In this document: one piece after another, positions 1 through 64,000 of the stretch
Layout: the number at the start of each line of letters is the position of its first letter
Numbering within the stretch: position 1 is the stretch's first letter
Assembly (NCBI RefSeq): GCF_014174375.1
Contig: NZ_JABEQE010000003.1
Coordinates: forward strand, 1 to 64,000
Length of the DNA stretch: 64,000 nt
Source: Gluconacetobacter asukensis
GTDB taxonomy: Bacteria; Pseudomonadota; Alphaproteobacteria; Acetobacterales; Acetobacteraceae
Direction: 5' to 3'
Notes under the pieces: model-generated
What the model was told of the DNA's origin: nothing
Databases searched by the model: none
What the model saw: the letters and a program-made list of their open reading frames with translations, nothing else
Translations under genes and position numbers: made by a program

Positions 1-1203
1 CGCTTTAATCGCTTCTCAAATCCAGCCATCCGGCCACGGCTCGCTCGGGTCCACATCCCCAGCTTGAATCACGCCCAAGCCACCGCATCAACACATTCTC
101 AAACGGTCTCTAAGATGATAGGAAGATCAGCCTGTTGTTGGAGATGCGAAACAGGTCCTTGATATCTCCAGTTGACATATTTGTTTGTAAAGGTGACGTA
201 TTTATTCTCCCGCACCATGAATATAGAAAAATTCATCTTATTATATAAGAATAAAAATTTTGTCTGATGAAGATCTGAACTTTAAATGAGGTCCAAGACC
301 TTTGTATCCCGTAATTTGTGCAAGGCAAGTCAGGGTCGTAGTCCGGTTTTCGCGATTGATTGATGACAGACGAATATACGTCTTCTATCGCCTTGTTGAT
401 GATCGCCACCAACATGCGTCATTCTTTCTGATCTGCATAGAAATAAATTTTAACTCTATAGATAATTTTTGTTCTTGTAAATCCCCATTTGGGGCATGAA
501 GATTTATTCTGTTTCGGATACCAGATCAAGCCGTGCCTCGGGGGCGGATAAAGTATTGATGTGGGTTGGGTGGAGTCTGCGATCTCCGTAGATTAAGTTC
601 GCGCTGATGCTATCGCATGTCGTGTCATCAGGGTCTGGCGTGCTGATGCAGAAGGCACGTAGCGGCCGGCGATCCGCCTGAGGATGGGGTGAGGAGTTGA
701 TATCGTGGGGAAGTGACCCCAGACCGACGTGTCTCGCAAGCGGTGTGGTCCGGAACGCGGGATTGCTGGCGTGGAACGTGTTTGGTTCGGTGTTGCGATT
801 AGAAAAACGTTGCATGTTCCCTCTTTGGGTGGGCAGGCAGGCATGGTGAAAGATGCAATGGCCAAATGCGCAGGTAATTTTCAATTTTCGTGGGATGCAA
901 TGTTGCTTGAGTGCAATATTCTTCGATATTGATGGGTATATTTATTTTATTTTATTTGTAAAGAATTTTTGGTGATTTTCGCAATCTGTACAGCGTTTTT
1001 CATAAAAAAACGTGACAGATGGGTATCCTCAAAAACTCGTCGTGGGCTTTAAATATTGAATAATATAGATTATTAATAAAGCGTGATCTCTGCGCGCCGG
1101 CGGTGTGTGGCGAGCAATCTTTGGTGTCGATATGAGTTGGCAGGGGCGGCGGACGGACTTCCCTGAGAGTGGGACGCATGTCTGATATCTGGTTGGAATT
1201 TCC
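1..1203. other. Non-coding region upstream of the cellulose operon
   Basis: No convincing gene was found here; the open frames present have no recognisable protein character. The stretch has AT-rich islands at about 170-260, 900-1010 and 1040-1080 that contrast with the GC-rich coding DNA, as expected for promoter DNA. An imperfect hairpin lies at 986-1018. The promoter of bcsAB must lie here, but no clear -35/-10 pair could be fixed. Confidence 0.6.
986..1018. repeat. Imperfect inverted repeat upstream of bcsAB
   Basis: The inner arms CGTTTTT (994-1000) and AAAAACG (1006-1012) pair perfectly, and outer CTGT (986-989) pairs with ACAG (1015-1018). It lies about 190 bases before the bcsAB start codon. 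It could be an operator, a leader hairpin or the end of an upstream transcription unit; the sequence does not decide. Confidence 0.4.
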
Positions 1204-4200
1204 ATGACGCGTCGGTTGGGTATGACAATGCATTCGAAGCCGTTTCGTCGGGTCGTGCTCGATTCCGCTCTTGTCGGCATCATCGGGCTGGGGCTGATGG
1301 TCTTGGTCAGCGCACTCACGCTGTCCGATCTGCAGCAGGGGCTGTTCGCGCTCGGTACGATCGGTCTGATGCTGGTTGTCAATCGCCTGCCGGGACGCCT
1401 GGCCAGCTGCTTCCTGATCACGCTGTCGATCATGATGTCGATGCGCTACATCGTGTGGCGGGTCGGGACAACGATCACTCATGACAACGTGCTGCAATTT
1501 GTTCTGTCCATCACGCTGCTCCTGGCAGAATGCTATGCTCTGGTGGTTCTCGGCCTGGGTTATTTCCAGATGATCTGGCCGCTGGAAAGGCAGGTGCATC
1601 CCCTGCCGGTGGATGAGACGCTCTGGCCATCTGTCGATGTCCTGGTCCCGACCTATCATGAAAGCCTGGACGTGGTGCGCGCGACAGTGCTGGCGGCGCA
1701 GGCGCTCGACTGGCCGGTGGACAAGCTGAACGTCTATATACTGGATGACGGAAGGCGGCAGGACTTCCACGATTTCGCTATCGAGTGCGGTGTCGGTTAC
1801 ATCACGCGGCCGGATAATCGCTTCGCCAAGGCGGGTAACCTCAACCATGCGCTTGGCATGACCGATGGAGACCTGGTGGTCGTGTTCGACTGCGACCACG
1901 TGCCGGTGCGCGATTTTCTGAAGCAGACGGTCGGCTGGCTGGTGGCCGAGCCGACGATGTGCATGCTGCAGACAGCGCATTATTTCTATTCGGCCGATCC
2001 GTTCCAGCGCAATCTGACGGCGGCCGAACAGGTGCCGCCGGAAGGCAATATGTTCTATGGCCTGATCCAGGATGGGAACGATCTGTGGGATTCGACCTTT
2101 TTCTGCGGGTCGTGCGCCGTGATCCGGCGGGCGGCGCTGGATAGCGTCGGCGGTTTCGCCACGGAGACCGTGACGGAGGACGCGCATACTGCCCTGAAGA
2201 TGCAGCGCAAGGGCTGGAGTACCGGCTATCTGCGTCAAGCCCTGGCGGGCGGACTGGCGACCGAGCGGCTGATCTTTCATATCGGGCAGCGCATGCGCTG
2301 GGCGCGCGGCACGCTGCAGATCATGCGGATCGACAATCCCTTGCTGGGTCGGGGGCTGCGCTGGGAGCAGCGGCTCTGCTACCTGTCGTCGATGTCGCAT
2401 TTCCTGTTCGCTGTGCCGCGTATCATCTTCCTGGCCGCGCCGATGGCCTTCCTGCTTCTGGGGGTGAATATCCTGACGGCGTCGCCCCTGGCGGCACTCG
2501 CCTATGCCGGGCCGCACATATTGCATTCGATGCTGACCCTGTCGCGAATCGAAGGACGCTGGCGTTATACCTTCTGGAGCGAGCTCTATGAAACTTCGCT
2601 CGCCATGTTCCTCGTGCGCCTGACGGTGTCCACCTTTCTGTGGCCGAACAAGGGACGTTTCAATGTTACTCGCAAAGGCACGCAGCTTCATAACGACTAT
2701 TTCGATCTGCGTGCGGTCTATCCCAACGTCATCCTGGCCGTTCTGCTGGGGACAGCAGTGCTGCGCGGCATTTTCGGGGTGTGCTTCCAGCATCTCGACC
2801 AGGCGGCCTTCCAGTCGATGCTGCTCAATATATTTTGGGGCCTGTTCAGCCTGTTCATGATTCTGGCATCGATCGCGGTTGCCCGTGAAACGCGCCAGAG
2901 CCGCGTCCAGCATCGCGTGCGGGCCGATCTGCCGGTGACTCTGCAAACGGACACCGGTGAAGTCTGGCAGACCCGCACCACCGATCTGTCGCTGGGCGGG
3001 GTCGGGCTTATAGCACCAAGCGACATGCCGATTACCGGGCCCATGCAGGTCGTCCTTGATTACCACGATGCGCGGGACGGCCTCGACGCTTCGATCCGGG
3101 TCGAGATCCTGCGCCGACGCGGTGACCGCATGCATGCGCGCTGGCTGGTTTCGGGGTTGGACGGCGAGCGACAGGTCGTATCGATGATCTTCGGCCGTCA
3201 TGATGCCTGGTCCTCGTGGGACGACTTTCCCCGGGATCGGCCTATCAGAAGTTTTCTCATCATCCTCAGGAACATTGCCGGCCTGTTCTGGCGGCGTTCC
3301 GGTGAGGCTCGTTTGTCCGTCATTCCTGCCGATGATGAGTCGTCTGATGACGTCACACCGGCCAAGACATTGGAGAAGGCAAGTTTCGTGTTGAAACCTT
3401 CACGACCAGCCACGCAGCGTGGCGTAGTGGCTTCCTGTGTCCTGGTGGCCGGCCTGGCGATGGCGGGCATCCCTATGGCCCATGGACAGACCGACGGGGC
3501 CCTGCCCGCGTCCGCCCCTGCGGAGGACGATCCGTCATTCGCCCTGCCGTTGCCGGCGCCGCCGGCCGCTTCGGAGGCCAAGCCGGCCCTTGCCGTGCCA
3601 CCGCCTCCGGTCGCACCGGGGGCACCGGGACTGCCGATCAATGACACCAATGCCGGCGACCGCAATCCGGTAGCAGGTAGCGACGCCGCCATCGCCGCAC
3701 GTATCTCGGATACCGAGGTGACGAATACGCTGTCCCTGCATGATCTGGGCGTATCCGGTCCCATGGTCCTGCGGGGTTACAGCCCGCTGCAGGGGGTGAC
3801 TGTCGCGGTGCCGGCCAATCGTATCGTGACCCATGCCCAGTTGACGCTGTCCGGCGCGTTGTCACCCGAACTGCTTCCCGAAGCGAGTGCGGTGACCGTG
3901 ACGCTGAACGAGCAATATGTCGGAACCATCAAGGTCGATCCGGAGCATCCACAGTTCGGGCCGCTGACGTTCGACATCAATCCTATGTATTTCGGTGGGA
4001 AGAACACGCTGAATTTTCATTTCGCCGGCGAGTACAGGCGGGATTGCAACGATCTTTATAACGAGGTCCTGTGGGCGCGTATTTCCGACCTGTCGCGCAT
4101 CACGCTGACCACGGTGCGTATCGCGCCCGAACGGACGCTGGCGCGTCTGCCGGCGCCGTTCTTCGATCCGAACCTGCGTAATCCCGTGCGGATTCCGATG

Positions 4201-5850
4201 GTGATCCCCGCTACGGGGGCCAATTTGCGGGTCAGCGGCATGATCGCCTCCTGGTTCGGCAAGCTGGCGGATTTCCGGGAATTCTCCTTTCCGGTCACCA
4301 ACGTGATCCCGGATGCCGGCAATGCGATCCAGATCGGTGAAAACCTGCCGGTCGGGCCTGATGGCCTGCCGCCGGAAGGGCCGACGCTGCTCGAAATACC
4401 CAATCCCAACGATCGCTGGGGTACGATCCTAGTGGTGACCGGGCGAAACCCGCAGGAACTGGAGATTGCGGCGCGGGCGCTGGTGCTGTCGCCCACGACT
4501 CTGGGTGCGGTGAATGCGCAGGTGGTGGCGAATGTCGAGGCCGCGCCGCGCAAGCCCTATGACGCGCCGTCTTTCGTGCCGACGGATCGCCCGGTCCGTT
4601 TCGGCGAGTTGGTGCCGGCTGAGACATTGGAAGCGAACGGCTTTGCGCCTTCCTTGCTCAACATGCCGTTTCATCTGCCGACCGATCTCTATACATGGCG
4701 GCAACGGCCGTTCCTGATGGATCTGTGGGTCCATCCGCCTGGTGTCATCGGCGGAACGACGGTCGATCTGGCGAGTTCGCGGCTGGATGTGTCGGTCAAC
4801 GACATCTTCCTGCAACGCTCCTCGATGATTGCGTCGGGAACCTGGGACACATGGTCGCGGCGGCTGATCAATCCGCATTTCGGCACGGTCGGCATTCAGG
4901 TGGCGTTGCCGCCCGCGACGCTGTTCGGCCAGAATCAGCTTCAATTCGCGTTTGATGCCAGGCCGGTCGATCGTGGTGCCTGCCGTCACGTTCCGATCGA
5001 CCTCCATACGAGTGTGGATGAGTCGTCGGTGCTGGATTTCCGGCGGGCCTATCATTTCACCACGCTTCCGGACCTGGCCCAGTTCGCCCAGATCGGTTTT
5101 CCCTTTACGCGTATGGCGGATCTGTCGGAGACGACGGTGGTCATGCCGCGTCATCCGGATAATGCGACGGTGGGAGCCTATCTGGACCTGATGGGCGTCT
5201 TCGGCGCGACGACGTGGTACCCCACGACCGGGGTGTCGATTGTCTATACAGACAGTATCGATGCGGCTCCTCCAGCAGGTGACGTCATTCTCCTGGCGAC
5301 GGCCAAGCAGGTGCATGAAGCGGTGTCGTTGCTGTCCCGGGCGCCTTATCAGGTTGACGGGACCCGGATTACCGCTGGGCAATACACGGGTCTGCAAGGG
5401 GTTCGCTATCTGTTCCAGGACCGCGACCAGACCGGATTGCGCAATGCCGTGACGGCAAGGCTGCGGGCGCCGATCGTGGGGGCGGGACTGCTGATCGGCG
5501 CGCAGTCACCCTTTGACTCCCATCGATCGGTCGTGGCGATCATGGGCGACACGCCGGAGCGGCTGCAGGAGATGGTGCTGGCGCTGCGCGACGCGGCCGT
5601 TCATCCGCTGATCCAGGGAGATCTGGTTATCAAGAACGGCGAGCGGATTTCCAGCTATCGCACGGCGCCGCGTTATACGGTCGGGTCGTTGCCGTTGTGG
5701 ATGTGGCCGGCCTGGTACCTCGATGGCCATCTGTTCGGCCTGTCGCTGGTCGGCCTGCTCGGTACCGGTCTGCTGGCCTATGTGATCTGGCGGGGCTTGC
5801 GGCGCCGGGCGCATCGTCGCCTGGGCGATATGTCCTCGGACGACAAGTGA
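1204..5850 (+). CDS. bcsAB: Fused cellulose synthase BcsA-BcsB (type II operon)
   Basis: A 1548-residue protein that polymerises UDP-glucose into beta-1,4-glucan and passes the chain across the inner membrane. The N-terminal half is a family 2 glycosyltransferase with membrane segments before and after the catalytic domain. Its catalytic signatures are DDG at 181-183, DCD at 229-231, TED at 324-326 and QRMRW at 362-366. A PilZ domain follows, with an RxxxR at 567-571 and DLSLGG at 594-599, so c-di-GMP activation is expected. A hydrophobic segment near 740-760, then a Pro/Ala-rich linker, opens the periplasmic BcsB half, which ends in a membrane anchor and an Arg-rich tail. In many bacteria these are two genes; the fusion is typical of acetic acid bacteria. 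No strong ribosome-binding site precedes 1204; ATG codons at 1222 and 1228 are alternatives. Confidence 0.96.
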   Translation: MTRRLGMTMHSKPFRRVVLDSALVGIIGLGLMVLVSALTLSDLQQGLFALGTIGLMLVVNRLPGRLASCFLITLSIMMSMRYIVWRVGTTITHDNVLQFVLSITLLLAECYALVVLGLGYFQMIWPLERQVHPLPVDETLWPSVDVLVPTYHESLDVVRATVLAAQALDWPVDKLNVYILDDGRRQDFHDFAIECGVGYITRPDNRFAKAGNLNHALGMTDGDLVVVFDCDHVPVRDFLKQTVGWLVAEPTMCMLQTAHYFYSADPFQRNLTAAEQVPPEGNMFYGLIQDGNDLWDSTFFCGSCAVIRRAALDSVGGFATETVTEDAHTALKMQRKGWSTGYLRQALAGGLATERLIFHIGQRMRWARGTLQIMRIDNPLLGRGLRWEQRLCYLSSMSHFLFAVPRIIFLAAPMAFLLLGVNILTASPLAALAYAGPHILHSMLTLSRIEGRWRYTFWSELYETSLAMFLVRLTVSTFLWPNKGRFNVTRKGTQLHNDYFDLRAVYPNVILAVLLGTAVLRGIFGVCFQHLDQAAFQSMLLNIFWGLFSLFMILASIAVARETRQSRVQHRVRADLPVTLQTDTGEVWQTRTTDLSLGGVGLIAPSDMPITGPMQVVLDYHDARDGLDASIRVEILRRRGDRMHARWLVSGLDGERQVVSMIFGRHDAWSSWDDFPRDRPIRSFLIILRNIAGLFWRRSGEARLSVIPADDESSDDVTPAKTLEKASFVLKPSRPATQRGVVASCVLVAGLAMAGIPMAHGQTDGALPASAPAEDDPSFALPLPAPPAASEAKPALAVPPPPVAPGAPGLPINDTNAGDRNPVAGSDAAIAARISDTEVTNTLSLHDLGVSGPMVLRGYSPLQGVTVAVPANRIVTHAQLTLSGALSPELLPEASAVTVTLNEQYVGTIKVDPEHPQFGPLTFDINPMYFGGKNTLNFHFAGEYRRDCNDLYNEVLWARISDLSRITLTTVRIAPERTLARLPAPFFDPNLRNPVRIPMVIPATGANLRVSGMIASWFGKLADFREFSFPVTNVIPDAGNAIQIGENLPVGPDGLPPEGPTLLEIPNPNDRWGTILVVTGRNPQELEIAARALVLSPTTLGAVNAQVVANVEAAPRKPYDAPSFVPTDRPVRFGELVPAETLEANGFAPSLLNMPFHLPTDLYTWRQRPFLMDLWVHPPGVIGGTTVDLASSRLDVSVNDIFLQRSSMIASGTWDTWSRRLINPHFGTVGIQVALPPATLFGQNQLQFAFDARPVDRGACRHVPIDLHTSVDESSVLDFRRAYHFTTLPDLAQFAQIGFPFTRMADLSETTVVMPRHPDNATVGAYLDLMGVFGATTWYPTTGVSIVYTDSIDAAPPAGDVILLATAKQVHEAVSLLSRAPYQVDGTRITAGQYTGLQGVRYLFQDRDQTGLRNAVTARLRAPIVGAGLLIGAQSPFDSHRSVVAIMGDTPERLQEMVLALRDAAVHPLIQGDLVIKNGERISSYRTAPRYTVGSLPLWMWPAWYLDGHLFGLSLVGLLGTGLLAYVIWRGLRRRAHRRLGDMSSDDK

Positions 5851-5894
5851 GCGTGTTGTCCTGAGGGAATGAGAATGAAGGACGGAAACCGGAT

Positions 5895-6563
5895 ATGAGT
5901 GCGCTTCTCGCAGGTCTTACGCTGCTGATTATCGGCGACAGCCATGTGACGTTCAAGGACTCGCTGCTGTCGGTCCTGCCGGACGCGTTGACGGCGCAGG
6001 GCGCGAAGGTCGTGGCCTATGGGGTCTGCTCGTCGCAGGCGGCGGATTGGGTGGTACCCAATCCGAACAATGGCTGCGGCGCGGCCGAGCGGATCGACGA
6101 TGCCCCGCTGGGGCCGCCGAACATGCAGCCGGCGGCCCCGCCGTCAATGTCGTCGCTACTGGAGAAATGGCATCCGAATGTGGTGATGGTGGTGCTGGGT
6201 GACACCATGGCGTCGTACGGGCAGGAGAGCGTTTCCAAATCCTGGGTCGATGAGCAGGTGAAGACCCTGACCTATACGATCGGCAAGACCGCCTGTATCT
6301 GGATCGGGCCGACCTGGGGCCAGTACAGCCCGCGCTATGGCAAGACCGACGCGCGGGCCGCGGAAATGGCGGCCTTCCTCAAGACTGAAGTTGCACCCTG
6401 CACTTATATCGACGGCACGGCTCTGATGAAGCCGGGTTCGGTCGCGACCATCGACGGGATTCACGCCACGCCGGCAAGCTATCGGGTATGGGGCGATGCG
6501 ATTCTGCAGGCGACGGTGCCGCTGTTGCAGAAGATCAAGAATGGGGCGGCTGCGGCGCCATAG
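5895..6563 (+). CDS. bcsX: SGNH-family hydrolase BcsX of the cellulose operon
   Basis: A 222-residue protein with the SGNH/GDSL esterase signature: GDSH with nucleophile Ser16 very near the N-terminus, and DGIH at 187-190 supplying the Asp-x-x-His pair. The position after bcsAB and before bcsY matches bcsX of type II cellulose operons. Family knowledge suggests an acyl-ester hydrolase or acyl transfer role on cellulose; the exact reaction is inferred. No cleavable signal peptide is seen, because the catalytic motif starts at residue 14, so location is unclear. A purine-rich AGGACGGAAA lies shortly before the ATG. Confidence 0.85.
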   Translation: MSALLAGLTLLIIGDSHVTFKDSLLSVLPDALTAQGAKVVAYGVCSSQAADWVVPNPNNGCGAAERIDDAPLGPPNMQPAAPPSMSSLLEKWHPNVVMVVLGDTMASYGQESVSKSWVDEQVKTLTYTIGKTACIWIGPTWGQYSPRYGKTDARAAEMAAFLKTEVAPCTYIDGTALMKPGSVATIDGIHATPASYRVWGDAILQATVPLLQKIKNGAAAAP

Positions 6564-6616
6564 GCCATCCTGGCCCGTTCGCATCCCTTTAGAGCGCATT
6601 TGTACGGAAGGCCGGA

Positions 6617-7777
6617 ATGTTACAGCGCATCACGACCCCCTCTGAGGCAGGCAACTGGCCGGAGGCCCTGCGGCGAGTTTTCTTCCCGATCGACCGCCGG
6701 AGGGATGTCGACGGGCTGCGCGGTCTGGCCGTGTTGCTGGTGGTGCTGTTTCATGCCGGATGGATCCGTGGCGGTTTCATCGGCGTTGATGTTTTCATCG
6801 TGATTTCCGGCTATTTCATGGGCCGTTCGGCGTTGCTTCAATCGCCGTTCCGGCCCGTGAATTTCGTTTGCCGCCGCCTCTATCGCCTGCTGCCGGCCCT
6901 GCTGTGCATGATTGTTGCCGTCTGTGCGGCCATGCTGTGGTGGGTCCTGGCCAGCGATCGGGCCGACATTGCGCTCAACGGTGCCTATTCGCTGGTTTAC
7001 CTGTCGAATCTGTGGGCTGCGGGTCATGTCGGATATTTCGAAGGGCAGAGTATCGCCTATCCGTTCCTGCATACATGGTCGCTCTCGCTGGAGATGCAGT
7101 TCTATACGATCATCTTCTTCATGGCGCTTTTCCTGCCCTATGTTCGGCATCGTGGCTGGGCGATCATCGGGATCTTCGTGCTTTCGCTGGTTTCCAGCGT
7201 GACGGCCCATCTGCACGGCGATGTCCAAGCCTATTACAGCATCTTCGACCGGATGTGGCAGTTCTCGCTCGGGACCATGATCTGGCTTCTGCCGCCGTTC
7301 CGCATCTCGTCGGTCGCGGCGAATCTCGTCAGTGCGGTGGCGTGTGCGACGATCGTTCTGGCCGGACTGTTCTATTCCCTGAATTTCGCCTGCCCGTCCT
7401 ATATGTCGGTGCTGCCCTGCCTGGCGGCGGCCGCGCTGATCGCGCTGCCGCAGACCTGGGTTTCACGAACGGGGTTGAGCCTGCTGTCGCCGCTGGGCGT
7501 CATGTCCTATTCTGTCTATCTGTGGCATTGGCCCTGTATTGTCGTGGCGAATTACCTGATGGTTTTTTCGGTGCATGGCTGGGTCATGGCCTGCGTGCTG
7601 GCACTGGCGCTGGTGGCTAGTTTCATAAGCTATGTATGCGTCGAACGGATCGGACTGGCGTATGAAGGCCGCGTGGCCATGCCGGTGCGGGTCCGTGGGG
7701 CGTTGTGTCTGGTCGGAACCAGCGGGCTCGTCGCGCTGGGGCTGTCAATCATATCGGCGGTATCCCGTGTCCATTAG
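6617..7777 (+). CDS. bcsY: Membrane acyltransferase BcsY (acyltransferase-3 family)
   Basis: A 386-residue integral membrane protein of the acyltransferase-3 family. The N-terminal signatures DGLRGLAVLLVVLFHAG and GGFIGVDVFIVISGYF are plain, followed by many hydrophobic segments. The family moves acyl groups across the membrane onto extracytoplasmic carbohydrates. In the type II operon BcsY is thought to acylate cellulose, which would give a less crystalline polymer; that role is inferred from operon position. GGAAGG precedes the ATG at a usable distance. The 3' end overlaps the preferred start of bcsC by 11 bases, which suggests coupled translation. Confidence 0.9.
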   Translation: MLQRITTPSEAGNWPEALRRVFFPIDRRRDVDGLRGLAVLLVVLFHAGWIRGGFIGVDVFIVISGYFMGRSALLQSPFRPVNFVCRRLYRLLPALLCMIVAVCAAMLWWVLASDRADIALNGAYSLVYLSNLWAAGHVGYFEGQSIAYPFLHTWSLSLEMQFYTIIFFMALFLPYVRHRGWAIIGIFVLSLVSSVTAHLHGDVQAYYSIFDRMWQFSLGTMIWLLPPFRISSVAANLVSAVACATIVLAGLFYSLNFACPSYMSVLPCLAAAALIALPQTWVSRTGLSLLSPLGVMSYSVYLWHWPCIVVANYLMVFSVHGWVMACVLALALVASFISYVCVERIGLAYEGRVAMPVRVRGALCLVGTSGLVALGLSIISAVSRVH

Positions 7778-10700
7778 ATTGCGCTCGCCCCAGGGGAACG
7801 GACAATTGCGTGCATATTTGACCGGCATGACGATGCTGGGCGGCCTGGTCGCATGGGGGCCGGGGGTGGCCTATGCCCAGGAGACAACAGCAGACGGCGC
7901 GGTTCCGGCGGCCGCTGGGCCGGTGGTTACCGGGGATGCCAGTCCCGTGCCGACAGCCGACGCCCGCCTGGCGCATGCCCGGTCGGTGTTGGACCTGGTG
8001 CTGGAGCAAAGTCATTACTGGATCGACGCGGGCGAGTTCGTCCGGGCGGGCGAAAGCATCCAGCGTGCGCTGGCGATCCAGCCGACCAATGTCGACGCGC
8101 TGAACATGCTGTGCGTGGTGCAGATCGGGACCGGCGATGTCGCGGCCGCGCAGCTGACACTGAATCGCCTGGCTGCCGCCGGTGGGAGTGCGGGCCAGTT
8201 GTCGCGGCTGCGCGCGGCTATGCGGGCAGGGCCCGTGGATCCGAAGGGATTGGCCGAGGCACGCAAGCTGGCCGGATCGGGCAGCATGCTGGCCGCGATG
8301 CTGCGCTATCGCGCGCTGTTTCATGACGGCGAACCGCCGCCCGCCTTGGCTTTGGAATATTACCGTGTACTGGGCGGCACCATTCTTGGATATAACGATG
8401 CACGCGCCAGGCTGTCGGCCCTGGTGGCGGAAAGCCCGCACGATCTGAATGCACAGCTGGCGCTGGCGCAGATCCAGACCTATCGCGATGTGTCACGGGT
8501 CCAGGGCCTGGCGGCACTACGTCGTCTGGCCGGGGCCGACACGCAGCCCCTGATCCGTCGCCAGGCGATTGCGGCATGGCACGAAACGCTGTCCTGGGTT
8601 CCGATCGTCGGGTCCAGCATTCCGCTCTACATGGAGTGGCTGGCGCTGCATCCGGACGACGCGGCGATCGTCACCCGGTTGGAGAAGGCCCGTGCCGTTC
8701 AGGCGGCGATCGACGAAGGTAATGACCGGACCGAGGGGTTCGTCCTGTTGGAGCATGGACGGTTGGATGCCGCCAGTGCTGCCTTCCAGCGGGCATTGAT
8801 CGTCAGTCCACAGGACGCGGATGTGCTGGGCGGGCTGGGGCTGGTGGCGCAGCGGCACAACCAGATCGCGGTTGCCCGCCGCTTCTTCCACCAGGCCATC
8901 GATGCGGATGCGGGGCGTGCATCCCACTGGCGCGCCGCATTGAGCGCGTTGAATGCCGTCGGTGGGAATGATCCGGAGATCGTCGCGATCAACCGTCTGG
9001 TGGCGGAAGGACAGTATGACGCTGCGCGGACGGCGCTGGAGCATCTGGCGCGGCGTCCCGAAATGGCATTTGCATCGCTGCTGATGACTGCCGGCCTTGA
9101 CCGGCTGCAAGGGCGGCCGGCTGAAGCTGAACAGCGTTACCGGCAGGCGTTGCGGCAGCGTCCGGCCGACCCCGATGCGCTCTTCAATCTGGCGGACCTG
9201 TTGTTCCAGGCCGGGCAGGTGGATGAGGCACGCGTTCTGACGGCTCGAGTGGCGACTCTGCGGCCGGCCTTGTTGCCCCGCCTGCTGGCTGCGGACGATA
9301 CGGCCCGCGCCGCCCGCGCCGGCACCGATGCCGAGCGGATCGCCCTGTTGCACCAGGCGCTGGACAGGGTTTCCGGCGATCCGTGGCTGACCTTGCGTCT
9401 GGCGCAAGCGCTCTATCATGACGGTCAGCCCACCGAGGCCCGGACGTTGATGGAGACTCTGACCCGCAACGAACATGCCACCTCGCCCAGCCTACGGGCC
9501 GGCGTGATCTTCGCGATGAATATGCGGCGGTACGAGGACGCGGCCGTGCTGCTGGAGCGGCTGCCGCCGGAAACACGTGGTCCGAGTATGCAGCGTGCCG
9601 CCGAACTGGTCGCCTTCTACCGCCGCGTCACCGCCGTGCCGAAGGACGATCCGCGTTCGATACGGGCCTTGGCCGACCAGCCTGATCCGACCGGCGATCG
9701 CGCGGCGATCCTGGTCGATGCGCTGCTGGCGCGTCATGATAGGGACGGCGCGCGCTGGGCGTTGGCGCATGAGAGCGCGATCACCCTGTCCGCCACCCCC
9801 GCACAGAAACTGCTCTATGCCGGCCTTGCGTTGCGCCTGGGGGTTCCCGCCGACGCGCAACGCGCGTTGGATGCCTATGACCGCCTTGTCCGTGCCGAGG
9901 GCATGCCGCCGGCGGCGGATGCCGTCCTGGCGCGCGCGGACCTGGCGGCGGGGGTTGCGATCCAGCGCAGCGACGAGGAAGTCCGCGCCGGGCGGCCGCA
10001 GGAGGCCTATCGCCTGATCGCGCCGATCGTCAGCCTGCATCCGGATTCGGTGGCGGCGTGGCTGGCTCTGGGGCGCGTCTACCATGGGTTGAACCAGCCG
10101 CAGATGGCGTTGCGCGCCGACCAGGAAGCCCTGCGACGGGGGCCGCAATCCGTCGATGCGGTGGCGGCGGTGGCACAGGACGCGCTGGCTCTCGACGACC
10201 GGCCGGCGGCGAGGGCGATGGAACGGCGTTTGATGGCCAGTGCCCCCAAGCTGTCGACAACCTGGCGGATACGGGCCGAGAACGATCGCCTCGATGGACG
10301 CGACCGCCAGCAGGAGGCCGACCTGGTCTTTGCCCGCGAACTGCAATGCGGCGCGGAACAGGAGCCTGCCTGCGCGCCTGCTGTCCGGCAGAAGCCGGAT
10401 TACCGTTGGCCCGAGATCGAGACCGCATACGTGCCGTTGCGCGGAGCTCCGTTGCCTGCCGGCGAACATTACCTGCCGCAGGACGGTCAGGTCGGGTCCA
10501 TGAACCGGCAGATCGTCTATCTGCAGGAAAGCACGGCACCACAACTGGATGCCAACACCTATGTCCGCAGCCGCCTTGGCACGGTCGGGCTGGGTCAGCT
10601 GACCGAACTGGCGGTGCCCATCACCGGAACGATCCCCTTTGCCTCCTGGCAGAACCGGATTTCGTTTTCGGTCACGCCGACGTTCCTTTTTACCGGAGAT

Positions 10701-11612
10701 CCGTTGAGCCGCGCTTATAGTGCCGCCCGGTTCGGTACGGTTCCGCTTTATGGCAGCGGGTCTGGAGGGCGTCATGCATACAACGTGCAGGGCGTGGGGT
10801 TGGATGTCCGCTATGTCGACCATTGGTTCGCGGCCGATGTCGGATCCAGCCCGCTCGGCTTCCCCATTGCCAATGTGTTGGGCGGAGTCGAATTCTCACC
10901 GCGTCTGACCGATAATCTGACGCTGAGGATCACCGGCGATCGGCGGATGGTGACCGACAGTGAATTGTCCTATGCCGGCATGCGTGATCCGGGAACCGGC
11001 AAGGTATGGGGTGGCGTTACGCGGATCGGCGGACATGGTTCGCTGGAATGGGCCAATGAGATATGGAACGCTTATGCCGGCGGCGGTTTCGCCCTGCTGC
11101 AGGGGACCCATGTTGCCGACAATACCGAGGCCGATGCCGAACTGGGGGGCAGCGTGACCGTATGGCAGCGGGTGCAGCGGCAGAGGCTGCGGCTGGGCCT
11201 GGATGCTGAATATCTCGCCTATCGTCGGAATGAATATGAATTCACCCTGGGGCAGGGCGGATATTTCTCGCCCCAAAGCTATTACGCCGTTATGCCGTCG
11301 GCTGACTATACGGGCCATGTCGATCGCTGGACGTGGTCGGTGCGGGGGGCTGTCGGGTACCAGAACTATCATGTGAGCTCCGCATCGTATTTCCCGTTGG
11401 ACCCTACCATGCAGAGGATGATGGCCCTGCTGGGGTCGAATCGATATGACAGCCAGGGCGCCAGCGGTGTCGCCGGCAGCGGAAAGGCGCGTATCGTCTA
11501 TCAGGTGACCGACGGCCTGCGCCTGGGGGTAGAGGGCGGATATATTCGGTCGGGAAGCTGGTCTGAAGCCAGCGGCATGCTGATGGCGCATTATCGGTTC
11601 GATGGGCCGTAA
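7767..11612 (+). CDS. bcsC: Cellulose export protein BcsC (TPR plus outer-membrane barrel)
   Basis: GTG at 7767 is chosen because it gives a good signal peptide (residues 1-37, ending AYA before Gln38) and overlaps the bcsY stop; the open frame runs further upstream inside bcsY but without protein sense. The 1281-residue product has a long periplasmic region of TPR-like helical repeats (about 45-880), with Ala-rich units in the A-x-R-x-A style. A C-terminal beta-barrel region (about 905-1281) ends in alternating hydrophobic residues, with RFDGP at the terminus. BcsC connects the inner-membrane synthase to the outer membrane and lets the glucan out. Length and architecture match the family. 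Confidence 0.93.
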   Translation: MSIRLRSPQGNGQLRAYLTGMTMLGGLVAWGPGVAYAQETTADGAVPAAAGPVVTGDASPVPTADARLAHARSVLDLVLEQSHYWIDAGEFVRAGESIQRALAIQPTNVDALNMLCVVQIGTGDVAAAQLTLNRLAAAGGSAGQLSRLRAAMRAGPVDPKGLAEARKLAGSGSMLAAMLRYRALFHDGEPPPALALEYYRVLGGTILGYNDARARLSALVAESPHDLNAQLALAQIQTYRDVSRVQGLAALRRLAGADTQPLIRRQAIAAWHETLSWVPIVGSSIPLYMEWLALHPDDAAIVTRLEKARAVQAAIDEGNDRTEGFVLLEHGRLDAASAAFQRALIVSPQDADVLGGLGLVAQRHNQIAVARRFFHQAIDADAGRASHWRAALSALNAVGGNDPEIVAINRLVAEGQYDAARTALEHLARRPEMAFASLLMTAGLDRLQGRPAEAEQRYRQALRQRPADPDALFNLADLLFQAGQVDEARVLTARVATLRPALLPRLLAADDTARAARAGTDAERIALLHQALDRVSGDPWLTLRLAQALYHDGQPTEARTLMETLTRNEHATSPSLRAGVIFAMNMRRYEDAAVLLERLPPETRGPSMQRAAELVAFYRRVTAVPKDDPRSIRALADQPDPTGDRAAILVDALLARHDRDGARWALAHESAITLSATPAQKLLYAGLALRLGVPADAQRALDAYDRLVRAEGMPPAADAVLARADLAAGVAIQRSDEEVRAGRPQEAYRLIAPIVSLHPDSVAAWLALGRVYHGLNQPQMALRADQEALRRGPQSVDAVAAVAQDALALDDRPAARAMERRLMASAPKLSTTWRIRAENDRLDGRDRQQEADLVFARELQCGAEQEPACAPAVRQKPDYRWPEIETAYVPLRGAPLPAGEHYLPQDGQVGSMNRQIVYLQESTAPQLDANTYVRSRLGTVGLGQLTELAVPITGTIPFASWQNRISFSVTPTFLFTGDPLSRAYSAARFGTVPLYGSGSGGRHAYNVQGVGLDVRYVDHWFAADVGSSPLGFPIANVLGGVEFSPRLTDNLTLRITGDRRMVTDSELSYAGMRDPGTGKVWGGVTRIGGHGSLEWANEIWNAYAGGGFALLQGTHVADNTEADAELGGSVTVWQRVQRQRLRLGLDAEYLAYRRNEYEFTLGQGGYFSPQSYYAVMPSADYTGHVDRWTWSVRGAVGYQNYHVSSASYFPLDPTMQRMMALLGSNRYDSQGASGVAGSGKARIVYQVTDGLRLGVEGGYIRSGSWSEASGMLMAHYRFDGP

Positions 11613-11623
11613 GGAGGCAGATC

Positions 11624-13321
11624 ATGTGCTTCGCAGGCCGCTCGAACCCGCGCGGGATCATATTCTGGTCGGCTTGCCTGCTGCTTTCGGCCATCGGGCC
11701 CGCAATGGCAGCCGAAGACTGCCCGGTGCCCGGTGCGCCGGAGATGACCTGTATTGCCAGCGGTTCCATCCCGGTGGGCCGGCCGCCGTACGCACATGAT
11801 GATTCGCGCGCGGGATATGCTGTTGGCGATTTATGGCAGGCTGGGGGGCAGGTCTGGCATGCCGTTTCGGTTCAGCCCGATGCTGCGCGCTGGGACCCGG
11901 TGCCTGTCGTCCGACCCGGTGATCCGTTCGGTATTCATACCGTCTTCGCCGGCGGCACGATGCGGATGATCGCGAACTATACCGGCCCGGCACTGGATAT
12001 CGCGATGACCGTCTCCGGTCGTGTTCTGCAGCGTACGATCGCGATTCGTCCCGACGGGCATTTCGATGCGCCAGCGCTGGAGGTCGCGCTGGCGACACGT
12101 GACAATGGCACGGCCGTGCTGGTGACGCGGATCTATGATCAGAGTGGTCACCATCATGATCTGACGGCAATTCCCGGGCATGCGGCGGCTCATATTGGTG
12201 CAGTGCGTATCGCGGGGCACGACGTGATTTCGTGGGGCGAACGGAACGGGCCGGGGGGATTCTCGATCCCCGCAGACATGGCGTTGCCGCGCGACGGATT
12301 TTTCTTCGGCACGACGGGCATGGTCGCCTCCTCCAATAGTGCGTCGGGTGCCTATCCTGTCCTTGCGACCTTCGGGCAAGGCGGACAGGCAGTTCGCATT
12401 TTCACGGGGAGCTATACGCTCGATGGGTTCGTGCATCTGGGGGACGCGAATAATCCTGACCAGCGGAGTGGCTTCGTGCTGCCCAGCAGCCCGGTGGCTT
12501 TCGGGATCGGCTCGGGACCGAATGGCTATCGGCTCGTTTCGTCCCGGGCGATTGTGGCGCATCCCAGCGTGATCCGCTCAGGGACATTGAGTGGGGGCTT
12601 CATCGGTTACGGCGGAGAGGCCGATGCATGGGTCGCTCAAGGGCGTGGAACGGCCCTGTACACCGGTATCGTTATTGCTGATGCGGCGCCTTCGGATGAC
12701 ATGCTGTTGGCTTTTCAGGCATCGGCGGCAGCCGACAATCATGATCTTCCTCAGCAGCGCACCGTCTTTGTGGCGATCGGAGACAGCCGAACGGAAGGGT
12801 ATCAACTGGCGGACGGCGGGAACTGGCCGGTGCTGATGCAGCGGATGGCTCGATATCACAGCTATAATTTCGCGGTATCGGGTGCCACGACGCGGCAGAT
12901 GCTTGCGGCCCTGCCTGCTGCAGGTGCAGCGGCGTCGGGAGCGGCGCGCCGTGTTGCGGTGGTGTTCGGGGGATTCAACGATCATCTGGAACAGAGCAAT
13001 ATCCCGGCTGACGAGACCGTTGCCAAGCTGGCAACGATCGTAAAGACCCTGAAGGGATTCGGTTTTACGGTTGCTCTCATGGCGGAGGCCAATACCAGCG
13101 GGCCCCGCCGGGTGGCGATCGCGGATGCGCTTCGTCGAGGCCGTATCGCCGCTGATCTTGTCATCGACCCGTTTGCTGCAGGGCAGAAGCTGTTCAATGT
13201 GGAGGACCGCCGTTACTGGCAGGCGGACGATACGCACCCGACCGATGCAGGTGCCGCCATGCTGGCGGACGTGGTATGGGCGCATGTGAGGCCGTTGCTT
13301 TCTCCGGTTGAGCACCATTGA
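11624..13321 (+). CDS. Secreted SGNH hydrolase with lectin-like N-domain, fifth gene of cellulose operon
   Basis: It begins 11 bases after bcsC with a strong AAGGAGG site, so it is probably co-transcribed. The 565-residue protein has a signal peptide (1-30). Residues about 30-370 are beta-rich and contain RIYDQSGHHHDL, a motif style found in concanavalin-like folds such as GH54 arabinofuranosidase domains. The C-terminal part (about 380-565) is an SGNH hydrolase with GDSR (Ser388) and DDTHPTD (Asp535, His538). The likely role is an extracytoplasmic esterase acting on acylated cellulose, complementing BcsY; substrate and location are inferred. It is not part of the commonly described bcsAB-X-Y-C set. 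Confidence 0.75.
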   Translation: MCFAGRSNPRGIIFWSACLLLSAIGPAMAAEDCPVPGAPEMTCIASGSIPVGRPPYAHDDSRAGYAVGDLWQAGGQVWHAVSVQPDAARWDPVPVVRPGDPFGIHTVFAGGTMRMIANYTGPALDIAMTVSGRVLQRTIAIRPDGHFDAPALEVALATRDNGTAVLVTRIYDQSGHHHDLTAIPGHAAAHIGAVRIAGHDVISWGERNGPGGFSIPADMALPRDGFFFGTTGMVASSNSASGAYPVLATFGQGGQAVRIFTGSYTLDGFVHLGDANNPDQRSGFVLPSSPVAFGIGSGPNGYRLVSSRAIVAHPSVIRSGTLSGGFIGYGGEADAWVAQGRGTALYTGIVIADAAPSDDMLLAFQASAAADNHDLPQQRTVFVAIGDSRTEGYQLADGGNWPVLMQRMARYHSYNFAVSGATTRQMLAALPAAGAAASGAARRVAVVFGGFNDHLEQSNIPADETVAKLATIVKTLKGFGFTVALMAEANTSGPRRVAIADALRRGRIAADLVIDPFAAGQKLFNVEDRRYWQADDTHPTDAGAAMLADVVWAHVRPLLSPVEHH

Positions 13322-13598
13322 AATGCGAGCCCCTCGCCGATCCGTCGTCATGCTGCCCGAGGCGGGATGGCCGGACAGGAGTGAGCCGTCTCGCCTGCCG
13401 ACAGTCGGGGCAGAGCGTAGCGGCTCGGCCAGGGCACCGATGACGCCCTGACGCAGGCATCGCGCTGGACGGCGCCGACGCCCGATTTCAGTGGTCCGAA
13501 GGGCAGCGCGGCCCACGAATATCCTGATCGAGAAGTTTGTATGATGATCCTGATATGCCCCGATGGCAAAGGTCAGGACGTGGGGGCCGGCGGTCGGG

Positions 13599-13862
13599 TC
13601 AGCCGGCGGAGAAGCTGGGCAGCTTCTGCATGATGGCGGCGCAAAACAGATGCACGGCGCGGTCAGCAACAGGGCGACGCAGCAGGCTGCGGGCAATCAG
13701 GTGAATGGTGGTTGATGACGGGGCGTTCACCGTGTGCACTCGGCCGGAGACGCATGCACGCCGGTGCCGACCGACCCTGGTGATCTCGGCATAAAGCAGG
13801 CTGGTGCCCATCGCCGTCTGGGAATGCGCGCCGAACAGCATGATCCGCGCGGGCAGCGGCAT
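13599..13862 (-). other. Possible small or decayed coding sequence, unrecognised
   Basis: An ATG-started frame of 87 codons lies in the spacer. Its middle part (GTSLLYAEITRVGR and following) has some feel of a real protein, but no family was recognised and the end is not typical. The reading frame continues upstream of the ATG for about 19 further codons before a stop. It may be a remnant of a gene, or chance. Confidence 0.2.
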
Positions 13863-14455
13863 CAGCCATATGCCGCCGCCTGCGGGCGAGGGGCAGGATA
13901 TCTTCTGAACCGGGCGGTTGCTATTGGCTGGATTTTGAAAACGGCCTGACGGTCTGCTCCCTCATCATCAGCGGGAAACGCAAAAATCGCCCGGACTATT
14001 CCATCCGGGATCAAGGAGGCCGGTGACTGGGCGAATCGTTGGTAGCCGCCTTGGGCGGAATTGTGGTGCTGGTCTATTATTTCTTTTATGGAATGATCTG
14101 CGGGCCGGCTGCTGCTTGCTCTAATGTTTGATTGTATCGCGCAGAGGTTGAGGCGTGTGGCAGATACTTCGGGAGCGGACTCTATATCACCAGGCTGATC
14201 CGTCCGAATTAAAATAATAATGAAAACAATGAATTAATTGGGGGCTCGCGGTTCGAACGACGATAGGCGGCTTTGGAAGCCGGTGGATGAAGCGGCCCCA
14301 CATTGTGTCGGCCGACAGGGCTGTAACCTTCAGCCGTTTGTTGCAACTTTGTCACGCGCAACGGATTTTTCGTTGGTTTCGAAAAATGAGTTTGAATAAT
14401 TAATGAAATTTCTGATGCTCTCTATACAGAACCAGACTATTCGGTCAGGTTCCAA

Positions 14456-14482
14456 GAAAAATGACCCGGTGGGTCATATTTC
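14456..14482. promoter_or_regulatory. Palindrome in the leader of the TonB receptor gene
   Basis: The arms ATGACCC (14461-14467) and GGGTCAT (14471-14477) pair perfectly around GGT, and the pairing extends to GAAAA and ATTTC with one mismatch, giving 12-base arms. It ends 15 bases before the ATG at 14498 and about 5 bases before the ribosome-binding site. It could be a repressor operator or an RNA hairpin controlling translation. It lacks a following T-run, so it is not a standard terminator. Confidence 0.5.
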
Positions 14483-14497
14483 ATCAATGGAGATTGT

Positions 14498-16954
14498 ATG
14501 ACAAACTATATCAGATCGACGATGCTCGCTCTGGTGTCTTCGACTGTACTGTCGTCGGGGGCGTTGGCGCAGGAGATGGGCACTTCATCGGCGACAGGAC
14601 AGGCGAGCCCGGCCAAGGTCGAAGCGCGTCCGTCAATGCTTGGTGCGACGTCGCCGACCGACGAGCAGGTGGAGGTCACGGCCCATACCTATGGTGATGG
14701 CGTGACGCGCCGTGCACTGGGCGGCGGCTTGATGGTGAACCAGGACGCGCCGAAATCGATCTCTGAGGTGACACGCGATTTCATCGCCAAGCAGAACCCG
14801 GGCCAGAACCCGATGCAACTGATCGCGCTGCTGCCGGGCGCCAACGTGTCGGACACTGACCCGCTGGGCATGACGGGCGGCCACATGTCGGTGCGCGGCC
14901 TGAGCGAAAGCCAGATGGGTTATACGCTGGAAGGCTTTCCGATCAACGATATTGGGAACTTCGCCGTCTATCCGCAGGAAATCGTCGATTCCGAGAACCT
15001 CCAGAGCATCCGTCTGGCGCAGGGTTCGGCCGATCTGGACAGCCCGCATATCAGCGCTTCGGGCGGTGTGGTCGACATGTACATGATCGATCCGAAGAAG
15101 CAGATGGGCGGCAAGATCGACATGTCCTACGGATCGTTCAACGCCACCCGTGGCTTTGCGCGCTTCGATACCGGCTATATCGGCCATACCAACCTGCGCG
15201 CCTATTTCTCGTATTCCCAGGGGCGGCAGGACCATTGGCGCGGCCCGGGTTACGAGAACAAGAAGCATGGCGAAATGAAGATCGTGAACGACTGGGGGCA
15301 GGGCAATCGCATCTCGCTCGCGGTCGTGGGCAACTCGCTGCAGAACGATGCCTATCCCAGCGTCACCAAGGCGAGCTGGAACCAGTGGGGCTACGGGTTC
15401 GACAACCCGGTCGGCAGCAGCGGCCTGATGAAGACCGATGCGCCGAACACGGTCTATGAGCGGCATTTCGTGCCGGGTGACAATAACTACTACAAGCTGC
15501 ATCCGAATCCGTTCACCAACATCTATGCCAGCATGCCGTCGACCTTCACGCTGACGGACCATCTGACGCTGACGGAAACGCCCTATTTCTGGTATGGTTA
15601 CGGCAATGGCGGTGGTGCCTATGCGACCAGTCTGACCGGTTACCAGTATGGTGCGCAGAAGATCGGCGGAACGATCAATGGTCTCTCGTCCGGTTCGCCG
15701 CTACTGTATAACCCGTCCCTGACGGAGACCTATCGTCCGGGCGCCACGACGAAGCTGACCTGGTCCTACGGGCCGAACCGGCTGATGGTCGGCTATTGGT
15801 TCGAATATTCGAAGCAGCGCCAGACCGGACCGTACAGCCAGGTGGGCCCGGACGGAACGCCGCTGGACGTCTGGGGCGGCGGGCCGCAGCTGGTGCTGAA
15901 CAATGGGGTTACGGCGCAGTATCGCAACACGCTGACGCAGACCGAAGTCCATACGCCGTTCATCGGCGACAGCCTGTCGCTGCTTCATGACCGGCTGACG
16001 ATCGACGCCGGCCTGAAATATTCGATCGTGACGCGTCGTGGCACCAACAACCTGCCTGACGTCTCGCAGAAATATGTCAATACCGATTACGCCAAGGCCC
16101 TGCCGACCGCGGCCATTCGCTACAAGATCAATAACGAGAACCAGGTCTTCGTTTCGGTGGCGACCAACTACCGTATGCCGACCAACTATGCGCTGTATGA
16201 TTCAGGCGCCTATTACGCGGGCACTGGATATTCGACCAAGGCCAGCCCCAACCAGCAGCCTGAAGTCTCGATTTCCGAAGAAGCCGGCTGGCGTTACCAG
16301 GGAAGCCTGATTTCCTCGTCCTTGACCTACTTCCATTATAATTTCACGGATCGTCTGTTCACCCAGACGCTCGTCGATCCGATCTCGGGCGCCTACTGGA
16401 CGAGCAACGCCAATGGTGGTGGCGAGCATTCGGACGGTGTCGATTTCGAAATCGGTACCCGGCCGTTCCATAACATCCGCCCCTATGTATCGGCTGAGTA
16501 TCTGCATGCCGTGACGGACAGCAACCTGCAGGCATCGTCGGGCAAGATTGTCGATTATCTGCCGACGAAGGGGAAAATCGCGCCGCAGTCGCCGCCGTGG
16601 CAGGTCGGGTTCGGCCTGGATTACGACGACGGCCACCGGTTCGGCAGCTTCAACCTGAAATATGTTGCGAAGCAGTATGCAACGTTCATGAACGATCAGA
16701 AGATGAAGGGCTATACGCGCATGAACATTGCAGTCGGTTATCGCTTCAGCGATTTCGGCCTGATGAAGAGCCCGAGCATCCGCCTGAACCTGCAGAACAT
16801 CACCGGCAGCAGGAATCTGACCTGGATCAATAGCGTCCAGACCAATGCGACGGCGATGACGGGGATCAACGGCAACCTGATTTCGGCCAAGGCCCCAACC
16901 TATTCGATCGGTATCCCGTTCTCGGCACTGGCGACCTTCAGCAGCGATTTCTGA
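14498..16954 (+). CDS. TonB-dependent outer-membrane receptor
   Basis: An 818-residue protein with a signal peptide (1-25, ending ALAQ), a plug domain (DAPKSISEVTRDFI, then SVRGL and DNP-like segments near residues 80-220), and a long 22-strand-type barrel ending in Phe. Such receptors import siderophores, metal chelates or other scarce nutrients using TonB energy. The substrate cannot be read from the sequence. GGAGA precedes the ATG. It stands alone between the cellulose and flagellar genes, with no TonB, FecR or sigma factor gene beside it. The palindrome in its leader suggests its own regulation. Confidence 0.9.
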   Translation: MTNYIRSTMLALVSSTVLSSGALAQEMGTSSATGQASPAKVEARPSMLGATSPTDEQVEVTAHTYGDGVTRRALGGGLMVNQDAPKSISEVTRDFIAKQNPGQNPMQLIALLPGANVSDTDPLGMTGGHMSVRGLSESQMGYTLEGFPINDIGNFAVYPQEIVDSENLQSIRLAQGSADLDSPHISASGGVVDMYMIDPKKQMGGKIDMSYGSFNATRGFARFDTGYIGHTNLRAYFSYSQGRQDHWRGPGYENKKHGEMKIVNDWGQGNRISLAVVGNSLQNDAYPSVTKASWNQWGYGFDNPVGSSGLMKTDAPNTVYERHFVPGDNNYYKLHPNPFTNIYASMPSTFTLTDHLTLTETPYFWYGYGNGGGAYATSLTGYQYGAQKIGGTINGLSSGSPLLYNPSLTETYRPGATTKLTWSYGPNRLMVGYWFEYSKQRQTGPYSQVGPDGTPLDVWGGGPQLVLNNGVTAQYRNTLTQTEVHTPFIGDSLSLLHDRLTIDAGLKYSIVTRRGTNNLPDVSQKYVNTDYAKALPTAAIRYKINNENQVFVSVATNYRMPTNYALYDSGAYYAGTGYSTKASPNQQPEVSISEEAGWRYQGSLISSSLTYFHYNFTDRLFTQTLVDPISGAYWTSNANGGGEHSDGVDFEIGTRPFHNIRPYVSAEYLHAVTDSNLQASSGKIVDYLPTKGKIAPQSPPWQVGFGLDYDDGHRFGSFNLKYVAKQYATFMNDQKMKGYTRMNIAVGYRFSDFGLMKSPSIRLNLQNITGSRNLTWINSVQTNATAMTGINGNLISAKAPTYSIGIPFSALATFSSDF

Positions 16955-16970
16955 TCGTTGCAGTAGTTTT

Positions 16971-16994
16971 GGGGCCATGCCGTCGGCATGACCC
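16971..16994. terminator. Hairpin between convergent genes
   Basis: GGGG-c-CATGCC, loop GTC, GGCATG-a-CCCC forms a strong stem with one mismatch, between the receptor gene stop (16954) and the end of the opposite-strand gene (17021). On the plus strand it lacks a T-run; a TTTT just before it reads as AAAA after the hairpin on the minus strand. It may terminate both directions weakly. Confidence 0.5.
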
Positions 16995-17020
16995 CATCGG
17001 GTGAGGTCCGGCGCGGTGGC

Positions 17021-18469
17021 TTATGCCATCGCGCCGGATTGCTTTTGAGGGATGGCGGAATGCGCTGCGAGAGCGCGCAGGTCGGTGCATATGCGGCGGA
17101 TCGGGTCCGACCAGTCGAGGGGCGCGGCCTGCTGGTACAGGCGCAGGCTGTCATACCAGGGGGAATCGGTGCGGCCGGAAAGCCAGCGCCAGCACTGATC
17201 GTAGCGGGATAGCATCCAGACCGGTTTCCCCAGCCCGGCCGCCACATGAGCCGTCGAGGTATCGACGGCGATCACCAGATCCAGCGCCGCAACCAGCGCG
17301 GCGGTATCGCTGAAATCCCGCAACAGGGGCGTGTCGTCGATTAGATTCATCCCGGCGGGCGGGGTGCGGGCCTGGGAGGATTTTTCGCCGATCTGGAGAC
17401 TGTAGAACAGAATGTCCGCATCTATGTCGGCAAGGGGCGCGAAGGTCGAAAGATCGGTCGAACGCCGCCGGTTGGCAAGCTCGGCCGCTTGGATTTCGGG
17501 ATGTGGAGCGCCCGCCCATACGAGGCCGACACGAAGGGCGGGCCGCCCACTCGCTGCAACATCCTGATGGAGCATGTCGTGCCAGAATGATGTTTTTTGG
17601 GCGTCGGCCCGAAGGAAGCCACCGGCGGAAGGAATGGTTGCCAGGGTTGTACCCAGCGCGAAAGGGAGGCTAAGAACCGGGCATTGAAGATCGTGCGGCG
17701 GTACCTCGTCATCTTCAGAAAAAAAAATCTGTTCGGGAAAAGATTGCCGGAGCATGGTCAGCAATTCCTTTCTTGCCCGGACGATCACGCGCCCTCCCCG
17801 TTGCGCGGCAAATGGAATAAAACGGGAGAACTGGATCATGTCACCAAAACCACCCTCGGTATGAATCATGAGGGTAAGGTCATGGAAATGCTCGCCTTTC
17901 CATTGTGGCACGGTCATGCCGTAGCTGCGGGAACTGTGCGTTGTCCAACGCCACTCATATTCCCGAAACCCCGCCAGATAATCGCCATGTGCCAGTAGCG
18001 AGATGGCATAGTTGGTGCGTGTCTTCGCGTTGTCGGGTGTGAGTTGTACGGCGATCTGATGAAATTTCTGGGCCAGTTCATGCGCGCCGCGATGATCAAG
18101 GACCACACCGAGATTGCTTAGGGCCAGGGCATGCGCAGGGCTCTGTTGCAGACAGTTTCTGTAGGCTGTGGTCGCGTCATCATAGCGTTGCAGGTGCAGC
18201 AACGTGTTGCCCAGATTGGACCATGCATCGGGCTGGGTCGGGTCGAGCGCAAGAGAACGAGAGAGGACAGCGTACGCATCGTCAAAACGGCTGAACTGGT
18301 TTAACAATCCGCCGTAATTGCTCAAGGTTATGGGATCGTCTGGGGTGGATTCCAGTCGGGTCCGATAAACGGCTGCGGCTTCATTCAGGCGTCCGGCGAG
18401 TTGGAGTGCTTCGCCACTTTCTTGGGGGTGAAGCGTCTGCTCCGCGGAAGGCCCAATTGGCTGGGACAT
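17021..18469 (-). CDS. TPR protein with GT9-like glycosyltransferase domain (first of two)
   Basis: ATG at 18469 is preferred over the upstream frame, whose extra 45 residues look random. The 482-residue product has N-terminal TPR repeats (about residues 15-190), then a domain resembling ADP-heptose/GT9-type glycosyltransferases. Key segments are GLVWAG, a central RRS, and the end signature VIAVDTSTAHVAAGLGKPVW followed by CWRW. It is clearly a paralogue of the protein at 40993-42546. It is the last gene after flgK and flgL on this strand but separated from flgL by about 280 bases. A role in flagellin glycosylation is inferred from the company it keeps; donor and acceptor are unknown. Confidence 0.75.
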   Translation of the reverse strand: MSQPIGPSAEQTLHPQESGEALQLAGRLNEAAAVYRTRLESTPDDPITLSNYGGLLNQFSRFDDAYAVLSRSLALDPTQPDAWSNLGNTLLHLQRYDDATTAYRNCLQQSPAHALALSNLGVVLDHRGAHELAQKFHQIAVQLTPDNAKTRTNYAISLLAHGDYLAGFREYEWRWTTHSSRSYGMTVPQWKGEHFHDLTLMIHTEGGFGDMIQFSRFIPFAAQRGGRVIVRARKELLTMLRQSFPEQIFFSEDDEVPPHDLQCPVLSLPFALGTTLATIPSAGGFLRADAQKTSFWHDMLHQDVAASGRPALRVGLVWAGAPHPEIQAAELANRRRSTDLSTFAPLADIDADILFYSLQIGEKSSQARTPPAGMNLIDDTPLLRDFSDTAALVAALDLVIAVDTSTAHVAAGLGKPVWMLSRYDQCWRWLSGRTDSPWYDSLRLYQQAAPLDWSDPIRRICTDLRALAAHSAIPQKQSGAMA

Positions 18470-18731
18470 GACGTGCAAACCCTTATCGTCTTGTGAAGGG
18501 GGAAAACCGGCCACGGATATGCAGGATTTTCCAGAGGGCCGAGTGCGCAGCACGATATCCGCGGGGCAGTGGACAGGATGTGCACCGGGGCGATGAAAGT
18601 CCACTGATTACCGGACGTGTCCGGAAAGCATTTTTATGGGCGGGGCCTGAGAGCAATCTGCCACGTACCTGGAAGGAAGAGCATGATATCGGGCGCGCCT
18701 TGATGGCAGATAGGAGCTTGCGAGAAAGGAC

Positions 18732-18752
18732 CTGAGCCCGGAATAGGCTCAG
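18732..18752 (-). terminator. Hairpin overlapping the flgL stop codon
   Basis: CTGAGCC (18732-18738) pairs perfectly with GGCTCAG (18746-18752) around a 7-base loop. Read on the minus strand it is followed by GTCCTTTCTC, a poor T-run. It includes the flgL stop codon. It is probably a partial terminator or a 3'-end-protecting hairpin before the following gene. Confidence 0.45.
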
Positions 18753-19846
18753 ATATAATTGGCTAACGTCATGTCCTTCATATCAGCAACCAGTTTGTAG
18801 GAGGTTTCAAGCTGCAATTTGACGGCCGCCATCTGTGTGGCGACGACCGCAGGATCGGCGTCCATTGCGCTGCTAAGCTGATCTTCCAGCGTGGATTGGA
18901 CACTGGTCAGCAAGCCTGATTGCGCCGTAAGACTGTTCTGGGTGGAACCAACCGAAGATTCCAGTTCGGTAAGCTGGCTGATGGTAGTTTGCAGGGACGA
19001 ATAAAGCTGCTTGGCCATGTCGGAGAAGCCCGTTGTCGACGATGACATGCCGCCCATGGCTGACGCGACCATCATGTCGCGCATCAGGTCGCGAATGGGC
19101 GAACCTGTTGATGTTGACGACGCGGCGGAAGTCGTCGAGCTTTGGGTTGCGACAACGCCGACATTTGTGGACGCATTGTTATTCGTCGCAGTGACACGCT
19201 GAAGGTTCTGGGCGGAATCGGGGGCAACGGACAGGGACGCCGAGAAGACGCTGAGGGGATTGCTGGAAGCGGAGTCGTTCGTTGCGGCTGCCGTCGTGGC
19301 CTGTTCCATGACCGACGTCGCCCCGGCCGTGTCGAGCGAACTGACGATATTCGAGATCGTGGTCGCGAGATTGCTGTTCGCGAGCGGTTCCGTGCTGGGG
19401 ATTGTCGGCGTGTTGCTATCGGTTCCGGAAAAGACGTAGGTCGATCCGCTGGTCGTATTGAGAACAGTCTTCAGTGCCGTCAGCGAGCTCTGTGCCTGTT
19501 CGGCAACGGCTGCGACCGAACTGGTATCGCTCGTGCCTGAAACGCTCAGTAGGCCCGTTGCCATGGACTGAGCCTGCGAGACGAGTTGGGCCAAGGCGCT
19601 GGCCGTGACCGACAGGTCGGCCTGGGCATTCGTGATGTTGGACTGCCAGGACTGGATCTGGGTAAGTTTCGGCGTCAGGCTGATTGCCGCTGATCGTGTC
19701 GAACCTATTCCTGCGAATGTCGAGGCCAGCGTGCCGTTTCCGGCCTGCCAAGTCAGCGTTTCCTGCTGCACGGACATGGACTTGATGCTGGCGGCAAGGA
19801 TCAGTGATGTAGCGCTACCGCCATATTGATTGATTGCCGAGCTCAT
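18749..19846 (-). CDS. flgL: Flagellar hook-filament junction protein FlgL
   Basis: A 365-residue secreted structural protein joining hook and filament. It is Ser/Thr/Ala-rich with long amphipathic helices at both ends (for example SWQSNITNAQADLSVTASAL near the N-terminus) and a C-terminal coiled-coil segment ending in DMKDMTLANYI, as in flagellin-like junction proteins. It directly follows flgK, the usual order. GGGATAGGGAACCG precedes the ATG. The middle domain is too variable to compare by eye. Export through the flagellar type III apparatus is expected, and there is no Sec signal. Confidence 0.85.
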   Translation of the reverse strand: MSSAINQYGGSATSLILAASIKSMSVQQETLTWQAGNGTLASTFAGIGSTRSAAISLTPKLTQIQSWQSNITNAQADLSVTASALAQLVSQAQSMATGLLSVSGTSDTSSVAAVAEQAQSSLTALKTVLNTTSGSTYVFSGTDSNTPTIPSTEPLANSNLATTISNIVSSLDTAGATSVMEQATTAAATNDSASSNPLSVFSASLSVAPDSAQNLQRVTATNNNASTNVGVVATQSSTTSAASSTSTGSPIRDLMRDMMVASAMGGMSSSTTGFSDMAKQLYSSLQTTISQLTELESSVGSTQNSLTAQSGLLTSVQSTLEDQLSSAMDADPAVVATQMAAVKLQLETSYKLVADMKDMTLANYI

Positions 19847-19875
19847 CGGTTCCCTATCCCTATCCCGAACTTGAG

Positions 19876-21513
19876 TTAATTGATGGCGTTCAGAAGCGCG
19901 GTAAACATCGTTTGGACCGTGGATACGATCTTGGCGTTCGCCGTGTAGGCATTCTGCAAGGCAACGACCTTCGCCAGTTCGTCGTTGACGTTGACGCCCG
20001 ATACATCGGCAACTTTTGCCTGCAGGACGGTCTGGACCGAGGTGCTGGCTGCCAGGCTGTTGCTGTTTGTTGCGATGGTCGCACCCTGGTCCGATGTCAG
20101 CGCGGTAGCTAGTTGGAGCAACCCTTGATTCCCGGTGTACCCGATTGAGATATTCCCGGTTGAGCCGAGATTGTCCGTCGGTGCCTCGAGATCCGAGCCG
20201 CCCGAACTTGTCGGGCCGGTGACATATTGGGCGCTGGTGCCGAATGTCTGGCTGAGTACATTCTGGATGACTGTCGTATCGCCAATCGTCGTGCCGTCGC
20301 TTGCTGTGCTCGTCGACAGTAGAGACGGGCTGCTCACATACGTTGTGTTGACGCTGACTGCCGACGAAAGGCCCACGATACCGGGAGGCGTGGCTGGAAC
20401 CGTCGATGGAGGATTGGCCGGATTTGAAAGATTGCTCTGGGCGGTCGCCAGATAGCTGGATGGGTCGGTTGAGCTAGCACTGTTCGTGAACAGGGAAAGG
20501 CCCGCGCTATTGAAGCGGTTGATCAGCGTATAGGAGAACGAGTCCAGCTGTGCCTGCATCTTCGGATACGTCTCGTCGCGCAGGGTAATATTCGCGCCGA
20601 GCGTGCCGCCGGTCAGATGCGTGGTGATGTCCTGTCCTGCCAGCATGATACCGGGAATCGGTGACGTGCTGCTCGTCGGATCGTAGCTCATATCCGGCGT
20701 AATGGTCACGTCGCCGGTACTCAGCGGCCAGGTGGTGGAAGGCAGCTTCTGTGTACTGTCGTTCTGTCCGATCTGGTCGGGGCGGGTCGGAAGCTCCGTG
20801 CCGTCCGCGGTCCGGACGACCATGTCGCCGTTTGACGTTTCGGAAAACGTGACGGAAAGATTCGACGACAGGTCGGACATGACCCCGAGGCGCTGGTTTT
20901 CAAGATCGGCGGTGTCGGAGCCGAGCGCCTTGAGCTTTATGATCTGCTGCGAGAGAGCGCCAATCTGCGTCAGGTCGGAATTGATCGACGGGATGGTCGC
21001 GGCGATGCTGTCTTCCGCATTCTGGCGCTGGGTTGTGTAAGTCGATGCCAGTGTGTGGATCGTATCCGTCAGGGACTGGGCGCTCGTCACCACGGCCGTC
21101 TGCGAAATACTCTGTAGCGGTGTGGAAATCAATGACGTCAAGGCGCTTTGCACATTGCCCAGTTGGTCGGTCAGCGTATTGGTGGTGCCGGAAACGGCGT
21201 CCGTCGAATCCGCTGCGGTCGTGCCCTGGACCGCCGAGACCGCGGCCAGCGAATTGTCCATCGTGGTGTAGGAAGAGACTTGGGCATTCTGCGCATACAG
21301 CGCGGATTGCAATGCCTGATTGATATTGAGTTGCGTCGCGCCGATATGGACACCATTGCCCGTACCGCTCGTGACGGCACTCGTGACGGTGGCCGTCTCG
21401 CTCACATAGCCTGCCGTGCTCTGGTTTGAAACGTTCTGGGATGTGACTGAATATTGGTATTCAATCGCATTCAGTTCGCTGGTGGCTATCGAGAGAGAGG
21501 ATAACAGACTCAT
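19876..21513 (-). CDS. flgK: Flagellar hook-associated protein FlgK
   Basis: ATG at 21513 is chosen because MSLLSSLSIATSELNAIEYQYSVTSQNVSN is the standard beginning of this family; nine upstream codons in frame do not fit. The 545-residue protein forms the first hook-filament junction ring. N-terminal SNQSTAGYVSETATV matches the N-x-x-TPGY type motif with a variation (ST in place of NT). The C-terminus ends in the typical paired helix (VNVNDELAKVVALQNAYTANAKIVSTVQTMFTALLNA). flgL begins 30 bases downstream of its stop. Confidence 0.92.
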   Translation of the reverse strand: MSLLSSLSIATSELNAIEYQYSVTSQNVSNQSTAGYVSETATVTSAVTSGTGNGVHIGATQLNINQALQSALYAQNAQVSSYTTMDNSLAAVSAVQGTTAADSTDAVSGTTNTLTDQLGNVQSALTSLISTPLQSISQTAVVTSAQSLTDTIHTLASTYTTQRQNAEDSIAATIPSINSDLTQIGALSQQIIKLKALGSDTADLENQRLGVMSDLSSNLSVTFSETSNGDMVVRTADGTELPTRPDQIGQNDSTQKLPSTTWPLSTGDVTITPDMSYDPTSSTSPIPGIMLAGQDITTHLTGGTLGANITLRDETYPKMQAQLDSFSYTLINRFNSAGLSLFTNSASSTDPSSYLATAQSNLSNPANPPSTVPATPPGIVGLSSAVSVNTTYVSSPSLLSTSTASDGTTIGDTTVIQNVLSQTFGTSAQYVTGPTSSGGSDLEAPTDNLGSTGNISIGYTGNQGLLQLATALTSDQGATIATNSNSLAASTSVQTVLQAKVADVSGVNVNDELAKVVALQNAYTANAKIVSTVQTMFTALLNAIN

Positions 21514-21688
21514 CGTTCCAAGTTTCCTGTACCTAGCCACCGTCCACGGAGCATACGCGTTTGCCGCCAGAAGGCAGGACGGACCCCGAGACTATGTTAT
21601 GGATTTGTTATCCATTAATGGTTTCTAAAAGGTTACTCGCGGTGACGCACCTGGAACAGGAAGTGGCCTTTCTTCAGAACAGTCGGTC

Positions 21689-22432
21689 TCAGACTGACGG
21701 CTCGGCTGTGATCTTGTCGATCGCATTCATGTTGCGTGTCGACTCGGTCTGTATAAGCTGGAATGTCAGGTCGTAGTCCCGCTGGATTTCGACCATTCTC
21801 GTCGCTTCCGAGACGGCATTGACGTTGCTTGATTCCAGCATGGCCTGCCGGATTTCCGGACGGGCGACCGTGTGAGTCTGGGTGGTCGGCCGAAGAAGAA
21901 AATGACCTTCGGGGATCAATGTCTGGGTATTGTCGACCGTCACCAGTCCCATCATCCCGATGACGCCGTTCTGGGTGGATATGGTCCCGTCAGCGGAGAC
22001 CGACAGCAGGTCTTCTTCGTTCTGCAGAACCAGATTCCGGCCGGTATTGTCCAGAACGGGATTGCCCGATCCGTCGACGATCGTACCGTCCATGCGGCGA
22101 TGGAACTCGCCGTTGCGCGTCAGCCTGATCCCTTGAGTCGTGCGGACGGTAAAATAGCCTTCGCCGTTGATGGCGAAATCGGTCAGGTTTCCGGTCTGCC
22201 GAAGGGAACCCTGAAGCTGGTCGCGATAGGTCGCCTGATCCTGCGAGTAGGATTCCTGCTTGTCGCCCGGCAGCGCGTTCGGCCCCTTCTGTTTGACAAG
22301 ATACTCGGAAAACAGCTGCCTGTTCGCCTTGTAGCCATCCGTGTTGGCATTGGCGAGGTTATTGGCCGTCACGTCCAGAGCGCGCATCAATGTATCGACG
22401 CGAGACAGGGCAATATAGGTCGTATTGTCCAA
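21689..22432 (-). CDS. flgF: Flagellar rod protein FlgF (TTG start)
   Basis: A 247-residue proximal rod protein. The start is TTG at 22432, seven bases after CTGGAG, giving MDNTTYIALSRVDTLMRALDVTANNLANANTDGYKANR, a standard rod-protein N-terminus. The central YFTVRTTQGIRLTRNGEF is the FlgE/F/G core signature, and the C-terminal NVNAVSEATRMVEIQRDYDLTFQLIQ is the conserved end helix. The usual partner flgG is not beside it or elsewhere in the window. It sits about 200 bases after flgC and 175 before flgK, so it may have its own promoter. Confidence 0.9.
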   Translation of the reverse strand: MDNTTYIALSRVDTLMRALDVTANNLANANTDGYKANRQLFSEYLVKQKGPNALPGDKQESYSQDQATYRDQLQGSLRQTGNLTDFAINGEGYFTVRTTQGIRLTRNGEFHRRMDGTIVDGSGNPVLDNTGRNLVLQNEEDLLSVSADGTISTQNGVIGMMGLVTVDNTQTLIPEGHFLLRPTTQTHTVARPEIRQAMLESSNVNAVSEATRMVEIQRDYDLTFQLIQTESTRNMNAIDKITAEPSV

Positions 22433-22635
22433 TGTCGTTCTCCAGAAGGAACCGGGCGAGTACGGTCAGGCCAGCGCCCATCCACTCATTTCATCAGCCT
22501 GTCCCGCCGAGGGGAAATAGCTGTAAAGCATGCGTGCCCAGATTAACGAATTGTTCATGCAACAGCAACAGGCGAGACCAACCGGCCGGAATGCCCTCTT
22601 CCCGCAGGGTAATGTCACCGCCGGCCCGCCCCGCC

Positions 22636-23043
22636 TTATTTCATCAGGTTGATCGTGCGCGTCATCATGGATCGCGTGATCTGCATGGTATTGAGGTTGG
22701 CCTCGTACGAACGTTGCGCTTCGTGTGTGTCCATGATTTCGACCATCGCGTTCACATTCGGCATCTTGACCAGGCCGTTGGTGTCGGCAGCCGGATGCGA
22801 TGGATCGTACCGCGTTTCGAAAGGGGTCTGGTCCTGCCCGACTTCCTTGATGTCCACGCTGGAAACGCCGGAGGTACGATTCAGGACTTCCTTGAACGTG
22901 ACCGTCTTGCGGCGATAGGGGTCCGATCCGGCTGTCGCGCCGGTGGTTTCCTTGTTGGCGAGGTTTTCGGCCGCTATCTGAAGGCGTTTTGCCTGGGCGC
23001 GCATTCCGGCGGCAGAGATGCCCACTGTGTCGGAAAAATCCAT
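22636..23043 (-). CDS. flgC: Flagellar rod protein FlgC
   Basis: A 135-residue proximal rod protein. The N-terminus (DTVGISAAGMRAQAKRLQIAAENLAN) and C-terminus (NVNAMVEIMDTHEAQRSYEANLNTMQ) carry the paired helices of the rod family. Length is normal for FlgC. It starts 16 bases after the end of flgB, as usual for these two genes, and both are exported early through the flagellar apparatus. Confidence 0.92.
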   Translation of the reverse strand: MDFSDTVGISAAGMRAQAKRLQIAAENLANKETTGATAGSDPYRRKTVTFKEVLNRTSGVSSVDIKEVGQDQTPFETRYDPSHPAADTNGLVKMPNVNAMVEIMDTHEAQRSYEANLNTMQITRSMMTRTINLMK

Positions 23044-23059
23044 GATAGACCTCGTGCGA

Positions 23060-23476
23060 TCAGGCTGAGGGTGAGCCGAGGGCTATCGAGAACATCGACA
23101 TATAGACACTGTAGGCATTCGTCGCGAGACGTTGCTGGTCATTGGTATCCGCGATCTTTTCCAGTTCGCCTTCGATATTGACCTGGTTTCCGTCGATGGA
23201 CGTATTGATCCCGGTCCGTGTCGCACTGCCGCCGCTATTGCGGCCGGTCAGATGACCGGGCTCGGTCTGTGCCAGCGTCATGGCCATCTGGTTTTGTAGT
23301 ACACCCTGAAACGACGCGGTGTCCTTTGGTACATAGCCCGGCGTGTTCGCGTTGGCGACATTGCCTGCCAGCACGGACTCGCGGTTCTGCAGCCATTGCA
23401 GGCGGCGCCCGGCCAAGTCCAGCACATCGGTGCCACTATGGGCCTGGGACATCTGGGATGACAATGCTTCCAGCAT
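23060..23476 (-). CDS. flgB: Flagellar rod protein FlgB
   Basis: ATG at 23476 gives 138 residues, the normal length. A longer frame begins 19 codons upstream but that segment is Arg/Asn-rich and unlike the family. Rod signatures are VLDLAGRRLQWLQNRESVLAGNVANANTPGYVPKD near the N-terminus and the terminal helix QQRLATNAYSVYMSMFSIALG. It is the first gene of the flgB-flgC pair; the 250-base space before it should hold a promoter. Confidence 0.88.
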   Translation of the reverse strand: MLEALSSQMSQAHSGTDVLDLAGRRLQWLQNRESVLAGNVANANTPGYVPKDTASFQGVLQNQMAMTLAQTEPGHLTGRNSGGSATRTGINTSIDGNQVNIEGELEKIADTNDQQRLATNAYSVYMSMFSIALGSPSA

Positions 23477-23730
23477 GCGCTGTCTATTCCGCTGGTTTCT
23501 GTTTGCGCCCGACCTGTGGCGCATGCTCTCCATATATAGGGCGTATCGGGGTCTGAATAGCGTGCGCTTGTGGTGCGAGTGCAGTTTTTTCCGGGGTGTG
23601 GCAATCTGCGCGACACATGCCCGATGCCCGCCGTGGAACTGGCCGAGAGACTGACTTTCCAGGTTGCCTTTTGGGTGCGGACCGAAAACGCGTGTCGGAC
23701 TCCTGCCAGCGCATATTTTCGGCCGGGTTC

Positions 23731-26334
23731 TCAGAGGGGGGCGGATGTCTGCGAAGCCGTCAGCGCGGCGCCCGACGGCTTGGTCAGCAGTTTGAACATG
23801 CGTCCTCGATCCCCGTCCGAAATCCGGTCACCGACGCGATCGGCAACCCAGCCCAATAGGCGTTGATCGGATGCCTGGGAAGCATCCGATGCCAGGCGGA
23901 GGGCGAGAATCTGCTGGCTTTCCGTCAATGGGCCGGTCGGTGGGATAATGTCCTCGGCCATTTTTCGTACATCGCCGGCAGCGGCCGCCCATTCCCCTTT
24001 CTCTTCATGGACGCGAGCGGTGAGGTCGAGAGCAGAAGCGTTCGCGCTATTGTGCAGAAGGGAGAGGGCCTTGGCCTGGTCGCCTGTTGCCAGGGCGACG
24101 CGGGCGGCGATCACCTGCCTTGCGGTCCTGATATCGTCAGGAAGAGAAGGATCGTCCGTGATCGTCAACGCTTGGGCCGCATCCTGGGGAAGCTTTCTTT
24201 CGATATCAGTTTCCGCCAGCGCCGCGCCTGCCAGTGCGCGAAGATCGGGGGCGGTGAGCATGGGGATTGCATCGGAAAATGCCTGGGCGGCATCATCCGG
24301 CAGGCCGAGGGCGAGAAGCATCCTGCCGTAGGAGACAAGGACGTTACCTTTCTGTGCGCCCGGCTGCAGATCGGGCAGATGGACCTTCAGCATCGCCGTG
24401 TCGTGCAGAAGACTTTTCTTGTCCGATCCGGAGGAAGAGGAATCGGCAAGGCCTGTGAGGGCCTGGGACACCAGCGGCGCCACCATGTTCTTCGATGCCA
24501 TGTCGGGATATGTACGAGCCGCGTCGATTGCCTGGAGTGCGTCGCTCCAATTATGCGTCTGCATATAAGCGTCGGCCTGCATCAGGCGGACCGTGGCCTC
24601 GCGCCCGGCCAGTCGCGCGTCAGGCATCATGGTGTTAAAGATTTCGGCGGCCGCGTCAGGCTTGATGCGGCCATCGGCGAGTTCGAACGACGTTTTCTGT
24701 TCGAGCGCTTCCTCGGCGACCTGGGGGTTGGGGTCGTCGGCAAGTTTCTGGAATGACGCATAGGCAAGGTCTCGCTTGCCGGAGCGCATCTGCCTGAATG
24801 CGTTGACGAGTTGATAGCGTGATCCGGGGGGTAGGTCGTCCAGCGCTGTGAGATCCTCCGGTGTGCCGTAACGGCCGATTTCCTCTGCGGCGGCCGGCAG
24901 AAGCGCATCACGAACCGGGGCCGGGTATGATTTTAACCGCCCGAAATCCAGAGCCAATTGATGTGCCGCAGTTGCATCGTTCTCGCCGATGGCGGCGAGA
25001 TAGAGCCCCAGCCAGAGTTGAGTCGCGCGCTTTTGGCTGCTCGGCCACGGGCCGTTGAGCATCGAGGCGCCGTCCAGCTTTCCGCACAGCAATTCTGATG
25101 CAGCCAGAAGGAACCTCACGTCGGGCAGAGCCGCCTCTTCAGGGTCGTCCTGGAGGGCAACGGTCAGGATGCCGCGTGCCTCGATAAAGGCGCCGAGGTT
25201 GAAGGCGGCCTTGGCCGCTTCCAGCCGCCGCGTGAAGCGATGGAACGGATCCGAGTCCGCGGCGGCGAGAAGAGCGGTGCGATAGCGCTGGATCAGGGCA
25301 TCAACAGGCAGATTCTGCAGCCCCAGCCATTTCAGATCGACATCGTTGGCATAAATGGCTCTGCCATGATCGGGAAAGGCCTTGCCGTCTTCGGTCAGGA
25401 GGATGCCGTTAGGGACGGGTTTCAGATCGATGCGCGGAGAGTGGGCCGCGATTACGATACCTTCCGTTGTCGGCCAGACGTCATAGCCATCGCCGTTCCG
25501 CAAGGAGAGAATGCCGCCATCATCCATGGCTGACGTGCCGACCAACAGTCGATCGCCGGATGCGGGGTCCGAGATTGAGAGCACGCGACCGGACCGGCGC
25601 ATCGGGTACAGGACGCCACTGTCGGTATTTTGCGGATTGATGACGCGTCTATCGTCGTAATCACCGCCCGGGGGAGGTTTGTCACCCAGTACCCATCCTT
25701 CCGCCTGCTGTGAAAGATAGAGGCGCCGTGTGTCCGGAAGACGGACCTGGATCAGCGTCGCATCGGGAAGGGTATTCACGGACAGCGTCGAGAAAATGCC
25801 GTCGCCACGCAGGGCGCTGGTATCCATCGGTTCCGCATTGTCGATGACAATGATGAATCTGTCGCCGCTCTGGAAGGCGGCGATCCCCATGCGCGGCGGC
25901 ACCGGGAGTAGAATACGATTGGTGGACGCCACGCCCGGCTGGGAATCCCCGCCACCTAGCTGGAGCGTGTTCGTCGATGGCGCCCGGGATGCCTCTTTCA
26001 TGCCGTTCTTGCCGGTGATCACGCCACTGGAGGGCGTCGCCGCAGGCGATTGGGGGATGCCCAGGATCGTTGCCCTCCAAGAAGAGGGCAGCCCCTTGAG
26101 CAAGATCGAATCAGGCAGTTCGACGTCCCGCGCCGGGGCCGGTGTTGCGTTCGCGGCCGGCGTGGGAGATGCCGGAGGCGGTTTTGAAGGTGAAGTTGCG
26201 GTTCGGGAGGTATGGCGGGGGGCTGCCCGGTGCGAGTCTGCCGCCATGGTGGACGTAATGGCGGAACAGGACAGACAAGCGAAGACTGAAAGCGTGACAC
26301 AGCGTCTTACGCGGGGAGGTCTGCTGAAAGGCAC
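23731..26334 (-). CDS. Large secreted helical-repeat protein of unknown function in the flagellar cluster
   Basis: An 867-residue protein starting at GTG, with a signal peptide (about 1-32, ending TMAA), a Pro/Ala/Thr-rich linker (about 33-70), then a beta-rich domain around residues 145-300 (DRFIIVIDNAEP, DATLIQVRLPD) that recalls AMIN-type domains. From about 370 onward come Ala/Leu-rich helical repeats of TPR type. It is probably periplasmic. Proteins of this general design occur next to motility genes in some Alphaproteobacteria, but I cannot name a function. The ribosome-binding site is weak. Position between the rod genes and a small unknown gene suggests a motility role. Confidence 0.7.
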   Translation of the reverse strand: MPFSRPPRVRRCVTLSVFACLSCSAITSTMAADSHRAAPRHTSRTATSPSKPPPASPTPAANATPAPARDVELPDSILLKGLPSSWRATILGIPQSPAATPSSGVITGKNGMKEASRAPSTNTLQLGGGDSQPGVASTNRILLPVPPRMGIAAFQSGDRFIIVIDNAEPMDTSALRGDGIFSTLSVNTLPDATLIQVRLPDTRRLYLSQQAEGWVLGDKPPPGGDYDDRRVINPQNTDSGVLYPMRRSGRVLSISDPASGDRLLVGTSAMDDGGILSLRNGDGYDVWPTTEGIVIAAHSPRIDLKPVPNGILLTEDGKAFPDHGRAIYANDVDLKWLGLQNLPVDALIQRYRTALLAAADSDPFHRFTRRLEAAKAAFNLGAFIEARGILTVALQDDPEEAALPDVRFLLAASELLCGKLDGASMLNGPWPSSQKRATQLWLGLYLAAIGENDATAAHQLALDFGRLKSYPAPVRDALLPAAAEEIGRYGTPEDLTALDDLPPGSRYQLVNAFRQMRSGKRDLAYASFQKLADDPNPQVAEEALEQKTSFELADGRIKPDAAAEIFNTMMPDARLAGREATVRLMQADAYMQTHNWSDALQAIDAARTYPDMASKNMVAPLVSQALTGLADSSSSGSDKKSLLHDTAMLKVHLPDLQPGAQKGNVLVSYGRMLLALGLPDDAAQAFSDAIPMLTAPDLRALAGAALAETDIERKLPQDAAQALTITDDPSLPDDIRTARQVIAARVALATGDQAKALSLLHNSANASALDLTARVHEEKGEWAAAAGDVRKMAEDIIPPTGPLTESQQILALRLASDASQASDQRLLGWVADRVGDRISDGDRGRMFKLLTKPSGAALTASQTSAPL

Positions 26335-26573
26335 GTGTCTTTAATCCTGACGGGGCTCATATCCCCGTTGTCTCGAGGTCATCGTCTCTGAACGGATCTT
26401 CATCGCTGATGTCTGCGAAGACAGGATTGCAGTGGCCATGTCGTCGGACGGGAAGCTGTGGATCGGTCGGAAAAGAAAAGAGCCGGGCAGCGCGCATCTG
26501 CCAGCAGGCCGACCATACGAACTGGCGTACGAAAAGGCATGCTTGCGGAAATGTGCCGCCCGACCGCGGTCGA

Positions 26574-26822
26574 TCAGGCGAAGAGATCAACGGCGCTCGC
26601 GGTCGCGGATTCCTTCTTGTTCGTCGTGCCAGTGGGCACGACCTGGCCGCTGGCATCGAACTTCATGGATGAAGACGAACCATCGATACTGCTGGAGGTG
26701 ATATTGATACCGGTCGCCGCTGCATGTCCGGGGCGGGCGCTGTGATAGGCGGCTTGAGAAGCCGCCGAGGTCACCTGACGGAGGCTGGACGCGAGAAGCG
26801 AGGCAGCCGTGGTGTCAACCAT
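26574..26822 (-). CDS. Small Ser/Ala-rich protein of unknown function
   Basis: ATG at 26822 is used because AAGGATAACGAA precedes it; a TTG five codons upstream is the alternative. The 82-residue product has no signal peptide and is rich in Ser, Thr and Ala (AASLLASSLRQVTSAASQAAYHSA, then a Gly/Ser tail). That composition resembles secreted axial flagellar proteins, but no family was recognised. It precedes the large secreted protein gene on the same strand with a 239-base space. Confidence 0.5.
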   Translation of the reverse strand: MVDTTAASLLASSLRQVTSAASQAAYHSARPGHAAATGINITSSSIDGSSSSMKFDASGQVVPTGTTNKKESATASAVDLFA

Positions 26823-27073
26823 TTCGTTATCCTTCAAAACCAGAAAGCAGAATAAATATGGGCCGAAACGTGGCCGCTGGATATTTCAATTCTGGAACCT
26901 GCCGGTTCCCCACCATCATGTCATAGAGTCCGTTCAGGAGCGGCCAAGGCAGATTTCCCTGATAGGCGTTCTCTCTCAGACAAATCGCATCTTTCCCGGA
27001 CCCAATCCAGATATGTGGCCGCGCGCCCCGGCTTTCGTTTCGAGGAAGCGCGGTGTGAAGGCTACAGAAATGA

Positions 27074-27101
27074 TTCGGTCATATCTTATAATATAACCGA
27101 A
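27074..27101. promoter_or_regulatory. 28-base operator-like palindrome
   Basis: The arms TTCGGTCATAT (27074-27084) and ATATAACCGAA (27091-27101) are inverted copies with a single mismatch around a 6-base centre CTTATA. It is about 250 bases upstream of the small gene start and 350 upstream of the regulator start. The AT core with GC ends suits a dimeric DNA-binding protein. A binding partner is not known. Confidence 0.45.
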
Positions 27102-27190
27102 CTATGCTCCGTTCAGTTTATGAGATAGATCCGACTTCGCCAAGGTGCTTTTTTCCTTTTCAGGTCTTGTCACCGGCCTTTAACGGATGG

Positions 27191-27208
27191 GGCGCCTGTG
27201 CAGGCGCC
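27191..27208. repeat. GC-rich perfect palindrome
   Basis: GGCGCCTG and CAGGCGCC are perfect inverted arms around TG. There is no T-run on either side, so it is not a typical terminator. It may be an operator half of the divergent control region or an RNA hairpin. Confidence 0.35.
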
Positions 27209-27387
27209 GCCGTCTGTGGCAGGTATGTAAAGACTTGAGGTCAGGGTGGCTTTCTATCGATGATAACGGTGCTATCACGGAGCGTCGGCCTTGACACTTT
27301 CAGCCATATAGGGATTTTTAGACGCTCCATCCATTCTGGAATTGAACAGGCATCCCTTCTTGGCGGCAATAGTAAAAAAATAGATAG

Positions 27388-27404
27388 AGGACAAGTATAG
27401 TCCT
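27388..27404. promoter_or_regulatory. Palindrome just upstream of the regulator gene
   Basis: AGGAC (27388-27392) and GTCCT (27400-27404) flank AAGTATA, ending 47 bases before the regulator ATG. A TATAGT at 27396-27401 inside it resembles a -10 element, though no good -35 is seen. If it is the promoter, a protein bound here would block transcription; autoregulation is possible. Confidence 0.35.
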
Positions 27405-27451
27405 GTATTCCTTCGCGATTAGCGACCATACACTTTTTGGCGGAAGTAGAT

Positions 27452-28255
27452 ATGCGCGTACTTTGCGTTGGCGAAGATTCGGGTCGGAATGACGGTCGAC
27501 CCTACGAGGGATTGTCCAAAGCGGCGGTGGGCGGATCGGTCTCGATAACGACGTCTGGTTCCGCTGGGGTTGTGGAAACGTTGCGGCGGTCCCATTACGA
27601 TATCGTCGTCATCCAGCAGACGACGCCGGACATGAAGCTGTTGCGTCATATCCGGAACAGCCGTGTTCCGACACCGGTCATGGTTATTGCCCGGACGTCC
27701 ACCCCGTCGGAGGTGGCGGAGCTGCTGTCCACGGGTGCCGATGATTGTGTGTCGGCTTCGGTCGATCCCGCGGAGCTCCTGGCCCGGCTGCGTGCTATCG
27801 TCAGACGAGTCAGCGGACATGACAGCCTGACCCTGCATATCGGCCGCTTGACGGTTGGTGTCGACAGGCGGGAGGTCCATGTCGACTCCAAGCCGGTGCC
27901 CTTGACACGCAGGGAATACGATCTTGTGGAATTGCTGGCCCTGCGCAGGACACAGGTTCTGAGCAAGGAGACGGTTCTGGATAGCTTGTATGCCGGGGAG
28001 AGCGAGCCCTACGGCAAGGTTATCGACGTTATGATCTGCAAGATACGTAAGAAAATGCGTAATTTCGGTATTGATGAGCCGTTTACGACGCTGTGGGGGA
28101 TTGGCTATCGCCTGAATGAGGTGGCTTTTACCCCGCTGGGAGCAAAGGCAAGCGCCACCGAAAGCAGGACCGACCGGCAGGCGAAGGAATCCTGTATCCC
28201 GGTCATGTCGGGGATCAACATTCTGAATTCTTCGACGACGCTGGACCTTGTCTGA
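27452..28255 (+). CDS. CtrA/FtcR-like OmpR-family regulator with degenerate receiver
   Basis: ATG at 27452 follows CGGAAGTAGAT; a TTG at 27437 is the alternative. The 267-residue protein has a receiver-like domain (1-120) and a winged-helix DNA-binding domain (about 127-235). The latter includes GKVIDVMICKIRKKM, very like the CtrA/FtcR group. The normal phosphorylated Asp is replaced: YDIVVIQQTTPD places Gln55 at that site, and the Lys of the usual DYLTKPF motif is also absent (DCVSASV). Acidic Glu8 and Asp9 remain. It probably acts without phosphorylation, as reported for some orphan motility regulators of rhizobia. It lies within the flagellar cluster with no kinase partner, so it is a candidate flagellar master regulator. 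The C-terminal 30 residues are not conserved-looking. Confidence 0.8.
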   Translation: MRVLCVGEDSGRNDGRPYEGLSKAAVGGSVSITTSGSAGVVETLRRSHYDIVVIQQTTPDMKLLRHIRNSRVPTPVMVIARTSTPSEVAELLSTGADDCVSASVDPAELLARLRAIVRRVSGHDSLTLHIGRLTVGVDRREVHVDSKPVPLTRREYDLVELLALRRTQVLSKETVLDSLYAGESEPYGKVIDVMICKIRKKMRNFGIDEPFTTLWGIGYRLNEVAFTPLGAKASATESRTDRQAKESCIPVMSGINILNSSTTLDLV

Positions 28256-28452
28256 TTCCTCGCCATGATCTGCCCCGGAGTGCCGGGGCCAGGTCTGGGA
28301 GGCTGACTGGAAATGTGCGCTACGGGCAATCCCGGGCGCGTTTTTTGCGCTTCGTCGTTCCCGACCTGAAGGTCGTATTGGGCCGGATCGGAAAATTCGG
28401 GCTCAGGTGCATGGCTGACGCTATGCTGCCTCCAGACCGGTATCCTGACAGG

Positions 28453-28487
28453 GCTGCTCCTCCTGACCTTGATGTCGGAGGAGCAGC
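28453..28487. terminator. Bidirectional-position terminator hairpin between regulator gene and flgD
   Basis: GCTGCTCCTCC (28453-28463) and GGAGGAGCAGC (28477-28487) form a perfect 11-pair stem, with an inner GAC/GTC pairing in the loop. ATTTT follows on the plus strand. It lies 200 bases after the regulator stop and ends 4 bases before the flgD stop, between two convergent genes. The plus-strand T-run makes it best suited to ending the regulator transcript. Confidence 0.75.
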
Positions 28488-28491
28488 ATTT

Positions 28492-29259
28492 TCAGGAACT
28501 GGCGCTGTTCGAGCTGGTGCTGCTCGTCGTCGTTCCGGAAGAGATGTTGGTAATGTCGGACATCGGGATAGTGGCTTTGCCCATCTCGATCTCCATGTCG
28601 GAAGCGCCTTTTTGTATGCCGGTGATCGTGCCGGTGACAGTGAAGGGCAGGCTGGATGTGGTGCCCGAGGAACTGATCGTCTGGACCGAAACGCTATAGG
28701 CGCCATCGGACAACTGATTGCCGTTATTGTCCGTTCCGTCCCACGTCCAGGTATTGGTGCCGCTGGAGGCGGTGGCGACAACATCCTTGACAATGGTGCC
28801 GGCGGAGTTTGCTACGGCGATGGCGACGGTGGATCCGGATGTGCCCGAGAAACTGAGCGAGGCGGAGCTGCTTTGAAGCGGCAGCGTCGTCGTGTTCGCG
28901 GTTGCCTTCTGGCCGACCAAGTTGGAGTCGTTGCTCATCTGCCCGCTTTCATTCAGCGAAATCAGTGAGCCGAGCTTCGAGTTCGTCTCGACCTGCTGTT
29001 CCACCCCGGCAAATTGCGCGAGTTCCGACGTAAAGGTGTCGGTATTCATCGGGCTGCTCGGGTCCTGATTCTTCAACTGCGTGGTCAGAAGGGACAAGAA
29101 GGTGGTGTAGTTATTGGCCAGAGAGGACAGGGCCGATGTTGCGGTGCCGCTGCTTGAACTCGAACTGCCGGAAGAAGACGTGTTCGCAGCACTCTTGGCG
29201 GCGGCTTCTGCTGCCTGGATAAGCTGGGCCTCGTTGCTGACACTCGATGTCGTCGTCAT
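28492..29259 (-). CDS. flgD: Hook-cap protein FlgD
   Basis: ATG at 29259 (MTTTSSVSNEAQLIQ) is preferred to the upstream frame, giving 255 residues. After a Ser-rich linker (about 25-45), the conserved FlgD core FLSLLTTQLKNQDPSSPMNTDTFTSELAQFAGVEQQV is evident. The C-terminal half has the FlgD Ig-like segment with WTWDGTDNNGNQLSDGAYS. FlgD caps the growing hook and helps the length switch. It follows fliK by 37 bases, and the two functions belong together. Confidence 0.93.
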   Translation of the reverse strand: MTTTSSVSNEAQLIQAAEAAAKSAANTSSSGSSSSSSGTATSALSSLANNYTTFLSLLTTQLKNQDPSSPMNTDTFTSELAQFAGVEQQVETNSKLGSLISLNESGQMSNDSNLVGQKATANTTTLPLQSSSASLSFSGTSGSTVAIAVANSAGTIVKDVVATASSGTNTWTWDGTDNNGNQLSDGAYSVSVQTISSSGTTSSLPFTVTGTITGIQKGASDMEIEMGKATIPMSDITNISSGTTTSSTSSNSASS

Positions 29260-29296
29260 TTGCCTGTTCCCTTTCTCTCCGCGACAGCCATCGGGG

Positions 29297-31465
29297 TCAT
29301 GCGGTAATGTTGATGCCGCTTCCGGCATATGGACCGGAAGATCTTACGGAATGCGAGCCATTTTGCGCCTCGGCATCACCTGTTGCCGGGCCGGCGACCA
29401 CGCTATTGGTGCTCCAGATGCTGCCACCATAGGTCTGCTGGCCATTCTGTCCAGAACCGCCGCCGGACATATTGCCCGAAAAATTGCTATTATAGGCCGT
29501 GCCGTCAGCATTCTGGTTTTGGCCCTGATTCTGAAAATCGCCATTGTTGCTGCTGGCAGCCACAACGTCAATTTTCAGGTTGCTCACATCCACACCGGCA
29601 GCGGTGAGTGCTGCGACCAGTTCATGCCTATTGTCGGCCAGGTGGCGCGCCGTCCCAAGGTCTTCGCTTTGGAGAACCACGCCAGTTGTGAGGCCGTCCG
29701 TTCCTTCGACGCGCACATGAACGGGTGTGGAATCTTCGGTCAGAATGGTCATGGAAAGAGATGTCGATCCGCCAGCGGATTGTGTCATGATCGAGGGTGA
29801 GACGGTCTGGCCGTCCGTTCCATGCGAAGCGCCGGCCGCCTTCTGGGTCTGCTCCGCGTGGGTTGTTGACGCCACGTCGTTCAACGTGCCCGCAAAAGAA
29901 CTGGACAGGGAGATGCCGGCGGGCAAGTTGAGGCCGGTTGTCATCTGCAGGTCAGCCTGAGAACTCGCCTTCTCCTGGTTGCCATTCGCGGAATCGGAAT
30001 GTCCCATCGTGCCGCCATGGGCGCCTGATTGCGCGGCGGAATCGTTTGTGCCGTCGGAGAGGGGCGTGAGGCCAGAGGTGGGGGATGCCGGGTTGTCAGT
30101 CGACAGCGACGGCGCGGTCAGGGGCGAGCCGCGGCGCTGATCAGTCTGATTTGCCGAAGTGATCTGCCGGGCCGAAGGGGCCGATGTGCTGGCAGCGGAC
30201 GCGGTAGTAGCGGTCTCGGTATCTTGCAGGGCCGAAGGCGCGTCCTGAGACGCACGGCTTTCGTCCTTTGCTGCATTCGCGGTGGTCGGAAATGACGATT
30301 GCGCCAGCGCGGATGTGGATTGCGCTACCACTATTGTCGGAGCTGTTCCTGTGCCTCCAGCCTGGTCGACGCCACTTGTCCCGTCTGTCGGCGATAGCGC
30401 CAAGGTGGAAGCCAGGATCTGCGTGCTGCCAGGCGTCAGTGTCGATATGACCGTGGAATCGTTCTGGTCGGTTGTCGGTCCTGGCTGCGATGAGACGGAC
30501 ACCAGGACGTGCTGGCTGTTCGGCACCTGCCCCGAGGCGGTCGCGGGCGTATTCTGGCCGCTCGTCGATATCGTTCCTGCTGCTGGCTGTGACGCGGCGC
30601 CTGCCAGGATCTGCGTGCTGTCAGGCGTCGGTGTCGCTGCGGCCGAGGGGGTGTTCTGGCCGGCTGCTGCCGTTGTGTTCGCCGCCGGCTGCGACAAGGC
30701 GGGGGCTATGGCCTGCTGGCCGCCCGGGAGCTGGGCCAGGACAGTCGCGAAGGTGCGCTGGCCGGTTGTCGTTGGGCCGCTCGGAGCCACGATGTCAGCT
30801 TGGAGAACCGACGAGGCTGTCGGCGCCTGCTGGATTGCGATTTCGGCCGTGGTAGAAGGCAGGGGTGCCGGGTTCGCTGTTGCGGACACGTCGGCATAGC
30901 CGGCCGCACCGTCCTGGCCCTGTGACGCCAAGGAAGGAAGGTTCTGCTGAATCCCGATGACTTGGGACAGGATATCTGTCAGCTGGCTCTGGGTTGTCAG
31001 GTCGGCTTGCGTGGCATTGCTAGTTGAGGTGTCCGAACCGGATGTGGCCTTTTTCGCCCGGCTGGACGCAGAGGGATCGATCGTGGAATCTACCGTCTGG
31101 ATAGTTGGTGCAGAGACCGTGTCCGTGGCCGACGGCTGGGCGGTGTTCTGGGTCGCCGAATGTCTGGCAGGGCTGTCGGTCGGGCCCTTTGAGGCGGTTT
31201 TGGAAACGTGCGCAGCCGCATCGTGACTGTCTGTGCGGTCGCTCTGCGATCCGCTGGCCTGCTCGTCGTGCGCGGTCTTGAGGTGGGCGTTGAAGGAGCC
31301 CTGCCTATTGGGGGGGCGCCGTGTTGCATGGGACTGTACAGCCGCTGTTCCGGAGATCGCGGTGCCAGGCGAGACCGGGAGAAGCGAACTGGATGACGAA
31401 GAAGAAAGCGCCTGATCCGTTTTCGCCGAAACTTTCGACATCGTAATACTCATCAGACGCCCCAT
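29297..31465 (-). CDS. fliK: Flagellar hook-length control protein FliK
   Basis: A 722-residue protein, Ser/Thr/Ala/Gln-rich and low in complexity through most of its length, as in FliK molecular rulers. The C-terminal region (about 590-690) has the hook-length control domain: SMTILTEDSTPVHVRVEG, then RHLADNRHELVAALTAAGVDV. It ends with a Gly/Asn/Gln-rich tail. ATG at 31465 is used; ATG at 31453, after GGGGCG, is nearly as good. It lies 23 bases downstream of motA and ahead of flgD. Confidence 0.85.
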   Translation of the reverse strand: MGRLMSITMSKVSAKTDQALSSSSSSSLLPVSPGTAISGTAAVQSHATRRPPNRQGSFNAHLKTAHDEQASGSQSDRTDSHDAAAHVSKTASKGPTDSPARHSATQNTAQPSATDTVSAPTIQTVDSTIDPSASSRAKKATSGSDTSTSNATQADLTTQSQLTDILSQVIGIQQNLPSLASQGQDGAAGYADVSATANPAPLPSTTAEIAIQQAPTASSVLQADIVAPSGPTTTGQRTFATVLAQLPGGQQAIAPALSQPAANTTAAAGQNTPSAAATPTPDSTQILAGAASQPAAGTISTSGQNTPATASGQVPNSQHVLVSVSSQPGPTTDQNDSTVISTLTPGSTQILASTLALSPTDGTSGVDQAGGTGTAPTIVVAQSTSALAQSSFPTTANAAKDESRASQDAPSALQDTETATTASAASTSAPSARQITSANQTDQRRGSPLTAPSLSTDNPASPTSGLTPLSDGTNDSAAQSGAHGGTMGHSDSANGNQEKASSQADLQMTTGLNLPAGISLSSSFAGTLNDVASTTHAEQTQKAAGASHGTDGQTVSPSIMTQSAGGSTSLSMTILTEDSTPVHVRVEGTDGLTTGVVLQSEDLGTARHLADNRHELVAALTAAGVDVSNLKIDVVAASSNNGDFQNQGQNQNADGTAYNSNFSGNMSGGGSGQNGQQTYGGSIWSTNSVVAGPATGDAEAQNGSHSVRSSGPYAGSGINITA

Positions 31466-31488
31466 GTCCCTGTCGCCATTCCGCTCCG

Positions 31489-32370
31489 TCAGGCCGCGGC
31501 AGCCGCCGATGGCTGCGACACGGATAATGCCGTATCGAGTTCGCTAAACGAAGGCATAAAAGCGGGTGGAATATCCTTACGCCCGATTTCGGCACTGACC
31601 TGGGGTGGATTGCCCTGAAGATGTGCCACGAAGACAATCCGGATGATGTCCTGGTAGCGCCCATCCTGCGTTATCACAGCCCGCATCCGGGCCGCCAGAG
31701 GGGCGACGACGCCATAAGACAGCAGCACGCCGAGAAAAGTGCCGACGAGGGCGCCGGCGATCATTTCGCCCAGGACGGCCGGTGGCTTGCTGATCGAGGA
31801 CATCGTCTTGATAACGCCCAGAACCGCAGCCACGATGCCAAGCGCCGGCAGCGCGTCCGCTATGCTCGACAGGCATTCGGCGATATGCAGCTTCTCGGTC
31901 AGATTCTTCTTCAATTCGCGGGTCATGACTTCGTCAAGCTGATAGGCATCGTCCATATTGAGGCTGACCAGCCGCAGATAGTCGCAAATCAGATTGCGGG
32001 TTTCCAGATCGTCACGAATAGTGGGCGATTGCGCGAAGATGCTGCTTTCGGTCGGATTTTCGACATGCTCCTCAAGCGCCATGTTTCCCTTCGCATGGGC
32101 CAGGCGCATGAAGCGGAACAGCGTGACCAGCAGGTCGAGATAGGCCGTTTTGTCGTAGCGGGGGCCCTTCAGCGTCAATTTCAGGTCGTGGGGAAGCTTT
32201 TTGAGCGCGTCGGCGGAATTTGCCATCGCAAAGATGCCGGCCGCCGCGCCCATGATGGTCAGCAACTCGAAAGGCATGGAGGCGAGCAGAGGGGCCAAGA
32301 CACCTCCGGAGGCCACGAACGAGCCGAAGACGCAGAGTAGCGCAAAGACGAGGCCCCCGATGAAGAGCAT
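31489..32370 (-). CDS. motA: Flagellar stator protein MotA
   Basis: ATG at 32370 after GGAGACAACTCA is chosen, giving 293 residues, normal for MotA. Hydrophobic segments lie at about 1-20, 30-50, 165-190 and 205-225; a cytoplasmic loop carries Arg/Glu charges. The signature IADALPALGIVAAVLGVIKTM has the conserved prolines next to the ion path, and GALVGTFLGVLLSYGVVAPL follows. MotA with MotB conducts protons to drive rotation. It lies downstream of motB, the reverse of the order in many bacteria. Confidence 0.92.
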   Translation of the reverse strand: MLFIGGLVFALLCVFGSFVASGGVLAPLLASMPFELLTIMGAAAGIFAMANSADALKKLPHDLKLTLKGPRYDKTAYLDLLVTLFRFMRLAHAKGNMALEEHVENPTESSIFAQSPTIRDDLETRNLICDYLRLVSLNMDDAYQLDEVMTRELKKNLTEKLHIAECLSSIADALPALGIVAAVLGVIKTMSSISKPPAVLGEMIAGALVGTFLGVLLSYGVVAPLAARMRAVITQDGRYQDIIRIVFVAHLQGNPPQVSAEIGRKDIPPAFMPSFSELDTALSVSQPSAAAAA

Positions 32371-32493
32371 TGAGTTGTCTCCGTTTTCACCCATATGTGC
32401 CGGCCGGCGTGCGCCGGTCGCGGTCGTGTGCAGTTCTCTATGCCAGGCGAGCGACCGAGGTCCTTAGGCCTGTTCTGATATGGCCGGGGGGCG

Positions 32494-33585
32494 TTATTCC
32501 GGCCGTGCCGCTCCGGATGTCTGTTGGTTCATAGCCGTATCGGCAGGGCCGGCCGGCACGGTGCCGGTCGTATCCGACAAGGGAACGATGGGGGGGGGCG
32601 CGTCTGCATACAGCTTGTGCATGACAATCACGATTCGTCTGTTCGCTGCGGCCGATGGGGTCGAGGGAATGGCCAGCGACCGGTCGGCTCTTCCGGATAC
32701 GTCGAGGATATTGGTGTCCGGATAACCAGCCTTGACCAGTGCCTCCCTGGCATAATCCGCACGCAGCGCGGATAGGGTCCAGTTGGACATGCTCCGGTTC
32801 TTGCCGGCAGGGTAAGCGTCGGCGTCGGTATAGCCGATGATCGAAATACGTTCCGGCATGGGGGCGAGCCATCTGGCGATTTCGGTCAGCATCTGTCGGC
32901 CCATGCGGTTGGGCGACGGGGATCCGGAATCGAACATCGGCGTGTTGTCCGCGTCCCGAAGCTCGATCCGGATGTCGTTTCGGCCGAAACTGACAGCAAC
33001 GTTGGGGGTTGCGTTGTGCAGGGCGGGGTTTTGCTGGATCGCCTGCTGAAGGCTGGATGCCATATGGTCGATCTTGCCCTGTTCGGTGGCCGCATCGTTG
33101 GCGCCGACATGCGCCGTATTCTGGCCGCCACCGCTCTCAGGCCCGCCGATCGGGATGATGGTGGGGGCTTGTGGGATAAATTGTGTCCTGATCCCGTAGG
33201 TGATGTCGTCGGGGGAACCGCCTCGCATGGACGTGACGGGGTTCCGTTCGGCGCCATGCTTACTGGATTGCGGTGCGTTCAGGGACGCGTCGTCCTTGAT
33301 CAGCTTAAATGACTTTCCCTCCGTGAGAGGGGAGGGAGCGGTATCGAGCGCCCCATCCGTTGGCGGCACAATGGTCTTCGTATCCGCCATGGGGTTGAAG
33401 AATTGCGCGATGCCTTTGCGTTGCTCGTCCGTTGTCGCGTTGAGAAGCCACATGACAAGAAAGAACGCCATCATGGCCGTCATGAAGTCGGCGTAGGCGA
33501 TCTTCCACGCTCCCCCATGATGGCTCTGCGTATTGGACTCTTCGCTACGCCTGATGAGGATGGGAGCTTTTTTGTTTCTCGCCAT
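32494..33585 (-). CDS. motB: Flagellar stator protein MotB
   Basis: A 363-residue protein with one membrane helix (AYADFMTAMMAFFLVMWLLNA, about 30-50) containing Asp33, the expected ion-carrying residue. The C-terminal OmpA-like peptidoglycan-binding domain (about 215-340) is clear from ISIIGYTDADAYPAGKN, LSALRADYAREALVKAGY and SAAANRRIVIVMHK. The periplasmic linker is long and Gly/Asn-rich. The Asp at position 33 implies a proton motor is likely. The gene precedes motA by 124 bases and follows a glycosyltransferase gene by 17. Confidence 0.93.
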   Translation of the reverse strand: MARNKKAPILIRRSEESNTQSHHGGAWKIAYADFMTAMMAFFLVMWLLNATTDEQRKGIAQFFNPMADTKTIVPPTDGALDTAPSPLTEGKSFKLIKDDASLNAPQSSKHGAERNPVTSMRGGSPDDITYGIRTQFIPQAPTIIPIGGPESGGGQNTAHVGANDAATEQGKIDHMASSLQQAIQQNPALHNATPNVAVSFGRNDIRIELRDADNTPMFDSGSPSPNRMGRQMLTEIARWLAPMPERISIIGYTDADAYPAGKNRSMSNWTLSALRADYAREALVKAGYPDTNILDVSGRADRSLAIPSTPSAAANRRIVIVMHKLYADAPPPIVPLSDTTGTVPAGPADTAMNQQTSGAARPE

Positions 33586-33602
33586 GGGGAATTACCGTGA
33601 CC

Positions 33603-34367
33603 TTACAGGCCCTTGTGATGGACCATGCCGACGCGGCAGGACGGGTCTCCGCGATAGGCTGCGCGTCCTGCATGCGTCAAGGAAAGAGAGGTGTCGAGCC
33701 AGACTTCTCCGCCGAGTTCGCGCCAGCGCCGGCAGAAGGTGAAATCCTCGCTGAGGTAGGTTCCCGTCTCGGGATCAATGCTGGCGTCGAACAGGGCATG
33801 GTGCAGGCTGCCGTCTCCGCTGCCCGCGGTGTCGATCCGGCGGTATGCGGTTTCGGGATAGTGCTTGATCATGCGGGCGATCGCCTTCCGGCTGATCATC
33901 ATGAAGCCGGTACCGGCGTAATGCGTCCGGATGAGCGGCCCTTTTTCCCATGTCTCGTGCATGGCATCGGTCTCTCCGACATAGCGAAGGGAGGCCGATT
34001 CCTGTGATTCGCCGCGCAGGATGTTTTCTTGCGTGCCTTTGTCCCAGAACCGATCCTTGATCGGGTACATGCCCGCGATCAGGTCCTTGTCAGCCGCGAG
34101 AAGGCGCGCCGGCGCTTCTGCGGCGAATCCGATATCGGCATCGATAAAAAGCAGATGCGAGGCATCGGACCGCGTGAAAAACTGATGAACCAGGGTATTG
34201 CGTGCCCGGCTGATCATCGCATCGTCGCCGAGCAGGGAGAGAGTCATCGGAGTCCGCATGACGCCGGTGCAGGCGATAACGGATTCCATGTATTCCTGCG
34301 TTACCAGACCGCCGAAACAAGGCGTGGCAATGAATATCTTTGCGGTCTGTTGTTCTGTCTGTTCCAT
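33603..34367 (-). CDS. Glycosyltransferase-like protein within the flagellar operon
   Basis: ATG at 34367 follows AGGAAAGCG; 254 residues. KIFIATPCFGG at the start, SRARNTLVHQFF, and LLFIDADIGF with a DxD motif (Asp76, Asp78) mark a GT-A-fold glycosyltransferase of the family 2 or ANP1-like type. TYLSEDFTFCRRWRELGGEVWLD is a typical acceptor-domain segment. It is soluble, with no membrane helix. It sits between fliJ and motB, an unusual place, which points to modification of a flagellar protein; the substrate is inferred, not shown. Confidence 0.75.
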   Translation of the reverse strand: MEQTEQQTAKIFIATPCFGGLVTQEYMESVIACTGVMRTPMTLSLLGDDAMISRARNTLVHQFFTRSDASHLLFIDADIGFAAEAPARLLAADKDLIAGMYPIKDRFWDKGTQENILRGESQESASLRYVGETDAMHETWEKGPLIRTHYAGTGFMMISRKAIARMIKHYPETAYRRIDTAGSGDGSLHHALFDASIDPETGTYLSEDFTFCRRWRELGGEVWLDTSLSLTHAGRAAYRGDPSCRVGMVHHKGL

Positions 34368-34532
34368 GCGCTTTCCTGGTCGCTTATGTCCACGGGGATG
34401 ATCGGATCGCATCAGGCACGATCACGCGCCGACCTCGATAAATAGCGATAGCGGGGGCATTCCACTTACTCAAGGATGAAACATGGCAAAACCGACGATC
34501 GTCTTGTTGGAATGATGCATGAACATTCAAAG

Positions 34533-34958
34533 TCAACCTGAGGCCATGCGAACGCGCCGCGACAAATCGTCGATTTCGGCTAGTTCGCGCCGGTTGCGGA
34601 TCTCTTTTTCCTCTTCCACCCGACGGTCCAGAATGGAGGTGGCCGCCTTCAGGTCCGCGTTGGCCTGCATGAGGGTTTCGCGCGCCTGGTCGGAGGCACG
34701 GCCGGCGACATGCAGGGCGCTCCGGGCGCGTTCAACAGCTTCCTGTCCATAAGGCAGCCACTGACGGAAATCGTCCAGCGACGCGTGCCCCGACGTGGCT
34801 TCCAGTCGTTCGGTTTCGATCGCTGCCTGGTTGCTTTCCACCTGGCCGCGTGCCGCGTGCTCTCTGGCCAGCGCCTCGGCCATGATCGCCTTTGCCTGGT
34901 CGACCTTTGTCTTGTGAAGGCGGATCAGGGACCGTAATGCGCGTGTCCGGGAATTCAT
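34533..34958 (-). CDS. fliJ: Flagellar export chaperone FliJ
   Basis: A 141-residue, highly charged, all-helical coiled-coil protein (LIRLHKTKVDQAKAIMAEALAREHAA and following heptads). That matches FliJ, the stalk-like partner of the FliI ATPase. Its start overlaps the fliI stop by four bases (ATGA), so translation is coupled. Sequence conservation in FliJ is weak, so the call rests on size, coiled-coil nature and position. Confidence 0.85.
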   Translation of the reverse strand: MNSRTRALRSLIRLHKTKVDQAKAIMAEALAREHAARGQVESNQAAIETERLEATSGHASLDDFRQWLPYGQEAVERARSALHVAGRASDQARETLMQANADLKAATSILDRRVEEEKEIRNRRELAEIDDLSRRVRMASG

Positions 34959-36412
34959 CGCGATGTTCCGGTGGTCGAGAGCGCGCCACGCAGGGCATCG
35001 AAGCTTTCGGCGATCGTCGCGCTTTCATCGCGTGACTGCTTCAGGATGTTTTCGATTGCGGGCGCGACGCGGATGGCCCTGTCGGTTACGGCGTCGTTTC
35101 CAGCCCGGTAGGCGCCCAGGCGAACCATGTCCTGAATATCGTCCCAGGTTGAAAGATCGGTGCGCGCTTCCAGGGCCAGGGCGTTTTCCTCCGCGGCGTT
35201 GCAGCCGGGAACCGTGCGCGAGAGAGAGCGGAGGACATTAACGGCCGGATATCGTCCACTTTCGGCGATTCGTCGTTCCAGTACGACATGCCCGTCGAGA
35301 ATGCCTCGGACAGCGTCAGCGACGGGTTCGTTATGATCGTCGCCTTCGACGAGGACTGAGAACATGGCGGTGATCTGGCCGGCCCTGCCGTCCGGGCCGG
35401 CTAGGCCGGGGCCCGCCCGTTCCAGCAGGCGTGGCAGTTCCGCGAAGACGCTGGGCGGATAGCCCCGGGTCGCGGGTGGTTCGCCGGAAGACAGGCCGAT
35501 CTCTCGCAGGGCCTGGCAAAAGCGGGTGACGCTGTCCATGAGCAGCAGGACCGATTTGCCTTGATCTCTGAAATATTCCGCCACTGCCATGGCCGAATAG
35601 GCGGCTTCCCGGCGCATCAGGGGCGAGGTGTCGGAGGTGGCGACCACGACGACCGATTTGGCCAAGCCTTCGGGGCCCAGATCGTCTTCCACGAACTCGC
35701 GGACTTCCCGGCCTCGTTCCCCGACAAGCGCGATCACCGCGACGTCGCAGTCGGTATTGCGTGCCAACATGCCCATGAGCGTGGATTTTCCGACGCCGGA
35801 ACCAGCGAACAAGCCGAGCCTCTGGCCCTCTCGGCATGTTGTGAACAGGTTGAGCACCCGCACGCCCAGATCGATGCGTGGCCCGAGGCGGGCACGCAGT
35901 CCTGCTTCCGGGGGAGGAGCATGCAGCCGGCATGGTTCCCCGCCCGGGGGCAGTGGGCCCTTGCCGTCGACGGGACGCCCCATCGGGTCGATGACACGTC
36001 CTTGCCATAAGGGATTGACGACCAGCGTGCCGCCCGCCCGGCGCCTTCTCTGCTCCTGGTCGTACAGCCGGAATGTCGCACGGCAGCCCGATCCTATGCC
36101 CGCCAACGCCCCGAATGGCATGGCAATGGCCGTGTCCCCCCGGAACGCGACGATTTCGGCATCTGTCTCACGTCCGTCCAGTCCGAAAATACTAACCCTG
36201 TCCCCGACTCCGGTGAAGTCGCGCATGCCGCTGAGGGAGACGGAGAGACCGGTCAGTCCGGTCACGCGGCCTTCCAGCACGCCCACGGGAATATCGTGAA
36301 AGGGACCGGCCACGGCCTTGCGGATTGCATCCAGGGTGCGGACCATTCCGGTGGCAAGCGTATCGTTGTGGGACGCTCTCGCTGTGTCGGTAGTCGATTC
36401 GGCAGGTTGCAT
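34955..36412 (-). CDS. fliI: Flagellum-specific ATPase FliI
   Basis: A 485-residue ATPase that energises flagellar protein export with FliH and FliJ. The Walker A motif GSGVGKST lies at 204-211 and the Walker B strand VLLLMDS ends at Asp293. IDPMGRPVDGKGPLP and GERGREVREFVEDDLG are type III ATPase signatures. The length is normal, with a family-typical N-terminal beta domain. fliH was not found beside it. It follows the hybrid DUF1217 gene by 134 bases and is coupled to fliJ. Confidence 0.95.
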   Translation of the reverse strand: MQPAESTTDTARASHNDTLATGMVRTLDAIRKAVAGPFHDIPVGVLEGRVTGLTGLSVSLSGMRDFTGVGDRVSIFGLDGRETDAEIVAFRGDTAIAMPFGALAGIGSGCRATFRLYDQEQRRRRAGGTLVVNPLWQGRVIDPMGRPVDGKGPLPPGGEPCRLHAPPPEAGLRARLGPRIDLGVRVLNLFTTCREGQRLGLFAGSGVGKSTLMGMLARNTDCDVAVIALVGERGREVREFVEDDLGPEGLAKSVVVVATSDTSPLMRREAAYSAMAVAEYFRDQGKSVLLLMDSVTRFCQALREIGLSSGEPPATRGYPPSVFAELPRLLERAGPGLAGPDGRAGQITAMFSVLVEGDDHNEPVADAVRGILDGHVVLERRIAESGRYPAVNVLRSLSRTVPGCNAAEENALALEARTDLSTWDDIQDMVRLGAYRAGNDAVTDRAIRVAPAIENILKQSRDESATIAESFDALRGALSTTGTSR

Positions 36413-36546
36413 GCTGCGCTCACCCTGTCAGGCAGGCAGCACCTGCGCAAATCGCCAGGCTCGGAGACCGTTTTTTCAGGAATGGCATCAAGGTTGCAGT
36501 TTCCGACGTTCCGCGGTTCATTTTCTGTACTTCTGCAACAGTCTCT

Positions 36547-38325
36547 TTAAAACATGCCGGAATAAAGATTTCCGCTCGACGAGGATGACGAGGTGTTGAC
36601 ACCGAAGAGTGCGGCAATGCCCTCGTTGCTCGAACCGCCACCATACAGATCCATCATGGTTGCCGGCTTGTCCGGCGTCTGCGGAGTGATCTGAAGCATG
36701 GCCAGATAACGTTCTGCATATTGCTGGATCTGCATTGGAGTCTTCAACTTGGTGAAATCCACCTTGCTTTTCAGCATCCGGACCTGCTGGTCGTAATCCA
36801 GTGTGCCGAATGTTGACGGATCGTAGCCGGAGACCGTTTCCGCGACTTTCAGCAAGATGGGATCAGACATCAATTGCGCCAGGGAGGTAATGCCGCTCAT
36901 CTTGCGTGTGAAGTAGAGGGCGTTACCGACTCCGTTGTCCTGGAAATCGTTGTTATTCTCGTACTGACTCAATTCGAACTGCGACACGACGTCGCTCATG
37001 TTGACCTTGGTCACAGTGTTCGTGACTTTGCTGTCAGTCGTCAGGGTTGAATCCTGGGTCAGTGTCGAGGTCGAAAGATTCGGTGCCTGAACATTGACAG
37101 TGTAGGTGACGCCGTTCATCTGCGCCTGCAGAGCGGGAATATCGTGAGAATACTGCCCGTTGACTTTCAGAAGATTGCCGCCGCTGTCGAATGAAGTCGT
37201 AAATGTCGTGCTGGTAACCTGCGCCCCGTAGGGATCGATGATATAAGCCTGCCAGGTCGACGGCGAGGAGGAGTCCTGAACCCATTTGACGGACAGCGTG
37301 GCCCGGTTGGCGGCGGTGACGCCGTTCGCGTCGTCCGATGCTTCGTTGGGGTCGAATGGTGCAGTGACGTAAGTCTGGTTCGTTCCCGACAGGGTACCCA
37401 GCGTAATGGAGGGAAGTGTCAGGGTGGTGCTGGAACCAGACGATGACGTCAGGCTGGCGACCTGGCTTGTACTGATGGCGCTGGAGGTGCTGTACGGCGC
37501 CATGGTGACACCGCTTGTTCCCCCGAGCGTCCCGAGATCGAGGCTGACGGATTGATGTGTGGTGGTGCTGCCGTCAGATTGGATGATATTCAGGGTAATG
37601 GGCAACGACACAGCGCTTCCCGTTCCGCCTGAGGTTACGGCTTTGCCGGTCGACATGTCGGTAGCGGAAGCCAGGGTACCGTCTTGGTTGAAGACGACCT
37701 GATAGGCGTTCGTATCGATTGTGGCATTGCCGCCCGCGTCATAGGCGTTGACGGTCCAGACCAGTGGGTTGCTAGAATCCTGGGTCCATTTAAGGGCCAC
37801 CTGATGGGCGTCGGAATTCGAATCATACGTCGTGACAGGGGCCGTCGTATAGGTCTGGCCGGTCGCGTCGGCAGAGGGAAGAGTGGCGTTTACCGAGATG
37901 GTCGTCGTCGCGCTGTAGGTCTGGCTCATTACGGCGGAGGCTGCGTCGGGAGCAAAGGGCGACACGGAGGATGTGCCTTTGTTCTGCCCCCACATCTTGA
38001 AGGCATCGGCAAAGGCCAACCATGCTGCGTTATTGGATGATTTGGCGAGGGACTTGGATGAGGTCGGGTCCTGCGTCAACAAGTCCTTGATGATGGCCGT
38101 TGCGTTGGAAAGGGAACTAAGCCCATAGGCCCCGAGTACCACCTGCAGGACCGAATAATCCTTCAGGAGTCCATCAACCGACGTAATCGACGCCGCGTCC
38201 TTTTCGAACTTTGCGACTTCCTGCTTGGTTGTGGCGTCGGTCTTCGCGTAGGTCGCTGAGGCCGTCGCCTCGTTCTTGATCGCGGAAATATACGTCGAAA
38301 TCGGAGAGGCGTTGGAGATGGACAT
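36547..38325 (-). CDS. DUF1217 flagellar protein with hook-like inserted domains
   Basis: A 592-residue protein starting eight bases after AAGGA. Residues about 10-112 match the N-terminal part of DUF1217 (FEKDAASITSVDGLLKDY, LGAYGL, AWLAFADAF). Residues about 448-560 match the rest (ALYFTRKMSGITSLAQLMSDPILLKV). Between them lie two Thr/Ser-rich beta domains. The first (about 155-280) resembles the D2 region of the FlgE encoded at 49492-50820: SLDLGTLGGTSG here against NLDLGTIGGTTG there, and a WTQDSSNPLVWTVNAYDAGG-type repeat. The second (about 315-420) repeats the TYVTAPF/VKWVQDSSSPSTWQAYI pattern. DUF1217 proteins in Alphaproteobacteria are linked to flagella; the inserts suggest a surface-exposed axial or hook-associated structure. 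Confidence 0.75.
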   Translation of the reverse strand: MSISNASPISTYISAIKNEATASATYAKTDATTKQEVAKFEKDAASITSVDGLLKDYSVLQVVLGAYGLSSLSNATAIIKDLLTQDPTSSKSLAKSSNNAAWLAFADAFKMWGQNKGTSSVSPFAPDAASAVMSQTYSATTTISVNATLPSADATGQTYTTAPVTTYDSNSDAHQVALKWTQDSSNPLVWTVNAYDAGGNATIDTNAYQVVFNQDGTLASATDMSTGKAVTSGGTGSAVSLPITLNIIQSDGSTTTHQSVSLDLGTLGGTSGVTMAPYSTSSAISTSQVASLTSSSGSSTTLTLPSITLGTLSGTNQTYVTAPFDPNEASDDANGVTAANRATLSVKWVQDSSSPSTWQAYIIDPYGAQVTSTTFTTSFDSGGNLLKVNGQYSHDIPALQAQMNGVTYTVNVQAPNLSTSTLTQDSTLTTDSKVTNTVTKVNMSDVVSQFELSQYENNNDFQDNGVGNALYFTRKMSGITSLAQLMSDPILLKVAETVSGYDPSTFGTLDYDQQVRMLKSKVDFTKLKTPMQIQQYAERYLAMLQITPQTPDKPATMMDLYGGGSSNEGIAALFGVNTSSSSSSGNLYSGMF

Positions 38326-38523
38326 CAGCCCGATCCTTGATACACTGCCATGGCACGGAAGGCGTAACTATGATCTTAATTGCACCATTATAGAGCCTTC
38401 AGCCTAGCATGACCATACATTCAGTCTTGCAAGAGCAAGAAAGATTGTGGGGCGAGGTGGATATAGTCTCTCTTCATCTTTTCTTCAGTATGTAGGGTGG
38501 TATGCAATTTTTCCCGCCCCCTA

Positions 38524-40713
38524 TCATGTAATGGTCGCGATCGTCTTGATTCGGGCGCGTGGATATATTTCGGATTGCGAAAGGACCGACACGCTCGGCC
38601 GGACACGTTCCACGATCGAACGCATGGAGTCCCGAACCGGCGTCGAAACGACAATGACCGGTACTTCGCCGGTGGACGAGACGGTATTGAAGACCTCTCG
38701 CAGTCGCGCGACGAAACGGTTCAACAGGGAGGGCGGCATGGCCAGGCGCCGTTCCTCGCCCTGTCCCGCGATGTGGTTCATGAATTCCGCCTCCCATTCC
38801 GGCGACAGGGTGATCATCGGAATGTAGCCGCCCGGTCCTTCGAGCGTGCTGCAGATCTGCCGGGAGAGGCGGACGCGCACATGGTTGGTCAGGTTCTGTA
38901 TACCGCGCAGGCCGAGGCCGCTGCCTTCCTGGATGCTTTCCAGGATGGTCGGAAGGTCGCGGATCGAAATCCGTTCGGCCAGCAGCGATTGCAGGACACG
39001 CTGGACGGTGCTGAGCGTGACCTGGGAGGGAATCAGGTCGTTGACGAGTTTCTGCTGCTCGCGGGGCAGGTCGTCGAGAAGCGACTGGGTGGCGACATAA
39101 GTCAGAAGGTCGGGAAGGTTCTGCCTGACCAGTTCGCTGAGATGCGTCACGATGACACTGGCGGGGTCGACCACGGTGCATTTCAAGGCAATGGCCTTGG
39201 CCTTGAGGGAAGGGTCGATCCATACGGCGGGCAGGCCGAACGCGGGTTCGGTCGCCTTGTCGCCGGCAAGGGGAGGTGTGCCGCCGGACGGGCTCATGGC
39301 CATCAGCTTGCCGGGCTTCGCCTCACCTGATCCGATTTCGATCTCCTTGAGCTTGATGATGTATTTGTCCGACGGAAGCAGGATATTGTCCTGTATCCTG
39401 ATGGGCGGCGTCACGAAGCCCATTTCGGTCGCAATTGCCCTGCGCAGCGCCTTGATCTGCTCGGTGAGTTGGGAATTCTCGCCGCTGGTCAACGGCAGCA
39501 GGCCGAAGCCAAGTTCGAGACGCAGCAGGTCGAGCTTGAGAACGTCGGAAATGGGAGCCGTCGTCGGGGCTGGCGTGACTTCGGTCACGTCTCCGTCACT
39601 ATCCTTGGTGGGCGTTTTGTGGCGCCACCAGGCCCCGGCGCCGGCCAGGGCTGCAATGGTCAGGAAGGGAAAGGCCGGCAAGCCGGGCAGCAGCGCGAAG
39701 CAGGTTGCCAGCAACGCGGCCATGGCCATCGGCTTGGGATTGCCGCCCAACTGGCGAACCAGGGTGACGTCGGCGGACCCGTCCGTACCGCCCTTCGTGA
39801 CGACGATGCCGGCTGCAGTCGAGACCAGGAGGGCTGGAATCTGCGATACGAGCCCATCGCCCACGGTCAGCGTCGTGAAGGTGCTGGCGGCCTCGTTCAC
39901 GGGCATGCCGTGGCGCAGCACGCCGATGGCCAGTCCGCCGACGATATTGATGCCTGTAATGATGATCGCCGCGATCGCATCGCCGCGCACGAATTTGGCG
40001 GCGCCGTCCATGGCGCCATAGAACGCGCTTTCTTCTTCCAGTTCCTTGCGCTTCAGGCGTGCCGTCCGGTCATTGATCGCGCCGGAGGAGAGTTCGGCGT
40101 CGATCGCCATCTGCTTGCCCGGCATGGCGTCGAGGAAGAAGCGCGCCGCGACTTCCGCGATACGGCCGGAGCCCTTGGTGATGACCATGAAATTCACCAC
40201 AAGCAGGATGCAGAACACGATCCCGCCGATGACAACGTCCCCTCCCATCAGGAAGCCGCCGAATGCAGCCACCACATGGCCGGCGGCATATGCGCCTTCA
40301 TTGCCGTGGCTGAGGATCAGGCGCGTGGTTGCGATTTCGAGTGCCAGCCGCAGGAGGGTCGTCAACAGGAGAAGGGTGGGAAAGGAGGTGAACTCGACCG
40401 GCTTCTCAAGGAACAGCGACACCATGAGAACCAGCGCGGAGGCAGTGATCGACAGCGACAACCCCATGTCGAGGATAAAGGTTGGTAGCGGGACAATAAG
40501 GATGGATAGAAGCAGCAGGACACCGATCGCGAGGCCGATGTCCGTTCCCGGGATCAGTGATCGCCAGGAAAGCGAATTCAAGCCGCCGCGCAGCACATTG
40601 TTCGAAAGCGCCATGCCGCGGGAAAGCGACGGGAACAGCCGCGCGGGGCGGTTCCCGCCAGTCAGCTTGCCGTCGCCGGGCTCTGCGATCGTGCTACCAT
40701 TGGCGGGGTCCAA
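38524..40713 (-). CDS. flhA: Flagellar export gate protein FlhA (TTG start)
   Basis: A 729-residue protein: about eight membrane segments (residues 55-350) and a large cytoplasmic domain that docks export substrates. The FHIPEP-family segment ALEIATTRLIL, PGKQMAIDAELSSGAI and GDAIAAIIITGINIVGG is well conserved. The start is TTG at 40713, after AAAGGAAAAG; the internal ATG at 40614 has no ribosome-binding site. It is transcribed away from the TPR/glycosyltransferase gene, and a sigma-54-like element lies about 157 bases upstream. Confidence 0.94.
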   Translation of the reverse strand: MDPANGSTIAEPGDGKLTGGNRPARLFPSLSRGMALSNNVLRGGLNSLSWRSLIPGTDIGLAIGVLLLLSILIVPLPTFILDMGLSLSITASALVLMVSLFLEKPVEFTSFPTLLLLTTLLRLALEIATTRLILSHGNEGAYAAGHVVAAFGGFLMGGDVVIGGIVFCILLVVNFMVITKGSGRIAEVAARFFLDAMPGKQMAIDAELSSGAINDRTARLKRKELEEESAFYGAMDGAAKFVRGDAIAAIIITGINIVGGLAIGVLRHGMPVNEAASTFTTLTVGDGLVSQIPALLVSTAAGIVVTKGGTDGSADVTLVRQLGGNPKPMAMAALLATCFALLPGLPAFPFLTIAALAGAGAWWRHKTPTKDSDGDVTEVTPAPTTAPISDVLKLDLLRLELGFGLLPLTSGENSQLTEQIKALRRAIATEMGFVTPPIRIQDNILLPSDKYIIKLKEIEIGSGEAKPGKLMAMSPSGGTPPLAGDKATEPAFGLPAVWIDPSLKAKAIALKCTVVDPASVIVTHLSELVRQNLPDLLTYVATQSLLDDLPREQQKLVNDLIPSQVTLSTVQRVLQSLLAERISIRDLPTILESIQEGSGLGLRGIQNLTNHVRVRLSRQICSTLEGPGGYIPMITLSPEWEAEFMNHIAGQGEERRLAMPPSLLNRFVARLREVFNTVSSTGEVPVIVVSTPVRDSMRSIVERVRPSVSVLSQSEIYPRARIKTIATIT

Positions 40714-40992
40714 GATGCCACTTTTCCTTTCGTGTGCCGGCTGTGGTTATGACGATCTCGGCATGATCGCCATGGCCGGGAAGCCTGGGCGGCTGTTCTG
40801 TGGCATGTAGTGGCGCAGACCCGGTTTCTGGGGCCGATAAGTACCGCTATAGTCGGCTTTGAGCAAGGCGCGAAAATAGTGCCGGCGAGGAATTGAGGAC
40901 TCTTTCGGCCGATATAGGCTCCGGCGGCGTGAGGTAGGGGCTGGGGTATGCGGCTCCGGACAAGGCAAGGTGGATTTGTGACGGAAGTAGAC
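40714..40992. other. Divergent promoter region, flhA and TPR/glycosyltransferase gene
   Basis: No gene is seen in this spacer. It should contain promoters in both directions. The best candidate is a sigma-54-like element at 40870-40884 facing flhA. Confidence 0.5.
40870..40884 (-). promoter_or_regulatory. Sigma-54-like promoter element upstream of flhA
   Basis: Read on the minus strand it is CGGCAC-TATTT-TCGC. Compared with TGGCAC-N5-TTGC, the essential GG and GC pairs and their spacing are kept and two other positions differ. It lies about 157 bases before the flhA start. A near-identical arrangement with TCGC also precedes flgE. Confidence 0.35.
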
Positions 40993-42546
40993 ATGAAGGT
41001 ATGCACGGAGGTCGGCGCGGGTGAAGCCGGGCGGCTCCTGACGGTCGCGTTCGCGAAGGAAAGCCTGCTGCAGTCGCCGACGCCGGCCAATCTGATCGAG
41101 TTCTGCGATATGCTGGCGGCCCAGGGGCAACTCGTCGAGGTCTTCCGCCTGGTCCTCGAGATGACGTCGCTGCGCATGGATGACTGGCAGCTCAGCCTGG
41201 CCGGCGCGACGGTGATCCTGCGCTACAGTTCCAATTACGATATTGTTGAAACATTATTGCGTAATGTGCTCCGATGTGAACCGGACAATGTCGCTGCGCA
41301 GGCGTTCCTGGCGCATATCCGAGTGGCCTCTGGAGATGTCGTCGGAGGGTGCGCCCTGTTCTCCGACATGATGCAGCGCTACCCGGCCGAGCATGCAAAT
41401 ATATGCGAATATATATCGATGTCTCTTCTCGAAGCCGGGTATCCGGCGGAAGCGCTGAAAATCCTCCTGTCTCATCTCCAGAGCGGGAATATGACCGCAG
41501 CACTTCTGAACAATGTGGGGTGCGCCCTGGAACGGCTCAATCGCTCCCCTGAAGCTCTGCCCTGGTATGAAAAGGCCCTGGCGCTTGCGCCGTCCTCGCC
41601 CGCGATCAGCTTCGGCTATTCCTGCACGCTGCTGAAGGCCGGGAGACTGGGTGAGGGATGGGAAGTTTATTGCAAGCGCGACCTGATTGTCAGCGATAAG
41701 TCAGCATGGTTCCTGTCTCTGCCGCGTCTGCGGCCCGGAGATGACGTGTCGGGACGGAAGGTCCTCCTGTTCGACGAACAGGGGCTGGGCGATACGATCC
41801 AGTTCATTCGCTTGGTCCCTTACCTGCTGGAAAGGGGGGCAGAGATCACCGTCGTCGTGCCCGGAACGCTGGTCCGTCTTCTGACCCTGTCTTTCCCGGG
41901 TGTGTCTGTGCGGAATAAGGAGAGTTTTGGCAGGGAGGACGGATATAGCTTCGCCGCACCCATTCCGGACCTGCCCTACATCGCCGGCGTGATGTCGGTA
42001 CGGGATATTCCGGATGGCATTCCGTATCTGCGTGCCGATGACAGGGATGTTGCGCGGTTTGCGTCCCGCTTGCCCGGCCAGCGGCCGCGCGTCGGCCTGG
42101 TCTGGGCGGGTGACCGGAGGACGCAGTCCGAGCACGTGCTTGCGGACAAGCGCCGTTCGGTCACGCTGGCGGACATGGGGAGCGCTCTGACGCCCGTCGA
42201 GGCGACGCTGGTTAGTCTTCAATTTGGTCCGCCGCGCGCGGAAATCGAGGCGTGGCACGGCCAGGCGCTATTCGACCCGATGGGCGATGTCCGGGACATG
42301 GCCGACACGGCCGCGATCGTCAAAAATCTCGACTTGGTCATTTCCGTCGATACGGCGCCGCTGCATCTCGCGGGGGCTCTCGGCTGCCCGGTGTGGCTGG
42401 TCAGCCGTTGGGATGCCTGCTGGCGATGGGGCGATGAAGGAAGGAGTTCTCCCTGGTACCCGAACATGCGCGTGTTCAGGGCGAAGGAGCGGTCGTTCAC
42501 AGCTGTCCTTCAGGAGGTCGGGCTGGCCCTGCGTAACTGGCTATAG
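40993..42546 (+). CDS. TPR protein with GT9-like glycosyltransferase domain (second of two)
   Basis: ATG at 40993 follows CGGAAGTAGAC; GTG at 40978 and ATG at 40948 are alternatives. The 517-residue protein has TPR repeats in the first half (for example NNVGCALERLNRSPEALPWYEKALALAPSS). A C-terminal domain resembling GT9 heptosyltransferases carries GLVWAGDRR, DKRRSVTLADMG and LVISVDTAPLHLAGALGCPVWLVSR, then CWRWGDEGRSSPWYP. It is a paralogue of the protein at 17021-18469, with the same domain order. TPR/glycosyltransferase fusions near flagellar genes in Alphaproteobacteria are thought to glycosylate flagellin. It is transcribed opposite to flhA. Confidence 0.75.
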   Translation: MKVCTEVGAGEAGRLLTVAFAKESLLQSPTPANLIEFCDMLAAQGQLVEVFRLVLEMTSLRMDDWQLSLAGATVILRYSSNYDIVETLLRNVLRCEPDNVAAQAFLAHIRVASGDVVGGCALFSDMMQRYPAEHANICEYISMSLLEAGYPAEALKILLSHLQSGNMTAALLNNVGCALERLNRSPEALPWYEKALALAPSSPAISFGYSCTLLKAGRLGEGWEVYCKRDLIVSDKSAWFLSLPRLRPGDDVSGRKVLLFDEQGLGDTIQFIRLVPYLLERGAEITVVVPGTLVRLLTLSFPGVSVRNKESFGREDGYSFAAPIPDLPYIAGVMSVRDIPDGIPYLRADDRDVARFASRLPGQRPRVGLVWAGDRRTQSEHVLADKRRSVTLADMGSALTPVEATLVSLQFGPPRAEIEAWHGQALFDPMGDVRDMADTAAIVKNLDLVISVDTAPLHLAGALGCPVWLVSRWDACWRWGDEGRSSPWYPNMRVFRAKERSFTAVLQEVGLALRNWL

Positions 42547-42572
42547 TCAGGCGCCTGTCGGGGGCAGAGGCG

Positions 42573-43454
42573 TCAGCCTGTTGGGCCTGCCAAGGCGACG
42601 GGGTTGGCGCGGTACGAGGCCAGGGTGCGCCCCCGCATGCCTGCAGAGGAGGGCCGGTGCATCGTGGGTTGTGTGAAATGCGCGAATCCCTGGAACGGGT
42701 GAAAGACCTTGGCCGGAGCAGGGGGCGCGCCGCCGGCGGGGTCGGGTTGCGCGTCGGCCGTGAGGGGCGGTTGCTGTATCGTCCTGGGCGCGGCGGGATG
42801 GGGGAAGAACGGGGTGGAAAGGGAGGGCGCGTGCGAGGGCTGGCGCGATGGGGGCTGCTGGTCCCGTCCATCCTGCGGGATCGCCCAGGCTTCGAGCACC
42901 TTCCACTGGTAGGGTGTGCCGATGCCCGGTGTCTGGGAATGGTACGCGGCGGCGGCCCTGGGCCAGCTTCCCGTCTTGTCATACATCTGGAGCAGGAACC
43001 GGCCGGCGTAGAGCGCATTGGTCACCGGGTCGAATGCCATGTCGAGCGAGGCAAAGGCATCCGGATGCTGTTGCAAGTTGACCTGCATGCAGCCGACATC
43101 GATCGACTGGATGCCTTGCTGACGAAATGCCTCCACGGCCGCGACAGCTTCGGCGCGCGTTGAATAATAATGGCCGATTCCTGCGGCCGTGATCGTCCAC
43201 GGCCACGCGGAAATGGTACCGTCCGGGCTAGGTTTGCCGCTTTCGACACGGCTCATGGCATTGAGGAAGCCATCCGGGACACGCAGATCCCGCTCCGCTT
43301 GTGCCGTTGCCGCGATGCAGGGCGATGCTTCGGGTGGTCGGGCGAGCGCCATTCGTGCCGGCAGAAGCAGGGCGATGGCGACCACCGCCACCCGACATGC
43401 CTGACGTCGCGGAGCATGGTAGAGCATGGCCGGTGTCGGGGCTGGACCTGTCAC
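42573..43454 (-). CDS. Lytic transglycosylase (SLT domain), candidate flagellar wall-opening enzyme
   Basis: GTG at 43454 is favoured because GGAGAG lies seven bases upstream; ATG at 43427 has no such site. The 293-residue protein has a signal peptide (about 1-39, ending ALA) and a transglycosylase domain (about 45-200). MSRVESG places the catalytic Glu at 71; DVGCMQVNLQQHP and AYHSQTPG are the family's second and third motifs. A Pro-rich tail follows (about 200-270). Such enzymes cut peptidoglycan so that the rod can pass. The neighbouring FlgJ lacks a muramidase domain, so this enzyme may supply it. Confidence 0.8.
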   Translation of the reverse strand: MTGPAPTPAMLYHAPRRQACRVAVVAIALLLPARMALARPPEASPCIAATAQAERDLRVPDGFLNAMSRVESGKPSPDGTISAWPWTITAAGIGHYYSTRAEAVAAVEAFRQQGIQSIDVGCMQVNLQQHPDAFASLDMAFDPVTNALYAGRFLLQMYDKTGSWPRAAAAYHSQTPGIGTPYQWKVLEAWAIPQDGRDQQPPSRQPSHAPSLSTPFFPHPAAPRTIQQPPLTADAQPDPAGGAPPAPAKVFHPFQGFAHFTQPTMHRPSSAGMRGRTLASYRANPVALAGPTG

Positions 43455-43803
43455 GGGCCGTCTCTCCCTGTATCGTGGCCGCTCGGTCCTGCATAGGAGC
43501 AGGAAAGCATCGCCGGACGTATCGAACCACGAAAGTATATGAAGTCTATGCTGCGGTTCGGCTTTACCTCATTTCCGCGATGGTCCACAACCTGGCGGAA
43601 CCTGCAAGGGAGAAGGCGAACTGCCCTTCCTATTTCGCGCCGGTGGGCCATTGAATGTCATGGTCCGGCGGCGTATTCTCCAAAACCGCCATGGTCACTT
43701 CGCGGAATGCCATGGGCCGAAGTGCAAAAGGTGACCAGTGTCTATGAGGACTTGCCTCAGGGTGGCCAGCCTCTATCGCAACCATTTCGGTAAAGGCGAT
43801 GGA
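43455..43803. other. Divergent spacer, lytic transglycosylase and flgI
   Basis: About 350 bases without a supported gene between two genes transcribed apart. Both promoters should lie here. A reading frame extends upstream of flgI to a GTG at 43738, but that segment does not resemble the family. No clear promoter motif was identified. Confidence 0.45.
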
Positions 43804-44964
43804 ATGAGTGCTGCGTTTTTCAGCAGGGAGAGCAGGCGGGCGCCCCGTTTTCGACGGATTGTGGCGTTGGTTTCGACCGCGTTTCTTCTGGCAGGACTGT
43901 TCCCGTTTCCATCGGCCAATGCCGCGATGGTCAGGGTAAAGGATATCGTCGATTATGAGGGCGTGCGTGACAACCAGCTTGTCGGCTACGGCCTTGTCGT
44001 CGGCCTGCGCGGTACGGGCGATCGTCTGACCAATACGATTTTCACGCGCGAAACGCTGATCAGCATGCTGAACCGACTCGGTGTGAATATTCGTGACCGC
44101 GAGGTGCAGCTTCAGACGCATGATGTGGCCGCCGTCATGGTGACTGCGACCCTGCCGCCTTTTTCTCATGGTGGCGGACGGATCGACGTGACAGTCTCCG
44201 CCGTCGGTGATGCGCGCGACCTGGCCGGCGGGACGTTGCTGGTTACACCGCTTCAGGCCGCGGACGGCGAGGTTTATGCCGTCGCCCAAGGATCGCTGGT
44301 TACGAACGCGTTCGCGGCTGGCGGTGCCGGGGCAGCCATGACGCAGAACATTCCGACCAGTGGCCATATCGCCAATGGCGCGGTAGTTGAACGTGAGGTG
44401 CCGGTTAATCTGGGGGCGAGCGGCATCATCCATCTCTCCTTGCATAATTCCAATTTTACGACCGCGAACAGAATTGCCGATGCGATAAACCGCCATATCG
44501 GGCGTGGCATGGCGCGGGTTGACGACCCGCGTACCGTCGCCATCGACTTGTCCGGGCGGGGTACGGCGGAAACCCTGTACCGTATCGGCGACCTGAGCAT
44601 TGAACCCGATACGATGGCCAAGGTTATCGTCGACGAAGCCAGCGGAACGATCGTCATGGGGGACAATGTGCGCATCAGCACGGTCGCGATCGCGCAGGGA
44701 AATCTGACGATCCAGGTCACGGAAGCGCCTATTGCATCGCAACCCGGTCCGTTTTCCAACGGAACGACCGCTATCCTGCCGCGAACGCAGATCACCGCGA
44801 ATACTGATAATTCCCACCGTCTGGGGATATTGCGCGAGGGGCCGACTCTTGCAAGTCTCGTGTCCGGCATGAACGCTCTGGGCATGGGGCCGCGGGATAT
44901 GATCAGTATCCTTCAGGCAATCAAAGCCGATGGCGCTCTTCAGGCCGATCTTGAAGTAAGGTAG
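43804..44964 (+). CDS. flgI: Flagellar P-ring protein FlgI
   Basis: ATG at 43804 gives 386 residues with an Arg-rich N-terminus and signal peptide ending SANAA near residue 40. The mature protein starts with RVKDIVDYEGVRDNQLVGYGLVVGLRGTGD, the family signature. It forms the ring around the rod in the peptidoglycan layer. Its C-terminus (LASLVSGMNALGMGPRDMISILQAIKADGAL) is conserved. flgJ begins six bases later, so they are one operon. The usual neighbours flgA and flgH are absent. Confidence 0.95.
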   Translation: MSAAFFSRESRRAPRFRRIVALVSTAFLLAGLFPFPSANAAMVRVKDIVDYEGVRDNQLVGYGLVVGLRGTGDRLTNTIFTRETLISMLNRLGVNIRDREVQLQTHDVAAVMVTATLPPFSHGGGRIDVTVSAVGDARDLAGGTLLVTPLQAADGEVYAVAQGSLVTNAFAAGGAGAAMTQNIPTSGHIANGAVVEREVPVNLGASGIIHLSLHNSNFTTANRIADAINRHIGRGMARVDDPRTVAIDLSGRGTAETLYRIGDLSIEPDTMAKVIVDEASGTIVMGDNVRISTVAIAQGNLTIQVTEAPIASQPGPFSNGTTAILPRTQITANTDNSHRLGILREGPTLASLVSGMNALGMGPRDMISILQAIKADGALQADLEVR

Positions 44965-44970
44965 CGAGGC

Positions 44971-45318
44971 ATGAGTGGTGTAGGCAGTGTCGCGTCTTCG
45001 CTGTCGGTGATCGGCCGACAGCAGGTGTCGGCTGGGCAGGCGGATTCGACCCAGACGGAGCAGGCCCGCAAAGCAGCCGTTTCGTTTGAAAGCGTGACCA
45101 TCGGCGAACTGTTGCAACCGATGTTCGATACGGTCGATACCTCTGATGGCTTGTTCGGAGGCGGCGCGGCGGAGAAGCAGTTCCGCTCGCTCCAGGTGCT
45201 GGAACTCGGCAAGCAGATCGCCAATAACGGCGGTATTGGCATTGCCGACAGTGTCTATCGCCAGATCCTGGCCATGCAGGAACAGGCTCAGGCCCAGAAG
45301 GAAACGAGCCAGTCATGA
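44971..45318 (+). CDS. flgJ: Short FlgJ rod-binding protein
   Basis: A 115-residue protein carrying only the rod-binding domain: ARKAAVSFESVTIGELLQPMFDTVD, FGGGAAEKQFRSLQVLELGKQIAN and GGIGIADSVYRQIL. FlgJ of enteric bacteria has an added muramidase domain, which is missing here, as in most Alphaproteobacteria. AGCGAGGC precedes the ATG. The flgN-like gene overlaps its stop by four bases (ATGA). Confidence 0.85.
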   Translation: MSGVGSVASSLSVIGRQQVSAGQADSTQTEQARKAAVSFESVTIGELLQPMFDTVDTSDGLFGGGAAEKQFRSLQVLELGKQIANNGGIGIADSVYRQILAMQEQAQAQKETSQS

Positions 45319-45746
45319 GCAGCGCCCCGGCCAGAACCGCGGATTCTCTCCTGGCCAGCTTCCAGGCGGTTTGTACCGTTCTCGAGGCTGAAAACGATCT
45401 TCTGAAAGCGGGCAAGCTGCAGGAGGTCGTGGACATGCTTCCGGCGAAACAGAGAGAAATGGACACGCTGGAGAGCATTCTCTCGGTCGACGGGGCGGAT
45501 TCGTTGCTGGCCGATCAGCCGCATGTCCTGATGACGCCGGAAACCGAAGAAGCGGCTGGTCGCTTCGGCGCATTGGTCCGCGCCAACCGGGCATTGCTGA
45601 AAAACGCGATCGACGCGCAGAACGTCCTGATCCGGCTGATCGTCGTGGATGCGGCGCAGGACGTAGGCGTCGGTTATGGTGCGTCGGGTCAATATATGCC
45701 GAGCACAGGCGCGCAGGCGGCACTGACATTGCGCAGCGATGTCTGA
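45315..45746 (+). CDS. flgN: FlgN-like flagellar chaperone
   Basis: A 143-residue helical protein. LLASFQAVCTVLEAENDLLKAGKLQEVVDMLPAKQREMDTLESIL has the length and helical pattern of FlgN, which escorts FlgK and FlgL to the export gate. The second half (ETEEAAGRFGALVRANRALLKNAIDAQNVLIRLIV) is also helical, typical of the family. The C-terminal 25 residues look unstructured. FlgN is poorly conserved, so the symbol is a moderate-confidence call based on size, helicity and coupling with flgJ. Confidence 0.6.
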   Translation: MSSAPARTADSLLASFQAVCTVLEAENDLLKAGKLQEVVDMLPAKQREMDTLESILSVDGADSLLADQPHVLMTPETEEAAGRFGALVRANRALLKNAIDAQNVLIRLIVVDAAQDVGVGYGASGQYMPSTGAQAALTLRSDV

Positions 45747-45892
45747 CGCAGGTTGTCGTTCATTTTCCCGTGTCGTTGGTATGCGATCGGACGGTATGCC
45801 GCATAGAGTGAAGAGCCCTCTTCGGGCCCTGGGGCGTCCAGAAAAATGGGGTTCGAATTGTTCGGCTTCTCGATACCCGGAAAAGAGAATTC

Positions 45893-46393
45893 ATGAATCT
45901 ACGACGTCATTTCGCGGCCCGGTTGCCTGATATCCGGCAGCATGCACTTCGGGTGGGTGCAGTGGCCGTGGCATCCGCCGGGTTGGTGGGCTGCCTGTCG
46001 CCGGCCAAGCCCTATCTGGATACGGGCCGGCGCCTGGCAGATGCCGGCTTCGTTGCGCATAAGGCGGACACCACGGCGCGCTATGCCATGATGAATACGC
46101 TTCCGCCCGGTGAACTCACCTATCGACCGTCCTCGGTCGGCCCGGTCTATCTTTATGCCGATCCGATCGGTTGTGGGTGTGTGTATATGGGGTCGGCGAC
46201 GGCATACAGCTATTATGTGTCGCTGGTCGCTGCAGGGAAGAATAAACGGACATCGCCCTCCGCCGTGTCGGAGATCCCGGCGATGGCGGCTGAAAACAGG
46301 CGTGATACGGCTTTGTGGGACTGGAGCGCGTGGTCGCCCAATGCCGACCCCGGCCCCACCCAGCCCCGGCATGTCATTGGCGGATACTGGTAG
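45893..46393 (+). CDS. Putative lipoprotein of unknown function
   Basis: A 166-residue protein with a short Arg-rich N-terminus, hydrophobic stretch (VGAVAVASAG) and lipobox LVGC, so lipid attachment at about Cys34 is likely. The mature part contains CGCVYMGSATAYSYYVSL. No family was recognised. AAAAGAGAATTC precedes the ATG. It is 147 bases after the flgN-like gene and convergent with the DUF6468 gene (12 bases apart). Confidence 0.65.
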   Translation: MNLRRHFAARLPDIRQHALRVGAVAVASAGLVGCLSPAKPYLDTGRRLADAGFVAHKADTTARYAMMNTLPPGELTYRPSSVGPVYLYADPIGCGCVYMGSATAYSYYVSLVAAGKNKRTSPSAVSEIPAMAAENRRDTALWDWSAWSPNADPGPTQPRHVIGGYW

Positions 46394-46405
46394 AAGCGGG
46401 GATTC

Positions 46406-47149
46406 CTACCTGGAGGGCCGGCTGAGAAAGGTGTTCTCAAACCTTTTCAGCTGCTGATTTTTCTGCCGGGCCGAGCCCCTGGTTCTGGCATTCTTCGATC
46501 CGTCATTTCCCTTGGTCGGGGCGGGAGTGGCGGTGCGCTGTGCCGATGGTGCGTCCGGGCCCCAATCCCTGGGTGTGTCGCCTTCTTCGCGGGTTGCCTT
46601 GAGTGGCACGTCATTGGCCGAAGACAGGGTATTTGTGGGCGCCGTGTCCTGTGGGAGTGAGAGGGCGGATTCGGAGTTGCTTTCCCCTGCGTCCATCGGA
46701 GGCATGGTGGCAGCCTCTCGCTGCGTGCCGTCGGCAGCAAGGCCGTTTCGTGCTTCGGCATTCTGCTTCAGCTCAATTTCGGATGCCTTTTCGAGTAGTC
46801 GTTCAAGCCTCTTTTCGTGGGAGGAGGCCTTGATCGTTGCTGTCTCAAGGCGATCTGCCGTCGCATCCGCCTTGCCGACCATGGTGTCCAGCTCAGTGCT
46901 TGTTACCTTGGCCAGTTCGATCATGCGGCTGAGTGGGCGGCCGCTGACTTCCCCGGCCACGCGCAGTTTCTCCACGCCTTCTTCCGCACTCTTCACGCTG
47001 GCTTCGAGCTTTTCGACCAGTCCCATCAGGCTTTCGCGGTCGTGCTTCAGATTGGAGAGAATCCGACTGAGATAAAAGCTGTAGATAATCCCCAGGAGAA
47101 GGAAGAACGATAAGACGATCTCGATGATCAGCTGGATCTGAGTCAGCAT
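46406..47149 (-). CDS. DUF6468-type membrane protein in the fliM operon
   Basis: ATG at 47149 is used; the longer frame runs into the fliM end and has no start codon between the fliM stop and 47149. The 247-residue product begins with a membrane helix (LTQIQLIIEIVLSFFLLLGIIYSFYLSRIL), then a coiled-coil region (about 30-115: LKHDRESLMGLVEKLEASVKSAEEGVEKLRVAG). That arrangement matches DUF6468 proteins, found with alphaproteobacterial fliM genes. The C-terminal half is Ser/Thr/Asn-rich and likely disordered, ending Arg/Lys-rich. Function is unknown. It lies 80 bases after fliM on the same strand, so it probably shares its operon. Confidence 0.7.
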   Translation of the reverse strand: MLTQIQLIIEIVLSFFLLLGIIYSFYLSRILSNLKHDRESLMGLVEKLEASVKSAEEGVEKLRVAGEVSGRPLSRMIELAKVTSTELDTMVGKADATADRLETATIKASSHEKRLERLLEKASEIELKQNAEARNGLAADGTQREAATMPPMDAGESNSESALSLPQDTAPTNTLSSANDVPLKATREEGDTPRDWGPDAPSAQRTATPAPTKGNDGSKNARTRGSARQKNQQLKRFENTFLSRPSR

Positions 47150-47229
47150 TTGCCAGATGTCTCCAGTCTGGCCCGGTTGTGAAGCGACGGGCGGATAAAG
47201 AAAGAAGGAATTGGGGTTGTCCTGTTCTC

Positions 47230-48381
47230 TTATTCGCGGGATGCGAGGGGTGGGGTGGTGTGAGGATGCGGACTGTCGGGTGGCACCAGTCGTCGTTCGA
47301 TTTTCACGGCTGCCTTGCCGTGCAGCTGGCCGAGTCGTCCTTCGAACAAGGAGTTCTGTCCGCATTGCAGCGTGACATGAATCGGGGTGTCGCTTCGGTA
47401 GGGAAATGCAATCTGCGTACCGGGGCGCAGATTGAGAACCTGGGAGAGGGAGAGGAGTTTTTCCTCGAACACGGCGGACACTTCAACATCGGTCTCGAGA
47501 ATCTCGGACATCAGATGGTTTTCCCAGATCGAATCGCGACCGAACCGTTCTCCCATGAATTGCTGAGACAGGCGGTCACGCACCGGCTCCAGGGTTGCAT
47601 AGGGGATGATGAGGTCCAGGTTGCCGCTCTTATCCTCCATATCGATATGCAGCTTCGTCATCACCACGGCGTTGGATGCTCGTGCGATTGCCGCGAAACG
47701 CGAACTGACCTCGAGCCGTTCGAACGTGAGATCGATCGTGCAGACAGGATTGAACGCCACCGAAAGGTCGTTGAGGGTCAACGTGATCAGTTTTTCGATC
47801 AGGGAACGTTCGATCGCCGTATGCGGGCGGCCCTCGGTCCCCGCGTGGCCTACGCCGCGGGGGCCGCCCATAAGGATATCGATAATGGAATAGGACAATC
47901 CGGAATCGACGACGACAAGGCCATAATTCTCCCACTGGACGGCCTTGAAGACCGCGAACAGGGAGGATGACGGCACGGTGTTCATGTAGTCGCCGAAACA
48001 CATGGAGCGTGTGCCCTCCATGGTGATTTCGACGTTGTCGTTCGTGAAGCTGCGTAATGTGGACGACAGGAGTCTGACAAACCGGTCCAATGCGATTTCC
48101 AGCATCGGCAGGCGTTCATACGCTACGAAGCCGGCCTTGATGACGCGTTCCATGCCGGTTTCTTCCCGGTCGGGAAGTCCGGCGAACGTATTGCCCAGAA
48201 GGCTGTCGATTTCAGATTGGTCCAGCATGTGGCTGCTGATCATGCTATCTTCAAACCCCGTGAACGCATCTTCCCGCGCGTCATGGCCCATCCCTGACGC
48301 GTGGCTCTGCGCTTCGGGCGGTGCCTCGGCGCTGGCTTCATCGGACTGGTCGGCATCCGGTGTGTCGTTTACGTCCTGCAT
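47230..48381 (-). CDS. fliM: Flagellar motor switch protein FliM
   Basis: A 383-residue protein of the C ring that binds CheY-P and sets rotation direction. LDQSEIDSLLG is the usual FliM motif, preceded here by a long Asp/Glu/Ala-rich N-terminal extension of about 50 residues. The middle CheC-like domain follows (VVVDSGLSYSIIDILMGGPRG, ERSLIEKLITLTLNDLSVAF), then the C-terminal FliN-like domain (VEVSAVFEEKLLSLSQVLNLRPGTQIAFP). FliN was not found nearby. It follows fliL by 58 bases. Confidence 0.94.
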   Translation of the reverse strand: MQDVNDTPDADQSDEASAEAPPEAQSHASGMGHDAREDAFTGFEDSMISSHMLDQSEIDSLLGNTFAGLPDREETGMERVIKAGFVAYERLPMLEIALDRFVRLLSSTLRSFTNDNVEITMEGTRSMCFGDYMNTVPSSSLFAVFKAVQWENYGLVVVDSGLSYSIIDILMGGPRGVGHAGTEGRPHTAIERSLIEKLITLTLNDLSVAFNPVCTIDLTFERLEVSSRFAAIARASNAVVMTKLHIDMEDKSGNLDLIIPYATLEPVRDRLSQQFMGERFGRDSIWENHLMSEILETDVEVSAVFEEKLLSLSQVLNLRPGTQIAFPYRSDTPIHVTLQCGQNSLFEGRLGQLHGKAAVKIERRLVPPDSPHPHTTPPLASRE

Positions 48382-48439
48382 ATTGTCTTCGCCGCGGTTT
48401 GAACTGTATTTGGTATAAATATCAAGTATAATGTTCCGA

Positions 48440-48970
48440 TTACTGAATCAGGAATTCGACCAGATACAGATTCGTGACCTGCAAGGGCAACAATTCCGCC
48501 CGGAGACGACGCATGATCGCCTCGCGCAGCCGGTATATTCCGTCGCCCCGGATGTCCTGCGGACGTGTCTCGTGCAGGTAAGTCTGAAATATGTCCTGAA
48601 CATGCGGGATCATGTTCTGGAGCGACGCCTCGTCGCGTGCGCCTGATATTTCGACCTTGGCCGTCAGCTTTACATAGACCGGTCGACCATCGCCATTGTC
48701 GAGATTGGAAACGATCGGCGGAATGCCCAGGATGATCGGCGGATGCAGCACCTGATCCGTGCGGGTTGCCACCTCGGTCCGAACCGAATGGAACAGATGG
48801 CCCTTCTTCATGAATAGGGTGCCCCCGCCGACAGCGAGAAGAAGAACCACCAGACCGATGAAGAGGAATTTCGTTGTGGAACGCCGGGGGGTCGTTTCCG
48901 TAGCCATGGATCGCCGCTTTTCGTCTCGGGAAGAGGGTTCGGGTACGCCGCCGGTTGCAGTCTCGCTCAT
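48440..48970 (-). CDS. fliL: Flagellar basal body-associated protein FliL
   Basis: A 176-residue protein with one membrane helix (FLFIGLVVLLLAVGGGTLF, about 35-53) and a periplasmic domain with YVKLTAKVEISGARDEASLQNMIPHVQDIFQTYLHETRPQDIRGDGIYRLREAIMRRL broken across the FliL signature. It stabilises the stator and influences torque. ATG at 48970 is used; ATG at 48907 is also possible but without a good ribosome-binding site. A sigma-70-like promoter lies just upstream at 49012-49040. Confidence 0.9.
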   Translation of the reverse strand: MSETATGGVPEPSSRDEKRRSMATETTPRRSTTKFLFIGLVVLLLAVGGGTLFMKKGHLFHSVRTEVATRTDQVLHPPIILGIPPIVSNLDNGDGRPVYVKLTAKVEISGARDEASLQNMIPHVQDIFQTYLHETRPQDIRGDGIYRLREAIMRRLRAELLPLQVTNLYLVEFLIQ

Positions 48971-49491
48971 ATGCAGGTGGCTCCCGGGGGGTAGGTAAAC
49001 GATTTATTGATAGTGTAGCTACTGGAGGGTGCATGCTCAATGGCATGGGTGGGGCGTTTGTGACGATAGAGGGAAGCAGCCGCCATCAATCGGGCCGATA
49101 ATCGGTCTCGTGTGACGTTTTCATGATATCGCGGGGCGCCTGGGCAGCTTCTCTATCGCGGGCAGGTCGGTATGCGGATCGCTGATCCGTTGTCCGTGCC
49201 ATCATAGAGCATGGACGAAACGCGCAGGAACGTCTTACGAGGGGGCTGGTGTGGTCGATCTGTATCGGGAGCGGCGTCCGGCCGGAGGTCGAGGCCATGA
49301 TCGCCCCGGTTCGCGGGCCAGGGGACGCACAGATGTCAGGACTGCATCCGTCCGTCTGCCGGCAAGGGACAGAAACCGGGCGCCCGGTAATCGATTTTTC
49401 CGGATCGCAATGCCGGATCAGCGGGCGGCGATTCTGGCAGGTCGCGCCGGCTGGCCTGTGTTTGCCACGAGCCAGCCGCGCGTCAAGCCCG
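48971..49491. other. Spacer between flgE end and fliL start
   Basis: About 520 bases in which no gene is supported. The fliL end contains a promoter-like pair at 49012-49040. Nothing resembling a terminator for flgE was recognised. Confidence 0.5.
49012..49040 (-). promoter_or_regulatory. Candidate promoter for fliL-fliM
   Basis: On the minus strand TTGAGC and TACACT are 17 bases apart, close to the sigma-70 consensus TTGACA/TATAAT. The -10 hexamer ends about 42 bases before the fliL ATG. The match is by eye only, in a GC-rich genome, so it could be chance. Confidence 0.4.
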
Positions 49492-50820
49492 TTACTGCTT
49501 CATGGCGATCGTGGTCTGCAGCAGCTGGTCTGCGGTCGTGACGATCTTGGTATTGGCGGAGTAGGCCTCCTGCGCGACGATCAGGGCGGACAGATCGCTG
49601 GTCAGATTGGTCGTGGAGGACTCGACATACCCGACCGACAGCGTGCCCGTGCCATTTTCCCCGACATTGCCGATTTTGGCGTTGCCGGATGATGCCGTGG
49701 CCGTATAGGCCTGACCGTCGACGGCATTCAGTCCGTCGACGTTGGCGAAATTCGCCATGGCGATCTTGCCCACGAGCTGGGTGTCGCCGTTATCGAAAAT
49801 GGCCATGATAGAGCCGTCGCTCTGGACCGACACGCCCTCGTAGGTGCCGCTGGTCACGCTATCGCTGGCCAGTGACGGAGTCGCTGTGGGGGTGGTGCCG
49901 GTCGTCATGCCGGTTGTGCCGCCGATTGTGCCCAGGTCAAGATTGACGGTCTGCTGCGAGCCATCCTGATACGACACTGTGATCGGAATGTTGGCGGTGG
50001 CACCGAACAAAGTCGAGCCGACGGGTGTGGCGCCGTTCGTGATGGAGGCGATGGAGCCGTTGGCATCGAAGGTTACGGTATATGGACCGGCATTGGTCAG
50101 CGTAGCGGTGCCAGCGCCCGCAACGGCTGTACTCTGGGCTACCACATTCCAGGTATTGGGGGCGGTATTCGTCCATTGAAGTTGAACGCCGCCCGAATTG
50201 TTGGTCGGGTTGGCGCTGTCGTAACTGCCATCGTACACCGTGGCTGCGGCGGTGGTAACCGTGTCGCCTACGGCGGCAGTGGATGACAGCGTCCCGGTTG
50301 TCGAAAGGGTGGTGCTCTGCGTGGGACGGAAAGCGACATTCGCGACGTTGAGCTGGGTCAGGTTCGTGTTGAGCGCCCCGCTCGGATCGACCATATAGCC
50401 ATCAAGATAGTAGCCGCTGGTGTTGACCAGGTAGCCGGTCTTGTTTTCATAAAATTCACCGTTTCGGGTGTAATACTGCGTGTTCTGGAACTGGGTCTGG
50501 GCCGCTGTGGACGCGCCGGTTTCCTTGGACACGACATACAGGCCGTTGCCGGAGATCGATGTCGCCAGGCTGTCCGCGCTGCTGGCTGCCGTACCCTGGG
50601 TGTCCACATGCTGGATGGTGACGGCGGAGACGGAGTCCGAAATATCGGCCGATGCCGCGTTTCCGACGAGCGAACCGGCAACGAAATCCTGGAATGCCGT
50701 CGTGGTGGCCTTGTAGCCGACCGTCTGGCTGTTGGCGATGTTGTTGCTGAGGTTCGTAAATGCGGTCGACTGGGCGTTGATACCGCTGACAGCCGTGGTA
50801 AGGGCATTGAAAACTGACAT
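49492..50820 (-). CDS. flgE: Flagellar hook protein FlgE
   Basis: ATG at 50820 gives 442 residues beginning MSVFNALTTAVSGINAQSTAFTNLSNNIAN, the family N-terminus; 16 upstream codons in frame do not fit. It polymerises to form the hook. The middle is a Thr/Ser/Gly-rich beta domain, including NLDLGTIGGTTG near residues 293-304. The C-terminus (LTSDLSALIVAQEAYSANTKIVTTADQLLQTTI) is the usual paired helix. It stands alone, away from flgD and fliK. A sigma-54-like element lies about 180 bases upstream. Confidence 0.93.
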   Translation of the reverse strand: MSVFNALTTAVSGINAQSTAFTNLSNNIANSQTVGYKATTTAFQDFVAGSLVGNAASADISDSVSAVTIQHVDTQGTAASSADSLATSISGNGLYVVSKETGASTAAQTQFQNTQYYTRNGEFYENKTGYLVNTSGYYLDGYMVDPSGALNTNLTQLNVANVAFRPTQSTTLSTTGTLSSTAAVGDTVTTAAATVYDGSYDSANPTNNSGGVQLQWTNTAPNTWNVVAQSTAVAGAGTATLTNAGPYTVTFDANGSIASITNGATPVGSTLFGATANIPITVSYQDGSQQTVNLDLGTIGGTTGMTTGTTPTATPSLASDSVTSGTYEGVSVQSDGSIMAIFDNGDTQLVGKIAMANFANVDGLNAVDGQAYTATASSGNAKIGNVGENGTGTLSVGYVESSTTNLTSDLSALIVAQEAYSANTKIVTTADQLLQTTIAMKQ

Positions 50821-51208
50821 GTGCCGTCCCTGCCTGTGCGCGCAGCTATCTGTTCCGCCCACCGTCAAGCAGGAAAATCATAACCCGATCATGGCCTGGC
50901 AGCTCATGACGTCATGCCCGTCAGACCATTTCCGGCGTGACGCGATTTCGGGTCAGTGATCTTACGGACATGGAATGGCGGCTGAAACATTCCCCGCGCG
51001 ACATCTGTGCCTTGCTGACTATCTCAGTAGCATGCGCGGCGTGAAACGCAAGGACTTCATGTGTCGTTTTTATGCTACGGGTATATGAAAGATGTTACTG
51101 AATTGTTTCCGCCGGTGGATTCAGTGGCAACGCGCGTCGATATGATTCCGGGTGACGGACCCGCCGGGAAGGATCCCTATCCGATCATGCGATACGGAGA
51201 GGCGGCGA
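50821..51208. other. Spacer upstream of flgE
   Basis: About 390 bases with no supported gene; it separates flgE from the end of flhB. It contains a sigma-54-like element at 50998-51012. A 60-codon plus-strand frame at 51061-51243 shows no coding character. Confidence 0.5.
50998..51012 (-). promoter_or_regulatory. Sigma-54-like promoter element upstream of flgE
   Basis: Read on the minus strand it is AGGCAC-AGATG-TCGC. The GG and GC positions and spacing match TGGCAC-N5-TTGC, with two other differences. Hook genes are sigma-54 dependent in Caulobacter. The same TCGC variant is seen upstream of flhA. Confidence 0.35.
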
Positions 51209-52294
51209 TTACTGTCGAGGCACGCGTGAACCCGGTGTCTTGAGTTTCATGACGTAGGCGATGATCGCGGCAACGGGCTGGAAATATTCCGGCGGTATTT
51301 CGGAATCCACCGGCAGGGTATAGAGGGCGCGGGCCACGGGCGGGTTGGAGACGATCGGGATCTTTGAATCCTCGGCTGCCTCGCGGATGCGGGCGGCGAG
51401 TTCGTCCGCGCCCTTGGCGACGATTTTCGGCGCCGCGTCCGTACCGTTTTCGTAAGACAGCGCCACGGCATAATGGGTCGGGTTGGTGACGATGACGGTG
51501 GCCTTCTTCACGGCCTGGAGCATCATCTGCCGGGCGCGCCGCATGCGGATCTGCTTCTGTTTGGCCTTTACCTTGGGGTCGCCATCGTCCTGGCGCACTT
51601 CCTCCTTGATCTCCTGATGGCTCATGCGCAGCTTTTGCAGCCGATGGTATCGTGTCCATACTTCGTCGAGGACGGCGATCACGGCCTGGACCGTCAGGAC
51701 GGTCAGCGTGGCGTACACGAACCATGATACGAGTTCCGAGGTCAGGTGGCGAAGGGTCCAGCGTTCGGCCTCGGGTGCGACGTGCAATGTTCCTTTTGCC
51801 ACGTCGTAGAGCACTGCGCCGAAGGCGACGAACTTGACCAGGCTTTTCAGCATCTCGATCAGGTTGTTCGTGCTGACCACGCGCCTGATCCCCGACAGGG
51901 GAGACAGGCGCCCGATGTCGGGGATGAGGGCCTGGGGGCGGAACAGTAGACCCGTCTGAAGCATGGCGCAGGCGATGACAACCGCCACGCAGACGAGCAC
52001 CAGGGGCGCCACCAGCAGAATGCCTTCGCGTACAGCCTGCTGGAAGACCAGGAAGAGCGATCCTCCATCTATTGAGATGGTATCGAAATGCTCCATCAGT
52101 CCGCGCATGTGCCGGAGAAATGTGCCGCCTGCGGAGGTCGTGGTCGCGGTGAAGACGGTCAGGAACGCGCTCAGGACCAGGAGCATTTGCGTTTCGCGGG
52201 ATTGCGCGACGTTTCCGTCCGTGCGCGCCTTCTGCAGCCGTTTTCCGGTCGGGGCCTGCGACCGGTCTTCGCTGCTGGATCCTTCTTCTGCCAT
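51209..52294 (-). CDS. flhB: Flagellar export switch protein FlhB
   Basis: A 361-residue protein with four membrane segments (about 35-215) and a cytoplasmic domain containing the self-cleavage motif NPTH at 271-274. It controls the change from rod/hook to filament export together with FliK. The N-terminus SSSEDRSQAPTGKRLQKARTDGNVAQSRE is the family signature. The stop-to-start distance to fliR is six bases, so they are co-translated. Length is normal. Confidence 0.95.
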   Translation of the reverse strand: MAEEGSSSEDRSQAPTGKRLQKARTDGNVAQSRETQMLLVLSAFLTVFTATTTSAGGTFLRHMRGLMEHFDTISIDGGSLFLVFQQAVREGILLVAPLVLVCVAVVIACAMLQTGLLFRPQALIPDIGRLSPLSGIRRVVSTNNLIEMLKSLVKFVAFGAVLYDVAKGTLHVAPEAERWTLRHLTSELVSWFVYATLTVLTVQAVIAVLDEVWTRYHRLQKLRMSHQEIKEEVRQDDGDPKVKAKQKQIRMRRARQMMLQAVKKATVIVTNPTHYAVALSYENGTDAAPKIVAKGADELAARIREAAEDSKIPIVSNPPVARALYTLPVDSEIPPEYFQPVAAIIAYVMKLKTPGSRVPRQ

Positions 52295-52300
52295 GGTAAC

Positions 52301-53113
52301 TCAGTGCAGCGACGGTGGGGCGCCTACGCCGGGCAGGGCGACAAGCAGGTCGCTCATCCTTTCCTGCCAGACGCCGGTCATGATCTGGATCAGCATGGCC
52401 AGCAGGAGGACGCCACCCAATAATTGGGCCGGCATGGCAATGCCGTAGACCTGGATTGCCGGCATCAGGCGGTTCAGTACCCCCAGCATGGCAGGCCACA
52501 AAGTGCCGATCAGGATAAAGGGGGCGGCCAGTTGCAGCGCCAGGACGAATGTCTGCGCCGTGGCGGCGACGATGCTTTTCGTCATGTCGCCGAGCATCGG
52601 CATATGGCCCGGGGGAAACAGGTGGTACGAGCCGGTCACCGCAGCCAGGGGGAGGACATAAAGGCCGGTCGAGAGAAAGATGACCGGCGTGAGGGAGGAG
52701 GCCATGTGGCTTATGGCCGTGCTGGATGCCCCGAGTTCAGGATCCGGCTGGAGGATGCTGGCCAGGCCTGCGAGGACGGCGATGATCTGCATCGCAATAA
52801 TCATCGCCATGGAAACGAGCCGGGCCAGCAGCCCGATGAATGCACCGCATAAAAGCTCGCCCGCGATGATGGCCAGCACCATGAACGGGCGATGAAGCGC
52901 CGGTCCGGATACGGCTGCCAGATGATCCTGCACCACTGGCAGGATGGTGATGCTGATGACAAGCGCAATTCCCGCCCGGACCACCATGGGGGACGTGGTT
53001 TCGCCAAAGCCGGGGGCTGTCATCACCATGGCACTGACCCGGCACAGGGTCAGCAGGAACATGGCGGCCAGTACGGGGATGGAGCCGCCGGGAAAGAACA
53101 GATCCCCGGTCAT
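52301..53113 (-). CDS. fliR: Flagellar export gate protein FliR
   Basis: A 270-residue protein of the export gate with about six hydrophobic segments. APGFGETTSPMVVRAGIALVIS and LLARLVSMAMIIAMQIIAVLAG are typical FliR segments, and the C-terminal PAIQVYGIAMPAQLLGGVLLL is conserved. It sits between fliQ and flhB in the classical order. FliP, normally a partner of this gate, is not in the window. Confidence 0.92.
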   Translation of the reverse strand: MTGDLFFPGGSIPVLAAMFLLTLCRVSAMVMTAPGFGETTSPMVVRAGIALVISITILPVVQDHLAAVSGPALHRPFMVLAIIAGELLCGAFIGLLARLVSMAMIIAMQIIAVLAGLASILQPDPELGASSTAISHMASSLTPVIFLSTGLYVLPLAAVTGSYHLFPPGHMPMLGDMTKSIVAATAQTFVLALQLAAPFILIGTLWPAMLGVLNRLMPAIQVYGIAMPAQLLGGVLLLAMLIQIMTGVWQERMSDLLVALPGVGAPPSLH

Positions 53114-53147
53114 TCCAGAATGGTCGCCGCCAGAGTGCGGCCTGTCT

Positions 53148-53423
53148 TCACGAACCGCCCACCATGATCATCTGGTCGAAGATGGTCTGCGCATATGTAT
53201 GGAGCGTGGCATACATGAACGAGCCCGTCAGCATGAGGGCGGCTGTCGCGGCCATGAATTTGGGCACGAAAGACAATGTCGCCTCGTTCACCTGGGTTAC
53301 GGCCTGAAGTAACGAAACCAGGATGCCCGCGCAGAGGGACGACAGAAGGGAAGGTGCGCCCATCTTGACCGCAACGAGCAGGGTCTGACGAAGTATTTCG
53401 TGAACATCGACCGTATGATGCAT
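53148..53423 (-). CDS. fliQ: Flagellar export gate protein FliQ
   Basis: A 91-residue protein with two membrane helices. LCAGILVSLLQAVTQVNEATLSFVPKFMAA is the FliQ signature, including the conserved QVNEATLSFVPK. It forms the gate with FliP and FliR. It lies 10 bases after fliE and 34 before fliR. Size is exactly as expected. Confidence 0.94.
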   Translation of the reverse strand: MHHTVDVHEILRQTLLVAVKMGAPSLLSSLCAGILVSLLQAVTQVNEATLSFVPKFMAATAALMLTGSFMYATLHTYAQTIFDQMIMVGGS

Positions 53424-53433
53424 GTGCGAGGGC

Positions 53434-53766
53434 TTAGATCGACATCTTCATGACGTCCTGATAGGCCTGCACCATGCGGTCTCGAACCGTGGTGACGGTT
53501 TGCAGGGTCAGTTTCGCTTCTTCCACGGAGGTCGCGATATCGGTGAGGCTGCCTTTGCCGGAGAGGCCCTGAGCTGTCATCGTCTCGGCCGTCTTGCCGG
53601 TTTGAATCGCGTTTTTGAGCGCGCCGTCCAGAACATTGCCGAAGCTGGACACGCTGTCGGTGGAGAGGTCGTTCTGCGTGTCGTCGGTGGAAGGTTGCAG
53701 GGCCTTCTGTGTCTGCCCGTAGGCATTGAGCGCATCGAAGCTGCGTGTGGTGATGTCGCTGATCAT
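53434..53766 (-). CDS. fliE: Flagellar hook-basal body adaptor FliE
   Basis: A 110-residue protein linking the MS ring to the rod. The C-terminus has the family segment SLTDIATSVEEAKLTLQTVTTVRDRMVQAYQDVMKMSI. The middle SFGNVLDGALKNAIQTGKTAETMT is also typical. Usually it accompanies flgB-flgC; here it heads the fliE-fliQ-fliR-flhB operon and is far from them. Confidence 0.92.
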   Translation of the reverse strand: MISDITTRSFDALNAYGQTQKALQPSTDDTQNDLSTDSVSSFGNVLDGALKNAIQTGKTAETMTAQGLSGKGSLTDIATSVEEAKLTLQTVTTVRDRMVQAYQDVMKMSI

Positions 53767-54128
53767 CGTGTACGTGCTGCGCCTCTTCTGCCTTGCCGGA
53801 TATCACTGGCAGGTTATTGCGCCTCATTGCCTAACCTAGTCTCGTCTTGACGGCAAGGGCGGTAGTTTTCACCTTTCATTAAAACACCATGACTGATCGG
53901 AACCGCTTTGGACGGGGCGGAACCGCCGGGCGGATTGTTGGGGGAGGGGGTGATCTTCGTGGGAATCGAGGCTTGTCGGATGCTGTGCGGCGGATATGTA
54001 TCGTGATAGAGGATGTCTTCGCGCGCGCCAGTAATCGTAGGGCGTCGGAGCCGTCGTGGCATGGCGACAAAGGATCGCCAGGCTGCATGTACATGGAGTA
54101 CGGCGTTGACAGGTGATATAGAGTCGAT
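53767..54128. other. Divergent spacer, fliE and secreted unknown gene
   Basis: About 360 bases without a supported gene, between a minus-strand and a plus-strand gene. Promoters for both should lie here. No clear motif or palindrome was recognised. Confidence 0.45.
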
Positions 54129-54764
54129 ATGCGACGTTCGGTGAACGGTGCCCGCGCCGGATCCGGCAGGGGATTTCTGGCCTGCGCGACTGCGTTGGTC
54201 GCCTTGCTGGGGAGTGGTTGCGGGGCTGCCATGGCCCGGGGCAGCAGCGGTGTCGGCACGACCGCGCATATCGGAGACGACGGCCTCCGCTGTCCGGCGG
54301 GGGTGGTCCATATCGCCGAAATCCAGGCGATCACACGACAGAATAATGAAGCGGATCCGAACCTGCCGATCGGCCAGGCCTCGGTGGAGGTCTGCGCGAC
54401 GGATGCAACCAAATTCACCGATGTCGTGACACGCGGCGCACCCGATGAGGCGGTGACGGGCGGTTCGGTGGGGCAGAAGACGGGCGTCGACGGAACGATA
54501 CAAATTCGTGGCCGCACCGCGCAGATGGACGCGACCGTCTATGTTCCGCTTGCCGCCGCCGATATCGCACAATGTAGCTCAAGGGATGACGCGCCGCAGC
54601 AGGACGGCGCGGCCGGAACATGCAGGCCGCATGGATTCGTGGCGAGCTTTGCCGGCACATGGGTGTTTTCGGCGGGAAAATGGCAGAGCTTTCAGACTGG
54701 AACGGATTCTGCCGGTAATCCGATCGTGCTGGCCGTCAGGATCATGAACGGACCTGTGGAATGA
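54129..54764 (+). CDS. Secreted protein of unknown function
   Basis: A 211-residue protein with an Arg-rich start and hydrophobic segment (FLACATALVALLGSGCG). A Cys is present but the residues before it (GSG) do not form a standard lipobox, so cleavage after AAMA by signal peptidase I is more likely. The rest includes four further Cys (CPAG, CATD, CSSR, CRPH), perhaps forming disulphides, and no known domain. The ribosome-binding site is weak. It is convergent with the flagellin gene, whose terminator lies beyond its end. Confidence 0.6.
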   Translation: MRRSVNGARAGSGRGFLACATALVALLGSGCGAAMARGSSGVGTTAHIGDDGLRCPAGVVHIAEIQAITRQNNEADPNLPIGQASVEVCATDATKFTDVVTRGAPDEAVTGGSVGQKTGVDGTIQIRGRTAQMDATVYVPLAAADIAQCSSRDDAPQQDGAAGTCRPHGFVASFAGTWVFSAGKWQSFQTGTDSAGNPIVLAVRIMNGPVE

Positions 54765-54851
54765 CGGCCTGATACCGGTCGGAAGCGCGGCCGGAGCTTG
54801 TGATACCGTGCCGGCCCTTTTCCCAACAGGCCCGGACAAGGTATAAAAAAA

Positions 54852-54873
54852 GCCCCCGGCGATTGCCGGGGGC
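54852..54873 (-). terminator. Rho-independent terminator of the flagellin gene
   Basis: GCCCCCGGC (54852-54860) and GCCGGGGGC (54865-54873) form a perfect nine-pair GC stem with loop GATT. Read on the minus strand the stem is followed by seven T residues. It starts 35 bases after the flagellin stop. It may also act on the convergent upstream gene at 54764, though without a T-run in that direction. Confidence 0.93.
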
Positions 54874-54907
54874 ACTGACCATCTTACACCGTGAGCGTAG
54901 GACGGGA

Positions 54908-55903
54908 TTACTGGAACATCGACAGGATGTTCTGCGACTGCGAGTTCGCGATGGTCAGCGACTTGATGGCCAGCTGCTGCTTGGTCTGCAGCGAGGTCAG
55001 TTTCGCGCTGGCGGCCGCCATGTCGGCGTTGGTCAGCGCGCCGATGCCGTTGCCCAGGTTGTCGGAAATGGTCGTGCCATAAGTGGTCATGTTGGTGATG
55101 TTGTTGGAGTTCGCACCCAGCGAGGAGGTGACGAAGGTCATCGCCTTGATGGCGGACTGGACCTGGGCGATCATGTCGGCGACCGCAGAGGTGCCGGTGA
55201 AGTTGGTGCCGAGTGTGCCGCCGATCGTTTCGAACACATTGGTGGTCGGAGCGGAGCCCGCCGTGCCGCTGTTGGTCGTCAGACCCAGCGCGTCCGTCAG
55301 GTTCGCGCCGGCTGTGCCGGTAACGGTCGTGCCCGTCGTAAACGCAGTTGCGCCCGCGACCGAGGTGCCGCCCATATAAGAGGCAATCGATGCGTTGAAG
55401 CCGGAGATGGTCGTGCTGTCGCCCTGCAGACCCGTGACGTAGGTGAGATCGTTGGAGGTGATGCCGAGGCCGTCCGTGGTGCTGCCATTGAGCAGGTTGA
55501 CGCCGTTGAACGTCGCGTTGCGGGCAATGGTGTCGATCTGTGCGAGATAGGCGGTGATCTGCGTGCCGATCTGGTCCAGGGAAGCCGGGCTGCCCTGGTT
55601 GTTGCCCAGCGAGGTCACGGCGGTCTGCACTTCCTGCAGCACGCTGATGATCTGGTTGGCGGCGCTGGCCGTCGAGCTGACGGTCTGGGCGGCGAAGGTC
55701 AGGCCGTCATTCACGGCGCTCTGGCCGGACACGTTGCCCTGCATCTGCTGCGCGATACCGAAGGCGGCGGCGTTGTCGGCGGCGCTGGAAACCTTCAGGC
55801 CCGTCGAGACGACGTTCTGTGTGCTGCTCAGGCTCTGCTGGACGGCATCCAGCGTCTCGATAGCGATTTTCGAAGAGGCGTTATTGTTAATGGAAAGGCT
55901 CAC
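54908..55903 (-). CDS. fliC: Flagellin (GTG start)
   Basis: A 331-residue filament protein. The N-terminal helix region (SKIAIETLDAVQQSLSSTQNVVSTGLKVSSAADNAAAFGIAQQM) and C-terminal region (AKLTSLQTKQQLAIKSLTIANSQSQNIL) are typical; the Gly/Thr-rich middle is the variable surface domain and contains many Ser/Thr, possible sugar sites. GTG at 55903 follows GGAG by eight bases. A five-codon frame starting at 55917 (ATG GAG AAA ATG CCG) stops at TGA overlapping the flagellin start, so coupling is possible. flaF is transcribed divergently. Confidence 0.95.
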   Translation of the reverse strand: MSLSINNNASSKIAIETLDAVQQSLSSTQNVVSTGLKVSSAADNAAAFGIAQQMQGNVSGQSAVNDGLTFAAQTVSSTASAANQIISVLQEVQTAVTSLGNNQGSPASLDQIGTQITAYLAQIDTIARNATFNGVNLLNGSTTDGLGITSNDLTYVTGLQGDSTTISGFNASIASYMGGTSVAGATAFTTGTTVTGTAGANLTDALGLTTNSGTAGSAPTTNVFETIGGTLGTNFTGTSAVADMIAQVQSAIKAMTFVTSSLGANSNNITNMTTYGTTISDNLGNGIGALTNADMAAASAKLTSLQTKQQLAIKSLTIANSQSQNILSMFQ

Positions 55904-55917
55904 GGCATTTTCTCCAT
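55900..55917 (-). promoter_or_regulatory. Leader mini-frame overlapping the flagellin start
   Basis: ATG-GAG-AAA-ATG-CCG-TGA on the minus strand ends with TGA sharing two bases with the GTG start of flagellin. The ribosome-binding GGAG lies inside it. Translation of this mini-frame, or of a longer in-frame version reaching 56148, could control flagellin initiation. Confidence 0.3.
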
Positions 55918-56132
55918 GCTGGCTATCCTGGGATGGACCAGGTCAACGCCAGAAAATCGGGAAATGGCTAAGAGAAGGTTACCAGCGCGACCCCGAAGAG
56001 AATTTTCACGTAAAATGTGGTCGGCCAAGGCTGGGAGTTCCCTATTCCGGCGGCCTGGGCGGGATGGCCCTGAACCATGGAATAGGCTAGAATGACCAGC
56101 ATCGAGTATGACAAATCGCAGATGGTACGACG

Positions 56133-56531
56133 ATGATTCATCCGGCACTTCGTGCTTATCAGACCGTGACGGAATCCGCCCTGACGGGGAGGGAAGCCGA
56201 ATCCGTCTGTTTCAGAATGCTTATCGATGAACTGGAGGCCGCCAGCCAGACTTCCGATCCGCATGTTCGCAATCGGGTGCTGGAGAGGCATCAACGCCTG
56301 TGGTCGATGATCATGAGGGCCAACATTCTGGATAATGGCCTGGCCGTCGAGGACGATCGGAAGCTTTTTGTCAGAATGGCTGATCAGGCACAGAAATATG
56401 GCATCAGAGCTATCTTGGATTCCAGCCTGTCTCTGATGCCCCTCATCGAGATTGCGGAAAACGTCCTTGCCGGATTGGAAATGCTTCCGGGAGGAGGAAA
56501 CGAACAGGGTGCCGGTCCTGCGTCCGCGTGA
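56133..56531 (+). CDS. flaF: Flagellar biosynthesis regulator FlaF
   Basis: A 132-residue protein. The family signature is HPALRAYQTVTESALTGREAESVCFRMLIDELEAAS and LWSMIMRANILDNGL, as in Caulobacter and rhizobial FlaF. FlaF is needed for flagellin production and export and works with FlbT, which binds flagellin mRNA. FlbT was not found here. The gene is divergent from flagellin (230 bases apart). The C-terminal 20 residues, Gly-rich, are an extension. Confidence 0.85.
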   Translation: MIHPALRAYQTVTESALTGREAESVCFRMLIDELEAASQTSDPHVRNRVLERHQRLWSMIMRANILDNGLAVEDDRKLFVRMADQAQKYGIRAILDSSLSLMPLIEIAENVLAGLEMLPGGGNEQGAGPASA

Positions 56532-56601
56532 CCCGAAGGCTACCGGCCCAGGGTGGCTTCCGCTCCGGGCTGAGCGCAGCGGTCTTGTGATACGGCGAGA
56601 T

Positions 56602-56988
56602 TTAAAAGAGGTCTATTTCACCGGCCATTGTGGACTGATCCGGCGCGTCCTCGCCTTTCAGGACCTGTACGACATCTCCCAGCGTGATTCCTTCATACAG
56701 GTGGGCCACGCTGACAGTGTCCGCGATCCCGGTCGGGGCAAGAGACATCAGGTTTCTCAGCACCGTTGCCACGGATGCGACCGTCTGCGTCGCCAGGTCT
56801 AATTTTTGCAGGCGATACATTTCCGCGCTGGTCATGGAGGTGTCGCGCATGCATTCCGCGACGACCTGCTGGGCGCCTGCGAGTTCTTCGCCGGCCATGT
56901 CCAGGAGACGCATGACCTTGAAGACGGTGTCATGCACTGTGATTTCCAGGTCTGACGGTCCCTGGGTGACGGTAGCACGCATGGTCAT
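56602..56988 (-). CDS. Unknown protein at the end of the chemotaxis operon
   Basis: ATG at 56988 is used, 128 residues; the longer frame overlaps cheD and looks random. The product is all-helical and acidic: DLEITVHDTVFKVMRLLDMAGEELAGAQQVVAECM, then LATQTVASVATVLRNLMSLAP. No family was recognised. It follows cheD by 28 bases on the same strand, so it is probably co-expressed. By place and fold it may be a chemotaxis accessory protein or CheY-interacting factor; that is inference. Confidence 0.6.
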   Translation of the reverse strand: MTMRATVTQGPSDLEITVHDTVFKVMRLLDMAGEELAGAQQVVAECMRDTSMTSAEMYRLQKLDLATQTVASVATVLRNLMSLAPTGIADTVSVAHLYEGITLGDVVQVLKGEDAPDQSTMAGEIDLF

Positions 56989-57016
56989 CGCGGTGTCTCT
57001 CTCCACGCTCTGGTGA

Positions 57017-57577
57017 TCAGAACAGTTCAACGCTGGAGCCGGCCTCGCGTGCCCATCTGCGTTCGGCTTCGGCCTCTTGCCGATTATAAGCTTCTTCCTG
57101 ACGGACGATGGCCTGGCCATCCTGTATCAGGTTCTGCTGGGCTTTTCCGGATGTCGGCCAGAACCGCACCCGCCTGGCCTGGGTGCCGCCGAGGCTCTGT
57201 GCGATGCAGGGGATGCCTTCGTCCGCCAGATATTGCAGGACAAAGATGCTGTTTTCCTGCCCGATGCGGCCCAGGGACGGGACGATGGCCGCGCCTCCGA
57301 AGGCCTTGCAGCGCAGGCGGTCGCGTTTGCCGCCTGCCTTCAGGATGCCGTTGATGAGCTTTTCCATGGCATTGACACCGAAACGCATGGCGGTGCCGTC
57401 ATGCCTCTCGCCCCCGCCGGGCAAGAGAAAATGATTCATGCCGCCAACCTCGGTCACCGGATCGAACATGCACACCGAAATGCAGGACCCCAGGAGGGTC
57501 ACGAGAAGTGCGGATGGATTGTTCGAAACGATGACTTCGCCTTGTACAACTGTCGTCGGTGTCAGGGGGTAGGTCAC
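57017..57577 (-). CDS. cheD: Chemoreceptor glutamine deamidase CheD (GTG start)
   Basis: A 186-residue enzyme that deamidates glutamines of chemoreceptors. The signatures are LLVTLLGSCISVCMFDPVTEVGGMNHFLLPGG (with the active Cys in GSCISVC and His in MNHFLLP) and RCKAFGGAAIV. The C-terminal 45 residues are charged and extra. The GTG start overlaps the cheY stop by four bases (GTGA), so translation is coupled. Confidence 0.93.
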   Translation of the reverse strand: MTYPLTPTTVVQGEVIVSNNPSALLVTLLGSCISVCMFDPVTEVGGMNHFLLPGGGERHDGTAMRFGVNAMEKLINGILKAGGKRDRLRCKAFGGAAIVPSLGRIGQENSIFVLQYLADEGIPCIAQSLGGTQARRVRFWPTSGKAQQNLIQDGQAIVRQEEAYNRQEAEAERRWAREAGSSVELF

Positions 57578-57963
57578 GTGATGGGTCCGAACACCTTTTC
57601 GAGAACTTCGCGCAGTTTCGCGACCGTGTAGGGCTTGGCGAGAAAATTGTTCACCCCCGCCTTGACTGCTTCCTGAACGAGGTCCCGACTGGCTTCGCCG
57701 GTCAGGATGATGAACGCGACCTTCTGCGTCTTGGGATTACCGCGGACCGCGCGCAGCAGCTCAAGCCCGTCCATGACGGGCATGTTGAAGTCCGAGATGA
57801 CCAGATGCGTCGGATTCTGGCCAAGGTACTCGATGGCTTCCTTGCCATCCTTCCTTTGCGCGACATGGGCGAAACCCAGTTGCAGCAGGCTGTTGGCCAG
57901 AATTTGGCGAATGGAAGACTGGTCATCGACAACGAGGACCCTGATCTGTGAAGCCGCGGGCAT
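57574..57963 (-). CDS. cheY: Chemotaxis response regulator CheY (copy 1)
   Basis: ATG at 57963 follows GAGGAAG and gives 129 residues; the longer frame is not family-like. A single receiver domain: acidic pair in VVDDQSS (Asp13, Asp14), phosphorylated Asp58 in VISDFNMP, Thr in ILTGEAS, and Lys in FLAKPY. It likely binds FliM. Two CheY copies exist in this operon; this one lies after cheB. Which one controls the motor is not shown. Confidence 0.92.
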   Translation of the reverse strand: MPAASQIRVLVVDDQSSIRQILANSLLQLGFAHVAQRKDGKEAIEYLGQNPTHLVISDFNMPVMDGLELLRAVRGNPKTQKVAFIILTGEASRDLVQEAVKAGVNNFLAKPYTVAKLREVLEKVFGPIT

Positions 57964-58071
57964 TTTTCTTCCTCTTTCCCTTTGAGGTCCGGCGAGGCGC
58001 GCCGGTATCAGTCGTGGTGCATGGTGAGCGCGCATGGCAGCAATGCGTGGTCGCGCGCTATTCGGCTCGTA

Positions 58072-59109
58072 TTAGCGTATCTGGGCGTTCATGGCGGCAG
58101 CACTGATCTGATCAAGAGGGACGATCTGGGAGGCTGCTCCGAGCTCGGCGGCAACCCGCGGCATTCCATAGACGACCGAGGATGCTCTGTCTTGCGCAAT
58201 TGTCCAGGCTCCGGCCCGGTGCATTGCAAGCAGGCCCTCGGCGCCATCCTGCCCCATGCCGGTCAGGATGATGCCCATGGCATGGTTGCCCGCATATTCC
58301 GCGACGGAGTCGAACAGGACATCGACGGATGGACAATGACCATTGACCGGGGCGGCTTTCAGCAATCGTGTCACATATTGGCCGTCGCGCCGTTCCACGG
58401 ACATGTGGCGGTCGCCTCCGGGTGCAATGCGGACCATGCCGGGCAGCAGGACTTCGCCATTGCGGGCTTCGCTGATGGAGAGGGCCTCGATCTTCTGGTT
58501 CAGCCTGTTGGCGAAACTGGCCGTGAACAAGGCCGGCATATGCTGGCAGACGACGATGGGTGGGCTCTGGGGCGGGAAACCTGACAGCACCTGTTCCAGA
58601 GCTTCCACCCCGCCCGTCGACGCGCCGATCGCAACCAGTCTGAAATCGTGGGACCAGGCTTTCTGGTGCTGCTGCGCGGAGGCCGGGTCGTTGCGCTGGA
58701 ATTTCGCGACGGGGGAATGGGCCGCCTGCCGGACGAGGCGGGCCAGGCCGGCAAAGGCGTCGCCGCCGGGCGTTACGGAAGAGGGTTTGGGAAAGCAATC
58801 GAACGCGCCCATCTGCAGGGCGGTGATCGCGATATCCGCTCCGCGCGCCGTCAGGCCGGACACCATCACGACGGGAATCGGGCGCAGACGCATGATCTTG
58901 TCGAGAAACTGCAGGCCGTTCATGCTCGGCATCTCGACGTCGAGTGTGATGACGTCCGGCTGATCCTTGATGATCAGGTCCCGGGCTTCGATCGGGTTCG
59001 CCGCCTCACCGCAGATGACGATATCGGGATGCTGTTCGAAAGAGCGCCGGATCAGGGCCCTTGCCGTTCGTGAATCGTCAACCACGAGAACCTTTATCGG
59101 CTTCTCCAC
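58072..59109 (-). CDS. cheB: Chemoreceptor methylesterase CheB (GTG start)
   Basis: A 345-residue two-domain protein: receiver domain (1-120, Asp57 in TLDVEMP) and methylesterase domain (about 155-340). Catalytic segments are IGASTGGVEAL (Ser), CQHMPALFTASFANRLN (His) and GMGQDGAEGL (Asp). It removes methyl groups from chemoreceptors and so adapts signalling with CheR. It starts three bases after the cheR stop region, so the genes are co-expressed. Confidence 0.95.
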   Translation of the reverse strand: MEKPIKVLVVDDSRTARALIRRSFEQHPDIVICGEAANPIEARDLIIKDQPDVITLDVEMPSMNGLQFLDKIMRLRPIPVVMVSGLTARGADIAITALQMGAFDCFPKPSSVTPGGDAFAGLARLVRQAAHSPVAKFQRNDPASAQQHQKAWSHDFRLVAIGASTGGVEALEQVLSGFPPQSPPIVVCQHMPALFTASFANRLNQKIEALSISEARNGEVLLPGMVRIAPGGDRHMSVERRDGQYVTRLLKAAPVNGHCPSVDVLFDSVAEYAGNHAMGIILTGMGQDGAEGLLAMHRAGAWTIAQDRASSVVYGMPRVAAELGAASQIVPLDQISAAAMNAQIR

Positions 59110-59112
59110 GCT

Positions 59113-59955
59113 TTAATGGTCCTTTCGGTAAATGGTCGGCGCAACCTGTATCAGACCGCACGCGCTTGCACAGGATACGCGCTCGGAATGGCCGACATAC
59201 AGAAAGCCGCCAGGTTCGAGCTTGTCCGCCAGGCGCTGCCACAGGCGTTCGCGGGTGGCGTCATCGAAATAAATGACGACGTTCCGGCAGAAAATGGCTG
59301 AAAAAAACCCCTGGATTGGCCAGGAGGCATTGAGATTGAGGACGCGGAACGCGGGCAGGCGGCGAATAGGGCCGGCAAACCGGTAATCCCCGTCGTCGGA
59401 CGGCTCCATGAACTGCGATTTCCTGCCGGCGGGAATGGCCTCGACCTCTTCGGCATTGTAGGCGCCTTCGGTGGCCTGGGCGACGACATTGGCGTTGATG
59501 TCGGTCGCGAGGATGCGAAAATCGTGCGAGACCGCGTCGGGAAAGGCCGTCATGACGGACATGGCGATGCTCCAGGGCTCCTGACCCGTGGAGCAGGCGG
59601 CCGACCACACACGCCCCCGCCTGCCTGCACGAACCTGCGGGGCGAGATGGGGGATCACGACGGATTCGAGATGATCGAAATGGTTCTTTTCCCGGAAAAA
59701 ACTCGTGACGTTCGTGGTCAGGGCGAAGATCAGGTTCTGCATTTCGCCCTCGCCGGCGGACGACGTCACGAAATCCAGGTAGGCGTGGAACGAACCCTGG
59801 CCCCGTTCCCGCACCCGGCGGGAAACGCGCGAATAGACGAGGGCCTTCTTGGTCGTAGGAAGATGGATGCCTGCCTGCTCGCGCGCGATCTGCCGGACTC
59901 TCTGGAAATCGGCATCCGTATATTCGGACTCACTGGCCGGCATCAGGTCTTTCAT
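59113..59955 (-). CDS. cheR: Chemoreceptor methyltransferase CheR
   Basis: A 280-residue SAM-dependent methyltransferase that methylates receptor glutamates. The signatures are SSAGEGEMQNLIFALTTNVTSFFREKNHFDHL and VWSAACSTGQEPWSIAMSV (SAM site), then FRILATDINANVVAQA and AIFCRNVVIYFDDATRERLW. The start ATG overlaps the cheW stop by four bases (ATGA). The length is normal. Confidence 0.95.
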   Translation of the reverse strand: MKDLMPASESEYTDADFQRVRQIAREQAGIHLPTTKKALVYSRVSRRVRERGQGSFHAYLDFVTSSAGEGEMQNLIFALTTNVTSFFREKNHFDHLESVVIPHLAPQVRAGRRGRVWSAACSTGQEPWSIAMSVMTAFPDAVSHDFRILATDINANVVAQATEGAYNAEEVEAIPAGRKSQFMEPSDDGDYRFAGPIRRLPAFRVLNLNASWPIQGFFSAIFCRNVVIYFDDATRERLWQRLADKLEPGGFLYVGHSERVSCASACGLIQVAPTIYRKDH

Positions 59956-60422
59956 TCGGAAACCGTATCCCCGACCAATTGCGCGACGACGGTGTCCAGG
60001 CGCAGGATACCGATCATCCGGTCATCGACCAGCACCAGCCCGGCCAGACAGCTGCCTTCCTCGGACACGGCCTGCACGTCCTTGAGGTCGATATCGGCCA
60101 TGTCGATGACGCGATCCACCAGCAATCCGCAGACGACGCCGTCCTTCGATTCGACGATGACCGCGACCCGGCGGGGATTATCGGGCTGCGGCGGCACGTT
60201 CAGATAGATCGCGAGGTCGATCACCGTCAGGATGATCCCGCGCAGGTTGATGGCCCCGCAGACATAGGGGGGGGCAAAAGGCAGGGTCGTTGTCTTTTCG
60301 AACCCACGGATCTCGCGAACGCTGAGGATCGGAATGCAATATTCCTGCACACCAATGGCGAACACGATCATCTTGACGATCTTGGGGTCCGTGGCCCTTT
60401 TGAGTTCGATCTGCTCCGTCAT
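59952..60422 (-). CDS. cheW: Chemotaxis adaptor CheW
   Basis: A 156-residue adaptor linking receptors to CheA. The family segments are VFAIGVQEYCIPILSVREIRGFEKTT, CGAINLRGIILTVIDLAIYLN and CGLLVDRVIDMADIDLKDVQ. It follows cheA by 41 bases and is coupled to cheR. Only one CheW is in this stretch of the operon. Confidence 0.94.
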   Translation of the reverse strand: MTEQIELKRATDPKIVKMIVFAIGVQEYCIPILSVREIRGFEKTTTLPFAPPYVCGAINLRGIILTVIDLAIYLNVPPQPDNPRRVAVIVESKDGVVCGLLVDRVIDMADIDLKDVQAVSEEGSCLAGLVLVDDRMIGILRLDTVVAQLVGDTVSE

Positions 60423-60463
60423 CTCGATTCCCTGCTTAAATGTCGATTGCCTGGATGGCGCGG

Positions 60464-62758
60464 CTAGGCTGCCAGTTCCGGGCGGGTGTTTGATGGCTTG
60501 CTGTCGATATGTCCAATGGCGGAGGCCACCAGCGCCGAGACATCGAGAATCAGGGAAACGCTGCCGTCACCGAGAATGGTTGCCGCCGATACGCCGAATA
60601 TCTGCCGGTAGTTGCTCTCGATGCTCTTGATGACAACCTGGGTCTGGTCGCGGATTTCATCGACAATGAGGGCGGCGCGGGCGCCGGATTCGTTCTCGAC
60701 GACAAGAATGATCGAGGCATCGAGGGAATCGCGTGACGGTGCGTCGGACAGTTTCAGCGCCGTGGCCAGCGGAATCAGCGGCATGCAGTCGCCGCGGATG
60801 GAAATCACGTTGCTGCCGTCGGGCAGGGCGTAAATATCGCTCTGTTTGACGATCATGGTTTCGATGACAGACGAGATCGGAATGACCATGGTCGACCCGC
60901 CGGCGGCGATCAGCATGCCATCGAGAATGGCCAGGGTCAGAGGCAGGCTGAAACCGAATATGGTTCCCTTGCCGGGAGTGCTGCTGATCGTGATTCTGCC
61001 GCCTAGGCTTTGAATGGCCTGTTTGACGACATCCATGCCGACGCCGCGACCGGAGAGGTTGGAAATCGTTGCTGCCGTCGAAAAGCCCGGCATAAAGATC
61101 AGGTTGTTGATCTCGTCATCCGACAGGACCGCATTGGGCGGGATGATGCCCCGTTTGACCGCCGTGTCGAAGACGCGTTGACGGTTGATACCGGCGCCGT
61201 CGTCCTTGATGGTGATCAGGATCCGACCCGAACGGTGTTCGGCGGACAGGACGATGTGGCCTTCCGCCGGCTTGCCGGCGGCGATGCGGGCTTCCGTGCT
61301 TTCAATGCCATGATCCACGGCGTTCCGCAGCATGTGGGTCAACGGATCGGTCAGCTTTTCGACCAGCGTCCGGTCGACTTCCGTATCCTCGCCCTCGAGC
61401 GTCAGTACGATGTCCTTGCCGGTCATGGAACAGGCTTCGCGCACCACACGCTGCATGCGCTGGAAGACGGCGCGGACGGGCTGGGCCCGTACCGCCATGA
61501 CGGCATCCTGGATATCCCGCGTCAGGGACTGCATGCTGCTGATGCTCTGGACCAGTTCATGCTGTCCCGCGGCATCGGTCCGGCGGGAGAGGGATTCGAT
61601 CGCTGCCTGCGCGATCACCAGTTCGCCGACCAGATCCATGAGATCGTCGATCCGATGCAGGTCGACGCGAATCGATGCCTGCTCGGGCTTGCGGGCGGCG
61701 GCCTGTGCGGCCCCGGTGGCGGGAGGCGGCGTGGTGGTGCTGCCGGGATGGAGATCAAGCGCCGCCGCAACCGGCATGGGGAGGAGTGCTTCAACCGGAG
61801 GCGGCAACGCAGGCTCGGGAGCGGGGGGCTCTGCCGTGCGTTCTTCCTCGGGCGGGGGAGCGCCTGCGGCTTCCGTTTCCGCCGGTTCGGCCTGTTCTCC
61901 ATCCTGTTCCAGGGGGACTTCGTCCTCGGCGGATTCGCGGACGATCGAGAAATCGCAGTCTTCGCTGACCCAGTCGAAGACCGTATTGGCGCTTTCTTCC
62001 GAGACCTCGGGCGGCAGGACGATATGCCAGGTGAGGTAGGATTTGTCGGGAACCAGGTCGGCGAGGGGAGGGAGTGCCGACCAGTCGCAGGTGATCTGGA
62101 TCTCGCCACCGCATTCCCGGGCGATGTCGGCCAGGCCGATCAGAATGTTTCGTGCATCGTCGCCGCGCTCGTACAGCGCGTCATGAGGGTGGAAGGTCAC
62201 GCGCAGCGCGGCGGCGGCCGGTGCGGGTGTCTCTTCGCCGAAGTCGAAATCAAAGGGAATCGGTTCGAAATCCGCCGCGACGGGTTCGAAATCTATGGGG
62301 ACAGGGGAAAAATCCACCGGAATGACGTCTTCGGTCGTCGCTGCCGAGGCGCCGCCGTCATGATCCCCTCCGGTGCTGTTGATGGCTGCCAGTTCGGCGT
62401 GGCTCTCGGCGACGCGCGCCGGATCGACCGCCGCGCCGCCACGGGCCTCGTTGACCAGATCGCTCAGGACATCCATCGCCTTGAGGAAGGTCTTGACGAC
62501 GTCGTGGGTTGGCGCGAAACGCCCCGAACGCAGGCCATCGAGAGAATTTTCGAAGACGTGCGAAAACCGCACAAGGTTATCGAGCCCGAAAGACGCTGCC
62601 CCGCCCTTGATGGAATGCACGGCGCGAAAGACAGCGTTGACGGTTTCATGCTCGGACTCGCCGTCCGACAAAGCCGAGAGCCCGCGTTCGAGCTCCTGTA
62701 GCTGCTCGTCACATTCCTGGAAGAAGATCTGGAGGATATCGTCCATATCGGAACTCAT
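60464..62758 (-). CDS. cheA: Chemotaxis sensor kinase CheA
   Basis: A 764-residue histidine kinase. Domain order: HPt with phosphorylated His48 (FRAVHSIKGGAASFG), an acidic and Pro/Ala-rich linker with a possible CheY-docking domain (about 100-340), dimerisation helix (about 360-430), ATPase with HMLRNAVDHGIES, DDGAGI and GRGVGMDVVKQAI, and a CheW-like domain (about 620-750). It phosphorylates CheY and CheB. It ends 41 bases before cheW. Confidence 0.96.
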   Translation of the reverse strand: MSSDMDDILQIFFQECDEQLQELERGLSALSDGESEHETVNAVFRAVHSIKGGAASFGLDNLVRFSHVFENSLDGLRSGRFAPTHDVVKTFLKAMDVLSDLVNEARGGAAVDPARVAESHAELAAINSTGGDHDGGASAATTEDVIPVDFSPVPIDFEPVAADFEPIPFDFDFGEETPAPAAAALRVTFHPHDALYERGDDARNILIGLADIARECGGEIQITCDWSALPPLADLVPDKSYLTWHIVLPPEVSEESANTVFDWVSEDCDFSIVRESAEDEVPLEQDGEQAEPAETEAAGAPPPEEERTAEPPAPEPALPPPVEALLPMPVAAALDLHPGSTTTPPPATGAAQAAARKPEQASIRVDLHRIDDLMDLVGELVIAQAAIESLSRRTDAAGQHELVQSISSMQSLTRDIQDAVMAVRAQPVRAVFQRMQRVVREACSMTGKDIVLTLEGEDTEVDRTLVEKLTDPLTHMLRNAVDHGIESTEARIAAGKPAEGHIVLSAEHRSGRILITIKDDGAGINRQRVFDTAVKRGIIPPNAVLSDDEINNLIFMPGFSTAATISNLSGRGVGMDVVKQAIQSLGGRITISSTPGKGTIFGFSLPLTLAILDGMLIAAGGSTMVIPISSVIETMIVKQSDIYALPDGSNVISIRGDCMPLIPLATALKLSDAPSRDSLDASIILVVENESGARAALIVDEIRDQTQVVIKSIESNYRQIFGVSAATILGDGSVSLILDVSALVASAIGHIDSKPSNTRPELAA

Positions 62759-62774
62759 GCCGTCCCCGCTTTTT

Positions 62775-63158
62775 TCAGGCCGTTACCCGACGGATTGCCG
62801 CAACCAGACTGTCGGAGCTGAACGGTTTGATGATCCATCCCGTCGCCCCGGCTGCCCGGGCCCTGGCCTTCTTCTCCGGATCGCTTTCCGTGGTCAGGAC
62901 GATAATCGGCAGATGCTTGAACGCGGCCATCTTTCGAACGGACTCAATCACGCCGAAACCATCCATGCGCGGCATGTTGATATCCGTAATGATCACGTCG
63001 GGAGGGGGGCTGGCGCTTTCCAGGACCTCGATGCCCTCCACACCGTCCCCGCCCTGAATCACATCGTGCCCGGCTTCTTCCAGCGCCTTGCGCAGCATGC
63101 CCTGCATGGTTCGGGAATCATCAATCGTCAGAACACGCAAAATCTTTTTTTCCGTCAT
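62775..63158 (-). CDS. cheY: Chemotaxis response regulator CheY (copy 2)
   Basis: A 127-residue receiver protein. Asp13, Asp14 in TIDDSRT; phosphorylated Asp59 in IITDINMPRMDGFG; Thr in VLTTESD; Lys in WIIKPFSSD. It starts with ATGA overlap to the STAS gene and directly precedes cheA. It differs clearly from copy 1, so it is a separate function or a phosphate sink. Confidence 0.92.
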   Translation of the reverse strand: MTEKKILRVLTIDDSRTMQGMLRKALEEAGHDVIQGGDGVEGIEVLESASPPPDVIITDINMPRMDGFGVIESVRKMAAFKHLPIIVLTTESDPEKKARARAAGATGWIIKPFSSDSLVAAIRRVTA

Positions 63159-63454
63159 GCTGAAAGCTCGCTGGAGGAAGTGGAAGGTTCTGACAGGAAT
63201 TCACTGACCCCGAAAAGGGCGAACGCTTCCCTGACTTTCTCTGACGGCGCGACCAGGGGGCGACCGCTTGCCAGAAGAACCTGAAGGCACAGGCCGCCGA
63301 TATACGCAACGCCTGAGGCGTCCAGAGCGGAACCCTCCGCCTCGGCCCGCGCGACAAGATGCTTGAGCGCCTCGACCGCCGCAGTGTCCAGGCGTTCTGG
63401 CAATGGAACCGGGGCGATGGAGAGCGTGGGGCCCGCTTCGTCTTCAGCGATCAT
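63155..63454 (-). CDS. STAS-domain protein in chemotaxis operon
   Basis: ATG at 63454 overlaps the receptor stop by one base (TGATG), so the genes are coupled; 99 residues. The sequence ALDASGVAYIGGLCLQVLLASGRP with nearby VPLPERLDTAAVEALKHLV fits a small STAS domain like those of anti-sigma antagonists. The phosphorylatable Ser of the canonical family is represented by Ser in DASGVAYIGG. Its role in chemotaxis is not known, though STAS proteins recur in alphaproteobacterial che operons. Confidence 0.75.
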   Translation of the reverse strand: MIAEDEAGPTLSIAPVPLPERLDTAAVEALKHLVARAEAEGSALDASGVAYIGGLCLQVLLASGRPLVAPSEKVREAFALFGVSEFLSEPSTSSSELSA

Positions 63455-64000
63455 CAGAAATCTTCCCATCCCTGATCGGATGAGGTGGTCAGCAGCGGTG
63501 TGGCTGACACGCTGGCATTGGCCGACCGCGGGGGCTTGGACGCCGGCGCCCGTCCCGAGGGAATGGTAAAGGCGCTTTCGTCGAACAGGCTTTCCCGATG
63601 ATCGTCGCCGACCTTGAACCGGCTGATGGTCTGGGTCAGCGTCCTGGTTTCCGCCGTGAGGTTATGGCTGGCGGCTGTCGTTTCCTCGACCATCGCGGCG
63701 TTCTGCTGAGTCACCTGATCCATGTCGCCGATCGATGCGGTGACTTCGGACAGACGCTGGGCCTGATCGCGGGTGGAGACGGAAATCTCTTCAACCCGCG
63801 TCGAAATGTTCTGCGTGCTTCCGGCGAACTCGCTCAGGTACCGTCCGGTCTGCTGCACCAGGTCGACGCCCTTGTCGACCTGTTCCGCCGAGACGGAAAT
63901 CAGGCGCTTGATCTCGCTGGCCGATTTGGCGGATTTTTCGGCAAGGGACCTGACTTCCTGCGCGACCACGGCGAAGCCTCGCCCGGCATCCCCGGCCCGG
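63454..64000 (-). CDS. Methyl-accepting chemotaxis protein, C-terminal part (truncated by window)
   Basis: The reading frame enters from the right edge. RAGDAGRGFAVVAQEVRSLAEKSAKSASEIKRLI is the end of the conserved signalling hairpin that binds CheA and CheW. Then follows a coiled coil (QRLSEVTASIGDMDQVTQQNAAMVEETTAASHNL) and a variable tail ending SDQGWEDF, which may act as a CheR/CheB tether. The sensor and membrane parts lie outside the window. It is the first visible gene of the che operon. Confidence 0.93.
   Translation of the reverse strand, partial: RAGDAGRGFAVVAQEVRSLAEKSAKSASEIKRLISVSAEQVDKGVDLVQQTGRYLSEFAGSTQNISTRVEEISVSTRDQAQRLSEVTASIGDMDQVTQQNAAMVEETTAASHNLTAETRTLTQTISRFKVGDDHRESLFDESAFTIPSGRAPASKPPRSANASVSATPLLTTSSDQGWEDF

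Follow-up and report, generated by a model that had tools for sequence, protein, structure and literature searches.

How did a hook domain come to lie within a flagellar protein that is not a hook protein, and what might it do there? This question is raised by a gene of Gluconacetobacter asukensis that lies among flagellar genes, between flhA and fliI, in a window of 64,000 nucleotides (contig NZ_JABEQE010000003.1, positions 1–64,000; Table 1). The gene encodes a protein of the DUF1217 family, in which the sequence-only reading had seen an insert of ~330 residues between the two halves of the domain. The insert is present, with a length of about 311 residues (131–441) rather than ~330. An orthologue in G. 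aggeris/tumulicola is 92% identical to the window protein, and the adjacency of the DUF1217 gene and fliI is kept in most of the relatives' loci examined. In insert-bearing genomes (the window and loci L090–L092 and L096–L099), flhA is directly upstream of the DUF1217 gene, and in the insert-less relatives examined (L093–L095 and L101) the flagellar cluster is rearranged.

Table 1. Positions in the window of the DUF1217 gene, its parts, its neighbors and flgE.
Feature	Coordinates	Strand or gene	Basis or remark
DUF1217 flagellar protein with FlgE D2 insert	36547..38325	-	ATG start, 592-amino acid ORF
N-terminal helical half of DUF1217, residues 1–118	37972..38325	-	HMM positions 4–134
Insert unit A, residues 131–300, FlgE D2 homologue	37426..37935	-	Pfam FlgE_D2 and hhalign
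SLDLGTLGGTSG motif, residues 261–272 of the DUF1217 ORF, in common with FlgE	37510..37545	-	direct reading
Insert unit B, residues 301–441, diverged D2-like, including FlgE-type exit linker	37003..37425	-	hhalign to FlgE second unit
C-terminal helical half of DUF1217, residues 442–592	36547..37002	-	Pfam best stretch 434–532; 2o8s match 437–572
flhA	38524..40713	-	upstream neighbor, same direction as DUF1217 gene; orthologue homology and gene order
fliI	34955..36412	-	downstream neighbor of DUF1217 gene; gene order
flgE, 442 amino acids, reduced one-unit D2 region	49495..50820	-	comparison with relatives' FlgE
NLDLGTIGGTTG, counterpart of SLDLGTLGGTSG, residues 293–304 of window FlgE	49909-49944	flgE	direct reading

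The window protein belongs to DUF1217 (PF06748) by Pfam, with a total of 125 bits against a gathering cut-off of 22.9. The match is in two separated stretches, the best at residues 434–532, which lie either side of the insert, as had been proposed for the N- and C-terminal parts. Both halves flank the insert in order (model positions 4–134 and 123–258, numbered on a family model built from uninterrupted relatives), and in the predicted structure the N-terminal half has helices H8–17 to H110–114. By sequence, 2o8s (AGR_C_984 of Agrobacterium) is the one relative with a solved structure, and both halves match it. A fold search with the helical core likewise returned 2o8s only and showed no likeness to axial proteins; the core is therefore not a disguised axial protein, and a FliD- or FlgK-like identity by fold was rejected. 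As in the rest of the family, the window protein has both helical halves and a flagellar gene neighborhood. However, most family members are ~260–300 amino acids in length and insert-free, whereas the window protein has two hook D2 units in its inter-lobe loop. A PHROGs search gave no match, and a literature search for AGR_C_984/2O8S found nothing. SMc03023 occurs in one transcriptome paper, and in the literature searched two papers name DUF1217, each of them in passing.

The insert is homologous to the D2 region of the hook protein FlgE. Pfam places FlgE_D2 (PF07559) at residues 149–258 of the full-length protein with 30.6 bits against a cut-off of 22.7; unit A by itself scores 31.9 bits, and unit B by itself 16 bits, which is below the cut-off. 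NCBIfam FlgE models match residues 131–310 at 4.6e-10, far below these models' own whole-protein cut-offs. By BLASTP, the insert is related to FlgE of genome G060 (45% over 310 amino acids, E 2e-45), to FlgE of G. dulcium (41% over 322 amino acids, E 3e-51), and to FlgE of the window (37% over 124 amino acids, E 6e-8). The alignment with FlgE is co-linear through both units and includes the entry and exit linkers, the latter reading LST..LTSDS..SGTYxG in FlgE and LST..LTTDS..NTVTKV in the DUF1217 protein. This co-linearity and the match to relatives' FlgE rule out a chance similarity of motifs. The sequence first noticed as common to the insert and the window FlgE does occur in both (SLDLGTLGGTSG and NLDLGTIGGTTG), but the window FlgE is not the closest relative of the insert because it is a reduced, one-unit FlgE.

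The two units are also related to each other. The hhalign probability is 100 between DUF-borne and FlgE-borne unit A and 99.4 between the corresponding unit B pair; unit A against unit B gives 95.5 in the DUF1217 protein and 98.2 in FlgE, and the units are therefore mutually homologous. The second half of the insert is thus a diverged homologue of the first, which agrees with the repeat seen earlier. The rod and hook domains that form the N- and C-terminal parts of FlgE (Flg_bb_rod, Flg_bbr_C, and D1) are absent from the DUF1217 protein and are all found by Pfam in true FlgE. The insert resembles FlgE D2 (PF07559; 6ndx, 6ndw, and 5ay6) in sequence, two-unit order, linkers, and fold, but its host is without the D0/D1 parts and is not a hook protein by membership.

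The AlphaFold model of the window protein has a mean pLDDT of 82, with the blocks of the insert mostly at 80–95 and in β-structure. Its best matches in the PDB by Foldseek are FlgE D2 of Treponema denticola (6ndx, 6ndt, and 6ndw; E 5.7e-8 to 1.4e-6, target TM 0.55–0.68), and the DUF1217 structure 2o8s is also matched (1e-3). The insert is thus predicted with confidence as β-structure resembling FlgE D2, although the alignment used for the model held FlgE rows over the insert, and the fold match is for this reason not independent of the sequence homology.

The inserted region is wholly absent from most DUF1217 homologues. Within Gluconacetobacter, DUF1217 is uninterrupted in three genomes (G123, G174, and G215), and ~310–320 inserted residues are found in G000, G247, G277, G. 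tumulicola, G. aggeris, G. dulcium, G. liquefaciens, and G. sacchari. The same two-unit insert occurs in four genomes of a second, sister genus. The largest array seen is in G. takamatsuzukensis (G042; L092:2195-5236), which has five tandem FlgE_D2 stretches in an ORF of ~1,014–1,036 amino acids. Insert-bearing orthologues in several other Gluconacetobacter genomes and in the four of the sister genus rule out a gene fusion or assembly artefact.

In trees of the DUF1217 backbone (94/96) and of FliI (97/100), the hosts with an insert group as a single clade; the FlgE backbone tree leaves this clade unresolved. The DUF-borne modules likewise form one clade apart from the FlgE-borne modules, with 100/100 for both units, and repeated gene conversion with each genome's own FlgE was rejected on this ground. 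The junction falls in a loop whose sequence in uninterrupted relatives is PFTSDTISSIV. The simplest account is a single transfer that was then inherited vertically. A complete two-unit D2 module of flgE, from the same flagellar gene set, would have entered the inter-lobe loop of DUF1217 once, and homology, boundaries, and trees indicate that this almost certainly took place in an ancestor common to the sister genus and the G. liquefaciens-type Gluconacetobacter. The anatomy and origin of the insert are secure. Sequence, trees, fold, and the co-linear boundaries together lend strong support to the proposal that a D2-type domain of the hook entered a flagellar protein unrelated to it.

FlgE itself varies in its number of D2 units. 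Two units are present in G123, G174, G060, G277, G300, G301, the sister genus, and three further genera, and one unit in the window species, G247, G299, G042, and more distant genera. The window FlgE has one unit as compared to two in close relatives, and the second appears to have been lost. These counts bear on the possibility that the DUF1217 protein is a structural component or coat of the hook, with D2 units co-packing with FlgE D2 along the hook surface and perhaps compensating for the loss of a FlgE unit. Such packing would suit units that are co-linear with the FlgE outer module, and a one-unit FlgE does accompany a DUF1217 protein with two or five units in the window species and in G. 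takamatsuzukensis. However, G. dulcium, G. liquefaciens, G. sacchari, and the sister genus carry the module in both proteins, so that there is no consistent trade-off, and the DUF1217 core is missing the FlgE D0/D1 parts. We consider a hook coat very unlikely. A reciprocal trade of the module between FlgE and DUF1217 is not supported, as several species have it in both.

The acceptor loop has received other sequences as well. Five further classes of insert occur in the same DUF1217 loop in other genera of the Acetobacteraceae, mostly at model positions 112–126 (secondary structure in these was judged by eye). These are a β-rich module of ~345 amino acids with no clear Pfam family (L106, L107, L108, and L125, in genera g56, g71, g49, and g86); a β-unit of ~130 amino acids in one to three copies; ALTTAQ-type repeats (L122–L124, genus g95); a helical insert of ~500 amino acids; and an additional copy of DUF1217, found in G061 at the loop or close to it. 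The genus g95 loci also have FlgE-matching ORFs in open frames of up to 870 amino acids. Near model position 210 there is another insertion site, occupied by apparently helical inserts of ~500–700 amino acids in G315, G396, and G407 (L153, L154, and L155); in G315, two DUF1217 genes interrupted near this position are side by side.

In a genome of a different alphaproteobacterial family (G346), FlgE_D2 repeats (32.2 bits, two stretches) precede the C-terminal half of DUF1217, together with a stretch resembling the FlgE D2–D1 junction; this ORF runs off the end of its contig in a genome that is 75% complete, and its family and order comprise two genomes only. The D2 boundaries differ from those in Gluconacetobacter, and a separate recruitment is therefore likely. 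Large outer domains in a permissive site are also known from FlgE and flagellin, as in the D3–D4 domains of Campylobacter jejuni FlgE (PMC5069557). Unlike that variation, the case described here places a named hook module in a protein that is not homologous and whose helical core is unrelated.

The number of unrelated inserts in this loop raises the possibility that the loop is merely permissive and that the D2 array is cargo of little function, brought in by ectopic recombination between neighboring flagellar genes. Close congeners do without any insert, and FlgE freely gains and loses D2 units. However, the insert is under purifying selection (dN/dS 0.05–0.42), with unit B (0.05–0.22) about as constrained as the core; it has been retained since before the two genera split, and the array has grown to five units in one species. 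A cargo of little function is on these grounds improbable.

As to the role of the host, gene order provides a link to published genetics. In three other alphaproteobacterial families, DUF1217 genes are found together with flaF and flbT and with either fliC or the hook genes flgD-flgE-flgK-flgL (several of these neighbors were named from sequence by eye), and plasmids of Salipiger and Cereibacter have the annotated order flagellin-flaF-flbT-DUF1217. The fla1 flagella of Rhodobacterales have an assembly factor, CP1, encoded in the order fliC-flaF-flbT-CP1, including on a 124 kb plasmid of C. sphaeroides (PMC12363192). On the 124,316-bp plasmid of C. sphaeroides 2.4.1, the gene after flbT is annotated as DUF1217 and matches the family model. 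DUF1217 is therefore exactly at the position of CP1, from which we infer that CP1 is a DUF1217 protein. CP1 has no insert, and its sequence similarity to the window protein is very low. Its authors report it as exclusive to Rhodobacterales fla1, with no homologues seen outside Rhodobacterales (PMC12363192); the wider DUF1217 family is at odds with this, unless remote homologues escaped their search.

A CP1 mutant of Phaeobacter inhibens is immotile and has no flagella by electron microscopy, while most flagellar proteins, including FliC, are still released (PMC12363192). Secreted FliC in the absence of flagella fits the loss of a late assembly step. Since gene order identifies DUF1217 with CP1 (PGA1_c23640), for which the phenotype is published, DUF1217 is probably a late flagellar assembly factor. 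The need for CP1 in flagellum formation was shown in P. inhibens only (PMC12363192). Among the 37 proteins listed by a near-saturating screen for motility in Agrobacterium, none belongs to DUF1217 (PMC9812332), although 2o8s comes from this genus. Names in the record vary: a DUF1217-like gene of Marinovum algicola (CP010860.1, 66099-66881) is annotated as FlgF, probably a misannotation, and a Liberibacter paper terms DUF1217 "similar to FlgF."

The Phaeobacter flagellar system with CP1 has no FliD, and FliD_C was found in none of 36 Acetobacteraceae tested, with no match anywhere in genome G000. The window protein is not itself a FliD filament cap by homology, as it has no FliD_C match and its core fold gives only 2o8s. 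In a class-wide sample, FlgI is present in 12 of 13 DUF1217 genomes, and FliD_C in only one of 12 flagellated DUF1217 genomes, that one having two FlgI genes (Fisher p 0.027, uncorrected for phylogeny). Mutual exclusion of FliD and DUF1217 was rejected; many flagellated genomes have neither. A speculative and rather doubtful extension is that DUF1217 proteins are the missing tip factors of FliD-less alphaproteobacterial flagella, with an exchangeable outer loop face refilled by D2, repeat, or other modules; if so, DUF1217 at the growing end would let secreted flagellin polymerise.

The location of the protein was considered from its composition. Cys is absent from host and insert, Arg is nearly so, and Ser and Thr are abundant, as in FlgE, FlgD, FlgK, and FlgL; FliI, FliM, and the Che proteins differ in this respect. 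However, Cys is also missing from a FliJ-like ORF and from MotB, so that the cluster includes non-axial proteins without Cys, and several insert-bearing DUF1217 relatives elsewhere in the family are Arg-rich. Composition therefore supports export without proving it. Genes resembling TPR and glycosyltransferase genes by eye occur amid the flagellar genes (17021-18604, 33603-34412, and 40948-42546), and their products may glycosylate flagellar proteins.

Hook domains that have been inserted are most easily understood in an extracellular position. The flagellar type III apparatus would export the DUF1217 protein, which would then act at the growing distal end or the hook–filament junction, or close by. 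The helical core would perform the shared function, and the D2 units would make up an outer domain, specific to the species, beside the FlgE D2 shell. We advance this export, site, and division of labor tentatively, at somewhat less than even confidence. The new axial or hook-coating component envisaged in the sequence-only reading is not demonstrated: the composition fits export, but the CP1 data speak for a late need only, and CP1 was not detected in the exoproteome (PMC12363192).

The authors suggested a chaperone (PMC12363192), and DUF1217 could work in the cytoplasm as a chaperone for late substrates or as a factor that orders their export, its D2 units serving as a built-in FlgE mimic or a substrate-recognition arm. 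The neighboring flaF and flbT do encode cytosolic flagellin regulators. However, a D2 fold normally has its function outside the cell, the composition of insert and host is of the exported type, and large unrelated inserts in one loop resemble outer-domain variation more than a binding interface. We regard a chaperone as rather unlikely. The preferred explanation, comprising a single D2 transfer into a late assembly factor that is exported and bears an outer domain, stands as a whole in about even balance. Its late-assembly role rests on gene order and on published genetics from another order, and the site of action and function of the D2 units we infer.

Outer-domain variation within FlgE and flagellin was known already. 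New here is the movement of a hook module into a non-homologous flagellar protein, as a single event that can be reconstructed and that was followed by changes in copy number. The finding points to DUF1217 as a general domain-acceptor protein, whose loop is a domain-swapping site in a little-studied part of the flagellum. Through the link to CP1, it also suggests a late assembly role for DUF1217 in FliD-less flagella, and filament capping in such flagella becomes directly testable.
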